NCBI GenBank assembly: GCA_964058845.1
Contig: CAXKVR010000328.1
Location: 1-64,000 of the forward strand
Length of the DNA: 64,000 bases
Origin: Carex sylvatica
Taxonomy: Eukaryota > Streptophyta > Magnoliopsida > Poales > Cyperaceae
Reading direction: 5' to 3'
Positions 1 to 64,000 of this stretch are shown in pieces. Below the pieces are notes generated by a model. That model was not told where the DNA came from and searched no databases. It was given only the letters and a program-made list of their open reading frames with translations. The stretch's first letter is position 1; each line of letters begins with the position of its first letter. The position numbers were made by a program, and so were the translations under genes.

Positions 1-1040
1 GCAAAAAATAAGATGGTCAAGAAAAATAACATTTCCCTACTACATTCTGTGTTGGAACATTTTTCATTAAATTGAATAATGAGGACTTACAGTAACTAAT
101 TGAATTTTACAATCTAAAATTCTATTAAAAAAATCAAGCAAATAAATTTAAATTTAGTGAATGAATCAATTAACTAAATTCAGTTCAAGACAAGCATGTA
201 TTTTAGTGTGACGTGAGTTCGAGCAACACTGTCCTGAAGATAGAATAACATCCTGCACATGTGTTAACACTTATGTATCCCCAAGATTTGCATCCTGAAC
301 AAATATTTCGTCTCCTCTTTGATTGCAAGGTCACATATCTGAAAGCATTTTTCGAAAGAAATAAATCCATATGTCAAATTTCTCCATGATGTTTAACATT
401 ATTTTTTTAATTGAAAAAAACAACTGTTGTTGTATTTTCTTGTATTTATGGAAATGAATGAAAGTAAAAGAAGAAAGGATACGAAATAGGCAGAAGGAAC
501 AAAAATGGGCATAGGAAATTGACCGTAGTGAATAAGTATATGCCAAGTAACTGAGTAAGCATTACCATGCGACCAGATTTCCAGTTACCTGAATTCGGGG
601 CCAATGTATTTGGTACTGGTCACCTATTCTGGTAACAGATTTGTACTGCTGGTGGTATCAAAAGGGGTTTCAAAATCAAGAACTGTTAGAAGGACGGGCA
701 AATCTGCCGAGGAAAAGGATTTTGTTAGTAGCTTTTGATTGGTGTTTTATCTTAAGCTAGAGCTACTACTTATATTTCTATGTGCGTATGAAGCACACGT
801 CAAGTCTGCCTATGGTTTGTGATTAATCTTGTTTACAGCTTTTGATTGGAACTATCTTGTTTGTGGTTTTTGAGGTTTATATACAAGCTCTTGTAGAATC
901 ATCCTTTCCTTGATAAAATTATCAAACCACAAGCGAATGTAATTAATTGTAACAAAGTTATGTTTGAAATGTCTATGCACTAAATGGGGCTGTTCGGCAA
1001 CCCTCCTTAAGAGGAGGATTAAAAACTTAATTCTTGCTAA
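1..1040. other. Gene-free AT-rich stretch
   Basis: I see no supportable gene here. Open frames in it are short, AT-driven and lack any recognisable domain. The end of the stretch runs into the TAA trinucleotide that precedes a Tourist-like terminus. Confidence 0.5.
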
Positions 1041-1160
1041 GAGCATCTCCATTAGTGCAAGGATTTGCAATTACAAAACAGTTATTGAAATCAATTTCAT
1101 TTGTTAATTGCATAGCTCCCAATCCATGCAATTGCAAATCATTTTTTTTCGGTCCCACGT
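1041..1160. repeat. One-ended Tourist-like MITE terminus
   Basis: The sequence begins TAA then GAGCATCTCCA, the same terminus and flanking trinucleotide as the complete MITE at 25570-25859. The interior is likewise rich in TTGCAATT-type motifs. I could not find the matching inverted end downstream, where the sequence turns into a CT-rich tract (about 1230-1400). It is best read as a truncated copy. Confidence 0.5.
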
Positions 1161-1229
1161 TAGAGAATTTAATTGATTTTGACCGAACTGCATCTTTGAC
1201 CCGATCTAACCCCTTCACGCTCCTTCCTT

Positions 1230-1400
1230 TCTCTGCAATATCCATCTTCAGCCCCATGGTCTCTCTCTCTCTCTCTACGATCTGCATCTACACCTTCGCC
1301 CCCTTCTCTCTCTTTCACTCTCTCTGCGATGTCATGAATAACATCTTCACCCCCTTCTCTCTCACTCTACGATGTCTCTCTCTCTACTCTGTCCATCAGA
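1230..1400. repeat. CT-rich low-complexity tract
   Basis: Runs of CTCTCT alternate with a loosely repeated block containing CCCCCTTCTCTCT and CGATGTC. It is open in one frame by composition only, so I do not call a gene. Confidence 0.6.
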
Positions 1401-1576
1401 TATCATTCCGTTGGGAAAACATATTTCTAAAACAGATATGTGCTCAACATATATCATCATCAGTACAGTTGTGCTCAACCGATATCAAAACAAATATAAT
1501 AAGAAACATATATCATTCTAAAACAGGTACAACAGCATATTTGACACCATCTCATACTGACATCTCTCCATATTAA

Positions 1577-2400
1577 AAAATCTACAATGTTGAAGAAAGA
1601 AACACAAGAATTTTCTTAAAAATGACAATCTACATATGGGTTGTGTGATGCGCACAATACACATGGAAAGACTCCTCCCATCATGGATTTGTGGATTCGT
1701 TCCTCACTACACGAGTCCGCGCAAGTCTTGCCTTCTCCACATCTAGTGTTGCATAAAATTTTCCAGATCCCGTGCCAATGTTAACTTCTAATCCTTCAAT
1801 AATCAGTCATTGCAGTTTAGTCATGATATACATGGCATGTAATCAGGATATATATATAATTTGGGATATAATTAATGAAATAAGTAACCTTTGGTTGGCA
1901 AAATGACAAGCTCTTGACCCATGAAATTTTTTTCTTAAACTTTCTTGATATAGTCTGCATTTTCAAAATGAATGTCATTAATTGTATCACTAAAACTTGT
2001 CTTAAACATTAATGCTTTGTTAGACTGTATTAGAAATAAAATGAACTCAAATAATTGATTTTGGGCTATAATTGGTCAGAGCATCACCTTGATAGCCTGG
2101 TACAGTACAGGTTATTGTGAGGAACAATTACACTGTACACTGGATTCACAATTAGATGCCAGTAAGCCTCATTAACTCAATTAATGATCAAGAAAGAAAC
2201 AATTAATCAAGAAAGAAACACAAAAATTTTTAGAGCACTTTTGCAACCAGCCAGCATACTGGTAGACAATACCAGTGCATAATTTCAACACTGGAGTTAT
2301 CAAGACGAAGATACCACCTATGATTAAATTTTTTGGCTGGTTAATTAGTATATTACAAGAAAATTCTTAAATCAGAAAAATTATAAAAGAGAGGATGGAA
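1577..2400. other. Gene-free stretch
   Basis: AT-rich sequence without a recognisable gene or element that I can support. Confidence 0.4.
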
Positions 2401-2401
2401 C

Positions 2402-2765
2402 ATGCCAAGCATGTGTATAATGTGTAGATCACAATGTGAAACAATCAGTCATCTATTCACAGATTGTCACTTTGCACTGGAGTTATACAATGCCAGCTCT
2501 GATAGTTTTGGTTTGTCAATAAGAAATTGGAGAAAGAACTATTTTCAGAAGAAAGGAAGCACACAGGTGGATAGTGAATAAGGAGGGAGATAAAAGTCAA
2601 GGGAAGTACTTTTACGGGCAATATTTTTATATGTTGGAGGGAGAGATGTGCTAGGATTTTAAAAATCAGAGCAAAGCCATACATGCGCTAGTTACAGAGG
2701 TACAGGAACAATGGAATTATCTTCATTAAAGAGATGGAAGGAATTCCTTTGAAGTTCTAGTTTTT
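2402..2765 (+). pseudogene. LINE 3' fragment (zf-RVT region)
   Basis: Translation from 2402 gives a Cys-rich segment of the form CIMC-x4-CETISHLFTDCHFA. This matches the zinc-binding zf-RVT region that follows the reverse transcriptase in plant LINEs (pattern C-x2-C, ET-x2-HLF-x2-C). A stop follows at about 2580. A second frame then gives the usual LINE C-terminal flavour (ARIFKNQ-like, then EVQEQW). No upstream reverse transcriptase is present, so this is a 5'-truncated, frame-broken LINE remnant. It cannot encode a working protein. Confidence 0.6.
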
Positions 2766-3061
2766 TTTTAATTTCTGTAACGTATCTTTATTTTTCAAGA
2801 GTAAATTTAACTTTGTTGAATGCATTTCAAAACTTCTAAAAAAGGTTTCCTTAGAAACTTATTTCAATAAAGCAAATGAGGACTAGATCCTTATTTTTTT
2901 TCAAAAAAAAAAACTCACCAGAGTATTTATCACCCTTGCCTTGTATGAACATTCACAAATTCAAAACTAGAAACACTATAATTTTTTTTTTCCCAAAGAA
3001 ACAACATACGCAATTGCTATTTTTGTTTTCTTTATGAAGTAGATCCCTCTTGTTTTTTCAA

Positions 3062-3492
3062 TTACCGGCCGTCACCAATAGGTTTACATGTTGCGGTGAA
3101 AACAATACATTCATGTAGATTGAATTGTTTGGCCACCAAAAACTCCACCTCAGAATTCTTTCCTCTTTTAGGACCAAGAACCATTAGTTCTCTAAAAGTA
3201 CTTTTGAGTTCATCCTGTGGTGATTCCCTACTCCAACCCCAGCCGACAATATTTAGGTGCTTGGCATACTGCTTGAAGGTATTTATTATGCGAATTAAAA
3301 TTTGAGCTTAGAAAACCATCTCGCAAGAAAATGGACCTGAATGGAGGATTCAAATTATCTCTCAGAAGCTCGCCTATGATTTTTGCTCCCCATACTGATC
3401 CATTCATCTTCCTTGCTATCTCCCCTCCCATTTTTGCTAACTCAGGAAAATCCTCTGGGTCAGCACTGCCAAAAGCATGCTCCCTGAAAAAC
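3062..3492 (-). pseudogene. NBS-LRR disease-resistance-like fragment
   Basis: On the minus strand, 3492 to about 3310 encodes FGSADPEDFPELAKMGGEIA followed by a GS-x-WGAKIIGELLRDNL-type segment. This resembles the helical ARC part of NB-ARC proteins of monocot NBS-LRR genes, where AFGS-x-DPE-x-HPEL and a later LLR-x-N are typical. About 3290-3310 the frame must shift to continue with KQYAKHLNIVGWGW and KSTFRELMVLGP, ending at a stop at 3062-3064. No P-loop or LRRs are present. The upstream part is cut off at 3493 by what looks like an LTR. The family assignment is from remembered patterns, not a search. It is certainly not functional. Confidence 0.55.
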
Positions 3493-5282
3493 TGTCACAC
3501 CCCAAACCAGAAATTCTGGATTAAGGTGTGGTCAACCTCGCCTCGTACTTAATTAATCATTAAGTACGCAAGACTAAAATAACAAATAATCAAACAGCAA
3601 CGAAAGCATAAGATAAAGTATCAGCATCAGTCACATAAACAATAAATAAATATAAACATACATGTCATACAATACAATCCGTCTCGGATCCAAAAATAAC
3701 ATCCACTAATGAAAGAGAATACATGATCTAGCGAGATCCGTATATATAATACAAGAATACGGATACTCGTGATCCTAATCAAAATCCTAACATAAAAGTA
3801 AATCAAAAGGCGTGGCCATAGGGACAGCTCCTGGTACCTCCTGCTGCGGACCGTCAGACTCTGTACTTAAAACCCACGAAATAACTTGTAGGTGAGCGAC
3901 GAATCGCCCAGGATGTGACCCAGAATTATCTCCTCAGGGATCATCTATGGTCAAAGAACTTTTAATTATAAAATGCATAAACTTTAAAATATGCATATGT
4001 GTGAACCTATATTAATATCTACTAAAATTTATAATACTTTTTAATGATGCCATGATGCGATTATTCTATTATGCCAACATGCAGAATAACCCAAAAATAA
4101 AATCAAAGTATAATATCGGATAGAAATCAAGTCGGAATCCAGTACTCCTCGCACTGTGTGCCCAAATATAATAATAATAATAATATGGAAGCAAATAAAA
4201 ATCACCCCATACCGTGCCAATGGGATCCGAAGATCCAAATAATATAATCAAGGACCGTGATCAGGGGAAACAATGATACACGTTGCCTAGTGACATCGAG
4301 CATTGCCCTTAGGATAGTAGCACACTAGTCGATGATTATATCCTTAAATTCAAAGTGTCATCTCGCCTACAATTCATCACTCAAACATATCCAATAGGAG
4401 AAATCATACAATGCAAGTCGTAAAAAGTTAATCTCTTCCCTCATGAGCAGGAGAGAACTCTACCGTCCGGCCAGACCAATAGGATCACACACATGGATTC
4501 TACCCAAACTGGTGCTGGAACCCCGTACAAGATTCTACCCAAGACTCGCCGGTCTTGGAACCCCACACAAGATTCTACCCAACACTACCCGGCTTGGAAT
4601 CCCGTTCTAGGCAAAGTAGCTCCTAATGTAGGGAAGGAATAAATTCCCGAATTGTACCGTGCCACATAACTCGAGATCGAAATTGCTCACGTCTAATAGT
4701 AAAATGATCGAAAATGATACGTAATCAAAGTTTATATATATAATATAAATCCTAAAGCCATCCAAGGATCAAGTGATCCTCGACTCAGTGGCTGTTGGGC
4801 CGTCCCATGCCAAGTGACACCAAGACAGAACGAAGTCACTCGACTCTGCTCAGCCCTCACCAATGCATGCACATGCAAGTAAAATAATAATATATTGTCC
4901 TCTACGAGAAGAAGACAACTAATAATCTAATATTCTAATAATTTATATATATAATATTATTTAATTACTCTACTCCTAAAATATAGTAAATTCAGGTTTT
5001 TCAGGGATTATGCAATTCTACCTATAGTGCAGAAAGGATAAATATGCCCTATAGTTTTAATGCATCTACTTAAAAATAAAGTGCGGATGTCAGGTCAGAT
5101 GGATCGACTGGTAAGAGTACGTCCACGAAAAGAATAATTCAGATATCCTACACCTGTGGGGGCTGGAGTCTCTGTGGCTAACCCTCAGCGTGCTCCGCGT
5201 ATGCTTCGTACTGCGGGTCAGTCGGATCAGTCCCAGGATCGAACTCGTACAGGATCGGCTGATATGAAATTACGTAGTGACA
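3493..5282. mobile_element. Probable LTR of a Ty3/gypsy element (solo or fragment)
   Basis: The block opens TGTCACACCCC and closes GTAGTGACA, the TGTCAC...GTGACA pairing familiar from plant chromovirus (Del/Tekay-like) LTRs. It contains the motif CTTGTAGGTGAGCGACGAAT, also typical of such LTRs. It interrupts the NBS-LRR-like fragment on its left. I did not find a clean 5-bp target duplication or adjacent internal domains, so whether it is a solo LTR or a fragment is open. Confidence 0.5.
4496..4603. repeat. Three-unit degenerate tandem repeat in the LTR
   Basis: Units begin at 4496, 4531 and 4571. Each starts GATTCTACCCAA and runs to a TTGGAA/TGGAA-CCCC block, with spacings of 35 and 40 bases. 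The repeat lies inside the probable LTR. Confidence 0.7.
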
Positions 5283-5999
5283 ACTAATTAAAATCTACGC
5301 TAAATTATACTAACCCTCGCCCCATTTAATATGCTTAAGTCGAAGCTTTAATTATTTCAATTTTATAAAAGTTACTGATTTATTCAGTCAACTGAATCGG
5401 TTAGTCAGGTATTGATCGTTTACTTTCATATCATCGAGCTTAGCATTAATCTTAATTTATAATTTGGTCAGATATTGATCATTCACTTTGATCTTAATTA
5501 ATCAATTTTTAACCTAAACTAATTTATAGTTTTAATAATTTAATTTGAAGATATATTGTTTATAAATTTTTTAAAGTTGAAATATTCGCAAAATAGTTAT
5601 TTGTGAGTTACTTGTCCTACCTAATTAATATAACCTAATTACTTATCTAATTTGATTTATTTTAAATTAACTATAATTATTTCAATCCATCGAATACGGT
5701 ACGAAAGTTAATTTATTACTAAATATTCCTAATGTTGCCATTTAATAAAATGTGTAACTTTTGTAATTATTATTAAACTAATTATTTAGTTAATATATTT
5801 TAGTCATTGTATAATTTAGATATGTTATTTGTTTATAAGATTTTAAAAACAAAATATTTATCTATTGTATGCGTTTATAATTATTTCTAACTAAGTCGGA
5901 CAATTAATCTAATATTACGTTTAACTCGTCGTTTCGAATCTAAGCATAAATTAATATTTTTTTACCGTTTACTTAAATGTTATAAAACATTTAAAACTT
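5283..5999. other. Gene-free AT-rich stretch
   Basis: Very AT-rich sequence between the LTR and the copia remnant, without a recognisable gene. Confidence 0.4.
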
Positions 6000-7554
6000 A
6001 TTTCGTTAAACTGAGCTACGGGTGCAAAGGTTTCTTCAAAATCAATACCTTCTTGTTATTTGTACCCTTGAGCTACCAATCTAGCTTTGTTTCTAATAAC
6101 ATTTTCATCCTCATCATTTTTATTTCTAAAGACCCATTTAGTATATATTATCATTTTTTCATTTGGTTTAGGTACAAGTTTCCAAACTTTGTTCCTTTCA
6201 AATTGAGCAAGTTCTTCTTGCATGACACAAATTCAATTAGGATCTACATTCGCATCTTTAAAATTCTTAGGTTCAATATGAGATACAAATGCACAATGTC
6301 CGATCATTTGATTTAATCTGGACCTAGTCTTAACCCTTTCACTTGGATCCCCAATTACATTAGATAGAGGATGAGAAGGTACTTCCCTTAGATCTTCGGA
6401 AATTTGATACTCAATTCGTGGAGGTTGTATCTCTTCGGTTTGCATACCATCAACTATTGGATCCGTCTCTATATTGGTTGCATCTACCACTATTGGATCC
6501 AACTCAATATTTGTTGTATCCATGTCGGGTTGAGTTTACTCGGATGAATTCTCAATTATGTCGGTGCTTGCCTCGACTTCATCTTGGTCAAGAGTTGGAA
6601 CTTCAATACCTACAATTTGAAGCTTTAGATGATTTATTTGCAAATTATTATTGTGTGTACCAAATGACTTATTTGCAACTTTAGATGATTTTTTGTGATG
6701 TTGGGAAACATCTCTTGATAGACCATTTCTTTGGGTATGATTTTGGAAACTATTTTTATTTTTAAGTTCATAAAACCATCCATCGGGTCTGTTGAAATAA
6801 GTTTTGTTAGACCTTTTTGGATTAAAAGTGTTCCTATCATTACTTTGCAAATTATTTTTGTTCTTATAATTTATATGACTATACTTATACTTAAATGCAT
6901 GATTTTGGTTTAGCATTTGAGGATTGAGAAGTATTTTATTTGCTTAATTTCTTTTGCAAGGGAGTATTACCATTCTTGGTGTGAAATTGAAATGTAGTAT
7001 ACTCCTTGCAATCAAAATTAAGTTTTTTTTAAATATTTTTGTTCATTAACCTTAGTTGACATTTGAGAATGTTCACATTTTCTTTTTGGGCCTTGTATGC
7101 GATTAGATTCAAATGAGGATTTACCCTTCTCGAATCCAAGACCAATTTTGTCTATTTTGCGATAAGATTGACCATTGATCAATTTATCCACATAGTAAGG
7201 ATCTAGACTAGTGATATTTGAAGATTCACTAGGAGATCTTAATGCCCTTATTTCGGTCTCATGAGTTTGAATTTTCACTTTTAATATGCCTATTTCACCT
7301 ATATGTGATAATTTTAAATTTCTAATCTCACATTCTAACTTGTCATTTTTAGCAATTAATTTTTGAATAATATATTCTTTTTCAACCAAAATTCTATTTG
7401 ACTCATCAAGGAGAGATTGCCATCTAATTTCATCATCATACCTAGTTTCAACTAAGATTCTATTTGACTTTATTATACTAGTAGATCTTTCTTCAAAAAA
7501 TATTATACTAGTAGATAAATAAGACAATATAATCGATTTAACTTCTAACCACAA
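6000..7554 (-). pseudogene. Ty1/copia gag-pol remnant, internally deleted
   Basis: Minus strand, read right to left. 7554-7018 is a charged coiled-coil-like gag segment. About 6950-7010 follows a piece around DCKEYTTFQFHTKNG. Next comes an asparagine-rich linker (6916-6536) and an acidic stretch before the reverse transcriptase (6523-6233). About 6220-6000 is the start of a copia reverse transcriptase, with KWVFRNKNDEDE, RLVAQGYK and EETFAPVAQF. Protease and integrase are absent, so gag and late pol are joined by a large deletion. Stops separate the pieces, including one directly after RLVAQGYK. The reverse transcriptase is cut at 6000. No LTR pair was identified. This is a dead retrotransposon remnant. 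Confidence 0.8.
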
Positions 7555-8292
7555 TTTAGAAATCTTTAATTTCTAAAAAAAAATGTATCTATTAATTATT
7601 TTTTTAAAAATTATTTAATGATTGTTATTCAAAAAGAATTCTCAAAATAGATACAACTTTTTAGAAATTAAATGTACTAGAAGAATCACAATATTTTATG
7701 TATTACTTAGAAGTGACTTTTGAACCGCGATCAATAGCTCACATTCAAAGCATTTTTTTTTTCAATAACACATAAAGAAATATATTAATTTTTCTTACAG
7801 TCATGAAAAGTCCGATTTGAAAAATGTTGATCCGGGTTATTTGTCGCAGTCTTTCTAATAAATCAAATTATATTGTATTTCATCTATTTTTAAAGAAATA
7901 TATTCAACATTTCTAATATTTCAATACAAAAAAAAATATATTTTTTTGTTTTGTAAGAAAAAAACGCGCACACACAAAATCGGTTATTTAGTAACCGGAT
8001 GTATTTCATGTAACTGGTTATCTAGTCATTGGTCTCACTATCTGGATCCGGTGACTAAATAACCGGAAAGGGGGGCTTTATCCGGTTATTTAGCTACTGA
8101 AAGAGGGAGATTTCAAATTTATCTGAAAAGTTGGATAAGTTTTGCAATTTTATAATTTTTTTTGGATATTAATAAAAATTTCGGGCCTGTAAAGATTACT
8201 TCGATGCGTAGAAATTTGTTTAGCTAATAAATTATTGTAGACAAATTCGATTTTTGAGAAAAGTTCGGTACGTTTAAACAAGTATAATATTA
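7555..8292. other. Gene-free stretch; left part of duplicated segment from about 8220
   Basis: No gene is seen. From about 8220 (AATAAATTATTGTAGACAAA) the sequence matches 23228 onward, marking the start of duplicated segment A. Confidence 0.5.
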
Positions 8293-9011
8293 ATGGGCTG
8301 TAAACGGACCCGGATTATTTATCCGAATCTGCTCTGTATTCTGTTGCTATTTGTATTCGAATTAAACAGAATCAGATAATAGACAAATACGGATCCAAAT
8401 AATTTTATGAGTACGAAGAATAATACTGAATGCATATACAAATATATTTAATAATTTATAAACGGAGCGGACATCCGCTTTCAATGTATATCTCTAAACT
8501 TAGCGTCTTTCTCGTGGAATTAAGGTTCAGGCTTATTCTTCTGTGACTTGGCTTCCAGCGGACCACTAGTTCATTATTTTTTCACAAAGTATTCTATTTT
8601 GATCCAGGATCGATGGTCGCCACACTCGTGCCCTCTTAATTCTGCAGAAGGAATCAGTTCTCAAATCATTTTTCATATAACTCAAATCGTTTTTTATTTT
8701 ATTTTTGCGGACTTAGTTTTTTTTTAGTGTACTTCATATTTAATTATTTATTCGTTTTATATTTAAATTTTGATAATTAATATTTATAATTTTATATCTT
8801 AAAGTTCATATGATTTAATTATCTGTTAATTATTTATTTTGTATACGTATTTAAATTCGTAGTCGTAGATTATCCGCTCCGTATCCGTATCTATTAAAAG
8901 TGGATTTGATTTTATATTTTTGACATTTATTTATTATCTGTATTTGTAGTCGTATATATTCACTGAAATATGGATATAAATATGATATAATCCGCTCTGT
9001 TTACACCTCTA
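8293..9011. mobile_element. hAT-like non-autonomous element
   Basis: The left end reads GGGCTGTAAACGG and the inverted right end reads GAGGTGTAAACAG. This is the same terminal type as the well-delimited hAT element at 21210-21796. The interior has the same TATCCGTATC-type motifs. Duplicate segment B near 23290 lacks it (an empty site), which supports insertion. The flanking duplication is only a short TAATG repeat, so exact ends are uncertain by a few bases. Confidence 0.6.
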
Positions 9012-11811
9012 ATGTACTAGTATATGTACAATTCAGAAATATTTTGTCCTTTTACCTTTGTAGAATATATAGTATATCAGAGTAGTCGATCTATATTTCT
9101 ACTTGCTATTGAAAATGATCTTGTGTAACAATAAAAAGAAACCAAGCACGATTTTCTTACTCTAAAATTGATAATTTGAATAATTAAAATAACCAAATGT
9201 CACATAATTTTTTACAATATGTTAATCTACAAAAAGAAAAATAATCAGCTCAATATACAAGTACTATATTTACATGTGACAGGAGAGCAAGAAATTGAGC
9301 TTGGAAAGGAAGGCACCCAATAAACTTCGCAACAGAAGGTCGGTTAAATCAGAGGCCAAGATCTCATCTTCTTGTGCGTTTGTTGTCTTTCTCCTCGACA
9401 GTGTCTAATCACTGATGATTGCTGAGAGAGAAACACTAGTAATTCATTAGTATGATGCATATTTTATTCTATTGTTTTCTTTTTTATTTTCAAACTTGAG
9501 AATTTTTCTACAGTACTTAATTACTTGCAGTTGGTTTTTGGTCTATGATTGAACCACCACCCCGGTCCCCATTTTTAATTTTATCCTTTTTTTTTTTCTT
9601 TTTTCTTTTTCTTTTTTAGATCAGTAAAACCCTAATAAAGAAAGGAATGCAAAACACTATAACCTGCTCGTACATGTATTTAATTAGTCAAAGCTATACA
9701 AAAGTTAATTACTAGCTATACCAAAGACAATATTGGCTGGTACTAATAAAAATTTAATCCTTTTGAATTGGAATACTTACATATGCATGTCATCAATCGG
9801 TTTTGTTAAAGCTGCAATTAACAAATAATACTATATTAGAATCAGATCTTTGTAGAATTTAAGATTTAAATGAGACGTAAGGTGAACAACTGAAAATTAA
9901 CCAGTGGCCTTACCAGTTTCCAGACAACCCCTGATTAAACACAAATCTAGAAGACAAAAGAGGATAAACAAAAATATAATATATTAACTAGAGTATCAAT
10001 GGAATTGCACATCAATTTTAGCTATTAAATAGTCAAATATTTGTATATTTTACCCAACATTTAAAACTAAATATATTGCATTTCTGAAAAACATTTATAT
10101 GAGGTGTGTGGATATATAATGATTATTTTCAATATTACATGTAAACGAACCATTTGCTTCCATGGTGTAGGAAGATTTGCACACAAAACATTATGCGGTG
10201 CCAACTTCCGCATTTAAATCTCTGCAAAATAGACAAATTCTCAAAAGTCAATATTTGATTAATAAATTAATATAAATTATCTATATTACTTAAATCTTCA
10301 ATAAAAAAATAAAAATTTATATATGATTTTTTGTTACCTACAATTGTACGTCCTTAGTTGCTTCTTCCTTGTTTCCTAGACCGCCCATGCCGAGCTTTGT
10401 TCTATAAGTAGATAATTTTTTCTCCTTTGAAGTGGAACAATAGAGAAACAAAATGGAACGATGGAACATTTTGAATGAGATGAGAATGACCGTTGCCGTA
10501 CTTATATATAGATGATCCAGCCTCGGTTATACCGCCAAACGGCGCCAGTCGGTGCATGAACTTTAATAAATTAATTAAAATCCTTGCACAATATTGGATT
10601 TAATTCAGAAATTTTTTTTTTAAAAAAGGTTTCATTTAATCAGCCCCTTACTATTAAGTTTTGTCCGACCTCATGTTGTTGAAATGTTAAATTTGTTGTT
10701 AAACTACTGCCATGTCATTCTAGCTGTGATTTTTGTTATGTGAGTTGTCATAATCAATAAATTTAATATAATTAAGACTAAAAAAACAGCTATTCTCATA
10801 GCCCAACTGTTCATTTGCAAATATTTTAGTTGAATCATACCATTTCTTGATTTAAGATGTATAAGTTTACATAACTTACAAGCAACAAATCCGTGAAAAG
10901 AGATTATTACACAGACTATTGTTAGAAATGTGAGAATTAAAACCCAACCGGATCCTTTTTCCAACACTTAAATGTTTTTTTTTGTTGATTTATTTGAATC
11001 CAATTTGTTTTTTAGTCTTACAAAATAAAGAATTGTAATCGTTAACTCAATTATTCATCTCACATTTTGATCCTTTTTCCAACACTTAAATTCGCCCCTG
11101 CCCGATCCAATTATTTATATCTAGTAGGCTGAGGCATAATTTATGACAGAAATTCTAATATATATTCTGTCCACCTCCAGATATTCACATAACAGAAGAA
11201 AATAAATATACAAGGAATCCACCAACAAGCAATGTTGTATTAAAGAAAAAAAAAGGTTGGCATCTCCCTCAAACATTATAGTTTGCTTCCCATTTCTCAA
11301 GAAAACTTTTCGGGAATATACCAAACCCTGGACGGTAATAAACTACAACAAAGCACACTCAAATATAGAACCATGGAAATTTCCAATAAAAAAAAAATCA
11401 AGCAACAAGAGAGAGAGAGATGAGTTGGATTCTGTGGAAACAAAGGCACAAAATGGGCACGTTTCTGCTAGACAGTACACAACACGGAGGGGTGATAGAG
11501 ATTCAGCTTAGTTTTAAAGGAAGGGACTCATACAGAGGAGTCGAGTAAGCTGTACCTGTAAAACTGATTTTTCTTCTTTCTTTTTTTTTTTTTTTTTTTT
11601 ATGTATAAAATGACTTGACAGCCACTGTCAAGTATTTCAATTTTTTTGTTTGAAGAAACTGGCAAAACAATATACCACCGACCTGATGAGAGGTATCAAA
11701 CGTTGATACCGAGCACCAGTAAAGTAATTTTACATTATACTACGATAACAATACTAAATTGTTCTAGAATACCTACAAACAAGGCCCAAATATAAAGATT
11801 TTTACAACAAA
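9012..11811. other. Duplicated segment A, body without open gene
   Basis: 9180-9310 matches 24030-24150. 10340-10560 matches 25920-26140. 11110-11420 matches 29720-29960. These blocks share dozens of aligned bases with scattered differences. I find no complete coding sequence here. It looks like the flank of a duplicated F-box-type locus that has lost the F-box body. Confidence 0.5.
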
Positions 11812-11908
11812 AAGGCCATAAAGAAACAAAGGTTTTGAAGCACATCATCAATTTCTTCTTCCACGCCCAAGTTGGAAATTGTACTAATTCCGCTTCCTCT
11901 ATAATGGC
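11812..11908 (-). pseudogene. Copy 1 of a conserved 3' terminal exon
   Basis: Minus strand: an acceptor-like TACAG at 11909 is followed by GCCATTATAGAGGAAGCGG. The block aligns with the exon-like blocks at 24484-24601 and 30162-30278. Relative to the 30-kb copy, bases are missing in the middle, so the frame shifts. No F-box body lies upstream on this strand, so it is a leftover 3' piece of a duplicated gene. Confidence 0.45.
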
Positions 11909-12249
11909 CTGTACCAGTAAGGAATCTACTGGCTGCAAAAGCAAGGAAAAAATCGTTCATGCATTAATGTTCTAATATAGAAAACAGAACTACAAATTTT
12001 ATAAATTCCTTTTGTAATTGTTGTAAAAGTGTTTGATTTTTCATAATTGCCAAAAGAGTGTCTCATTATCACAATAGTGGTTTCAAACATGTGGGTCCAA
12101 AGAGTTAAAAATTCGGTTATGTCTTTGGGATTCCAAAAAAGTCTTAACATAATTTGATAGTTGGTACGCGGATATCTAAATTTTGTTTCTCTAGCCCAAT
12201 GTGAAGAGAGCCCGTGGGCCACTTTTCCTTATTGTTTTAAGAAATTTAT

Positions 12250-12420
12250 GTAGGGTGTAAACGGCGTGGATAATGTTGATATCGGATCTCAGATATTGGA
12301 CGAATAATTATTGAATAATTAAATTATAAATTTTAAGATACAAATATTAATTAATAAAATAAAATATAAACAAATCAAAAGATAAAAGAAGGTAAAACGA
12401 AAATCCGAACAAAAGATGAA
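12250..12420. repeat. Truncated hAT-like terminus
   Basis: TAGGGTGTAAACGG at about 12252 is the hAT-like terminus of the 21210 element. The following bases match the 8.8-kb element in inverted orientation (ATTATAAATTTTAAGATAC-type sequence). No opposite end is evident. Confidence 0.45.
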
Positions 12421-13605
12421 ATAATTATCCAAAGAAAAAAAAAAATAGCAATACCTAACTGAGTTGGGGTCCTGGAAACACTTAATAATAGTCTCACATT
12501 GAATAGTTCAATAAAATAATAAAAAATAAACATGTCAACGCCTACATTGAATAGTCCAAACAAAAGATGAAAAAGAAAAAGAAAAAAAAGGGACACACCA
12601 GCATATGAAAAAGAGAAACTGTCCGGTCCATCTAGAACACAAGTTACTAGTCCCACATTAAATATTTAGTTAAAGAACTATGGGACAGTTATATATAAGC
12701 CTGGCTTCGAAGAAATGAAGAACTTCGGATCTCGTTTCCGAGTTACGGATCGATAATTAGACTATCTATCTTGTACTTTGTTACTTTGTACTATTGCAAA
12801 TTAGAATTTTTTTTACTTTGTGTACTTTGTACTTACGGATAATTATTAACTTTTTTTGGTACTCTCGCAAATTTTAACTTTTTTTCCTGTGTACTTTGTA
12901 CTTTAAAACTTCCATGATTCTTTGCTATGGATTCTAAAAAGAAAAAAAAAATCCATTCATATTGGAAAGTCTAATGTTATTTGTATAACTTTTAGGTTGA
13001 GTGACGTTTTGTATTAATATATGTTAATCTTTCCATAATTTTTCAATTTTGAAACTTACAAATACGAATTTGTGCGGTATAGAAAGCAGATTGTGTACAC
13101 AGTTTTATTAAACAATACATATAATTCAAGTCCTGCATACATTAGTAAGATGCTACAACTTCTAAAATCAAATAAATCTTAATAATTATTTGATATCATT
13201 TACATTGTACAAAAAAGGGAACATTGCTATGCAAAATTTTCTAGCAATTTGAATTAATTGATTGTTCAAACAAAAAACATGGTATATATGCATTTTTAAA
13301 TATTTTTTCACATTTGGATTAAAAAATAAAAATAATATTGACCTCTGAGATCAACCACACAGTACAGAATAAAATTTTGTATATAGTTTATTCTTCCTTT
13401 TTTCAGTTGATTAAACAATACAACGAACAAAAATACTATAAACAAATATTGTATATGTGAGTCTTTATTTCTTCAACTTGCTAGTTCTAATACAATTAAG
13501 AAGCTACTCTTACCGGTTTTTTTTTAACTGTGTAATACAAAATAAATAAGGTGCTTAATTGGTTAACCAATGACAACGTTAAAATATATATATTTATATA
13601 TATAT
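12421..13605. other. Gene-free stretch, partly duplicated at 34.05-34.29 kb
   Basis: No gene is recognised. 12885-13110 aligns with 34060-34290 (shared GTACTTTGTACTTTAAAAC and TATTGGAAAGTCTAATG), part of the duplicated-segment pattern. Confidence 0.5.
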
Positions 13606-14033
13606 ATAGAGAGAGTGACTAATGTGCATTCGAATGTATATAAGCTGAAATACATACGGTCCAAATTTAACTTTTTAAAATTCAAACGGTTGATCCGAAC
13701 CGTTCATCTTGTTCTCCATATTAATATGTGCTTGGAGATCAAATTTTATATTTTTATGATTTTGTTTACTATTTATTAAGTATTTTACAAAATTGTTGAT
13801 CCAACGGTGGCTTAACAAAACAGTAAAATCAGCAGCCACCGTTGAATTAATAATTTTGTAAAATACTTAATAAATAGTAAAAAAAATTCTGAAAAATATA
13901 AAATTTGGTCTCTAAGCACATATTAATATGGAGAACAAGACGAATCGACTGTTTGGATTTTGAAAAGTCGAATTTGGACCGTATGTATTTCGGCTCATAT
14001 ACATTTGAATGCACATTAGTCTCTCTCTCTCTT

Positions 14034-14046
<13 letters not shown>
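13606..14046. mobile_element. Foldback MITE in a (TA)n/(GA)n tract, copy A
   Basis: A long inverted repeat is centred near 13828. The left arm contains ACTAATGTGCATTCGAATG and the right arm CATTTGAATGCACATTAGT. Inner arms share TGTGCTTGGAGATCAAATTT and its complement. The whole unit sits between TATATA/GAGAGA runs, as described for Micron-type MITEs that insert in microsatellites. It has no coding capacity. An open frame within it merely reads through the microsatellite. Confidence 0.75.
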
Positions 14047-14070
<24 letters not shown>

Positions 14071-14088
<18 letters not shown>

Positions 14089-15873
14089 TAAGGCTACCAT
14101 GCTTTGCAAATTAAAGTGGGTGTTTTAATTTGCACTCATAACTTTAGTTTTAAAGTTCAAAACGCCGATTCAAACCTTTCAAGTTGATATCCATATTAAA
14201 TTGTGCTTGGGATCAGGTCTGTAGGTGTAAAAAACAGGGGGGCTTAAGGGTTTTGGATTTAAAGAGGATGAATTCAGCTTTGTTAGCTAAATGGCTATTC
14301 AGATTTTATGATTCAAGTGTTACAGGTACATGAAAATCTATCTTAATTGACAAATACAGTAGTACAGGGCGATCTAATGCGAATTAAATCATCTCTATGG
14401 TCAGGTATTTTGAAAATTAACCATCTTGTACATGTTAGTTCTTCTTGGAAGGTGAGTAATGGTAAGAATGTTAGATTCTGGCTCGATAAATGGTATAGTG
14501 AAATTGTACTGTTTGATGAATACCCTAACCTGTTTCATATTACATATAACAAATATTTCACTGCATGAGGTTTTGTCAGGTGCTTTTATAAACTTAGAAT
14601 TTGTGTGACAGTTACATGAGGATTACCTTATAGAATGGTGCTCTCTAGTTAACCAATTGTCGAGTTTTGAGTTGGATAACATACTAGATCAGATTTTGTG
14701 GAAATGGACTCCACATGGCAATTTTACAGTTCATTCTTTTTATAGTTGACTCGATTATGGTGGGGTTCATAATCTAGAATTTCAGAGTATGTGGGGTGCT
14801 ACCATTCCCCTCAAAATTAATTTTTTTTTATGGTTAGTTAAGCAAAATAGGGTTTTAACAAGGGATAACCTTAGTAGAAGGAGATGGTCAGGTAATATGC
14901 AATGTGTATATTGTTCTGAGATGGAGTTGGTTGATCATTTATTTGTCAATTGTCATTATACTAGATCTATATGGGCTTGGATTGCAATGTATAATAGGTT
15001 TGTTTTTGTATGTAATTCTATTGTGGATTTATGGGATTTGGATCATTGCATTCCTCTCAAAGATGCTAATTTAGTTTAGATTATTCGGGGGCTGTTTTAT
15101 GGATTATATGGCTTGACCGAAACAGAATTTTATTTAATGTAGGTTATATTTACACTGTACAGAATTTATGAGCCAAAATTATAGCTGTAGCTAACTTTTG
15201 GGCTACGGATCAAAAATCTAATTTTACATCTCAACTTAATCTAATCTTACCTTCTGATTTGAAGGACCTGATAGGTTCCACTATGGTTCCCATGAGGTTA
15301 TCCAGGATTCAACCCATATGCATGGACCAGGGATAGCTTTGGTAGCTAATTCATAGGCGTATAGAGTCTTTTGTGACTATTGTGGTGTTCATGGTTTTTT
15401 TAGTGTTATAATCTATTATGTTTTCTTGTTGATTACTTATTTTTAGTTATGCTATGTTGTAATAGGTTTCTATATATTATCTTGTTTTGTTGATATATCG
15501 ACACCAGCCGATTGATACTAGTTGGATATTGTATGATTTTTTGTTATATGAAAATCGGTGGCTAAGCCACTTCTTTCAAAAAAAAAATTTGTGCTTGGAG
15601 ATCAAATTTTATATTTTTTAAAATTTTTTATTATTTTTTAAGAATTTTTGAAAATTACTGTTTTTAAAAAAAATTAAACCATCAAAAACAGTAATTTTCA
15701 AAAATTCTAAAAAAATAGTAAATTTTTTTCAAAAAATATAAAATTTGGTCTCCAAGCACAATTTAATATGGATATCAACTTGAACAGTTCGGATTGACGT
15801 TTTCAATTTTGAAACTAGTGATATGAGTGCAAATTAAAAAATCCACTTTAATTTGCAAAGCATGGTAGCCTTA

Positions 15874-15889
<16 letters not shown>
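14071..15889. mobile_element. Foldback MITE copy B, split by a LINE
   Basis: The left arm (14089-14215, AAGGCTACCATGCTTTGCAA) and right arm (15604-15870, TTGCAAAGCATGGTAGCCTT) are inverted copies. Both are bounded by GAGA/TATA runs. Without the LINE the element would be about 430 bp and would share its inner GTGCTTGGAGATCAAATTT motif with copy A. A third, one-armed copy is at 28339-28545. Confidence 0.8.
14216..15586 (+). mobile_element. 5'-truncated LINE inserted in MITE copy B
   Basis: The translation starts with VLDLKRMNSALLAKWLFRFY, a familiar segment after the LINE reverse transcriptase. It continues with GKNVRFWLDKWY and then a zf-RVT region (IPLKINFFLWL, CVYCSEMELVDHLFVNC). Several frame changes and stops break it, so no protein can be made. 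It ends in a poly(A) run at about 15578-15587. The host sequence AATTGTGCTTGG(A)GATCA is repeated on both sides (14198-14215 and 15587-15604, one substitution and one indel). Poly(A) plus a duplication of about 17 bp is the mark of target-primed reverse transcription. Confidence 0.85.
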
Positions 15890-15904
<15 letters not shown>

Positions 15905-16429
15905 ATTTATGTAAATTTTACAAAAGAAATGCTAGAATATATATTTTAGATTTTAAATTGTAAAATATTCAATAATGATGTTATTAAATAAATTGAGCTG
16001 AAGCACGACACTTCGGATATTATAAATCACATTAGCATATAATCATCGACCCAAAAATTAAAATTAATAGCGATCCAATTTATCCATTCTTGAAGCGAAC
16101 ACACGTTATTCAATTAAAAAGAAATCCAGTTACCTTTAAAGCAGTTCAGAAATGAAGATTGGGAACAAGTAAATAGCTTTCCATAAAAAGAAAAAGAAAA
16201 AAGCATGTTCATTCTTGTATGCTCTATTTCTCTCTACGAGTCTCCTTATAGCTGCTGAGGTCAGTTTAGAATTTAGATCATTTGCACAGCTTACGTTCCT
16301 CAATAATCCTATAACTATTTTACTACAAACATAGGCCGAAGCCCAACAGTTAATAAAAGAGTCAAAACAACAAGCCCAGAAGCCCATCTAACTTACCCAA
16401 ATCCCTCATTGCCGCCTAATTGCGCTCTC
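15890..16429. other. Gene-free stretch
   Basis: AT-rich, with no recognisable gene or repeat structure. Confidence 0.4.
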
Positions 16430-17692
16430 CCCCGGCACTACTAGGGGTGTTCATCAGTCACTTATCTCTTTCTCGCGACCTCGCCCCCCTCCTCCCTAGC
16501 GCGGCGTCAAGTGATCTCAGCACCCCTCTCGTCCCCTGCCCCCCTTTAGCGAGGCGAGCGCAGCGACTCAAGTGCCACCCTCTCTCTGCAACCACTTAAT
16601 CTCTCTGGGAGAAACCCTATTCGGGTAATAATTTCTGTTTTTTTTTTTTTAAATTATTTAGGTTTTAAGCCGTTGTTGGCAAGGTTGAACTGATAAAGTT
16701 TTTCCTTGTTACTTACGTGAGTGGTTAGAAAAATAAAAAATAAAAAATAAAACTGGTAAGCACTTTTCTTTTACAAGGAAAACTGATTCTGGTATCAGCA
16801 TTATATTCAGTACGTACCCAAATTGGGTCCACACATAGACACAAGTGTTTTGGATTATACTCTGGTAATTCTGGTATCAGCATTATATTGTGGTATCATG
16901 CAAATTCACTCTGTACCCATGGTATCAGCATTATATTCTGGTAAACACTTTTCACATTGAATTTGCATGCTTGCTGATTTTGTTCAATTGCAAGTTATTT
17001 TCTGAATGTACATGTATTATTGTTTTCTTTCCATTACATTATTAAATAATTTTAACACTAAGTGAGTCTTTTGAAGGTATATAAGTTACTTGTTTCAATC
17101 TTGTAAGATCCACTTCTTATGTATTGTTTCATTTATATGTTGACGATTTGTTTGTTTATTATATTATTTATTTATTGGTTACATCAATTTAATGTGGTTT
17201 TCAGGATGGGGCTCACTACATGATCTACACACTATGTGATCCTGTTCTATTTGTTGCTGTTAAGGTACCTCTTAAGCTTGCCCTCACTAAATTTGATAAT
17301 CACATTCCATAGAATCTGATGCTGAATCCTTTGAAATCTGGAATGAATCATTGCTCCAACTAAATGCCCTCTTATGGTCAATCTATTGAATTATTTATAG
17401 ACAATATAAATGAATGTGAGATAAAATAAGCCCTTTTTTCCATTTAATAATAGAACTTAATTGTTATTGAATTTTCAATTATTGCCTGGTCTAGAACCAG
17501 TATAGGCTTCTCAGAAGGACCAAATCAGATTTGAAATCTGTTCCCTTGAGACCCAAACTGATCTTGAATGAACTGAGGTGTATTAATTAATACTGTTCTC
17601 TTTTTCTTTATTTATTTGTTTAGTTGGTGGCAATACCCTAATAAAATCAAATTGAAAAACCCCTTCTGGTACGAGAGGGCGGAGTGCTACCG
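16430..17692 (+). promoter_or_regulatory. Probable 5' leader and intron of the F-box gene
   Basis: A GC-richer block (16430-16630) ends in a donor-like CGGGTAATAATTT. It is followed by a T-rich intron-like stretch that runs to just before the F-box reading frame. Within it GGTATCAGCATTATATT occurs three times (about 16792, 16872 and 16921). Transcription start and splice sites are inferred, not shown. Confidence 0.35.
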
Positions 17693-18768
17693 ATGCAAAA
17701 GCGAAAGACAACCACGGTCACCATGAGAGAACGAAGCGCCACCGCAGAGAGAAACTGGTCAGAACTTCCAGAAGAAATTCTCCATCTCTTCTCCAAAAAG
17801 CTCTCTGATATCTCTGATTTCATACGCTTTCATGCTGTGTGCAAGAGCTGGCAATTATCAGCCCCAGTCACTGATCCTCCTCCACAACTCCCCTGGCTTC
17901 TAGAGCTCTGCAGTAAAGAACAGCGTGAAAGCACCATTATACGCTTCTATTGCCTCTCATCTGGTAAGGTTCACACTATCTCCTGTCAAGGTTCCCATCT
18001 TGCCTTGCTCAAGGGCGCCCTGCATTCCGCTACTTGTTTGCCTATCACTTGAGAAGTTTCGAGAAGCATCTCATTAATCCTCTTACTCATGATCAGATCC
18101 CTGTACCTTTTGTTAATCTCTGTGCTTCACCAGACTATATTGGTCCAGATCCAATTCAAGGCGATGATATTGTTGTTATAATATCAGGAGATCCGGAAGA
18201 CCCCATGGAATGGAATGAACCACCAAAAGTGATGGCTCTTTGGCGACCTAAGGCTGAGTATTGGAACTATATAGAAGGGGTCGGTGACAGTGGCAATACA
18301 TTTTATATGGGACAATACTTTGGTAACGACCTAGAAACTAGCATTACGACTGTTCATGATATTGCCACTGAAAAATTGGTTTATCAAATCGCACCACCAG
18401 AGGGCACAGACCCTTTAGACGAGGGTTGTACAATTCTGGTTGAGTCAGGAGGAAAGATCCTAAGGTTGTTCCAGCATTATGAGGATGACCAGTGTCACTT
18501 TGATGTATACCGTCTTTATTTCGGTGATGGAAAAGGGAAACCTTGTTGGGTGAAAATCACTGATATAGGTGACCAAATGTTGTTTCTGCAATATTATCGT
18601 GGGTTATCTTTCTGTGCGAGTAACTTTGCTGGATTCAAAGGGAACTGCATTTACTTCCTGAAAGACAAGCAATATCTTTGTAGATACGACATAGGAGATG
18701 GTACAACTGAGGTGCTGCCTTGCTCTTTTGATTCATTGGAGACTTGGTTTGTGCCTAGTCTGGTATAA
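17693..18768 (+). pseudogene. F-box/DUF295-type gene broken by one frameshift
   Basis: The ATG at 17693 opens a frame whose residues 20-60 form an F-box (NWSELPEEILHLFSKKLSD, then DFIRFHAVCKSW). In plants such proteins act as substrate adaptors of SCF ubiquitin ligases. The frame ends at 18052. Continuity resumes in another frame from about 18031 (YLFAYHL, then NPLTHDQIPVPF) and runs to 18768. The C-terminal GNCIYFLKDKQYLCRYDIGDG is typical of DUF295 proteins. One missing base near 18026-18030, in a C-rich spot, accounts for the break. Total length (about 358 codons) is normal for the family and nothing else is damaged. It may be a recent pseudogene or a sequencing error. No intron is needed inside the coding part. 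Confidence 0.8.
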
Positions 18769-20472
18769 CTCTCTGATATCAATTATGCATTAAGAACCAA
18801 GTATGTTTAACTGACTACTAATTTAACTTTATGTTTAATTTGTTAGAAATTTAGTTCAGTTGTTCTAATCGTAACTCTTTAGTGATCAGTGCCTTATCAA
18901 AGTAGTTTTAGTACTACAATTTTACCTATTTACTGGTATTTTTAAAAATACCAGTAAGTAGGTAAATTGATTTAAGATAATCAAGAGTCAAAGCTAGATT
19001 AAGGTGTGTTCCTGCATATTAAGATATGAGATTGCATAAATATAGACCATTACTTATCTACTTGGGTTAATTTTGTTCCCACTCAGGGCTATTATATTAG
19101 GATTTATTTTGATTCCAACTAATATTCTGATATGGTGAAACTTGATACCTTGTAATCATTTATCATGTTGGGTATTTATTACCATTTTATATATCTATAA
19201 ATTATGATCATGATATGTTGTATGACCAGCTATGATTTATGAATACGTTGTATGTGGCAGTAATTGCTATCATGTTATTGTTTGTGTATATAATTATTTG
19301 CATGCCAAGCTGAATATTTTGTGAATAAATATACGGCAGCTTGATCTATCTCTGCACAGATTGTGAACATAAAATAACTTGTGGTTGTAAAATTCAAGTT
19401 CTATATAATTTTTTGTAGTAGTTCTATATAATTTGGTGGCTATATTTTTTGGACCCTCTGAAGACATGTTTACAAAATCGAAGTAAAATGAATTTCTATC
19501 CTAAATATATTAATATGACTGAATATAAATTATAGGTTAAACAAGTGTATCAGGCAAATAATATTGCCTGAATGTTTATTCTGTATCTACATTGCCAGTT
19601 TGGTTCTGAGATCTCTTCTATAAATCCAGCGCCTATGTAATGTTAAACAAATCAGACTTCTCTGTTGAAGTTAAATTGAAAATTTTATCCGTGGTAATGC
19701 ACACATCAAATCTCTTACATGGAAAAAAAAAATCAAATTTAATAATTCAATTTATCAACAACTAAACATTATTTTGTGATTTCTATAATCTTATGTTTTC
19801 TTTAAATTGTGAGGCATGTCTTGGGCTCCCTGATCATTATATTACACTATTTACAAAACCAGATATAAAATAACGAACTACAAAGATTAAATAAAAAAAG
19901 ACGGAGGTTTGGTTAAAAAGTAAATAAATAAACAATGTATATAACATACCAAATTAGCATATGATCAAGTCATTATTCTGTACACAAAATCCATCAATTT
20001 AACAAGATTCTTGTGCTTGATTCTTGCAAGTAGATCAATCTTATTTCTATATATGAATTTTGGAAGTCTTTTGACTGCAATTTCATGACCGTTTTCTTAA
20101 ACTTCCTATAGCAAATGAGCAATTTATACTGATCACCAATAATCGTATTTTAAAACAAAAAAAATACAAATAAAAGAAAAAGTTGATCTTGCCTAATATA
20201 TTGGTTCAAGCTGTCCTTCACCAATGATGTTGACCTTACTAAAATCGCCAGTGTAGGGTTCGAAATTTTGAATTATCTTTTTGGCCATTAGATGAATTAT
20301 TTTCAATAACTTGATATAATTAAGACAAATGAAATATTATCTGACAATAACTAATAAGATTATTCTTAACCAAATCAGACCTGTCGTGGAAGTTTTCTTT
20401 TAATTGGTTTCCTTACCAGAATTACTGCTGCTAAGAAAATATATAAGGACTGCAATTTCTTACTTTTTGGTT
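18769..20472. other. Gene-free stretch downstream of the F-box gene
   Basis: AT-rich sequence without a supportable gene. The F-box transcript 3' end presumably lies in the first few hundred bases, but no clear signal stands out. Confidence 0.4.
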
Positions 20473-20481
20473 ATTTGACCC

Positions 20482-20678
20482 GAATCCATATCCTCTGAGG
20501 TAACATAATATTTCTGTTTGTATCATGGCCGTACGAGGCCACTCCGGTACCGATCATATTTCCATGCCAATTCAGTCCGAGGTGGAACGCATGGGGTCAC
20601 TTTAATAGTTGTGTGGATTCTGATTGGACGGTTCAGATCCAAACAGAAATATTCTGTTACCTTAGGTGATACGAATTC
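20482..20678. mobile_element. Mutator-like MITE with 9-10 bp TSD
   Basis: The left end is GAATCCATATCCTCTGAGG and the inverted right end GAATTCGTATCACCTAAGG. The inverted similarity continues through GGTAAC and ATATTTCTGTTTG. TATTTGACCC flanks both sides (20472-20481 and 20679-20688). The 9-bp ATTTGACCC fits Mutator superfamily target duplications. Length is 197 bp with no coding capacity. Confidence 0.75.
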
Positions 20679-21139
20679 TATTTGACCCTGGTGAGAGAAA
20701 ATACAAAATATCCTGTTACTTCGATGGTGGTGGTGATTGTATACAGTAACAGATAGCTTATGAGCTAAAAGAGTGATACTTTTGAAGAGAACTCAAAGAA
20801 GAGCACTAGCTAGGTCCGAAAATTTGGCAGCAAGAGGGAACTCAAAAAGAAATTAATAACAATTTCAGGACCAAACCCAGTTCAAATAACAAACTCAATT
20901 TGTGTTATGTAATGAGATATCACTGCCAACATTGACGGTTTTTATGATCATTGTTAAACAACATATACCAACTCTTGCATTTTCTTTTGCTCTTTTTTTA
21001 ATTAGAAAATTGCATTGATTGGGTTTGGAATCTTCAAATTAATTTCTTAAATTAACAAATTCATAATTTGTGTTTCAGAATATGCAATATATAAATTTTG
21101 CAATCGTTGATCTTGGGCGCATGGGTAGAGCCACATGGG

Positions 21140-22657
21140 TAGGGCTGCTAATGATTAAGGTTTGTCTCAAACTCAGCTCGGCTCAATGAGAGAAGTAAAA
21201 TGATTCGGCTAGGGGTGTAAATGGATCGGATAATATTCAATTTTGTCCGAATCTGAATCCGAAAAAGTACTTAAATTATCCGATTCGTATTCGTATCCGT
21301 ATCCGAGACTATTCATATCCGTATCCGTATCCAAGACTATCCGTATCCATATCCGAGACTATCCGTATCCATATCCGTATCCAAGACTATCTGTATCCGT
21401 ATCCGAATCCGAAAAATTATAACGGATGCGGATACGGAAAAGACATTTTACTATCCGTATCCGACCGTTTACACTTTAAACCACAACAAATGTGATATAT
21501 GTTCTTAAATTAATTTATTAAATTGCATATTGTACGAATAATTTATTAAATTGCATATAGATATATATTTTGATAAACAATATAACACTATAACATAATT
21601 AGTGACTAATATTTTAATAATATAATATATGTTTTGTAACTAACAAGCTAATTATAAAAAATATCTGTAACCGTCCGATATCCGACCCGTATCCGTAACA
21701 TTTAATATCCAATCCGTATCCGTATCCGAAAAATTATAACGGATACGGATACAATAAGACCACTATTCAATCCATATCTAACCGTTTACACTCCTAGATT
21801 CGGCTCTAACTCGGCTCAATTTTAATAGAAAAAAGCTCTGCTCGGCTCGGCTCATATAAGCACTTGGCTCGACTCGGCTCATGAACTCGCGAGCCTACTC
21901 ACGAGCTGGCTCATATTACATGCTGAAAAAATAATCATTTAACTATTTTAAAGAAATGATCAAAGTGGAATAGAAATATTCTTGTGACTTTAAATTACAT
22001 GTTGAAAAACTTTGATTATTTTTTAAAGAAATGATCTAAAAAAATTTGAAAAAACGATAATTTCTTTAAAATAATTTCAAAATGCCAGCTACACGTTGAA
22101 AAACATTGAAATTTGAAATGTGAAAATTTTTGAAAGTTAAAATTCCAAATTTCAAATTTTTTCAGATTTCAAACTTTTCAGATTTCAATTTTTTTTCAGA
22201 TTTCAAATTTTTTCGGATTTCAAATTTTTTCAGATTTCAAATTTTTTAGATTTCAAAATTTTTCAGATTTCAAATTTGTTCAAATTTCAAAATTTTCCTT
22301 TTTCAAATTTTAAAGTTTTCAACATGTAATATGAGCTGGCATTTTGAAATTATTTTTAAAAAATAATTTTTTTTTCGAATTTTTTTAGATCATTTCTTTA
22401 AAAAATAATAAAAGTTTTTCAGCATGTAATTTAAAGTCACAAGAATATCTCTATTCCACTTCAATCATTTCTTTAAAATAATTAAATGATCATTTTTTTA
22501 ACATGTAATATGAGCCGGCTCATGAGTCGACTCACGAGCTCGTGAGTCGAGCCGAGTCGAGTTAGGGCATTTTTTAGTTTCAAGCCCGATTCGTTATGAA
22601 ATATTGAGCCGCTCAACTCATTGATTCGCGAGCCGGCTCGACTCATTAACAGCCCTA
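21140..22657. mobile_element. Outer hAT-like non-autonomous element with 8-bp TSD
   Basis: The ends are TAGGGCTGCTAATGA and, inverted, TAGGGCTGTTAATGA. The 8-bp CACATGGG is duplicated exactly at 21132-21139 and 22658-22665. The arms carry many GGCTCGGCTC/GAGCC motifs. The middle is a long imperfect foldback of TTTCAAATTTT-type units. A second hAT element is inserted in its left arm. Net length is about 920 bp and no transposase is encoded. Confidence 0.9.
21210..21796. mobile_element. Inner hAT-like element with 8-bp TSD
   Basis: Ends are TAGGGGTGTAAA and, inverted, TAGGAGTGTAAA. GATTCGGC is duplicated exactly at 21202-21209 and 21797-21804. The left part is a satellite-like run of CCGTATCCGTAT units (about 21280-21420), with complementary units further right. 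At 587 bp it is non-autonomous. It lies inside the outer hAT element and therefore inserted later. Confidence 0.9.
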
Positions 22658-22665
22658 CACATGGG

Positions 22666-23220
22666 CCTAAGGCTATGCTCCTGGGGTAGAAACTCCTTCA
22701 TTAAAAGGGAAGGAACAAGAATAAAGGGGAAGAGGAGAGGAACGTGGTCTATCCATGTTGCTCATCTGCTCCAGAAGAAGATAATCGAAGAGGAAAGGAG
22801 GGAAACACACTACTGTGGCGAGGAGAAGGTGCTGTACAAAGTTTCGAAATTCGTAACCTCCAAATCGAGATGTAAGTTTCACTGTAGCAAGGAGAACCGT
22901 GTTCAGGCTCTTCATGATCTCCTTCCTCTTTACGTTGCGTTTGTGGAGCACAACCTAAAGGTGGTACTTGACATCCTCTTCTGACCCAAATATATATATT
23001 TTTAAACTACGCGCTTATGTTACTATATAATTATTTTCCAGAAAAAAAATACAAATTATAAATATTTTCAAAAATTATAAAATTATATTCCATCCGATCA
23101 TATTTCTTTGCTCCGTCCTGCTCCGTAAGCTATGCATGAATTTCATTTATGCCATTTTAGGTGGTAAAATGGTATGATATGAAAAGTGAAAACATCAGAC
23201 TAAGGAGTCCATTTACGATT
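22666..23220. other. Gene-free stretch
   Basis: An open frame at 22661-22984 begins inside the hAT target duplication and has no recognisable domain. I do not call it a gene. The rest is AT-rich. Confidence 0.35.
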
Positions 23221-24169
23221 GAGCAATAAATTATTGTAGACAAAGTCGGAATTTGAGAAAAATTCATATACGTTTAAAATTCATGATTCAAGTAATGTAT
23301 AATTATGCATAAACATTTTGTTCTTTTATAAGGCTTTAATTTGTAGAATAGCACAGCGAGAAAATATAGGTAAATCGTATCATACTTGCATATAATTAAT
23401 GTTTTACATTTTTCCGTAATTATAGATGAGGGAGATGAACTCATGTCAAGCTTGGAAAGTTTTCTTTCAAGTGTAAGCGCTCTCTTTGATTTTCTTTTTC
23501 TTATTTTGAATGTCTTTTAACATACAACCTGTATCTATGGTTGTGGAATTTCTGAAATATTTCTGAATATTTTATATTTTTAGCTCACATATTCTCTATC
23601 AACTTGTAAAACAAATAATTGGAATTTTCCAAAATTATTTAAAACAAAACGTGTGCCTTAAAACGTCATCCCTGACAATATTATGAAATTTCAACTTTAT
23701 TTTTTTTATGAATATATGCTCATAATTTAGTGATTGCTTTTAACAATATAACAGATACAAAGATTCATAACGTATAATAATATTTTGACCTTTTAGGAAA
23801 AATCTAATTATTAAATACAATTGCAAGACGATAAACTAATAAATTCAAGACAGCTTCATATTTCCTTACAAGGAAACAACATTGAAATTGATGAATATGC
23901 AGAATATTTCCAGATTACTTAATTTATATTTCTACTTTCTTTTGAAAATTGATGATCTTCTGTGTAATAAAAAAAAAAAAAAAATCAAGCACGCATTTCA
24001 TACTCTAGAAATGATAATATATGAATAATTAAAATAATGAATGTCACAATTTTTTTACAAGATGTTAATGTACAGAAAGTAAAATAATCAGCTACATACA
24101 CAAACAATATTTAAATGTGACAGGAGAGCAAGAAATTGAGGTTGGAACGAAAAGGCATCTTTATCTTTA

Positions 24170-24382
24170 TCTAAAATTGCCTTCGGAATTCGTTTTGGGC
24201 TTTGTAGCAAACATGGGCCTTCACCGCCCCTTTATTTCTCTTCTCGTCTTACGTCCTCACCTCGTCCCATTTCCCGTCTCTCATTTGTCGTGAATTCAAC
24301 CTCTGGCATCTCTCGTCGTTGCTCTCGATCGATTTCGGTCGACGCTCTGCCTTCGAACTATCAATCGACCTAAGAGTGCAGG
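24170..24382 (+). other. Possible orphan 5' exon
   Basis: A GC-richer, pyrimidine-rich block ends in a donor-like GTGCAGGTAATCT, like a 5' untranslated exon. It has no equivalent in segment A and no downstream exons that I recognise, so it may be a captured or orphaned piece. Confidence 0.25.
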
Positions 24383-24483
24383 TAATCTCTCCTCTCTGCC
24401 CCCCCATTAATATCATTTTACGTTATATTACGATATTACATTGTTCTAGAATACCTATAAATAAGGCCCGAGTATAAATATTT

Positions 24484-24601
24484 TTACAACAAAAAGCCCA
24501 TAATGAAACGAAGATTTTGAAGCACATCATCAATTTGTTTTCCACACCAAAGCTTGAAAGAGCTGCTAAAGTTGTACTGCTTCCTCTTCATCTGAAATGG
24601 C
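24484..24601 (-). pseudogene. Copy 2 of the conserved 3' terminal exon
   Basis: The minus strand begins GCCATTTCAGATGAAGAGG after an acceptor-like TACAG and aligns closely with 30162-30278. One extra T (CAACTTTAGC against CAACTTAGC in the 30-kb copy) shifts the frame. No F-box body precedes it on this strand. Confidence 0.5.
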
Positions 24602-25569
24602 CTGTAACAAAGCCGGTACATCATTAATTAACATCATGCGGTAATACAAATGTTAACTTTAAAAAAAATAGAATAATCATCCTTTGATTTACAGCAAGAG
24701 GCAGCCAAAGCAATTATATTAGCAATTAATACTTGAGAGAATTTTACAGAAACATTTAAAATTTACTCTATTTCTTTCCAACCCAAATATTCCAAAAAAC
24801 TGTTCATAGTTCAATTAACACTGTCTTTCAAAGGAATTAAGGCATCTATATACATAAATCCTCTATGGTAGAAATTGAACAAAAACTAGTTAGGCCTGAT
24901 ATGCAAGTGAATAAGCAGTAACATATATCATGTTGATGTTTTAAGACACTATAGTCTCCATGGCTAGCAAGGAATCTACTGATGCAGAAACAAGGCAAAT
25001 TTTTTTATGCAGTTAATATTCTAATACAGAAATTTTCAAGGAACAAACCGAAAAAAAAAACTACAAAATTTTATAAATTTTTATTTAATAATTGTTGCAA
25101 TATTTTTCATAATTGCCAAAAGAGAGCCTTGTAGCATGTGCTAGATGCACTAGAAAATACTTTTTAATCACGACAAAGCATTTAATTCAGTAATTCATTC
25201 TTAGTCTTATTCAACCATGTACTTGATCTTTAATTTATGAATGAATAACAAAAGATAACCCAAAAAAAATCGTATAAGTACTGGAGTAACCATATACTTA
25301 ATCTTCTATGATGTTTTCACATTAAGTTAATTATTTTGTAGCATTTTGTTCTTAAAGTATCTGCCATGGGTATTCTCATTATCACAATAGTGATTTCTAA
25401 CATGTGGGTCCACAGAAGTTAAAAATTAGGTATTATTCTAGCTAGAGGAGAAAAGAACTGGCAATGAGGGAGAAACTGGCTTGGGATTCCAAAAAGTCTT
25501 ACCATAAATTGACAACTGGTAGTCGGACATCTAAGTTTTACATATGCATGACAAATAAAAAAAGAATAA

Positions 25570-25859
25570 GAGCATCTCCAATCCAGCAATTGAAATTAAT
25601 TGCTAAATAACAATTATGAAAATTTTAGAAATTAAGCAATTCACTCCTACATTGATACAATCAACCAAACAATCGATAATTAAACACTTAACCAATAAAA
25701 ATTAAACATTTGGCCAACTCATCTTTAGAAAAGGATTTCTTATTAAGCAATTCTTTTCAACAATTGCTAAATAAGCAATAGCCATACAACCCAGCAATTA
25801 CAAAAGCAATTGACACATCAGCATAAGCAATCCATAAGCAATCACTGTTGGAGATGCTC
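25570..25859. mobile_element. Tourist-like (PIF/Harbinger) MITE
   Basis: The termini are GAGCATCTCCAA and its inverted copy TTGGAGATGCTC. Both sides are flanked by TAA (25567-25569 and 25860-25862), the trinucleotide duplication of PIF/Harbinger elements. Length is 290 bp, with an interior of AGCAATT/AATTGCT motifs. Non-coding. Confidence 0.85.
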
Positions 25860-26140
25860 TAAGGGCACATCTTAACTCCTATAATAACTCGCATAATAAA
25901 ATATAAGTATGGTTTTTGTTACCTGAGTTTGCCATTTGCTGTTGCTTCTTCATTTCCTAAACCACTCATGCTGATTCGTTCTACAATAGTAGAGAATTTT
26001 TGGTCCCTTATGAGTGGAACAATTGAGAAAACACAACAGAATGATAAAAAAATGTAATAAATTTTGGAAGAGATGTGAATAACCGATGTCAGACTTATAT
26101 ATAGATGATCTAGCTAGCCCATGGTTATATTGTAATCGGT

Positions 26141-27300
26141 GCACGAAACTAGATTTAATTTGTACACGAAAATGGTAAGCATTGTGATTTGTTGTGTCTT
26201 GGTATAAGTAAAGTACTTGACTAGTACTTAATTTATTTATTGATTTAAGGCTCACTAATCAAATCAGTAACCTCCATCGCTATGCTTAAAAAATGACTCT
26301 TGGGAAAACTTATTAAAATATTATAAGGGTTATGTACGACCTATACATATTGTTTGATTCAAAAATTCTACTTATGTGGAACTTTCATATATAGGATCAG
26401 TGTAGCATACATTATTGTAAGAGATGATGTTACAAAATTTCTGGAAAAAGGATGATCATACAAGATGATATTACATTTCAAGATAAAAGACATATTTTTC
26501 TTACCTGGACTTGCTCCATATGGCATAAGCCCTCAGGAGTTCATGCCTGTAAGTATCGACTTTGTGCTTCTCCTCAGATCAACCCTTCGTTTCTCTTGCT
26601 AGGTCTGAAAATTGCACGAGAGAAAAGAACTTGCTGCTGGATTTTGAGCCGGAGAGATCAGGGAGGTCAGAGATCTACTAATAGCGGATAATCTTTAGGG
26701 TATTCAGAGAGGTATCAAGAGAGGGGTTGTAGAGATTAAGGTCGGTGGGCTGATCTGATCTGAGAGAGGAGAGGAGATTGATGCCGCTTTGATAGCGAGA
26801 CAGGCTGAAGGGAAGAGATCGGGATTGAAGGAGAGGAGAAAGCGAGGTGGGAAGCTGATATGGAAAAGGAAGAGAGGAAGAGGGGAGGAGTTTAATAGAT
26901 CGAGAAAAGCGGACAAAACGAGGCATGGAAAAAGAACAGGTGTCGAAAGACGACAAGTGAGCAACGCATAGGGATCAATCATCAACTGTCAAAAAAAGAT
27001 CGGACGAAAGCAGCCACCCTTGCTACTCTAGGTTACCAGTACAAAAACTATCCAAAATTATATATATAAAATAAATGTAATAGAGTGGTTACCCAAAGGC
27101 CATACCTATATTACGCAATGTATGGCATGAATCTCAACAAAGAAACAAGCAATACAAGTTTTCCCATTTATTGCATTTGCATTTTCAATGGAAAACTGAA
27201 ATGTTTCCTATTAAAATGCCTTTTCAGACCGGAGAAGAATTAGCTAGAATATCTTAATGTATTTTATCTCAATTTCCTATTAAATATGAGTGTGTATATA
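26141..27300. other. Gene-free stretch with a purine-rich block
   Basis: 26640-26960 is GA-rich and stays open in several frames on both strands. That is a composition effect without domains. No gene is called. Confidence 0.4.
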
Positions 27301-27450
27301 TGAGATATCTCATATTTTGCGTGACTGACGTGTCCGGTGCCTATTCGGGATAGCGAGGGTGGCAGTATTATTTGAGCTTTGAGATTTGTGCAGAATGTAT
27401 TTGAACGGTTGAGATTCTCCAAAAAGTCACGCAAAATATGAGATATCTCA
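27301..27450. mobile_element. 150-bp foldback element with perfect 26-bp inverted ends
   Basis: Positions 27301-27326 are the exact reverse complement of 27425-27450. Each end starts with the self-palindrome TGAGATATCTCA followed by TATTTTGCGTGACT. No convincing target duplication flanks it, so the superfamily is unassigned. Confidence 0.65.
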
Positions 27451-28035
27451 GAGGATGCGAATTCATTAAATACTTGGGATTTCTTTGCATGACAGGGAAA
27501 TGAAATGTTTAGACTGGAGTTTTACAAGAACTGTCTTCTGAAGTAGAAGAATCAAAAGGTAGCTTCTCTTTCAAAGTCAATTTCTCTCTCTTGTCACATG
27601 TAAATATAGTGCGTGATGAGCAAATTATTATGGTCTTATTTTAATTATTAATGTTATCATTTATGGTGTTTGAAATATATGTACTTATGTTCGTTGTTAC
27701 CCAGAAGATCATTTTGAAAAAGCAAGTAAAAAAAATGGATTGATTAATCTGAAAATATTGCATATTCATCAATTTGAAGGTTGTTTTCTGAAGGAATTAT
27801 TAAGCTATATGTTGAATTTAGTTTATTATTGACAATTGTATGCTGTTTCAATTGAATTTAATTAGTTTATTGGCTTTGATAATTTATCTAAAGCCAAAAG
27901 AGGATTCACAATCAATTGCCGATACAAGGCTTATATTAGAGGATTTTTATCATATTATTGCTTGTCTACATTGCTTATCTCTGCATGCTCACATGTCATA
28001 TGTTTTGCGCAAACCAATGTAAGAGAGAAGAATTA

Positions 28036-28221
28036 GGAAATAAATCTGCTGTGATTCTAAAGGGATCGCAGGACTCTGTGATTTCAAATCTAACCTTTCA
28101 TTTTTTGGAATGGACAAATCTCAACACTTATTTTTATGCACGAATCTCTAAATAGATAAATGGATGGATTTGAAATAACAAGATCCTGCGATCCCTTTCG
28201 AATCACAGCAGATTTATTTCC
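28036..28221. mobile_element. Mutator-like MITE with perfect 9-bp TSD
   Basis: The inverted ends begin GGAAATAAATCTGCTGTG and extend over about 50 bases with few differences. GAAGAATTA is duplicated exactly at 28027-28035 and 28222-28230. Length is 186 bp and it is non-coding. It is nearly a pure hairpin. Confidence 0.85.
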
Positions 28222-28338
28222 GAAGAATTAAGGTTAACCCCAACCCCAAATGAGGGATATATGTCCACGAAAATATCTAGAGTTTTAGCAAGCAAAATAG
28301 AAATCTAAAATTGACCCAAAAATATATATATATATATA

Positions 28339-28545
28339 GAGTAAGGCTACTATATTTTGCAAATTAAAGTGGGTGTTTTGATTTACACTCAAATCTCTAG
28401 TTTCAAAGTTCAAAACGTCAATTTGAACTGTTCAAGTTGATATCCATATTAAATTGTGCTTGGAGATCAAATTTTATATTTTTTGAAAAATGTATTACTA
28501 TTTTTTTAGAATTTTTCAAAATTAGTGTTTTTAGAAAATTTTGGA
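28339..28545. repeat. One-armed copy of the (TA)n foldback MITE
   Basis: From GTAAGGCTACTATATTTTGC through GTGCTTGGAGATCAAATTT this matches the left arm of the 14071-15889 element. It again abuts a TATATA/GAG run. The right arm is missing, and LINE-derived sequence begins soon after. Confidence 0.75.
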
Positions 28546-28599
28546 CCATCGAAAACTCAGTCAAACACTGTTCAACCTAGTTTTGAAGAAAATATTGCA

Positions 28600-29585
28600 T
28601 GGGCACGAGACTCGGATGAGTCTCGGATCGGACCCAACCAATACCGAGTTGACTCCGCCGAGTTTCTAAACATGGCGGTAACCCTAGGTATTTGATAGGT
28701 AACTCTGCGACTGGACATGATAATATGCCCTGTACAATTGGTAGGAGACCATTATGTATCGATACCTAGTTTTTGCTTTTATTAATTTTCAAACCTGTCA
28801 ATTTCCCATATAGTCTCAATATCATTGATATTACCTTAATATTTGTTGGGTGTGCCTCAGAGTAGATGACTGTATTGTCCGCAAATTGTATTGCTTGAGT
28901 CGGTATTCATACTGTCTGGTGCATGATGGTTTGAACTCTTAATGAACCATTGGAGTTCATTGAGTCGGTATTCATACTGTGTGGTGCATGATGGTTTGAA
29001 CTCTTAATGAACCATTGGAGTTCATCCGCCACTAGTATAAACAAAAAACAACAGCGGTGACAAGGGATCACCCTGTCGCAGGCCCTGCTGATGTGTAAAG
29101 TATCTAGTCATCCCCCTATTTACTCTTACCACTGATGATGACAACTGCAAAATGTTAATTACCGCGGATAACCATCTTACTGTAGTTGGCAATGAGTAGG
29201 TTGTCATAAAACACTAATCAACTGTATCAGACGCTTTGGTGAAGTCCACCTTGAATATAATTGCCGGTATTTTGTTTTTATTTGAGAATTTCAGGAGCTC
29301 TCTTGCCACTAAAAAATTTTCTATAATGGATCAGCCCTTGATGAATGTCGTCTGCTCTGTACTGACAAACCTGCGAAGGTGCGGCTGCAATCTTTTTGAT
29401 AGAATTTTAGAAATAATTTTAATTACTTTGTTTATAATGCTTATCGTCCAAAAATCTCCGACATCCACCGCTCCCTTTTGTTTGTAACGCTTATGGACGG
29501 TAGCACAGTTGACTAGAAGAAAAGGTTCTAGGATGTTAGCACAGTTTGCTGCGAGACCAAAGCCTAAAGATAGTCCAAACAAAAG
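28600..29585 (-). pseudogene. LINE reverse transcriptase fragment
   Basis: Minus strand, 29582 downward: NKVIKIISKILSKRLQPHL then EQTTFIKG. Next comes VDFTKASDTVD near 29225-29260, the first catalytic Asp region, and then LRQGDPLSPLLF near 29050-29080. These are the standard order of non-LTR reverse transcriptase motifs. Frame changes and stops separate them. A 65-bp tandem duplication (28896-28960 and 28961-29025) adds a further shift. Neither the endonuclease nor the zf-RVT region is present. Confidence 0.8.
28896..29025. repeat. 65-bp tandem duplication inside the LINE
   Basis: Two units, starting at 28896 and 28961 with TGAGTCGGTATTCATACTGT, are near identical (one obvious difference, TCTGG against TGTGG). 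The unit length is not a multiple of three. Confidence 0.9.
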
Positions 29586-29719
29586 AGGTACCAGATCCTA
29601 TGTTTTTCATTTTATAGAGGATTAAAAAGTATTGATGCATAAAATAAATTACAATTTTTCAATTTATATGGGGACTTAGCCCCGTTTTTTCTACACATAA
29701 ATCCGACCCTGCCTCAGAC

Positions 29720-30561
29720 TATTATTTATATCTAGTACGCCGAGGCATAATTCAAGACAGAAATTATAATATTCTGTCCACCTCAAGGCATTCAGATAAC
29801 ACAAGAAAATAAAAATACAAGGAATCTAACAACAAGCAATATATTTAAGAAACAAAAGGTTGGCAACTCCCTCAAACGTTGCAGTTTACTTCACAGACTA
29901 CTACATGAAACTTTTGGGGAAGTATTAGATAGTTCAAGTCTATTAACAGAACTATATGGAAATATTAAATAAAAAAATCAAGCAACCAGAGAGAGAGAGA
30001 TGACTTAATAGAAACTTCTTTTTTGGATAAAACTGGGAAAAAAACATCCCTCCGATTTCATTGAAATCAGCATAACCTAGTACCAGTAATATCATTTTAA
30101 GTTATAGTACGATATTACATTGTTCTAGAAAACCTATAATAAGGCCTGTATATAAATATTTTTACAACAAAAAGCCCTTAAACAAATGAAGATTTTGAAG
30201 CACATCATCAATTTGCTTTCCACACCCAAGTTTGAAAGAGCTGCTAAGTTGTACTACCTCCTCTGCATCTGAAATGGCCTGTAAAAAATCCGGTAGATCA
30301 TTAACATCATGTGGTAATACTAACTTGTAAAAAAAGATGAATAATCATCCTTTGTTTTAGCCCACAAGGCTGCCAAAGCAATTATACTAGCACTTTAATA
30401 CTTGAGATTAATTTACAGAAACATTCTTAAAATTTACTCTATTTCTCTCCAATCCAATTATTCGAAAAAACTGTTCCCCTGATTAGTTCAATTAACAGTC
30501 CTTCAAAGGAATTAAGGCATCTATATACATAAATCCTCTATGGTAGAAATTGAACAACATA
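29720..30561. repeat. Duplicated segment C (3' flank of the intact F-box gene)
   Basis: 29720-29960 aligns with 11110-11420, and 30110-30290 with 11740-11910 and 24430-24605. This ties the intact F-box locus to the eroded duplicates. Confidence 0.65.
30162..30278 (-). other. Candidate terminal exon of the F-box gene (copy 3)
   Basis: An acceptor-like TTTTTTACAG is followed by GCCATTTCAGATGCAGAGG. It reads AISDAEEVVQL then FKLGCGKQIDDVLQNLHLF for 38 codons to a stop at 30162-30164. It would join the F-box frame in phase if the donor were TAT|GTATAC near 30605. A stronger donor two bases away (ATATG|GTATGT) would instead give a short, early-ended tail. Conservation of this block in three copies supports a transcribed exon, but coding use is uncertain. 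Confidence 0.4.
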
Positions 30562-30563
30562 AA

Positions 30564-31733
30564 CTAGTTAGGTCTGATCTGCAAGTCAAAAATGAATTTG
30601 TATACATACCATATAAAGTTTGAACAGTGACTAATGAGATAGCTGGAAAGGGAAAATGGACCGATATAATTTTTTCTGTATGGAGCAGTGCGTCGGTAGA
30701 TAATCTCAGGATGATGATAATATGAATTTGTGGGTGCAAGGTTTGGGCGGTGAGAACCGTAAACATCGATGTCTGGCTCAAACCTTTCGTAATAATAAAT
30801 GGATTGCGGCAAGATTGAAGGAGAAACTGAAGTAGATAAAGATAGGCATTGGTTGTCTGACGCAAAAATAGTGCGATCAGGAGGTATGGTGGTTGGGATG
30901 AGCCTCCTATTCAACACATCAATCTCGTATACTTCAAAGTGTAAACCCAATAAGGGCAGCACATTCTGGCATTTCCGTAGGAGTAACATTTTTCCTCCAT
31001 ACTCAAGAAGACCATGATACAAGGGATAACTGAAGGTCGGGATCCGAGTTGTCAAGTTGAGTTTTGGATCCAAACTAGGCCCAATAGTTGCTTCCTCAAG
31101 CTCAAACTGCAATAATTCTCCAGTGTTGTGATCAGCTGCATACAGCTGGCCTTGAAAGGAGAGAGTGGAAGTACAACTGACCTCATAATCCGTACCAAAC
31201 CATCTGTTGCCTCTTATCCTCGCAAATGCAACTTTACGACATCTTTGAAAGAAGAAAACAACAATGGAAGATGAGAGGAAGTTCACACTACTTGGCTCAA
31301 TCATGATGGAAAGAAGGGAATCCACCTTAGGCAATTGAGTAATAGATAATGTGAATGGGTGGAGAAGACATAATTCACCCGTATTCTTTCTGAGCAGTAC
31401 AAGGAGCCCATCAGCAGAAGATATTGGCGTGTAACCCTCACGGAACTGCGGAATGTCGACAAGAAGGCAGCGTCCACTTGAGATATTAAAGAACGTACTC
31501 CAATCTTTAATCCCACGAGGGGAATACTTCTCACGTTTACCAGAGATGATCATGATCCAATTTCGTGGCCGAAAGAGGCTCTCAATGTTGGAGGGAGGAG
31601 CAGTAGATTGCCTCCAACCAGGACAAACTGCACGAAAGCGGATGTACTCTGTTACATCCTCAGAAAGTAGAAAGTTGGAGATGATCGCCACTATGAGTTC
31701 AGGGAGTGAAGACCAATTCCTTCTCTCCATCAT
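30564..31733 (-). CDS. F-box protein with DUF295-like C-terminal region
   Basis: This is the only host-type gene here that is open throughout, with 389 residues from the ATG at 31733 (a second ATG follows directly). Residues 5-45 form the F-box (NWSSLPELIVAIISNFL, then YIRFRAVCPGWRQS). This motif binds SKP1-type partners in SCF ubiquitin ligases. Residues about 90-340 fit the DUF295 beta-propeller-like family, with HPFTLSITQLP, GQLYAADHNTGELLQFEL and GLHFEVYEID. No substrate can be inferred. The last residues (after NFIW) may be intron read-through, because GTATGT/GTATAC donors occur there and a conserved exon-like block follows at 30278. Upstream, 31734-31850 is AT-rich leader or promoter. 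It is a distant paralogue of the broken gene at 17693-18768. Confidence 0.85.
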   Translation of the reverse strand: MMERRNWSSLPELIVAIISNFLLSEDVTEYIRFRAVCPGWRQSTAPPSNIESLFRPRNWIMIISGKREKYSPRGIKDWSTFFNISSGRCLLVDIPQFREGYTPISSADGLLVLLRKNTGELCLLHPFTLSITQLPKVDSLLSIMIEPSSVNFLSSSIVVFFFQRCRKVAFARIRGNRWFGTDYEVSCTSTLSFQGQLYAADHNTGELLQFELEEATIGPSLDPKLNLTTRIPTFSYPLYHGLLEYGGKMLLLRKCQNVLPLLGLHFEVYEIDVLNRRLIPTTIPPDRTIFASDNQCLSLSTSVSPSILPQSIYYYERFEPDIDVYGSHRPNLAPTNSYYHHPEIIYRRTAPYRKNYIGPFSLSSYLISHCSNFIWYVYKFIFDLQIRPN

Positions 31734-31749
31734 CGTCGTGTTGGTCTCC

Positions 31750-32439
31750 TGAATTAAAAATTTAAAATAGGGTCATTGCCAAGTTAACTTAAAAGTACAT
31801 GGAAAGAATTACAAAAAAAGCTAACATCCCTTGATCTTTAATTCCTTACCTATATGAAAATTTGAAAGTAGTATGAGCCACATATTAAAAAAAAAAAAAA
31901 AAAGGCTCCCGAAATAGCGAGGTATATCCACTGGGTACATGGTGCATGTTTATTGTCCCACCCCGAGCATTTCATGCTCCATCCAATGCATGTGTTACAC
32001 ATGAAGATTACTTTCGGGTGGGGTTTAAATTGGTGGCATGACCAGCAGAAAATTTGGCAGGTTGCTATTGATGGGTGAGACTGAACATAGGACATTTAAT
32101 GTGGGATGAGTCACAGCAGTTTACATATATAAAGCATGCTCATATAGCAGTGTTATAAGAACCGGATCGGGCCAGCGTTTAACCGGAAAAAACCAGAACC
32201 GGTCACCTATCCGGTCAGTTTTGCAATCAGATCGTTTCAGATAATGAACTGGTCAAAAAGGTTAAACCGTCTGGCTCAAAACAGATTCTTTAGATCTCCT
32301 CTGATATCATATTCCCCTTTCCTTTCTCAATCAAATCTCTTCATCCTCCGATTTCTTGACTTTTGGAAATAGATTTTTTTTTTTTAATTTCCTTCAAATC
32401 TCTTCTTTGTAGAGATGGAAACCATAGAAGATTGAAATA
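31750..32439. other. Upstream region with a one-ended MITE-like terminus
   Basis: CAGTGTTATAAGAACCGG at about 32149 followed by CCGGT-rich sequence looks like the end of a hAT-type MITE (compare CAGTGTTTTAA at 56358). No partner end was found. Otherwise no gene. Confidence 0.35.
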
Positions 32440-32575
32440 TACCCTCGCGGATAGTATTCACGAAGGATACTGTCGGTATATCCTCGCAGATACTCCCGTC
32501 GCTAATAGAAAAAGCACTTTTCTGTCACATATAGTCACTTTTTACCCTCGCAGATACTGTCCCATTATTGTAGTA
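32440..32575. repeat. Mini-CACTA-related remnant
   Basis: CCCGTCGCTAATAGAAAAA, TCACTTTTTACCCTCGCAGA and the end TTATTGTAGTA match the family of the 163-bp element at 37483-37645. Ends have decayed and no target duplication was found. Confidence 0.5.
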
Positions 32576-33009
32576 TATTTCAATCTCTTCTCTGATTGGC
32601 TGTGGGTGAATTTCGTTTTCAACACTTTGTTTGAAATAAAATCACAAAAGAAGCTATTGAGATCAAGAACTGTAAGTAATTTTATGAATGTTTTGTGTTA
32701 TTTTTATTGAATAGACCCATGCATATAAGATGTTTGATGAAACGCTCAAACCAAAGAGCATGTTGGTTATGTCCCTGCCAAAGCTAGCTGGTACTAAGAA
32801 AATCAGAAACTCAAACTGTTTTTGAAGTTACTTTGAAGTTCTAATATGTGTACTAGATCATGAGGAACAGTTGCTGGTACAAGTTTTCTTTTATTTGAAC
32901 TAATATTGAATTTAATTGATTTTTAGAAACTGTACCAGTACATCCTATTGCAATTTAGGGACCTTTATGCAAATTTCTGAACTAAGAATGTTTATTATGT
33001 AAATCTTGC

Positions 33010-33420
33010 GATCAAGGCTCTGTAGAATCATCCTTTCAACTATTTTTCGAATGCCAGAAAGCATTACAGGTGCAATCTAGGATGGTTTTTAAGCTGGGGG
33101 TGCAAATCATGCAAGCAGGTGAGACAGTGCAGCAAATCTTTATCAATTCAAGGCAACATGCATTAAGAAAAGGTATGAATAAAATGAATGGAGTGTGTTC
33201 TTCTCATCGACATGTTGGAGTTTTTGGAAGCAACAGAATAAGATCCTGTTTGAAGGGAAGGTAGTTCCTGCTAATGTGCTCGCGGGGCACAATTCCAGAG
33301 GCATTTATTTGGGAGAGATTTTGTTGAATAATAATTTTTGCAAGGCCTACATCTTCGTGGTCTTTTTGATGTATTTTTTTTAGATTTCAATTTCTTGTAA
33401 TTAAAGCTGAATAATTATAC
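33010..33420 (+). pseudogene. LINE 3' fragment (zf-RVT tail)
   Basis: The translation around 33015-33170 gives SSFQLFFECQKALQVQ, the end of a zf-RVT region. After a frame change it gives STCWSFWKQQNKILFEGK, the usual Trp-rich LINE tail. A broken 5'-truncated copy without reverse transcriptase. Confidence 0.6.
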
Positions 33421-33429
33421 CCTTTTAAT

Positions 33430-34554
33430 CTTTTTGTTTTTAAGAAACTAACAATAAAATTAAATTCCCAGAATACCTAATACGACTTATTAAACAAAAA
33501 TGCCAGAAGCTTTACATCAACCCATGCCAACTGAATTTAGTAGTCTAGCACTTAGATTCTTCTATTTTTTGTGTGTGATTTTTTGAAAGTAACCCTAGAG
33601 AAAAATATAACATATAAGAAATACAATAGCAAGCTCGGCAGAGTAAGAAATGAATACATGTGGTGGAGGTTGATGATTAGAATTCTCTTCTCCAAACAAG
33701 GCTTGGCGTTGGGTCTTCCGTCCTCGGCGCCCCATATTTGTTGAAGCTAGCTAGATGCTAGAGTCTAAAGTGGTGGCCTGGTGGGTACTGTGAGTAGGCG
33801 ACGGGTGGTTAGGGAATCAAACGAGAGATGGATTCTGACACTAGGGCAGTCGATCGCCTGCTGGCTTTGTTGTTTGCTTGATCGGAAGTACCGACAAACA
33901 CTTAATTCCATATTTTTGGTAGCCCAGTGTCAGTATGAAGAGAGCCCGTGGGCCCAGTTTTATTTTTCTTTTATTCTTTTTACTGTTTTAAGAAAGGGAA
34001 CACTTAGCATTGCAGAAATATATATATATATATATATGTACTTCCGCAAATTCCAACTTTTTTTGTGCACTTTGTACTTTAAAACATGCATGGTGCTTTG
34101 CTATGGACTGTTAAAAAAAAAAAAAAAAAATCCATTGGTATTGGAAAGTCTAATGCTGTTTTAATGACTTTTAGGTTGAATGACGTTATGTATTATGTAT
34201 GATAATTTTTAAATAATTTTTCAAATTTGGACCTTACAAAAAGGAATAACTTGCGCAGTATAGAAAACAGATTGCATATGTAGTTTTATTAAATTGTTTT
34301 GTATCAATCAAACAATGGAAAATTTGACGAACTGATCTGCTTTTTGAAGAAATCAAATAAAATATTCTCTCTCTAAGACTGCTCTAAACAGGGTAAAATC
34401 GTCATTAAAGGAAAGAGAAGGGAAGTAAAAGCCATTTCTATTGGATCATATATCCAACGTTGAACATATATATAATATAATTATGAATTATATACTGTCA
34501 TATATGATTATCACAATTAAATGATATAATATAGAATTAAGATATTAGACAATC
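33430..34554. other. Gene-free stretch with duplicated segment D
   Basis: 33915-33990 matches 12185-12250 and 34060-34290 matches 12885-13110, so segment D continues the duplicated pattern. A (TA)n run lies at about 34020-34035. No gene. Confidence 0.5.
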
Positions 34555-34802
34555 CACTACTAGAATCGTAACTTATTGCATGCCCTGAAAAATGACTTGT
34601 TACAAGGAGATACGCTTATAACAAACCTACAAACACTTGTTGCATGCGCTTACCCTTGCAACAACTTTCCTCACAACTGCTAAGTAGTTGCAAGGACTCC
34701 TTTACAACAGACTTGTTGCAAGCCCATATCCTTGCAACAAGGGCGCATGCAACTACTTTCAGAGTTGACCACGTTTATAGTATTTGCAAGAAGAGACAGC
34801 AT

Positions 34803-35012
34803 GGGCCCCATCTGGTTATTTGTAAGGAGAGCTTTAGCGGGTCCCACCTGACTAATTGCAAGGATAGAAATTGTGGATCCTACTGGACTATATGCAAGGC
34901 TAACAATCGTGAGTCCCACTGGACTATATGCAAAGCTAACAATTTTGGGTCCTACTGAACTATATGCAAGGCAAGGGAGTATGGGTCCCACCTGACTATT
35001 AGCATGGGAAGA
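34803..35012. repeat. 36-bp tandem repeat, about six units
   Basis: Units begin near 34803, 34839, 34875, 34910, 34947 and 34982. Each has a GGGTCCCAC-type start and a GACTATATGCAAGG-type end. The array is the subterminal zone of CACTA-3. Open frames across it on both strands arise from the period being a multiple of three. Confidence 0.8.
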
Positions 35013-36329
35013 TTATTAGCTTATTGCATTGGTGATTATTGACATATTGTGAATGCAGTTCATACTATTTGCATGGAAATACCAACGTATATAATAACAG
35101 GAAATAGCTGGAAATTAACATTGCTCCAATTCTACAATCCTCCCTCCCTGTACCAATCTGGTACCAGCCCAGTGATTTTTTACAATTTCCAGTTTTTCAT
35201 TCAACAACATTCACATAAAACACATTGAAACATAAGTATAAAGCAACTAATAATCATTGACCAACATAGTATAGTCATCTTACATTGAACCAAATTTAAA
35301 AAAGAAGTACAACAATATCATTGATAATAAAAGAGTTAGCTTCTAAATATACCCAAAATGTGTCCACCTATCAAGCATTAACAAAATAAACTCACCCCTA
35401 TAAGTTAGCAAAATATATCCACAATATAACCAAAATACTTTACCCTAAATATCGACAACCCCACTAGACATCCTTGGTTCATGTCGAAGTTGGATTTGCC
35501 TACCATTGGACATTGCGGCATCATTACCTGCAATTTCTTGTGCATCTTGAGAAGTCAGCGGTGCTTGGAATGACACTTATGGATTTGGTTGTTGGTTCTA
35601 TAAATCAAATTTTAATGTTAGAGCATATTCTTTTATAAAAAATAATTATGTAGTACAAGCCTGTCAGAAGTAACTTATTATTCATTATTATTAGTACACA
35701 CTTTTCTTTGAGCTGGTTTTCGTACATTTAAGGAGTATATATAGAAGGGTCCCTGTTAGTTCAATTTTGATACCAGTGGCAGTACTGGATTGGTACTAAC
35801 AAAGCAGCACCAAACTAGGCACCTTAAAAATCGATCGTTTGCATCTTACATCTTACCATTATATTGAAAAATACTCAATGGTACCATTACCCATTAATAT
35901 GGTACCCATTATTGTGGAACATCTAATTCTTTCAATTTGCAGTCTTAGATGTTATTTTCATAAGAATTGTAATATTCAACCAACATTGTAAATGTACTAA
36001 CTGGATTGAATTCCATTTGCACACTTGAAGGTAGTTCCTGAGATGGTTGAGAGGGTGTACCTTGAACCTAAGAATTATAAGTGGAAGTGCGATGTTAGAA
36101 TATGTCCAGCACAACATGGCTGGTTCAGACTTGTAACAGCTACATCCCATAGATTTTTATCTTAAAATGGTACCTACAAAGAACCCATATTCCCTGCAGT
36201 ACCATCTTGTGGTGGTTCAGGACTGCTAGCTAGTTCCTAAGAAAAAAAATTATATGTCAGAATACATGAACACAAGAACCCTGTTATTTTAAAAGCCTAA
36301 AAGAATCCAGATTTTGCTCAAACTAACCT

Positions 36330-39025
36330 ATGTAATAGGCACCTGTAACCCCTGTATTTTATATAATTGGGAGAACATGTACTGATTTTGGACTTGATCT
36401 CTTAACCTTTTATTGCGTTCCTCAGCGATACGGCAATTACGTTCTTACACGATCGCTTCTACTTCTACCCTAGTGAAGATCTCCTGTACCCCAGTATTTA
36501 TCAACCCGGATGCATAAGATGTTGCATGGTGCTGCCTTTCTCGAGTGGTTGCTGTTTTCACCGTTTGTTGTATCAAGCATCCAAATCCTAAGACACGACC
36601 ATGGCTTGGTCCGCCAATGGCTGTCAGAAAGAAGGTGCTGTCGTCCAATTCTCCATTGGCCTGATCAGCCCTCATTGCCTTAACCTTCCTCTAATAGAAT
36701 ATGAAAAAGTTGAAAAATATCCATTAAAGCAAAAAATAAGAATTGAATTGGAAAAAATGAGAAATATGGCCCTCATATAGGGTTACCAGTAGCATGTAGG
36801 GTTATATTAGCACTTAAGATACACATGCAGTCTATATATGTCTTAATATTTTTTGACAAAATTTTATTGAATATATACTAGATATAATAGAGCCAGTGAT
36901 GTACATTGGTCTAAGACATGTACTTTGGAGCAACATAATAATTTTTTATTGTATACCACATTGGGACAGTATATATGCAGAAAATGAAGTAATACTAGAG
37001 TTATTAGAGTTATTCACTTATTCATGAATATTTTCTTTATATTTCAACTTCATGTCCAATGTCAGATGCAAAGTCAGTACACATGGGTCTTAACCTGTTT
37101 TAGGTACCAGTAATGGGTCTAACCAAATTTAGGTTAGTACTCATTGCCAACTACAGTACCATTAAAAAAAAAAAAAGAATGATAAATTTATACTTACAAA
37201 AACTTGCTCTTTTCTCTTGTTGGTGAATTTCAAGGATTTGATATCTAACTCTTGAACTTGCCCGCTTGTCCCGTTTGCGGTTGGATTCATTCCCCCATTA
37301 CCATCACTGTTTTCAACAATTTCAGTCACACCCTCCTCATCAGTACATATTTGGGCCAAAACCGGTGATACGCCATTTTCTCTTTCACAGTGAATATGGA
37401 TGTAAAGTTCCTCCATAGTTGGCGTTCTCCCCTTTAACAAATACAACAACAAGGTAGACACTTTTCGCGAGAGAAAAAATGCCACTACAAGAAGGTAGGC
37501 ACTTTTCGCGAGGATAAAAAGTGCATTTATGACGGTACTCCGTCGCTAAAAATACCATCACTAATAGAAAAACACATTTATGATGGTATTCCGTCGCTAA
37601 AAGTCACTTTTTATCCTCGCGAAAAGTGTCTACCTTCTTGTTGTGTGCATTAATGACGGTACTCCGTCGCTAAAAATACCGTTACTAATAGAAAAAAATA
37701 CATTTATGACGGTATTCCGTCGCGAAAAGTCACTTTTTACCCTCGCAAAAAGGTTAGATGAAAGCTTAATGCCAAAAATAGTTATAATATTTGAACCTTA
37801 ATATTTGAAAGTATACCAGTTTCTAAAAATGTTGGTGAGCACTAGCTGATCCAGCATAGTGGGAGATTGAATATTTAGATTTTTTTGCGATTTTCTTGGT
37901 ATTGTTTACTGATCTCTTGCCACTCATCGGTGAAGAAGATATCACAAAGACCTCTCCAATTTACCGGGGATGTGCACCATTTAGGCACGTCGACCTTCCA
38001 TGCTATAATGTCCCAATCATATAATTTTACGCGATTCCTCCTTGCCTTACCTAACTCCTCACAGTACCTTTTAGCTGCTATTGCATCGAGTACTTCACGA
38101 CAACGGTCATGATCTTCATCTATTGCATACCTATATCTCTCCTACATTTAAGAAAAGAAGGGAGTTCACATCCAATTATAACATAAGGGGTGATGGGACA
38201 AAATTTTTATTGCAATGGTTCACTGTTATGAACAAGATAGGAATGCAATGATTCACTGTTATGAACAAGACTAGAGTTTCATCAAGAATAATGGAACAAG
38301 ACAGAAATGTAAAATTACTAACCTATTGTTATGAACATATAGATTGATAATTACTAATAGAGCCTATATTACTACATATTGGTATTACTAAATTGGGACT
38401 AAATTAGAAACTAAATTACTAACCTATTGGTAATACTAGTTACTAGTTTAATTTACTAGCAAAAACTTAATTAGAATTTCATACGCTCTTAGAAAAAAAT
38501 TATAATCGCTGACTTGCATTAAAAAAAAAGTTAGAGCTAACTGAAAATAAATTTTTAGAATGCAGACTCTCATTGACAATTTGAGAGAACAAATGGAATA
38601 TGTTGCATGATTTTAGAAAAACTTCAAATACAATCTAACAATTTTATTTTTCAATGCACACTTATAATAAATGTTACCAGAAAATTCCTCTCCAGGCTCT
38701 TCTTCGTATCGTCATCGAAGGCATGATAAGATCTTAACGGTGCAGGCATTAGTCTAAGGGCAAGCTTAGTGATTGTCGATGTTACCAGCCTTGGTCTTTT
38801 TGTGCAACTGAACTCGTGTTGGCCAACTCGCCATACAAACGGTCATTCCTCAGGGTTAGCTTTCACCGATCTCATTCTTGCAAGGCCTCAACCCTTTTTC
38901 ATTGGAGATTCGGGTGGTGTGATTTTCCCTTCAGATGCAGCATTCAAACTACCACCAACACATTTCCTCTTGAACCATTTGGTAGCTGTTGCTCTTGTGA
39001 CTCAAGATTTTTTGCGGGGAGACAT
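36330..39025 (-). pseudogene. CACTA-3 transposase_24-like gene, decayed
   Basis: Minus strand, four recognisable exons. Exon 1 starts at 39025 (MSPRKKS then a stop at 39002-39004), continues LVTSTITKLALRLMPAPLRS and ends at a donor near 38680. Exon 2 (about 38143-37876) has EELGKARRNRVKLYDWD and SPVNWRGLCDIFFTDEW. Exon 3 (about 37450-37196) has GRTPTMEELYIHIHCEREN. Exon 4 (about 36690-36330) has FFLTAIGGPSHGRVLGFG, the Gly-rich signature of plant transposase_24 proteins, then a coiled-coil tail after a stop near 36446. At least four stops interrupt the exons. A mini-CACTA sits in the intron between exons 2 and 3. Not functional. Confidence 0.75.
37483..37645. mobile_element. 163-bp mini-CACTA nested in CACTA-3
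   Basis: The ends are CACTACAAGAAGGTAGGCAC and, inverted, CACAACAAGAAGGTAGACAC. Both sides are flanked by TGC (37480-37482 and 37646-37648), an exact 3-bp duplication. The interior has GACGGTACTCCGTCGCTAA motifs. Part of the interior is repeated again at 37646-37755, and a terminus-like piece lies at 37447-37472, so the locus has been rearranged or hit twice. Confidence 0.8.
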
Positions 39026-39401
39026 ATTTCTTTTGCTAACAAGATAACAAATATGATGTTATTTATAAATTAGAAGAAGGTACCAGCATATATTATACAA
39101 ATTACCTTTATAAATTAGAAATAATTTAGAAGAACATACTGATATTGACTAAAAGTCTCACCATCTCTCACCATTATATATGTTCATACATAATAAGCAT
39201 CCAAAATAAAAAAAAGATACCATAAGAACATCTCTCACCATTTATATATGTTCATATATTTGCATGTGATACATGTTGCACGGGACTACCCTTGCAACAA
39301 GTTTGAGTCCTGGTCAAACGCCATTTCTGTTGCAAGGACCGTCTCTACCTTGCAACAAACAGGTGCTCCCCTTGCTATAAGTTACGATTCTAATAGTGAT
39401 T

Positions 39402-40567
39402 TATGTATTTAATATAGTGTGGTCCATCAATACGTAGAACAATATATACACTAAAATATATATACCAAAATAAAGGAGGATAAGGCTACAATATTAGAAC
39501 CTAATATTCTAAGATATTTGGCAGGATATTTTTCTTTGACGGTTAAACTCAATCAACATATGTATAATGAATAAAAACAGCGAAAAACTAGGTATAGTAT
39601 AACCTGGGGTAGCAAGATCTTGGTGTCTACTATTTGGGTCCCAACGAAACCAAAAGATTTCAAGTCAAATGACCAAAATATTGGCCATCATATTTTTGTG
39701 CTAGAGAAAACTATTAATGGAGCTTATGAGAGGGATTATAGTACATCAGCGACGAAACCATCCAATTTCTTGAAGGCATGAGCCGGGCAAAGCATTTTGA
39801 AATTCACCTATTACATCAAATAAATATTTTGTAAAAACCAAGTTATAACAACATGAACAGAAATAATCTATCTAGTAGTAAAGTAAATGATATTAACAAT
39901 TAAATAATTAATTCCTGAGATAGCAAACAATAAATAAACAGAGAAAATAATAAAAGACTTACCGAATCCCAACTATAGTCTTAACTCAAGTACATGTAGC
40001 ATGATATTTTGTTTTGCATCGACGATAGTAGCAGTTTAAAACGGCTCCTTTGACACCGCATTTGCAACATATATATAAGCTGCTCCCCTCTCTCTCTATC
40101 TCTATCTCTATCTCTAGGTTAATGATCACATCATTGTCCGAGTAATATACTTTTGGTGCCCTGAGTCATGAACCAAGAATAAGAGAATTACTAAAAACTA
40201 CGTTCCTGTAGTGCATCTTTGACTGTGTTTAATGGAATGAAACCAATTTGATTCGATAAATATTAAACATACCATTCAAGACATTTTTCGTGAACATATA
40301 TGACTTTGTTGGGATCGATCCACTTCTTCGGGCTTCACCAAAATACCATTGTAATAGCATACAATTGGTCCATAGAGCTGAAACGTACAAAAGCTTAGAT
40401 TTATATTTTCAATGATATAAAACATTAATTTATGACATTAAAAAGCCAAAAAAAAAAAAAAAAACATTAACATTCATAGATTTATATGGTACGTAAACGG
40501 GTTTCGGTAGCCTAAACATGGGCTTATATATAATTTTATTAATATTGATGTATCGATCCGTAACACT
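39402..40567. other. Gene-free stretch
   Basis: AT-rich. A short (CTCTAT)n microsatellite lies at about 40087-40117. No gene is seen. Confidence 0.4.
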
Positions 40568-40842
40568 CAAGGTTCTAAATAGCGTTTATAGCAGTATAGC
40601 GGGGAGATTAAAAAAATAAAATTAGCGAATAGCGGAGCTATAGCAAAAGCTATTGTAAATAGCATTTTTTATTTCAAAAATTATATTTTATATTTCTACT
40701 AATAGTAAAAATGTTTCATCAAGAAAAAAATATCAAATTAATTAAGAAGTTATAATATTCATATTAAACCAATACAAAGTTCAAATTGTTATTTAAAATA
40801 TCTCTAATTCAAAAACTATCGATATATTTTATATTCAAAATA

Positions 40843-42130
40843 GAGAAATTTATATATATCTCCATCAAAACTTTTTTTTTTAGATATTTCCCCATTGAAG
40901 CTTAAAATTTAGTTATTTCCCCACTAAAACTCAATTATTTTTATTTATATCCCCATCTCTTAATTTAATCAATTAAAATTTAACATTCATATTTATAAAA
41001 ATTTGAAAAGACTGTTTTACCCTTCATAAAAAATACTCTGCTAATCTCCCTCATCGTTCATTTTCGCTCCTTTCTTTTTCCTGCTAAACCCTTCCCTTGT
41101 CAAGGCCGCCCCTTCGCTCAATTCTTCTCTGCATGCTCCAACTACATTCTACTGTTTGAACTTTTTTTGAAAAAAATCAACAATAAAATAGTTCATCTAT
41201 GGTATGAACTTCTTTATATCCCCATGATCTTTTTTCTAAATCCACTTTTTTCTTTCTTATCGATCGCAGCTGTCAAGTTTGTTTTGCTTGTTGTCGTACA
41301 TCTTAACCTTATCTTAGCACTTTTCTTTCTTCTCATCTCATCTCATCTCATCTCATCTCATCTCATCTCAGCACTTTTCTTTCTTCTCCCTCTCACAAAA
41401 TATATTTTTTTGGGTACGGTTCACATTTAATTCACAGAAGAGGAAGATGCCAAGAAAATTCTGAAGGAGACTCTGGTATTTGCTAGAGTTGAAATTGGTG
41501 CTCAAAGCCTCAAACCAAAGTACATATATCATCTTCTTTATGCAATAATGGATCTTTCCTGCAGCTTGTTGCTGACCCCTTAATTGTAAATTAAAAATGT
41601 CCAATTAATTGGCAAGAAACAAGGGTTCAATTGAGGATTGTAATGCCAATTAACAACCATACATTAATTGACTTGTTGAACCATATAAGATTAATTCTTT
41701 ATGAATTTGAGGTGAAGCAAATCTCAACTGAGATGAGTTTAATTCCTTCTAAATTGAATCTAACCCTGCATCTGATAAGTATCTTCTCTATCACAATCGA
41801 TTGACAAAACAGGAAGGAATATGGAGATATAGAGAAGCAGATAGAGGAGCACAAAAAGAAGAATGCACTTGAGGGGAAGGGGCAGCATGGACAAGGGAAG
41901 AGTTTAGCGGGAAGGAAAGATGAGGGAGATTAGCACAGTAATTTCAATGAAGGGAAAAACAGTCTTTATATTTTTTATTAATATTAATTATAATTTCAAT
42001 TGGTTAAATTAAGAGATGGGATGTAAATAAAAAAAACTTGAGTTTTAGTGGGAAAATAACTAAATTTTAAGTTTCAATGGGAAAATATCTAAAAAAATAA
42101 AGTTTTGATGGGGATATATATAAACTTCTC
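40843..42130. mobile_element. Mutator-like element with 9-bp TSD; possible Pack-MULE
   Basis: Inverted ends of about 130 bp start GAGAAATTTATATATATC and GAGAAGTTTATATATATC. TTCAAAATA is duplicated exactly at 40834-40842 and 42131-42139. No transposase is encoded. The interior (41040-41935) has a base composition unlike the arms. It includes two gene-like fragments: EDAKKILKETLVFARVEIG near 41440-41520 and EYGDIEKQIEEHKKKNALEG near 41815-41880. I do not recognise their source. Captured host sequence would make it a Pack-MULE, but that is inference. Confidence 0.8.
41332..41370. repeat. (TCTCA)n microsatellite
   Basis: About eight TCTCA units inside the Mutator-like element. Confidence 0.9.
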
Positions 42131-42211
42131 TTCAAAATATATCACTACCATATATTAATGCATGATACAAAATTTAATTGATATAGCGGTATACACTAGT
42201 GGAAAAACAGG

Positions 42212-42557
42212 AATCAGGATCGGCCTATCTGGATCGGCTATATGAAACAACCGATACTAATATCTATTTGGATCGATTTTCTGAACAAAATCGATTCTAA
42301 AAACTAATCAGATCGGATTTTTTAGTCAACCAATCTTAATTTGTGAACTATTGGGATCGGTTATTTCAAAAAACCAATCCTGATAGTATCAGGATCGGTT
42401 CTTAGAGAAAACCAATCCTAATAGTTGAACTATTAGAATCAGGATCGATTTTTATAAACAAATGATCCTAATTAATGAACTATTATGATCAGTTGTTTGT
42501 AAAAAATGATCTTGATACTACTGGGATCGGTTTTTTTATAAACAACCGATCCTAATA
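42212..42557. repeat. CACTA-1 5' subterminal repeats
   Basis: GATCGGTT/AACCGATC-type motifs recur in both orientations every 20-40 bases, often paired as short hairpins. In En/Spm elements such arrays are TNPA-binding sites. The role here is inferred by analogy. Confidence 0.8.
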
Positions 42558-43621
42558 GTGCATATGAAAAGTTAATTCAGTCCAATTTTTGTCAGAAACT
42601 CGTCTCTCTTCCTAGGCTTCGCCTCTCTTAATTAGCGCAGTAGCTATTTCGTCCTAAATTAATTCATCTATTTCAGCTCTATTTTCTCAGGTACATTTGA
42701 TCATCTCTTTTCTTAAGTTTGCTATTAATGGAGCACCATTTATTGGCTATGATTCGGTTCAAACCCTAAACCCTAAATCCTATATAAGAAGTGAGTTATG
42801 ATCCCCGCTCAAAATCTAAACCTTATAAGTCTTGATTCAGCTCTTTTATTGGTTCCACAAGCTTTTAAGTTTGAATACCTAGTCTCTTTTCATTTTAAGT
42901 TTTTCTTTATATGTGGAGATTTGGATGCACATGCATATATATGCTATATATGCTATATATGCTATATGTGCATATATGCTATATATGCTATATGAGCTAA
43001 TATATGAGCTATATATATGAGCTATTCTTTATATGTGGAGATTTTCTTTATAAGTTTGAATATCTCAAGATTTGCATGCACACGCTTTTGAGTTTGCTAT
43101 ATATATGCTATATATATGCCATATGAGCAGTTTTTTTTTATTTCAAGTTATAGGATATATAGCATGCATGTTATATGTACATCTCTTAATTAGGTTCCGA
43201 TCTATGATTTAATTTTGTAGATTGGCTATTATTAAGAGATTTGGTGCAGTGATCTTCATCTCACTCGATCCAGTATCCAAAAAAAAGCTGTAAGTACAAC
43301 CTAGAACTCATGTTTAATTAGTTTTGTGTATTACTGTGTTTTTTTTTTGTAAGAGTGAATAGCTAGAGTACGTAGATGTATTTATATTAGGTATGTAGCT
43401 AGAGTATTGTCTTATGAGCCACAACCGCATGATTAATGCATTTAGGTCATGATACTCATTCAAAATTAATCCATTAGGGATTAATTTTGAATAGTCTCCA
43501 TTTTGAGACTGCTCTTTGAATACTTTGTCTCATTTAGGATGTGACTATATGTTAGTCGTGTTTTAGCATTTAAGAAAATTTCGACAGTATTTTCCCTTAT
43601 TAGTTCCCCGAATACTCGTAG

Positions 43622-46424
43622 ATGGACCACAGTTGGATGTACGAAGTATCACGTCTATCTGATGAATATATGACAGGTGTCGAGGAGTTAATCAGAGTTG
43701 CTACGGAAGATATGGCGAATAAGGAGAGTGCATTGATGTCGTGTCCTTATCGTGATTGTAACAATGGTCAAAAATTCTCCAATCCGAACCAAGTGAGGAA
43801 CTATTTAATCCGTCGTGGATTCAAGCAAGGATATAAGTGTTGGTTATGACACGGTGAAAGTTTGCCAACCGACATAGGTACTGGTACTGAGCATCAGGAA
43901 TACCATACCGGTGAAAATGACGGGAATGATCTATGGGGATTGGAAACAAATATAGGCACTCGTACTGAGCATCAGGAATACCGAAGAAAATAATAATATG
44001 GTGGTAGATAGATGTGATAATTTTGATCAAATGTTATATGATTTAGAAGATAATTTTGATAATGATAAGCAGTATTGTTTATTTGAGAATTTGTACGAAG
44101 ATTATAATAAGAAATTGTATCATGGTTGTTCTAAATTTTCAAAATTGAAAAGTGTATTAAAATTGTATAACCTTAAAGCATCTAACGGTTGGAGTGATAG
44201 AAGTTTTACTGAGTTATTACAAACTTTAAAAGAAATGCTTCTGGATGGAAACGAGATACCACCTAATGTTTATGAAGCGAAGAAAATATTGTGCCCAGTG
44301 GATTTGGAAGTTCAAAGAATAAATGCGTATCCAAATGATTGTATATTATATCGAAATGAGTATAAAGATCTTCACGAGTGTCCAAAATGTGGTGCATCAC
44401 GTTACAAACCAAAGCAGTTAACCGGCGATAAAAGTGATGATCACAAACCGAATAAAGGGCCTCTAGCAAAAGTATTGTGGTACCTCCCCATGAAACTGAG
44501 ATTCAAACATTTGTTCTCAAATGCTAAATATGCGAAATTAGTGCGTTGGCATGCCGATAACCGGAAAAAAGACGAAAAATTACGGCACCCAGCTGATTCT
44601 CCTCAGTGGAGAAATATTGACAGAGAGTTCTCCGAATTTGGGCGTGACCATAGAAATCTTAAGCTTGGGCTGAATGCAGATGGAATAAATCTACACAGTA
44701 GCATGAGCAGCAAGCATAGCAGTTGGCCGGTTTTGTTGTACATTTATAATCTTTCACCTTGGTTATGTATGAAACCCAAATACATCATGTTAACCTTGCT
44801 CATATCAGGACCCAAATAGCTCGGGAACGACATAGATGTGTATCTAGCGCCATTGATCGAGGATTTAAAAGAATTATGGCAACTCAGAGTGCAGATATTT
44901 GATGCATACAGCAAATAGAAATTCACTTTACGGGGCATGATTTTCTGCACCATTAATGATTTTCCGGTTTATAGAAATTTGTCGGGTTACAGTGTCAAAG
45001 GAGAGAAAGCGTGCCATGTTTACCTGGATGATACAGTCAATGTGTGGCTACCTAATTCCTCTAAAAACGTGTACATGGGTCATCGTAGATTTCTTCTTGC
45101 CAACCATGCACACCGAAATAGAAAGAAAGAATTCAATGGAAAGACCGATAATACCAGAGTAAAATATCCGTTGACCGGTAAAGTTATTTATTCGTGAGTG
45201 AAGGATATCAAAGTTCAATTTGGGAAATTTTAAAAAAAAGTGGTGAGAAAGAAAGGGGCACCGAAAATTAGTTGGAAGAAGAAGTCAATATTCTGGGATT
45301 TACCATACTGGTAGCACTTAGATGTTCGACATTGTCTGCAGAAGAAGGTTGTTGTCACTCTTTGTCATCTTGAAATATATTTTTCACCATCTTTTTTTGA
45401 TATCATGGTTCATTTAATCGTTCACCTAATTAGATAAATTAAGATGTGTGGACCTGTTTTCTTGCGATACATGTATCCGTTTGAGAGATACATGGGATTG
45501 TTAAAGGCATATATCAAGAATCGATATCGACCTGAGGGCAGCATCGTAAGAGCTTATGCTGCTGAAGAGGTTATTGAGTTTTGTACTAATTATATGGATG
45601 ATGTCAAAGCTATCGGCATTCCTAAATCTCGGCACGAGGGTAGACTTCATGGAGTAGGCACAATCAGTGTGAAATTATTCGAGCCCGATAGTACAACGAT
45701 GTCACTAGCACATTTCCATGTTTTACAACACCTCACTGACATTCATCCTTTTTGGGACGAGCATGTGACTCTCTTGTGGTAACAGAATCCTAAGAAATCC
45801 GGCAAGTGGTTAATCGGCGAACACAATAAAAAGTTTGAAAGATGATTTAGATGTAGAGTCATGCAAGGTCCATGTCGTGAGGACCTTTTAAGAATATGAC
45901 ATCAATGGGTACATATTTTACACAAGAAATCAAGATTCAAAGAGTACTGCGCAAAACAGTAGAGTGACGTTAGTAGCCGTTTCGAGTGATTTGTTAGATC
46001 CTAAAGGTGCCGGACCATCGCATGCATCGATGTCATATTACGGGTTTGTTGAATAAATTTGGGAGTTAGATTATAGAAAATTTAACATTTTGTTATTTAT
46101 GTGTAAATGGGTCGATAACTGTAGGGGGTTAAAGTCGACGAAGATGATTTTATTCTGGTGGATTTCAGTAAGGCTGGATACAAGGATGATCCATTTATAC
46201 TTGCAAGACAAGTCATATAAGTGTTCTACATAACCGATCCGGCCGATCGTTCAAGACATTTTGTCATCTCTGGTAAAAGACATATCATTGAGATTGATAA
46301 TGTAGAACACGAATAAGCGTACGATCATTTTGATGAGATACCACCGTTTTTCACTGGCATTACATCTTTACCAACCGATGATGATAATGAAACAAGCCAC
46401 ATGCGCAATGATAATAATGAATGA
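43622..46424 (+). pseudogene. CACTA-1 TNP2-type transposase gene, broken
   Basis: Domain order is that of plant TNPD/TNP2 proteins. A Transpos_assoc zinc region occupies 43622-43849 (DHSWMYEVSRLSDEYMTG, CPYRDCNNG). The TNP2 domain spans about 44260-45180 (NDCILYRNEYKDLHECPKCG, NDIDVYLAPLIEDLKELW, MGHRRFL). A DUF4218 region lies at about 45440-45780 (MYPFERYMGLLKAYIKNRYR). A DUF4216 region lies at about 45890-46400 (INGYIFYTRNQDSK, ILVDFSKAGYKDDPFILA). Stops fall at 43847-43849, 44817-44819, near 44917, and several times in the last domain. It once encoded the catalytic DDE-type transposase. No functional product is possible without readthrough of many stops. Confidence 0.9.
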
Positions 46425-46429
46425 GAATG

Positions 46430-47880
46430 AATTGAAAAAGTTCCCACTGGCAACAATACCTAAATTTTTATTGGTATGTCAAAATATAAAAATATAAAAA
46501 TGTGAGTTATTATTGTTTAATATTGCTGACTTAAGGAATTTTTCTTTTTTCAGGATACATTGAAACACTAGACAATGAGAAACATGCAAGTTATTCTTCA
46601 ATATTTCTTGTAGCTTATTTCTTTTCATGTTATATGTAAATTTATTAGCTTATTTTTTAAATTTTAATGTTATTTTAAGTAGCTTATTTTATTTCATGTT
46701 ATAAATAATTTTCAAGTTATTAAGATAATATACTAAAATAATTTGTAAGATAATATGATAAAATAATTTCTAAAATATTGTACACATACACATTTTATTG
46801 ATAACTCATTTTTTAGAAATAATTTTTAAGATACAATAATTTATAAGATAATTTATATGTCATAATCTGTTTTAAGATCTCTTATTAAAATAATTTATTA
46901 AAATAATTTCATAAAATATTTTTAAGATGTAATTTGTAAGATAATAAGTTTTAAGATTTCTTATTAAAATTACTTCCAAAAAATTATTTATAAATTCTAA
47001 GCTACAAAAATTTGTAACAATAAAATTAAAAATAAGTATCTTGATTGGTTTGTTATGAAAAACCGATCCAGATAAGTATCTGAATCTGTTCTTTGTGAAA
47101 AAACCGATCCAGATAGTTATCTGGATCTGTCCTTCATTGAAACCCGACCCATATGGTCTATTTCTTAAAAAAATTCTTATAATTTAAAAAAAAAAATTAC
47201 ATATTAAAAATTATTTTATAAATTATTTTAATAAATTATTTTAATTAGAAATCTTAAACAAAATTACTTCCTAAAAATTATTTCATAAATTATGTTAATA
47301 AAATTATTTATAAATTATTTTAAAAAATAACCTTTTAAATATCTGATAAATTATTTGATTAAATTTATCTTATAAATTAGAATATAAAAAATTAATAAAT
47401 TATCTTGTTAAATATAAGCTACAAAAATTTGTAACATCAAATAAGTTTTTAAAAAGAAAGATATTTTTTAATTTTTATATTTTCATACCAATAAAATTAA
47501 AAATAAGTATCTGGATCTATTTTGTTATGAAAAACCGATCCAAATAGTCTATTTCTTAAAAAAATTCTTATATTTTTAAAATAAATAAATTACATATTAA
47601 AAATTATTTTAATAAGAAATTTTAACCAAAATTACTTCCTAAAAATTATTTGGTAAATTATTTTAACATTATTTATAAATTATTTTAAAAATAACCTTTT
47701 AAATATCTGATAACTTATTTGATAAAATTATATTATAAATTAAAATTATTTATTTTTTATACTATTTGGATCGGTTCAATACTAAAGAATCGATCCAGAT
47801 TGTCTTTCATTATAAAACCGTGACCTAACGTACTATGTGGATCGGTTATTATACTACAATCGATCCAAATAGTACCCCGC
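46430..47880. other. CACTA-1 middle zone between its two genes
   Basis: AT-rich sequence with GGATCGGTT-type motifs at 47080-47140, 47500-47545 and 47760-47875. It corresponds to the palindrome array of CACTA-2 (63351-63887) but is far less regular. Confidence 0.6.
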
Positions 47881-47889
47881 CTTTCCGTG

Positions 47890-48132
47890 TACTTAGCCAA
47901 AAATTGAAAGTTTTCAAATCTCACTCAAACCGTGGCCTCTCTCTTCCTCTTCTTCTCAAACCCTTAGCCTCCACCATGCCTCTCTCCTCCTCAAACCCCT
48001 AGTCCGCCGGCTCGTTGCTCCTCCCTCTCCTCCTCCGTGACCTCTTTCTCCTCCATTAAAGATTTCTCTTCCACTCCTCCCTCTCCGTCAGCTCGTTGGC
48101 TCCGCCTCCCTAGATCTCTCTCTCAAACTCGA
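47890..48132 (+). other. 5' leader exon of CACTA-1 second gene
   Basis: A CT-rich block ends in the donor CTCGA|GTAAGTCC at 48132/48133. The CACTA-2 copy has the matching CTCGG|GTAAGTCC. The following intron is enlarged by the nested LTR. Confidence 0.55.
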
Positions 48133-48399
48133 GTAAGTCCCATCTCCCTCTCCCTCTCTAAAATCAGTTTATTAGGAATTGTTTAGAAATTGTTAGCAAT
48201 TCGGATTAGAAATTATTGTTAATTCGGATTAGAAATTTGATAAGCATAAATTATATACACATTTGATCTAGATTTTATCATGAAATAACACCAATTATCT
48301 TGTATTTATAATATAAAGTGATTAAAATACACCTAGAATCAAGTTACTGCGGTTATTTGGCTTTTCAATGCAGGAAATGATGCAAAATAGCAAAAATAC

Positions 48400-48690
48400 C
48401 CCCCAGTGCGGATCAGCCACCCGCACTGCGGATCAACCCAGCCGCACTCACTGCGCAGAGGAAAAGTCCGAGCCTATTGCGGACGCACTCAGGGTCAGTG
48501 CGAATGAGCCCAGCCGCACTCAATACTTGGTCGATTTCAGAAAAGCACAGAACCCATCCGCAGTGCGGGTCATCCATCCGCAGTGTCACCCGCACCCAGA
48601 GAAATTTGCAGAAGTTAAATAAGGAAACTTGTCCCAGTGCGGGTGAATCCACCCGCAGTGCGTGTCATCCATCCGCACTGGACCCGCAGA
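48400..48690. repeat. CCGCAGTGCGG-type short repeats in the LTR U3
   Basis: CCGCACTGCGG/CCGCAGTGCGG variants recur about ten times in both orientations ahead of the TATA box. They make a GC island in AT-rich DNA and could be promoter elements. Confidence 0.7.
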
Positions 48691-48846
48691 AAGCCAATAA
48701 CTGCCCGGTTTGACAGTTTTTCTATTTTTGGCTCTTTATGGACGCATTTTTACTACCAGAAATACACATGCTTGCCGGAGAAGCAATGTAAACAGAGCAC
48801 CCACTAACCCCACATTCTAGCCTCTAAATCGGGCATAGTCCTTGGC

Positions 48847-48853
48847 TATAAAA
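48847..48853 (+). promoter_or_regulatory. TATA box of the solo LTR
   Basis: TATAAAA, followed by AGAGAGAG and a plausible start region about 30 bases downstream, in the usual place for an LTR promoter. Confidence 0.6.
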
Positions 48854-50457
48854 GAGAGAGTTCTTCCCCATTCAAGGACATCAACCAACACACGATCATT
48901 CTCTCTCTTTACACATACACTTAGCGATAAATTCTAGAGGAAAGAAAGCTTTCAAGCAAGGAGAAGAAGGATTTCCTGAGCAAGATTCGGCAAGATAGAG
49001 GTCTTTGATTTGTTAAAGGGTGTAATCATTTCTTTTATTTCATTTCTTCTTATTTTTCCAATTTTTGTAATGGATCTCTCCATGAGGGAGTAGTTCTCTC
49101 TCTAGGGGGTTAGGTCAATATTTATGAACTTGTTTAATTCTATTTTATTCGGTTATTTATTTTTATTATGATTGTTTTATGGGATTTGATTGTTAATTTC
49201 TGTGATTTATCATTTGTGTTAATTATATAGTTAGTACTTGAATTGTAGTATCCCGTTTTGGTTTCGAAAGAACCAAAATTGATCGTGATCAATAGGATAG
49301 TACCAAATTATGAATGCAAATACCCTAGGTTTAGATTAAGATTGTAACCAATTTAATCTAAGTCGGAACTATAAAAATTAAGGTTAGGGACTTGGTGAAG
49401 AACCTAACCGTGAAGTCAAACCCTAATTAGGACATCTCAAATCAAATCGGATATTGGTGTCATGAACTTAATTGAGAAGTACCAATATTTGAGGAGAGGA
49501 GAGATTAACAAGAGCTTATGGTCTAGGTAGCTAGGGTGAGGAACCTAATCGAGAAGTCCGAATTACCTAGGCACGTTACTAATTTACGAAAGTGACCCTT
49601 AATAACATATTAGGTTAGAAACCTCGTCAAATCATACATGAATTTAAACAAATACCGAATGAATAGAGTTAGCAAGGGATTGTAGACCAAAGACCCCTAG
49701 ATCTTTAAATCTTGAAAGCAAACCGATTACTTTTATTTTACTTTTATTTACTTTAATTGTTTAAAATTCCTCTTTTAGGGTATTGAACCCAACTTTAGGA
49801 TTACTTAAACAAACCCCCCTTATTCTACTTTCTTGCACTTTACTTTATTATTATTTTCTGAAATTAATTATTTATAGTTTAAAACTAAGTATTTTTCATA
49901 CTCTCTGTGGATCGATGCCTAAAATACTACTTTGATAGAATTGTGCACTTGCAATTTGACTCAAAAGTGTTTAAGGTTTAAAAGGTACATCTTAATGTAC
50001 TGAAACTTTTTAGCGTACCCTTCACACGTATCAAAATTATTGCTAATTCGATTTATTAGAAATTCAGATTAAAAATTGTTAAACCTTGTTGCTAATTAGA
50101 AATTGTTGCTTATTAAAATTATTTATTAAAATTAGTACCAAGGCTTATTAGAAATTGTTAAACCTTGTTTGTTAATCCTAGTTACTCAAGTATACTTGAT
50201 ACCAAGGTATTGTGAAAATTTTATTTAGTATTGCTCAAGTATTGGTACCAAGGCATTGCAAATTATATTGCTAATTTTATTTGATATTGCTCAAGTATTG
50301 ATAATTTTATTTGGCATTGAGTTAACCCTAGTTGGTAATTCAAAATATTGTTAACCCTAGTTGCTTAATTGAGTTATTATCAAAATATTGTTAAACCTTT
50401 TTACTCAAATATGCCTATTTAATTGTTGCCTTCATATATACTATTCTTGCTTCAGAT

Positions 50458-53400
50458 ATGGAAGGTGATAGTGAGATAGCCTCGGCTAAGAAACGAGGAA
50501 GAGGGTCTAACAAAATTAAGGATAAGTTTAACGAGAAATGCAAAAAACTGTAACTTGACAAATTTCACAGGCCAGTTGTTACTCAAGATACAACGAGTTT
50601 TGCAACGAAATTTGGGATATTGGTAAGAAGGAATGTTCGTCTAAGGTTCCAACGATGGAAAAATATTCAAGATGAGAACAAGCAAAAAATATGAGAAATA
50701 CTTAAGGTAAACAAATTTGGTACTAATTTCACAAGCTTTCATTTGATATTAACTAACTCTAAATTTTGATTTCTATTTGTTTGTAAGGTGGACTGGGGTA
50801 TAATCAACAAAGAAGAAGTGGAGAAATATTATTATCAGAAAATGGCTACTTATCACCGGAAGTGACGAACCGAAATAACTAAAGTGTGGCGCGAGGGTGG
50901 GACGCCCGATTTTGGTAAGCTCCAGATTGAAGAAAAAGACTGGGAAGAATTTTGCAAGTACCGAGAGATTGAGGAATTTGATGTATGTTTATTTCTATGG
51001 ATCACCTACCTTATCTCTAAGTAATTAAGAATTCAAATTTTTTTATAATTGAGGCCAATTGTTTCTTTGTTTAAATTGTAGGCTGCCAGCCAGATTGGGA
51101 AGGCGAATCTGGCCCACAATGAGTATCCGTATTTCTTAGGATCCAGAAGTTATAATGGTGAGAGTTTCCAGAGTAGACTCAAAGATGCTATGCATGCGAT
51201 TGCAAACGAGAAAGCATCTAGTGATCCATCTTTTCAAGGGTCAACTGCTACTGCATTGACACCAGAGGAGTTTGTTGATTTGTCGGTTGAGTATAGGCAC
51301 GTTACATGGAAACTAGTAAGACAGAAGCTCTCAGACGAGACCAAGGAACGCTTTTATCCAGAAAAATACGTACCGATCATCAATAGAATTGTGAGGATTT
51401 AGATATTGTTATTCATTGAAACCTCAACTTTAATTTATTATGTTATAACATGCAAGTTGTCATTTCAGGAAAAATAAAAAGCGACTTTTAAACAAGGCCA
51501 GTTAGCCGTCGTACGATACGACGATGTTCTGGAAAAATCTCTGCCAAATCCGGAACATCCTGGGAGGGTGAGAGGAGTGGGAGATCTGGTTCCAATGAAA
51601 ACAATATTCTGTAAGAGCTCGATAAGGAGGAGACGCACTAGTACTTACTCGAGGTCTGAAGAAGAATTTGACGCCAGAGTGGATCAAAGAGTTGAGGAGA
51701 TAGTAAGAGTAATAGAGGAGAGATTGCGGCAAGAAATGAAATATGAGATTGCAATGTTGCTTCAGCAGACAATGGGCCAACAAGAAAAGACGTATAGCCC
51801 AACAGTCGTTCAGAGCAGCTGCCAGTTAGTCAAACTATATGCAAATCTTTCTGGGTTTACTGAGGTAATGCAAATTCAGATTCTGCTCAGTAGGCCTATG
51901 CCTTAATTTCATATATATTCATATTTTATTCGAGTAAATACATATATTTGTACATGAGACAGAACTAACCTGCAAACTCCAGGTGAATATAGGTGGGAAT
52001 ACTCTTGTAGTGGCCGTAGGGACAATTCATGTTCCAGTTGTACAAGGTGGAACAATTCACAGTAGCTTATGCCACCCGACCATGCAAGAGTAACGGTGGA
52101 TGCTATTCAGGATATAGACTTCTTACCTCCCCTTACATGTACCAAATGGCGAGCAGTTAACCCTTGCATCGGTCCTCGGCAGTTTCACTGCATGGCCGAT
52201 GTCCATGATATTGACAGGTTCATATGAGGTATATTATTATTAAGTTCTTATACTTCTTAATTTGTATCTATATGATAGAGTTATAGTTGATTCTGGATTT
52301 TATTTCAATTTATTACAAAATTTTGCAGGAACAACGCAAAGTGGTACAAGTTCCTGGAGATCGAAATGCAACGAGTCACATCAAGGCGTTTGATCATATC
52401 AATTTTGACAAGCTGGAACGAACATTCAAGCAGCTGCATGATCGGTTTTCAGAGCTAGATGGCAGTCCATTCAAAATTGATCTGCCACTTGATCTTTTCT
52501 ATTTAGCAGACTCCATATTCGTTTATGCAGATGATTATGCTGCCTTGCTTACACCACGGGAGTGGCTCACTATACCAGTCATTCAGATCTGGATGTTGTG
52601 AGTTAATATTCATAATAATTGTATAATTTAATACTTTTAATTCAAATTTCACAAAATTGAGAACACCTGTATGCTAATTTTTTTTTAGGTATTGGCACAA
52701 ATTAATCAAGGAAGTATTTTCCAATGAGCAGATTGGTTTCATGGACCCCCGGCGAACGAATGTCACCATGCTGCATAATGACTGAGGAGGTACACTTCAA
52801 TACATAGGGAAAACACTCAAAGCAAATCGAGACAAGAGATTGATCTTCATACCTTACCATCAGATTTTAGTGTTATATATATATTCTAATATTATTATAT
52901 TTTTTTCAATTCATATAAATTATAGAATATTACATGCTACAAATCTAACATGCAGAAATCATTAGATATTGACTGTGCTTATGCCAAGAGAAAGTGCATT
53001 GTACGTGTATGATTCTGATAAGAAGAGTAAAAAAATGTTAATGATCTCTGCTGCGGTCGAGGAGTAAGTGCCATCCTAAATTTTACATTTATTTAGAATG
53101 CTAATGATTTTTTTATTATTTTATCATTTTAAATATCTCTCGTAAGTACTTATTGTTCAATGTGTTCATATTTCAACAGTGTCTTCGTCAGGGTAATGGG
53201 TACTTCTTTAACGATTCATAACGATTGCAAGGTAATAGCTTCTATTGAGATATGATTATAAGGACCTAGATGCAAAAAATTATGAATATCTAGACATATA
53301 GGCCATTTGTATGCTCATTAACATACATTTTAATTTTTTCAAACTTGTTATATAGTGCCCACAACAATCAGTTGGCTGAAAATGTGCATATTATGTCATG

Positions 53401-53720
53401 TTGCTCATGCAAGACATAATAAACGAACACATCGATGCTTTTCTGAACTTAAGGGTATATATGCATTTATATTTTTTTCAAAAGTAATGATGCATTGTTG
53501 CTTCAAATATAATAAAATACAAAATTAATTGTGCATGCTATTCTATCTTTTTAAAAATGCAGGATATTCCCGCTAAACATACTGTACAACGCTTGGGCGA
53601 CTTTCAAAAAATGTGGGTTCAAGTTTTCCTAAATGAGGTAAAGCCGAGAAGAAGTACAACAATTTGGGATGTAATGTGTAATCTTAATTTGCATGAACAT
53701 GAATTTTTTGTAATAATTTA
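50458..53720 (+). pseudogene. CACTA-1 second gene (transposase_24/Ulp1-like), broken
   Basis: Exon by exon this aligns with the intact gene of CACTA-2 (59116-62350). The ATG is at 50458-50460. Disabling changes include a GAA-to-TAA stop at 50551 and Trp-to-stop at 50692 and 50863. A Gln-to-stop lies at 51475, a one-base deletion near 52075 and a further two-base loss near 52115. The exon 8 donor is lost (GATTTT against GATGTT) near 52865. Trp-to-stop changes at 52963 and 53377 fall right beside the protease His and Cys. It cannot make the protein. Confidence 0.9.
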
Positions 53721-53884
53721 GAATGTGTATGTGATATTTAATTTAGGATGTGTGTGTACGATGCATAATTTAGGATGTGTGATATTTAATTTAGGATTTG
53801 TGATATTTTAGCATTCATTTTGGCCAGCAAAATATGAAAGTTGGTCATTTAATAAAAATATTTTTTTTAGATTCAATAAAACAA

Positions 53885-54360
53885 CAGGATCGGTTCTTAG
53901 CTAAGAACCGATCCAGATAGTCAATAATCTGGATCGGTTCTATTTAAAACCGATCATAATAGTTATTTTTAAAATTTTAAAAATTAAAAATTAATTAAAA
54001 ATAACTATTAGGATCAGTTTTAAATAGAACTGATTCATATTATTGACTATCTAGATCGGTTCTTAGCTAAAAAACGATCAAGATAGTCAGTAATCTGGAT
54101 CGTTCTATTTAAAACTGATCATAATAGTTGTTTTCTGAATTTAAAAAATTAAAAACTAATTAAAAGTAATATGAATCGGTTCTTTAATAGTGAACCGATC
54201 CACATAGTTACTATCTGGATCAGTTGTTTAAACAGCCGATCTTGATAGTTTATATTTGAATCGGTTATTTAACCGATCCAGATTATTGTAGTATCTGTAT
54301 CACCTTCATCAGGATCGGTTGTATTCCGATACTAATATGCGTATGTAACCGATCCTGATT
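53885..54360. repeat. CACTA-1 3' subterminal repeats
   Basis: A dense array of GATCGGTTCT/AGAACCGATC-type motifs in both orientations directly inside the 3' terminus, the counterpart of 42212-42557. Confidence 0.85.
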
Positions 54361-54610
54361 CCATATTTTTCACTAGTGATAGCCCGCACATGTTCCATTG
54401 TATTGATATAGCTTGATAAAGTAAAAAAAAGCCAATATGGATATTAAGGCCCATTAAAATTGCAAAATCATGTTTTCAAAAAAAAAAATTACAAAATCAT
54501 AACCCCATGTAACATAGCGGCCGTAGCTTGATTAACGCAGTTTTACCCCGTAGCTTACCTTTCTAGGTCCAAAACCGCTATAACTAGCTATTTAGAAGCT
54601 TGATAACACT

Positions 54611-56060
54611 TGAAGAGGTGATTTTATATATGGTGACCACACAACATACAATCCTGGTTTTTTTTTCACACAATTGAGTAGAGATAAGAATTATATGTAG
54701 ATGATATTATTTTTGGTAGATATAGATAATATGTAGATGATATTATTTTTTCACACAACATATCATTCTATGTAGATAATATTATTTTTTGTTCAACTAA
54801 TGTGGTATTTACCGAGAAAATTTTATGTTTAATGCACGGTCAATTTGAGATGAGCATGATGGGCGAACTCAAGTTCTTAGATTGCAAATCAAGCAACTAA
54901 AGGATGGGATCTTCATTAGTTAAACAAAGTACGCCAATTAGAAGTTGATCAAGAAATTTGGCATGTCGGAAAGTACGACAAGTTCCACGCCCATGGCCAC
55001 ATCCGCAAATCTAGGTTTGGACCCAAGCGGAAAGTCTGTGGACATCACCCAATATCGAGATATGATTCGTAGCTTACTTTATTTGATGGCTAGTTGGTCC
55101 GATATTATGCATGAATAATAATATGAAAAAATAATATGAATAATAATAATATGAATAATAATTTGATGGCTAGTAACACTTAATACTTCAGAAATAATAA
55201 TATGAAAAATTTAAACAACCAATTAATGTCACATAATTTTTTGCAAAAATAATCAGCACACAAGTCACAGACTGTATTTACCCAGTAGTGAGAGGGAGCC
55301 TGTAATGGGGAATTGTCAGCCCTTGGGTTCTTCTGCTTATACGAAATAATGGGAAGATGGATATTGTAATGCAATGGAAGAGAACTAACGGGTATATATA
55401 TAAGGACATAAGTGTACGTATTGAATTTGGTCAAACTAGCTAGTGAACAATTCTCTTACAAAAGATACAGGTAGAAAATATAAAATAGTGCTGCAAATTA
55501 ATGTGTATATATATTTTTTCTTGTCATTATTTAGCATATATTTTCCATTGTCCTTAGCATATCTTTTCAATTGAATTAAGTTAGTATATATTTATAAAAA
55601 TTGAGAAGTTACTACTCAAGGACATTAAATGAGTGTATCTTTATAATAAAAAAAATCCAAATTTATTAACAGCTCAGCGAGAACCTTTATCAAAACTCAA
55701 GCAAAACCGGGCCCAACTAGGTTTAGGGTTTAAGGCAACTATGAACGGGCTTGAAACTGGGCCTAAAAATCTTACACTAGAGATCATGTTATATAATTCA
55801 TAACTTGATTCATAAAATGATTCCAATATATTTTTTTAGCAAGCGATGAATATAAAAGTTCATCTTATGTTCAATGTTAGTTCTGAATTTCGATCTGTGA
55901 TCTATGTCATAAATACAAAATTAATGAACCCGAAATTATTAGGTTTATACAGTGAGGAACCTCCAATAGTACCAGAATCCATATCCTCCCCATTAGCGCA
56001 CAGTTTGAGTTAATATTTTGGGCCATGTGATCAGATATTACTTCGGCCTAAAGGAAGAAG
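54611..56060. other. Gene-free stretch with a piece of the duplicated segment
   Basis: 55190-55260 resembles 9170-9250 and 24010-24090 (TTAATGTCACATAATTTTTT), a distant fifth copy. No gene is supported. Confidence 0.4.
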
Positions 56061-57035
56061 TACGGCTGCAAACGAATTGAACTTCAGTTTGAATTTAGTT
56101 TGAATTAATTTCAAATTAAGTTTAGTTTGAATTAATTTCAAATTAAGTTTAGTTTGAATTAATTTCAAATTAAGTTTAGTTTGAATTAATTTTGAATCAA
56201 TTTTTTTACGAATTCAATTTCGAATCTTTTAAGAATTTTTTTACGACAAGGAAGAGTGATCGTAATGGCCGAAAGCAAGAGGTGAAAGTCATCTAGGATT
56301 TTAGAACTGAGAGCGAGGGTTACGACTTATAAGTTATGACTTATGGTTGGGCGGCTTCAGTGTTTTAAAAATCAATTTATTCGGCCGAATATTCATATTC
56401 GGTTGGAATCCGAATAGAAAATGAGTATTCGGTCCAATATACAGTTTTGAATATTCGGTTGCATATTCGGCCGCATATTCGAATATTCGGTCACATATTC
56501 GGCCACTATTCGAATATTCGGTCGCATATTCGGCTGAATTGAGATCAATATATAAATATTTCAGTATTTCATTTAGTATGAGATGAGGATCGATATTTTA
56601 ACATTTCATCTCATCACCAGTTTAACATGTACAGTCAATCATAAATACTTTTTTTGTATACAAATTAATATGAATTTTTATTTTAAAATCCGTATATATA
56701 AATTCGAATAAAAATCCGTATATGCAGCCGCATACCGTATATGCGGTATGCAGTGGCTTTTCGAATACCGCATAAGAACCGATTATTAAAACACTGGTCG
56801 GCTTTATGTTTTAACTTTCAAGTCATCAGCGAACATAAGTCATCAGCGAAAATCAACTGTTGACATTACTTTGAATTTTAAACTAGAATAGTTTGCGAAT
56901 CTATTTCGAACGAACCAGGTCCAGTTTGAATTTGGTTTGAATTAATTTCGAACTATTTCGAATTAAATTTTTTACGAACTTTTTCAAATCAAATTCGAAT
57001 TGAATCACGAACCCCGAATTTTTTGTGCAGCCCTA
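56061..57035. mobile_element. Outer hAT-like element
   Basis: Ends TACGGCTGCAAACGAA and, inverted, TAGGGCTGCACAAAAAA share their first bases. Flanks GGAAGAAG (56053-56060) and GAAAGAAG (57036-57043) form an 8-bp duplication with one mismatch. The left arm has a 27-bp tandem repeat (AATTAATTTCAAATTAAG units, about 56096-56190). No transposase. A second hAT element is nested inside. Confidence 0.75.
56358..56796. mobile_element. Inner hAT-like element
   Basis: Inverted ends CAGTGTTTTAA and flanks GGCGGCTT (56350-56357) and GTCGGCTT (56797-56804), an 8-bp duplication with one mismatch. The interior is a run of GAATATTCGG/CATATTCGG units. It is non-autonomous at 439 bp. Confidence 0.75.
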
Positions 57036-57164
57036 GAAAGAAGTTTTGATTTACTATATACTTGAGGACTCGTTGATTTAATATTTATGCTATTGTTTGC
57101 AAGAAACCTTTGTGACATTTACTAAAGGAGCCTCATAATTGTACCTCAAATAAAATCTCTGAAT

Positions 57165-58118
57165 AGCGCTAATATTCAAACATTTAAAGTTTTGTTTATA
57201 ATATTTTACAATGCTACTTACAAGCATTTAAATCTCTATCTGCAAGCATTAAAATTCTAAATATGTATAGTTTTAACTCCAAACTATTTTTGTTTTCAAA
57301 CTAAAAACGAAAAGATTTATTTCTCCCACTTTTTTTTAAATTTTTCTATGATCATTCTCATCCATTTTCTCAACGATCCGTGATGAAATTTGCGAATCTA
57401 AAAATATGAACATTTTTATCCGATTTTTCTCTTTCAAATAAGATCCATGAAGAATAACTTTCGAGTTATATTTGTGTCGTAATTTTTTTTACCACTTTAA
57501 ATCTTTGTAACTTTCAATTATTTTATTAATTTTGCTTCAAAATAATTTAAACCTCTATTTACAAGTATATAAACCTCATTAATAACACTTTAAATCTCTA
57601 GAATAAAATATATAAACTTTATGTACAAAAAATTTAAACCTCAACAATAACACTTCAAAGTATATAAACCTCAATAATAAAACTGCATTTACAAAGCTCA
57701 TGTACAAAACATATAAACCTCATGTACAAAGTCTTGAAAATTTTAATGGTTGTAGACTGAGATTTAAAAACTTGAAAATTTAAAGTGCTCATGAGTTTTA
57801 CTTAAAAAAAAACAAATGACTTTAAAATTACTCAAAAGTATTTATTCATGGATCTTATTTAAAAGATAAAATCGAATAAAAAACGTTCGTATTTTTAGAT
57901 TTGTAAAATTCATCACGAATCGTCAAAACATAAATTATAATGATCAGAGAAAAAATAAAAAAGAGTGGTTGAAAAAAATCTTTCATTTTTTGGCTTGCAG
58001 ACAAAGGTAGTTGAGAGTTAAAATTATCTAGAAATGATTTCAGACAGAAATTTATATGCTTGCAAGTAATATTTTAAAATGTTATAAACATAGCTTTAAA
58101 TATTTGGATATTAGCGCT
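57165..58118. mobile_element. Long foldback element, unassigned
   Basis: Left arm AGCGCTAATATTCAAACATT and its inverted partner at the right end start arms of several hundred bases. Matching inner blocks lie at 57310-57455 and 57835-57985. I found no flanking duplication. It is non-coding. A Mutator-like or foldback origin is possible. Confidence 0.6.
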
Positions 58119-58204
58119 GGAAATGGAAGTTAGACAATATTAATATATTTTTCTATTAAATTATTGAAAGACGCGCTCGGATATGATAGCAGATACCATA
58201 ACAT

Positions 58205-58549
58205 TTCTTTCTTTTTTTGTCATTCAAAGCCCGTAGGCACCTTGCATTACAACAGATATCACCCATAACTACCTAGAAAACATATTAGAACTGAACAAGG
58301 TAGTGATTAAATCTAGAAATTAAAACTGGGAAACGTATGACCGACATAATCCCCTTCATTTACCCTTCCTTCTTTTACCAAATTGTCAGCCAAATCATTA
58401 TGGCTTCTCTGAATATGGACACACGAGAAAGATTTATATTCCTGTAACAAATACCAGACTTCAAGGATCTCTTCAAAAGCATTACATTCTGCATTAATCG
58501 GTGGTTGAGAGCTTGAGTAGATGTTAACCAATTCCAAATAGTCAGAATC
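58205..58549 (-). pseudogene. LINE RNase H-like tail, cut by CACTA-2
   Basis: Minus strand from 58549: DYLELVNIYSSSQPPINAEC, then LQEYKSFSCVHIQRSHNDLA and DNLVKEGR. This fits the RVT_3 RNase H-like domain at the end of many plant LINEs (an Asp, then an ECNA-like motif, then RSHNDLAD). An A-rich tail follows (58219 down to 58205 on the minus strand). Its upstream part is severed exactly where CACTA-2 begins. Confidence 0.75.
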
Positions 58550-58572
58550 ACTAGTGGAAAATAATGAATCAT

Positions 58573-58920
58573 GATCGGTTATAAACGCATATTAGTATCG
58601 AAATACACTCGATCCTGATGAAGGCGATACAGATACTACAATAATCTGGATCGGACTATCTGGATCGGTTCCATAATAGTGAACCGATCCAGATAGTTAT
58701 TTTCTGAATTTAAAAATTAAAAAAAATTCAGAAAATACTATCTGGATCGGTTCACTATTATAGAACCGATCCAGATAGTCTGTTATCTGGATCGGTTTCT
58801 ATAGGAACCGATCCTAATAGGGTTTAGGGTTTATTTTTAATTATATTTTAATTTTTTAAATTTAGATTATTTACTATCTGGATCGGTTCTTAGCTTAGGA
58901 ACCGATCCAGATAGTTAAAT
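58573..58920. repeat. CACTA-2 3' subterminal repeats
   Basis: GGATCGGTT/AACCGATCC motifs are arranged as nested inverted pairs, for example around 58670-58790, where a longer hairpin encloses AATTTTTT-rich sequence. Presumed transposase-binding zone. Confidence 0.85.
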
Positions 58921-59115
58921 TGAATAAAAAAAAATGGTTTTATTAAATGACCAGCGTCCATATTTTGCTGGCAAAAATTCTTGCTAAATTATCACAAATC
59001 CGAAATGTCACACATCCTAAATTAACTATCACATACACATCCTAAATTAAATATCATACACATCCTAAGTTATTACAAAAAATTCATGTTAATGCAAATT
59101 AAAATTACACACATC

Positions 59116-62100
59116 CTACAATGTTGTAGTTATTTTCGGCCTAATCTCATCTAAAAAAATTTTAACCCACATTTTCCGCAAATCTCCCAAGCGTTGTACA
59201 TTATGTTTAGCGGGAATATCCTGCATTTTTAAAAAGTTAGAAGAGCATGGACAATTAATTTTGTATTTTATTATATTTGAAGCAAGAATTTATCATTACT
59301 TTTGAAAAATATATAAATGCATATATACCCTTAAGTTCGGAAAAGAATCGAGTTGTTCGCTTATTATGTCTTGCATGAGCAACATGACATAATATGCACA
59401 TTCCCAGCCGGCTGGTTGTTGTGGGCACTATATAACAAGTTTGTAAAAAATAAAATGTAAGTTAATGAGCATATATAGCAATGATTTAGATATTCACAAA
59501 TTTTTGCATCTAGGTCCTTATAATCATATCTCAATAGAAACTATTACCTTGCAATCGTTATGAATCGTTAAAGTACCCATTTCCCTGATGAAGGCACTGT
59601 TGAAATATGAACAAATTGAACAATCAGTACTTACGAGAGATATTTAAAACGATAATATAATAATAAAATCATTAGAATTCTAAACAAACGTAAAATTAAG
59701 AAAGTTACTTACTCCTCGACCGCAGCAGTGATCATTAGCATTTTTTTGCTCTTCTTATCGGAATCGTACACGTACAAGGAACGATCTCTTGGTATAAGCA
59801 CGGTCAATATCCAATGATTTCTGCATATTAGGTTTGTAGCATGTCATATTCTATAATTTATATGAATTGAAAGAAATATAATAAAATTATAATATATATA
59901 TAACACTAACATCTGATGGTAAGGTATAAAGATCAATCTCTTGTCCCGATTCTCTTGGAGTGCTTTCCTCATGTATTGAATAACACCTCCCCGGTCATCA
60001 TTCAGCATGGTGGCATTTGTTCGCTGGGGGTCCATGAAACCAATCTACTCATCGGGAAATTCCTCCTTGATGAATTTGTGCCAATACCTAAAAAAAAGAA
60101 GGCATACATGTGTTCTCAAGTTTGTGAAATTTGAATTAAAAGTACTGAATTCTGCAGTTATTACGAATATTAAACTCACAGCATCCATATCTGAATGACT
60201 GGTCCAGTGAGCCACTCCCGTGGTGTAAGCAAGGCCGCATAATCATCTGCATAAACGTATATGGACTCTGCTGAACAGAAAAGATCAAGTGGCGGATCGA
60301 TTTTGAATGGACTGCCATCTAGCTCTGAAAATCGATCACGCAGCTGGTTGAATGTTCGTCCCAGCTTTTCAAAATTTATATGATCAAACACCTTGCTGTG
60401 ACTCGTTGTTTTTCGATCTCCAGAAACTTGCACCTCTTTGCGTGGTTCCTGCAAAATTTCATAATAAATTGAAATAAAATACAAAATCAACTATAACTAT
60501 ATCATATAGATACAAATTAAGAAGGCATAAAACTTAATAATAATATACCTCATCTGAACCTGTCAATATCATGGACATCGGCCATGCAGTGAAACTGCCG
60601 AGGACCGATGCAAGGGTTAACTGCTCGCCATTTGGTACAGGTATGGGGAGTTCTATGAAGTCTGCATCACGAATAGCATCCACCGTTACTCTTGCATGGT
60701 CGGGCGGCATAGGGAAACCGTGAATTGTTCCACCTTGTACAACTGGAACATGAATTGTCCCTACGGCCACTACAAGAGTATTCCCACCTACATTCGCCTG
60801 GAGTCTGCACCTTAGTTCTTCCTCCTGTACAAATACATGTATTTACTCGAATAAAATCTAAATATGTATGAAATTAAAGCATAGACCTACTGATTCAAAT
60901 CTGAATTTGCATTACCTCAGTATGCTCGGAAAGATTTGCATATGGTTTGACTGACTGACAGCTGCTCTGAACGACTGTTGGGCTATACGTCTTTTCTTGT
61001 TGGCCCATGGTCTGCCGAAGCATTATTGCAAGCTCAGCTTTCATTTCTTCTTTCATTTCTTCTTTCATTTCTTGCCGCAATCTCTGCTCCATTCCTCTTA
61101 CTCTCTCCTCCACTCTTTGATCCACTCTCGCATCAAATTCTTCTTCGAATCTCGAGTAAGTAACAGTGTGTTTCCTCCTTATCGAGCTCTTACCAAATGC
61201 TGTTGTAATTGGAAGCAGACCGCCCACTGCTCTCACCCTCCCGGGATATTCCCAATTTGGCAGAAATTTTCCCAGAACATCATTGTATCGAACGACGGCC
61301 AACTGGCCTTGTTTAAAGGCCGCTTCTTGTTCTTCCTGAAATGACCACATAAATGTTATAACAAAATAAATTAAAGTTAAAGTTTCAATGAATGACAATA
61401 TCTAAATACTCACAATTCTGGTGATAACCGGTAAGTATGTGTCTGGATAAAAGCGTTCATTGGTCTCTTCTGAGAGCTTTTGTCTTCCTAGTTTCCACGT
61501 GACGTGCCTATGCTCAACCGACAAATCAATAAGCTCCTCTGGTGTCAATGCAGTACCAGTTGACCCTTGGGAAGACGGATCACTAATAGCTTTCTCGTTT
61601 GCAATCGTCTGCATAGCATCTCTGAGTCTACTCTGAAAACCCTCACCGGTATAACCTCTGGATCCTAAGAAATGCGGATACTTGTTGTGGGCCTGATTCG
61701 CCGTTCCAATCTTACTGGAATCCTACAATTTGAACAAAGAAACAATTAGTCTCAATTATAAAAAAATTTGAATTCTTAATTAATTATACATAAGGTAGGT
61801 GGTTCATAGTAACTATCATACAGCAAATTTCTCCGTCTCTCGGTACTTGCAAAATTCTTCCCAGTCTTGTTCTTCAATCTGGAGCTTACCAAAATCGGGC
61901 GTCTCACCCTTGCGCCACACTTTAGTCATTTCGGTTCGCCACTTCCGGTGACAAGTAGACATTTTCTGATAATAATATTTCTGCACCTCTTCGTTGTCGA
62001 TTATGCCCCAGTCCACCTTACAAACAAATAGAAATAAAAAATTTAGAGTTAGTTAATATCAAAAGAAATCTTGTGAAATTAGCAGCAAAATTTGTTTACC

Positions 62101-62350
62101 TTAAGTATTTCCCATATTTTTTGCTTTTTCTCATCTGGAACATCTTTCCATCGTTGGAACCTTAGAGAAACATTCCTTCTTATCAATATCCCAAATTCCG
62201 TTGCAAAACTCGTCGTATCTCGAGTAACAACCGGCCTGTAAAATTTGTCAAGTTCCAGCTGTTTGTCTTTCTCGTTGAACTTCTCCTTAATTTTGTTAGG
62301 CCCTCTTCTTTTCTTCTTAGCTGAGACTATGTCACCATCACCTTCCATAT
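59116..62350 (-). CDS. Intact CACTA-2 second gene: transposase_24-like protein with Ulp1-like protease domain
   Basis: Proposed coding exons (minus): 62348-62100, 62016-61822, 61722-61414, 61335-60916, 60824-60549, 60448-60180, 60087-59911, 59820-59713, 59596-59548, 59427-59329 and 59220-59116. All introns have GT-AG ends, and the exons sum to 2256 bases, or 751 codons plus stop. The start MEGDGDIVSAKK is basic. Exon 2-4 products resemble plant transposase_24 proteins. Exon 5 ends in a charged coiled coil. Exon 6 has VVAVGTIHVPVVQGGTIHG, a segment common in such proteins. Exons 8-11 form a C48-type region: NHWILTVLIP (His), YVYDSD (Asp) and QQPAGWECAYYV (Gln and Cys). A SUMO-type isopeptidase activity is inferred from the motifs only. 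Splice sites are my reading, supported by alignment with CACTA-1. Confidence 0.8.
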
Positions 62351-62401
62351 CTGAAGCAAGAATTGAGAAGAGAATAACTAACTGCTTCATAATTTATTAT
62401 G

Positions 62402-62402
<1 letters not shown>

Positions 62403-62437
<35 letters not shown>
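62403..62437. repeat. (TA)n microsatellite in intron 1
   Basis: A pure TA run in the first intron of the CACTA-2 gene, absent from CACTA-1 at the matching place. Confidence 0.9.
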
Positions 62438-62444
<7 letters not shown>

Positions 62445-62449
62445 GTAAT

Positions 62450-63076
62450 GACCACATCAATACAATTAGACACATCAATACAAGCTTAATTATTGAAGTA
62501 CAAGAAAGCATAATTTCTTATTCTCTATTACCATGCTTTGGTATTGGAGCTGAGAATAATGAGATGTAGGAAAGATGGGCATCGGTTACTTGTAGAAATC
62601 ATACAATTTGAGGCTTCTTAAGTTTACGAGAATCATACAATTTGGTTCACTTCTAATTATTTCGCGCGTGAATTAAGTACAAATAAATGGTTCAGTAATA
62701 TACATGTTAGGTGTATTTAACAACAGACATTGCTTTCACCTATTTGGTAAGCCTTTTGCAGCAAGCCAGAAACTGTAATTAATTAGTAATTAGGTTCCAT
62801 TCAACACTGGTACAAGCCGTATTCTCGCCAAGCTACTATATATTCTCATTAAGAAATTTCACTATATATGAATGATCATATGAAGGTGCATATTTCTGTC
62901 AATTCAGTCTACTTATTTGCTACAACCAAAGAATTCATAATTACGGCATGCACCATGCACCATATATATTACAAATAATAGACTATCTCCAACAATTTCT
63001 AATCCGAATTTTCCAAAATTTCTAAACAATTCCTACTAAATTGATTTTGTTAAAGGGAGAGGGAGAGGGGACTTAC
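62450..63076 (-). other. First intron of the CACTA-2 gene
   Basis: Non-coding sequence between the donor at 63076 and the acceptor before 62350 (CTTGCTTCAG). In CACTA-1 the same intron is enlarged to over 2.3 kb, largely by the solo LTR. Confidence 0.6.
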
Positions 63077-63340
63077 CCGAGTTTGAGAAGGAGAGGGAGG
63101 CGGAGCCGACGGTGGGGTGGAAGAGAGACGCACGGCGGGGTGGAACTAGCCGACGGACTAGGGTTTTGAGAAGGAGAGGAAGAGAGACGCACAACGGAGC
63201 TAGGGTTTTGAAACTTGTGAAATTTTTGGCTAAGTGCTTGAGGAGAAGAGGAAGAGAGGAGAGGCCACGGTTTTGAGGAGAAGAGGAAGGGAGGCCACGG
63301 TTTTGAAAATTTTCCAAATTTTGGCTAAGTGAACCGGCGC
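63077..63340 (-). other. 5' leader exon of the CACTA-2 gene
   Basis: CT-rich on the minus strand, with repeated CTCTTCCTCTTCTCCTCA-like pieces. It ends in CTCGG|GTAAGTCC and aligns with 47890-48132. The transcription start should lie near 63340, next to the palindrome array. Confidence 0.55.
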
Positions 63341-63350
63341 CCTAATAGAG

Positions 63351-63887
63351 TATCAAGATCGGTTCAAACATGAGAACCGATCCTGATTCCTATCTGGATC
63401 GGTTCTTTAGTAAAGAACCGATCCAGATAGGCATCAGGATCGGTTCTCATGTTTGAACCGATCTTGATACGTTTTTAAATTTAAAAATAAAACGGTGCCT
63501 TTAATAGAGTATCAAGATCGGTTCAAACATGAGAACCGATCCTGATGCCTATCTGGATCGGTTCCTTACTAAAGAACCGATCCAGATAGGAATCAGGATC
63601 GGTTCTCATGTTTGAACCGATCCTGATACTATTTTGGGGGCACTGTTTTATTTTTAAATTTAAAAAAGTATTAAAAAAGTATCAAGATCGGTTTAAACAT
63701 GAGAACCGATCCTGATTCCTATCTGGATCGGTTCTTTAGTAAGGAACCGATCCAGATAGGCATCAGGATCGGTTCTCATGTTTGAACCGATCTTGATACT
63801 TTTTTAATACTTTTTTAAATTTAAAAATAAAACAGTGCCCCCAAAATAGTATCAAGATCGGTTCTCAGGTTTGAACCGATCTTGATA
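63351..63887. repeat. Array of near-perfect palindromes in CACTA-2
   Basis: Three 119-bp palindromes lie at 63351-63469, 63510-63628 and 63680-63798, plus a 38-bp one at 63850-63887. In the first, the 59-base arms differ at a single position around the centre G63410. Each arm strings together TATCAAGATCGGTT, GAGAACCGATCCTGAT and CTATCTGGATCGGTTC. The third is extended outward by further inverted sequence (GTGCCCCC/GGGGGCAC flanks) to about 230 bp. The array lies between the two gene territories of the element, just upstream of the second gene. Confidence 0.95.
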
Positions 63888-64000
63888 CTCTATTAAATTT
63901 AAATATGATAATAAATATGTATAAGTTATCAGATATTTAGAATGTTATTTTTTAAAATAATTTTATAAATAACTTATATAATTTATAAATAATGTATATG
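63888..64000. other. AT-rich end of the window, inside CACTA-2
   Basis: It resembles the AT-rich middle zone of CACTA-1 (47200-47400) in composition. No gene is visible before the edge. Confidence 0.5.

What the first reader, a model, noticed from the sequence alone, without database searches (positions are those of the whole stretch)
59116..62350. Intact CACTA accessory gene fusing a transposase_24-like region to a Ulp1-like cysteine protease
Seen: eleven coding exons with GT-AG introns sum exactly to 751 codons. The 3' exons carry NHW, YDSD and QQPAGWEC in the order and spacing of the C48 His-Asp-Gln-Cys set. Known: ULP-like domains have been captured by plant DNA transposons, notably Mutator-like ones. 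Inference: the element may remove SUMO (or a similar tag) from its own transposase or host silencing proteins. All catalytic positions are retained here, while the sister copy is broken right beside them, so this copy stands out.
Basis: partly seen in the sequence, partly recalled or inferred. Interest (0 to 1): 0.8.

Follow-up and report, generated by a model that had tools for sequence, protein, structure and literature searches.

The report
Decayed CACTA transposon with SUMO-protease-like gene
This is one copy of a young, many-copy plant jumping-gene family whose second gene joins a possible DNA-binding region to a SUMO-protease-like domain; this copy is broken by a stop signal before the protease core, while other copies in the same genome are still open, and the kind has been described before.

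Summary
The eleven-exon model is real: exons at window 62348-59116 (minus strand) sum to 751 codons plus a stop, all introns GT-AG. The copy is not intact. Codon 587 (60047-60045, exon 7) is an in-frame TAG upstream of the His, Asp, Gln and Cys exons, so the predicted product ends after 586 residues without the protease core. All 34 other copies with letters there have a sense codon. The element spans 58549-69971 of the contig (11,423 bp), with CACTA ends and AAT/AAT target duplication; its transposase frame has two stops. Exon 1 has 40 scored matches in 64 Mb; 9 of 39 fetched copies are open across all exons, so this copy does not stand out. C48 is above Pfam's cut-off; Transposase_24 is below it. 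In 5 of 36 pairs of open copies tested, substitutions are hard to tell from neutral drift. ULP domains in CACTA elements, and Transposase_24 followed by C48 in ORF2, are published (PMC2528002, PMC8978399). Most likely role: a TnpA-type protein acting on GATCGGTT palindromes, with a deSUMOylating tail; inferred, not shown.

The parts
58549..58578 (.). terminal inverted repeat at the element end downstream of the accessory gene (CACTAGTGGAAAATAATGAATCATGATCGG); 3-bp flank AAT
   Evidence: partner end at contig 69971 (outside the window, L055:2071), also flanked by AAT
58573..58907 (.). subterminal GATCGGTT array, 9 sites, 8 of them in 4 convergent pairs
62100..62348 (-). exon 1 of accessory gene (start codon at 62348)
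61822..62016 (-). exon 2
61414..61722 (-). exon 3; the Transposase_24-like stretch (protein residues 132-172, below cut-off) spans the end of exon 2 and the start of this exon
60916..61335 (-). exon 4; holds a probable long helical linker
   Evidence: one long helix, pLDDT about 67-78 per block, in the aligned part of a Carex relative; the rest of that model is unreliable
60549..60824 (-). exon 5
60180..60448 (-). exon 6; the C48 match begins at residue 561, in the last part of this exon
59911..60087 (-). exon 7, inside the C48 match
60045..60047 (-). in-frame TAG stop, codon 587
59713..59820 (-). exon 8, His634 and Asp651
59548..59596 (-). exon 9
59329..59427 (-). exon 10, Gln688 and Cys694
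59116..59220 (-). exon 11 with terminal stop
63343..63881 (.). internal array of 20 GATCGGTT sites (159-170 bp tandem unit) between transposase gene and accessory gene
42194..54378 (+). sister CACTA element (12,185 bp), ATA/ATA duplication, broken transposase pieces at 43956-44819 and 45438-45782, accessory pseudogene at 50458 to about 53670

Best explanation
It is a recently inserted but decayed copy of a CACTA (En/Spm-type) DNA transposon of a plant, probably a sedge. The family carries two genes in tandem: a Transposase_21 transposase (TnpD type) and, in the TnpA position, an eleven-exon gene whose N-terminal half is weakly Transposase_24-like and whose last 190 or so residues form a Ulp1/SENP-like cysteine protease domain. 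In this copy the second gene ends at codon 587 and the transposase frame carries two stops, so the element is probably non-autonomous. In open copies I think it most likely (about 45%) that the protein acts like TnpA: it binds the paired GATCGGTT palindromes at both ends and between the two genes, helps synapsis and controls element promoters, while the protease tail strips SUMO or a similar modifier from transposase or chromatin proteins bound there. Shown: gene structure, domain, element borders, site arrays, stops. Inferred: DNA binding, protease activity, substrate and benefit.
For: Gene model and TAG at codon 587; C48 over cut-off and motif alignment with Ulp1/SENP8; TIRs and AAT/AAT; two in-frame stops in the transposase frame; an open 1123-aa Transpos_assoc, Transposase_21, DUF4218, DUF4216 frame in the C31 copy, beside an open accessory gene; 40 scored matches of 61 candidates in the genome; nearest relative 0.0053 substitutions per site away; 37 GATCGGTT sites in the element against a mean of 0.3 in 200 single-base shuffles, 17 convergent pairs 16-19 nt apart; the only two proteins found are from Carex rostrata.
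Against: No direct evidence of DNA binding or proteolysis. Transposase_24 is below cut-off. dN/dS among open copies (0.61) is close to that of copies with two or more stops (0.68), and the nonsynonymous fraction of the whole gene is within the neutral range at realistic transition bias. The C31 copy lacks a recognisable start-side TIR in the piece fetched, so no single complete autonomous element was seen.
Confidence: 0.8

Rival explanations
1. The C48 tail is a passenger: a captured host protease fragment carried along without function, and only the N-terminal half (TnpA-like) matters for the element.
For: Substitution pattern in the ULP part does not differ clearly from neutral; 23 of 35 near-full copies have a stop before the catalytic His.
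Against: Nine fetched copies keep all eleven exons open. Exons 8 and 10, which hold His/Asp and Gln/Cys, have the lowest diversity of the eleven exons among open copies (0.013 and 0.012, against 0.022-0.026 in introns 8-10), but only 207 nt are involved, introns 5-7 are nearly as low (0.015-0.018), and among broken copies introns 7 and 10 are less diverse than exon 10. ULP domains recur in CACTA families of several plants (PMC2528002, PMC8978399).
Confidence: 0.35
2. The truncated 586-residue product of this copy is itself functional, for instance as a repressor that binds element ends without the protease.
For: All exons up to codon 586 are open with good splice sites, leaving the N-terminal half and linker.
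Against: A stop in exon 7 of 11 is a classic target for nonsense-mediated decay (general knowledge); the stop is private to this copy among 35 rows with letters there, and such transitions are the commonest route to stops in the family (57 of 75 are C-to-T or G-to-A), which fits ordinary decay.
Confidence: 0.07
3. The gene is intact, because splicing removes the stop.
For: None found; no RNA data were available.
Against: The codon is sense in 34 of 34 other copies with letters there, so other copies read exon 7 through this point without any need of splicing, and the C48 profile match spans that stretch.
Confidence: 0.03

Closest known systems
Jozin CACTA elements of Chenopodium, domain architecture Type 4 (PMC8978399, passages seen)
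   Same: Transposase-associated domain, Transposase_21 and DUF4216 in ORF1, then Transposase_24 followed by Peptidase_C48 in ORF2
   Different: Reported by the authors only from Caryophyllales (Vitis and Citrus each with one domain missing); here the host is probably a sedge (monocot) and the Transposase_24 match is sub-threshold
CACTA-ULP families Cactavine-2, -3, -4, -5, -13 of grapevine and rice proteins with Tnp2 and ULP1 (PMC2528002, section 10 read)
   Same: CACTA elements carrying a ULP1 domain
   Different: No sequence comparison with them was made here
TnpA of En/Spm-type elements, as summarised in PMC8195511 (passages seen)
   Same: Partner gene of tnpD, multi-exon, said there to bind subterminal repeats and to diverge fast between species
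   Different: That paper's main text has no word beginning 'protease' or 'ulp'; binding is untested here
KIU / VANC genes of Mutator-like VANDAL elements (review PMC13317346, passages seen)
   Same: Transposon accessory gene with a Ulp1 domain, said there to help escape from silencing
   Different: Another superfamily; no VANC relationship was tested here
Yeast Ulp1 (1euv) and human SENP8 (2bkq)
   Same: Related by sequence over the catalytic motifs
   Different: Very weak overall similarity (E about 0.0015)

Membership tests
CACTA (En/Spm) transposon | terminal inverted repeats beginning CACTA | tested here: met
   CACTAGTG at 58549 and inverted at contig 69971
CACTA (En/Spm) transposon | 3-bp target site duplication | tested here: met
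   AAT on both sides; sister element ATA on both sides
CACTA (En/Spm) transposon | Transposase_21 (tnp2) transposase gene | tested here: met
   L016:7205-9376 minus, 166 bits against 28.6; frame interrupted by two stops in this element
CACTA (En/Spm) transposon | subterminal repeated motifs | tested here: met
   GATCGGTT arrays at both ends
Peptidase C48 (Ulp1) | profile match over the curated cut-off | tested here: met
   30.7 bits against 20.7, with X at the stop; 30.5 in open copy L046
Peptidase C48 (Ulp1) | His, Asp, Gln, Cys in order and Ulp1 spacing | tested here: met
   17 and 6 residues; motifs aligned to 1euv; that Ulp1 has the same spacing is partly recalled; in this copy they lie beyond the stop
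Peptidase C48 (Ulp1) | C48 fold | not tested
   the spliced product is not a contiguous translation and was not submitted for folding; the Carex relative folded lacks this domain
Peptidase C48 (Ulp1) | isopeptidase activity on a ubiquitin-like modifier | not testable with these tools
   needs an assay
Transposase_24 / TnpA | PF03004 match over cut-off | tested here: not met
   16.4 bits (this copy), 23.0 (L046), 19.7 (P0001); cut-off 28.7
Transposase_24 / TnpA | second gene downstream of the transposase, same strand | tested here: met
   transposase frame at contig 65201-68575 minus, accessory gene 62348-59116 minus
Transposase_24 / TnpA | binding to subterminal repeats | not testable with these tools
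   needs a gel-shift or similar test
VANC-type anti-silencing protein | sequence similarity to VANC proteins and loss of methylation at target motifs | not tested
   no comparison made

The most novel reading that the evidence does not exclude
The accessory protein of open copies is a sequence-specific anti-silencing factor: it reads the paired GATCGGTT palindromes, which lie at both ends and also in a long array between the two genes, and its protease tail removes SUMO-dependent silencing there. That would be a CACTA counterpart, arisen independently, of the Ulp1-carrying VANC (KIU) genes of Mutator-like elements.
Probability: 0.1. Interest if true: 0.65.

Novelty: new member of a known kind. 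Interest (0 to 1): 0.2.

Why it matters
The corrected reading removes a false 'intact gene' and places it in a young multi-copy family. That family offers several open copies and a clear candidate binding motif, so the open question of what ULP domains do in plant transposons could be tested in a small system. The single copy itself is ordinary.

Tried and rejected
Rejected: intactness of the window copy. Rejected: that the window holds the whole element; it runs to contig 69971. Dropped after checking: that the palindromes are densest between the genes; the C31 copy has as many at its 3' end, and I lowered the novel case from 0.12 to 0.10 for it.

dN/dS gave no clear signal. Pairwise ratios among 9 open copies were 0.61 overall and 0.57 in the ULP part; among 16 copies with two or more stops 0.68 and 0.60. 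Six of 41 rows (L031, L037, L047, L051, L052, L056), each with under 90% of the coding length, were left out of these counts and of the tree. A first neutral simulation used an intron transition/transversion ratio of 0.92 and gave 0.88-0.89, which looked like constraint; fourfold sites gave 262 transitions to 66 transversions, and with stronger bias (ratio 3) the whole-gene nonsynonymous fraction of the 5 pairs tested (of 36 pairs of open copies) fell at P 0.185-0.68. The lowest single value was 0.025 (L046-L029, ULP part, ratio 1), of 60 tests.

Protein search with the whole L026 protein found 2 proteins; only the 7995 candidates sharing most words were scored. With residues 500-751 it found nothing at E 0.01 among 383 candidates. 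The fold of the Carex relative P0001 was uninformative (mean pLDDT 41.3, pTM 0.21) and was not used for a fold search. A paper search for CACTA, transposon and 'Peptidase C48' found none, although PMC8978399 writes the name with an underscore; a Cyperaceae/CACTA/Ulp1 search listed 8 of 234 papers, none about this subject by title, and none was opened. In PMC5735166 (VANC evolution) the terms ulp, KIU and C48 do not occur, so the KIU statement rests on the review alone.

Full report
Observation. I rebuilt the gene on the minus strand. Eleven exons, 62348-62100, 62016-61822, 61722-61414, 61335-60916, 60824-60549, 60448-60180, 60087-59911, 59820-59713, 59596-59548, 59427-59329 and 59220-59116, sum to 2256 nt, 751 codons and a stop, with all ten introns GT-AG. 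The same calculation shows TAG at codon 587, at 60047-60045 in exon 7. The catalytic positions, His634, Asp651, Gln688 and Cys694, lie in exons 8 and 10, after the stop. The gene is therefore interrupted; a normal transcript would give 586 residues without the protease core and would be expected to be a target of nonsense-mediated decay (general knowledge).

Domains. Read with X at the stop, the protein matches Peptidase_C48 (PF02902) at E 3.7e-7, 30.7 bits, cut-off 20.7, residues 561-713. Transposase_24 (PF03004) matches residues 132-172 at 16.4 bits, below its cut-off of 28.7. An open copy, L046, gives 30.5 bits for C48 and 23.0 for Transposase_24. Searched over the genome exon by exon, neither profile picked a copy of this family: the 7 PF02902 and 6 PF03004 matches lie elsewhere. 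Against solved structures the C48 part of L026 finds yeast Ulp1 (1euv, E 0.0015) and SENP8 (2bkq, E 0.0016), with the His-Trp and the Gln-x5-Cys motifs aligned. The His-Asp and Gln-Cys distances are 17 and 6.

The element. The left border is CACTAGTGGAAAA at 58549, preceded by AAT; the right border is the inverted CACTAGTAGAAAA ending at contig position 69971, followed by AAT. The length is 11,423 bp, and the right part lies beyond the window. Upstream of the accessory gene, on the same strand, lies a Transposase_21 gene (166 bits in the piece L016:7205-9376) whose frame has two in-frame stops in this copy. The sister element in the window, 42194-54378, has ATA on both sides; its accessory gene has 8 in-frame stops, frameshifting deletions and two bad splice sites.

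The family. Exon 1 has 40 scored matches, the window's own included, among 61 candidates in the 64-Mb assembly, a lower bound. I compared the window copy, the sister and the 39 others; three of these (L018, L023, L056) are cut by the end of their contig and could not count as open. Nine of the 39 (L020, L021, L025, L026, L027, L029, L041, L046, L049) have start, stop, all splice sites and an open frame. At codon 587, 35 of 41 rows have letters; the window copy alone has a stop and the other 34 have a sense codon. The window copy's nearest relative is 0.0053 substitutions per site away (L021). A recognisable terminal repeat at the 3' side was found in 27 of 38 loci examined, with 19 different 3-base flanks. 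So this is a young family with several open copies, and the window copy is one of the slightly decayed ones. In the C31 copy the transposase is an open frame of 1123 residues with Transpos_assoc, Transposase_21, DUF4218 and DUF4216 next to an open accessory gene, but no start-side terminal repeat was recognised in the piece fetched. Transposase integrity was looked at in no other copy.

Decay. The 35 near-full copies (window copy and sister included) hold 75 in-frame stops, shared ones counted in each copy; 57 of 75 are C-to-T or G-to-A changes against the commonest codon of the open copies, although such changes make up 76 of the 325 possible single-base routes to a stop in L026. That is the pattern expected of methylated, silenced copies (inference). 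23 of the 35 have a stop before the catalytic His.

Selection. Within the family I could not show constraint. Pairwise dN/dS was 0.61 among open copies and 0.68 among copies with two or more stops, and with realistic transition bias the whole-gene nonsynonymous fraction is within the neutral range in the 5 pairs tested. A weak hint the other way: exons 8 and 10 are the least diverse exons among open copies (0.013 and 0.012; introns 8, 9 and 10 have 0.026, 0.022 and 0.024), but they total only 207 nt, introns 5-7 are nearly as low (0.015-0.018), and in broken copies introns 7 and 10 are less diverse than exon 10. Across species, the transposase is 395/418 identical to a Carex rostrata protein over the main aligned stretch, while the N-terminal part of the accessory protein is 181/251 identical to the same gene model, so the accessory gene seems to evolve faster, as PMC8195511 also says of tnpA (passages seen). 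The two Carex proteins end before the C48 part, so the protease cannot be compared.

Candidate binding sites. GATCGGTT occurs 37 times in the element against a mean of 0.295 (largest 3) in 200 single-base shuffles; 17 convergent pairs are 16-19 nt apart. Nine sites lie at 58573-58900, six at 69788-69926, two at 64823-64842, and 20 at 63357-63874 between the two genes, in a 159-170 bp tandem unit. The C31 copy has 18 sites in the same intergenic place, 9 others in L057, and 19 at its 3' end in L026. The palindromes therefore lie at both ends and upstream of the accessory gene, presumably in its promoter region.

What it most likely is and does. It is a CACTA element of a probable sedge (the only two database proteins found are from Carex rostrata), whose TnpA-position gene carries a ULP domain. 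I think open copies make a TnpA-like protein that acts at these palindromes and whose tail removes SUMO or a related modifier locally. Binding, activity and substrate are inferred. The window copy can at most supply the N-terminal half.

Compared with the literature. ULP domains in five grapevine CACTA families and in rice Tnp2 proteins were reported in 2008 (PMC2528002, section 10 read). A 2022 study of Chenopodium describes ORF2 with Transposase_24 followed by Peptidase_C48 (PMC8978399, passages seen). A 2026 review treats the Ulp1-carrying VANC genes of Mutator-like elements and states that the precise function of the domain is unknown (PMC13317346, passages seen). The finding is a new member of this known kind, in a probable sedge.

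Noticed in passing
window 63343-63881 and L057:6773-7208: Palindromic GATCGGTT tandem array between the transposase and the accessory gene, in addition to the subterminal arrays.
   Followed up: partly
G000 C179:93142-93294 and C125:9871-10023 (not fetched): Transposase_24 matches over the cut-off, each in a 655-aa open frame; perhaps another element family with a proper Transposase_24 gene.
   Followed up: no
L001-L007: Seven Peptidase_C48 matches over cut-off elsewhere in the genome, host genes or other transposons.
   Followed up: no
L039 and L040: Two contigs with the same identity, stop, splice defect and 3-base flank; probably one locus assembled twice (haplotigs) or a duplication.
   Followed up: no
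window 30564-31772 (minus) and 17645-18768 (plus): Open frames that by eye look like F-box genes; no profile search was run.
   Followed up: no
accessory gene codons 79, 110, 224 and 692 across copies: Stops recur at the same codons in 3 to 5 of 35 near-full copies, either mutation hot spots or broken copies that spread in trans.
   Followed up: no
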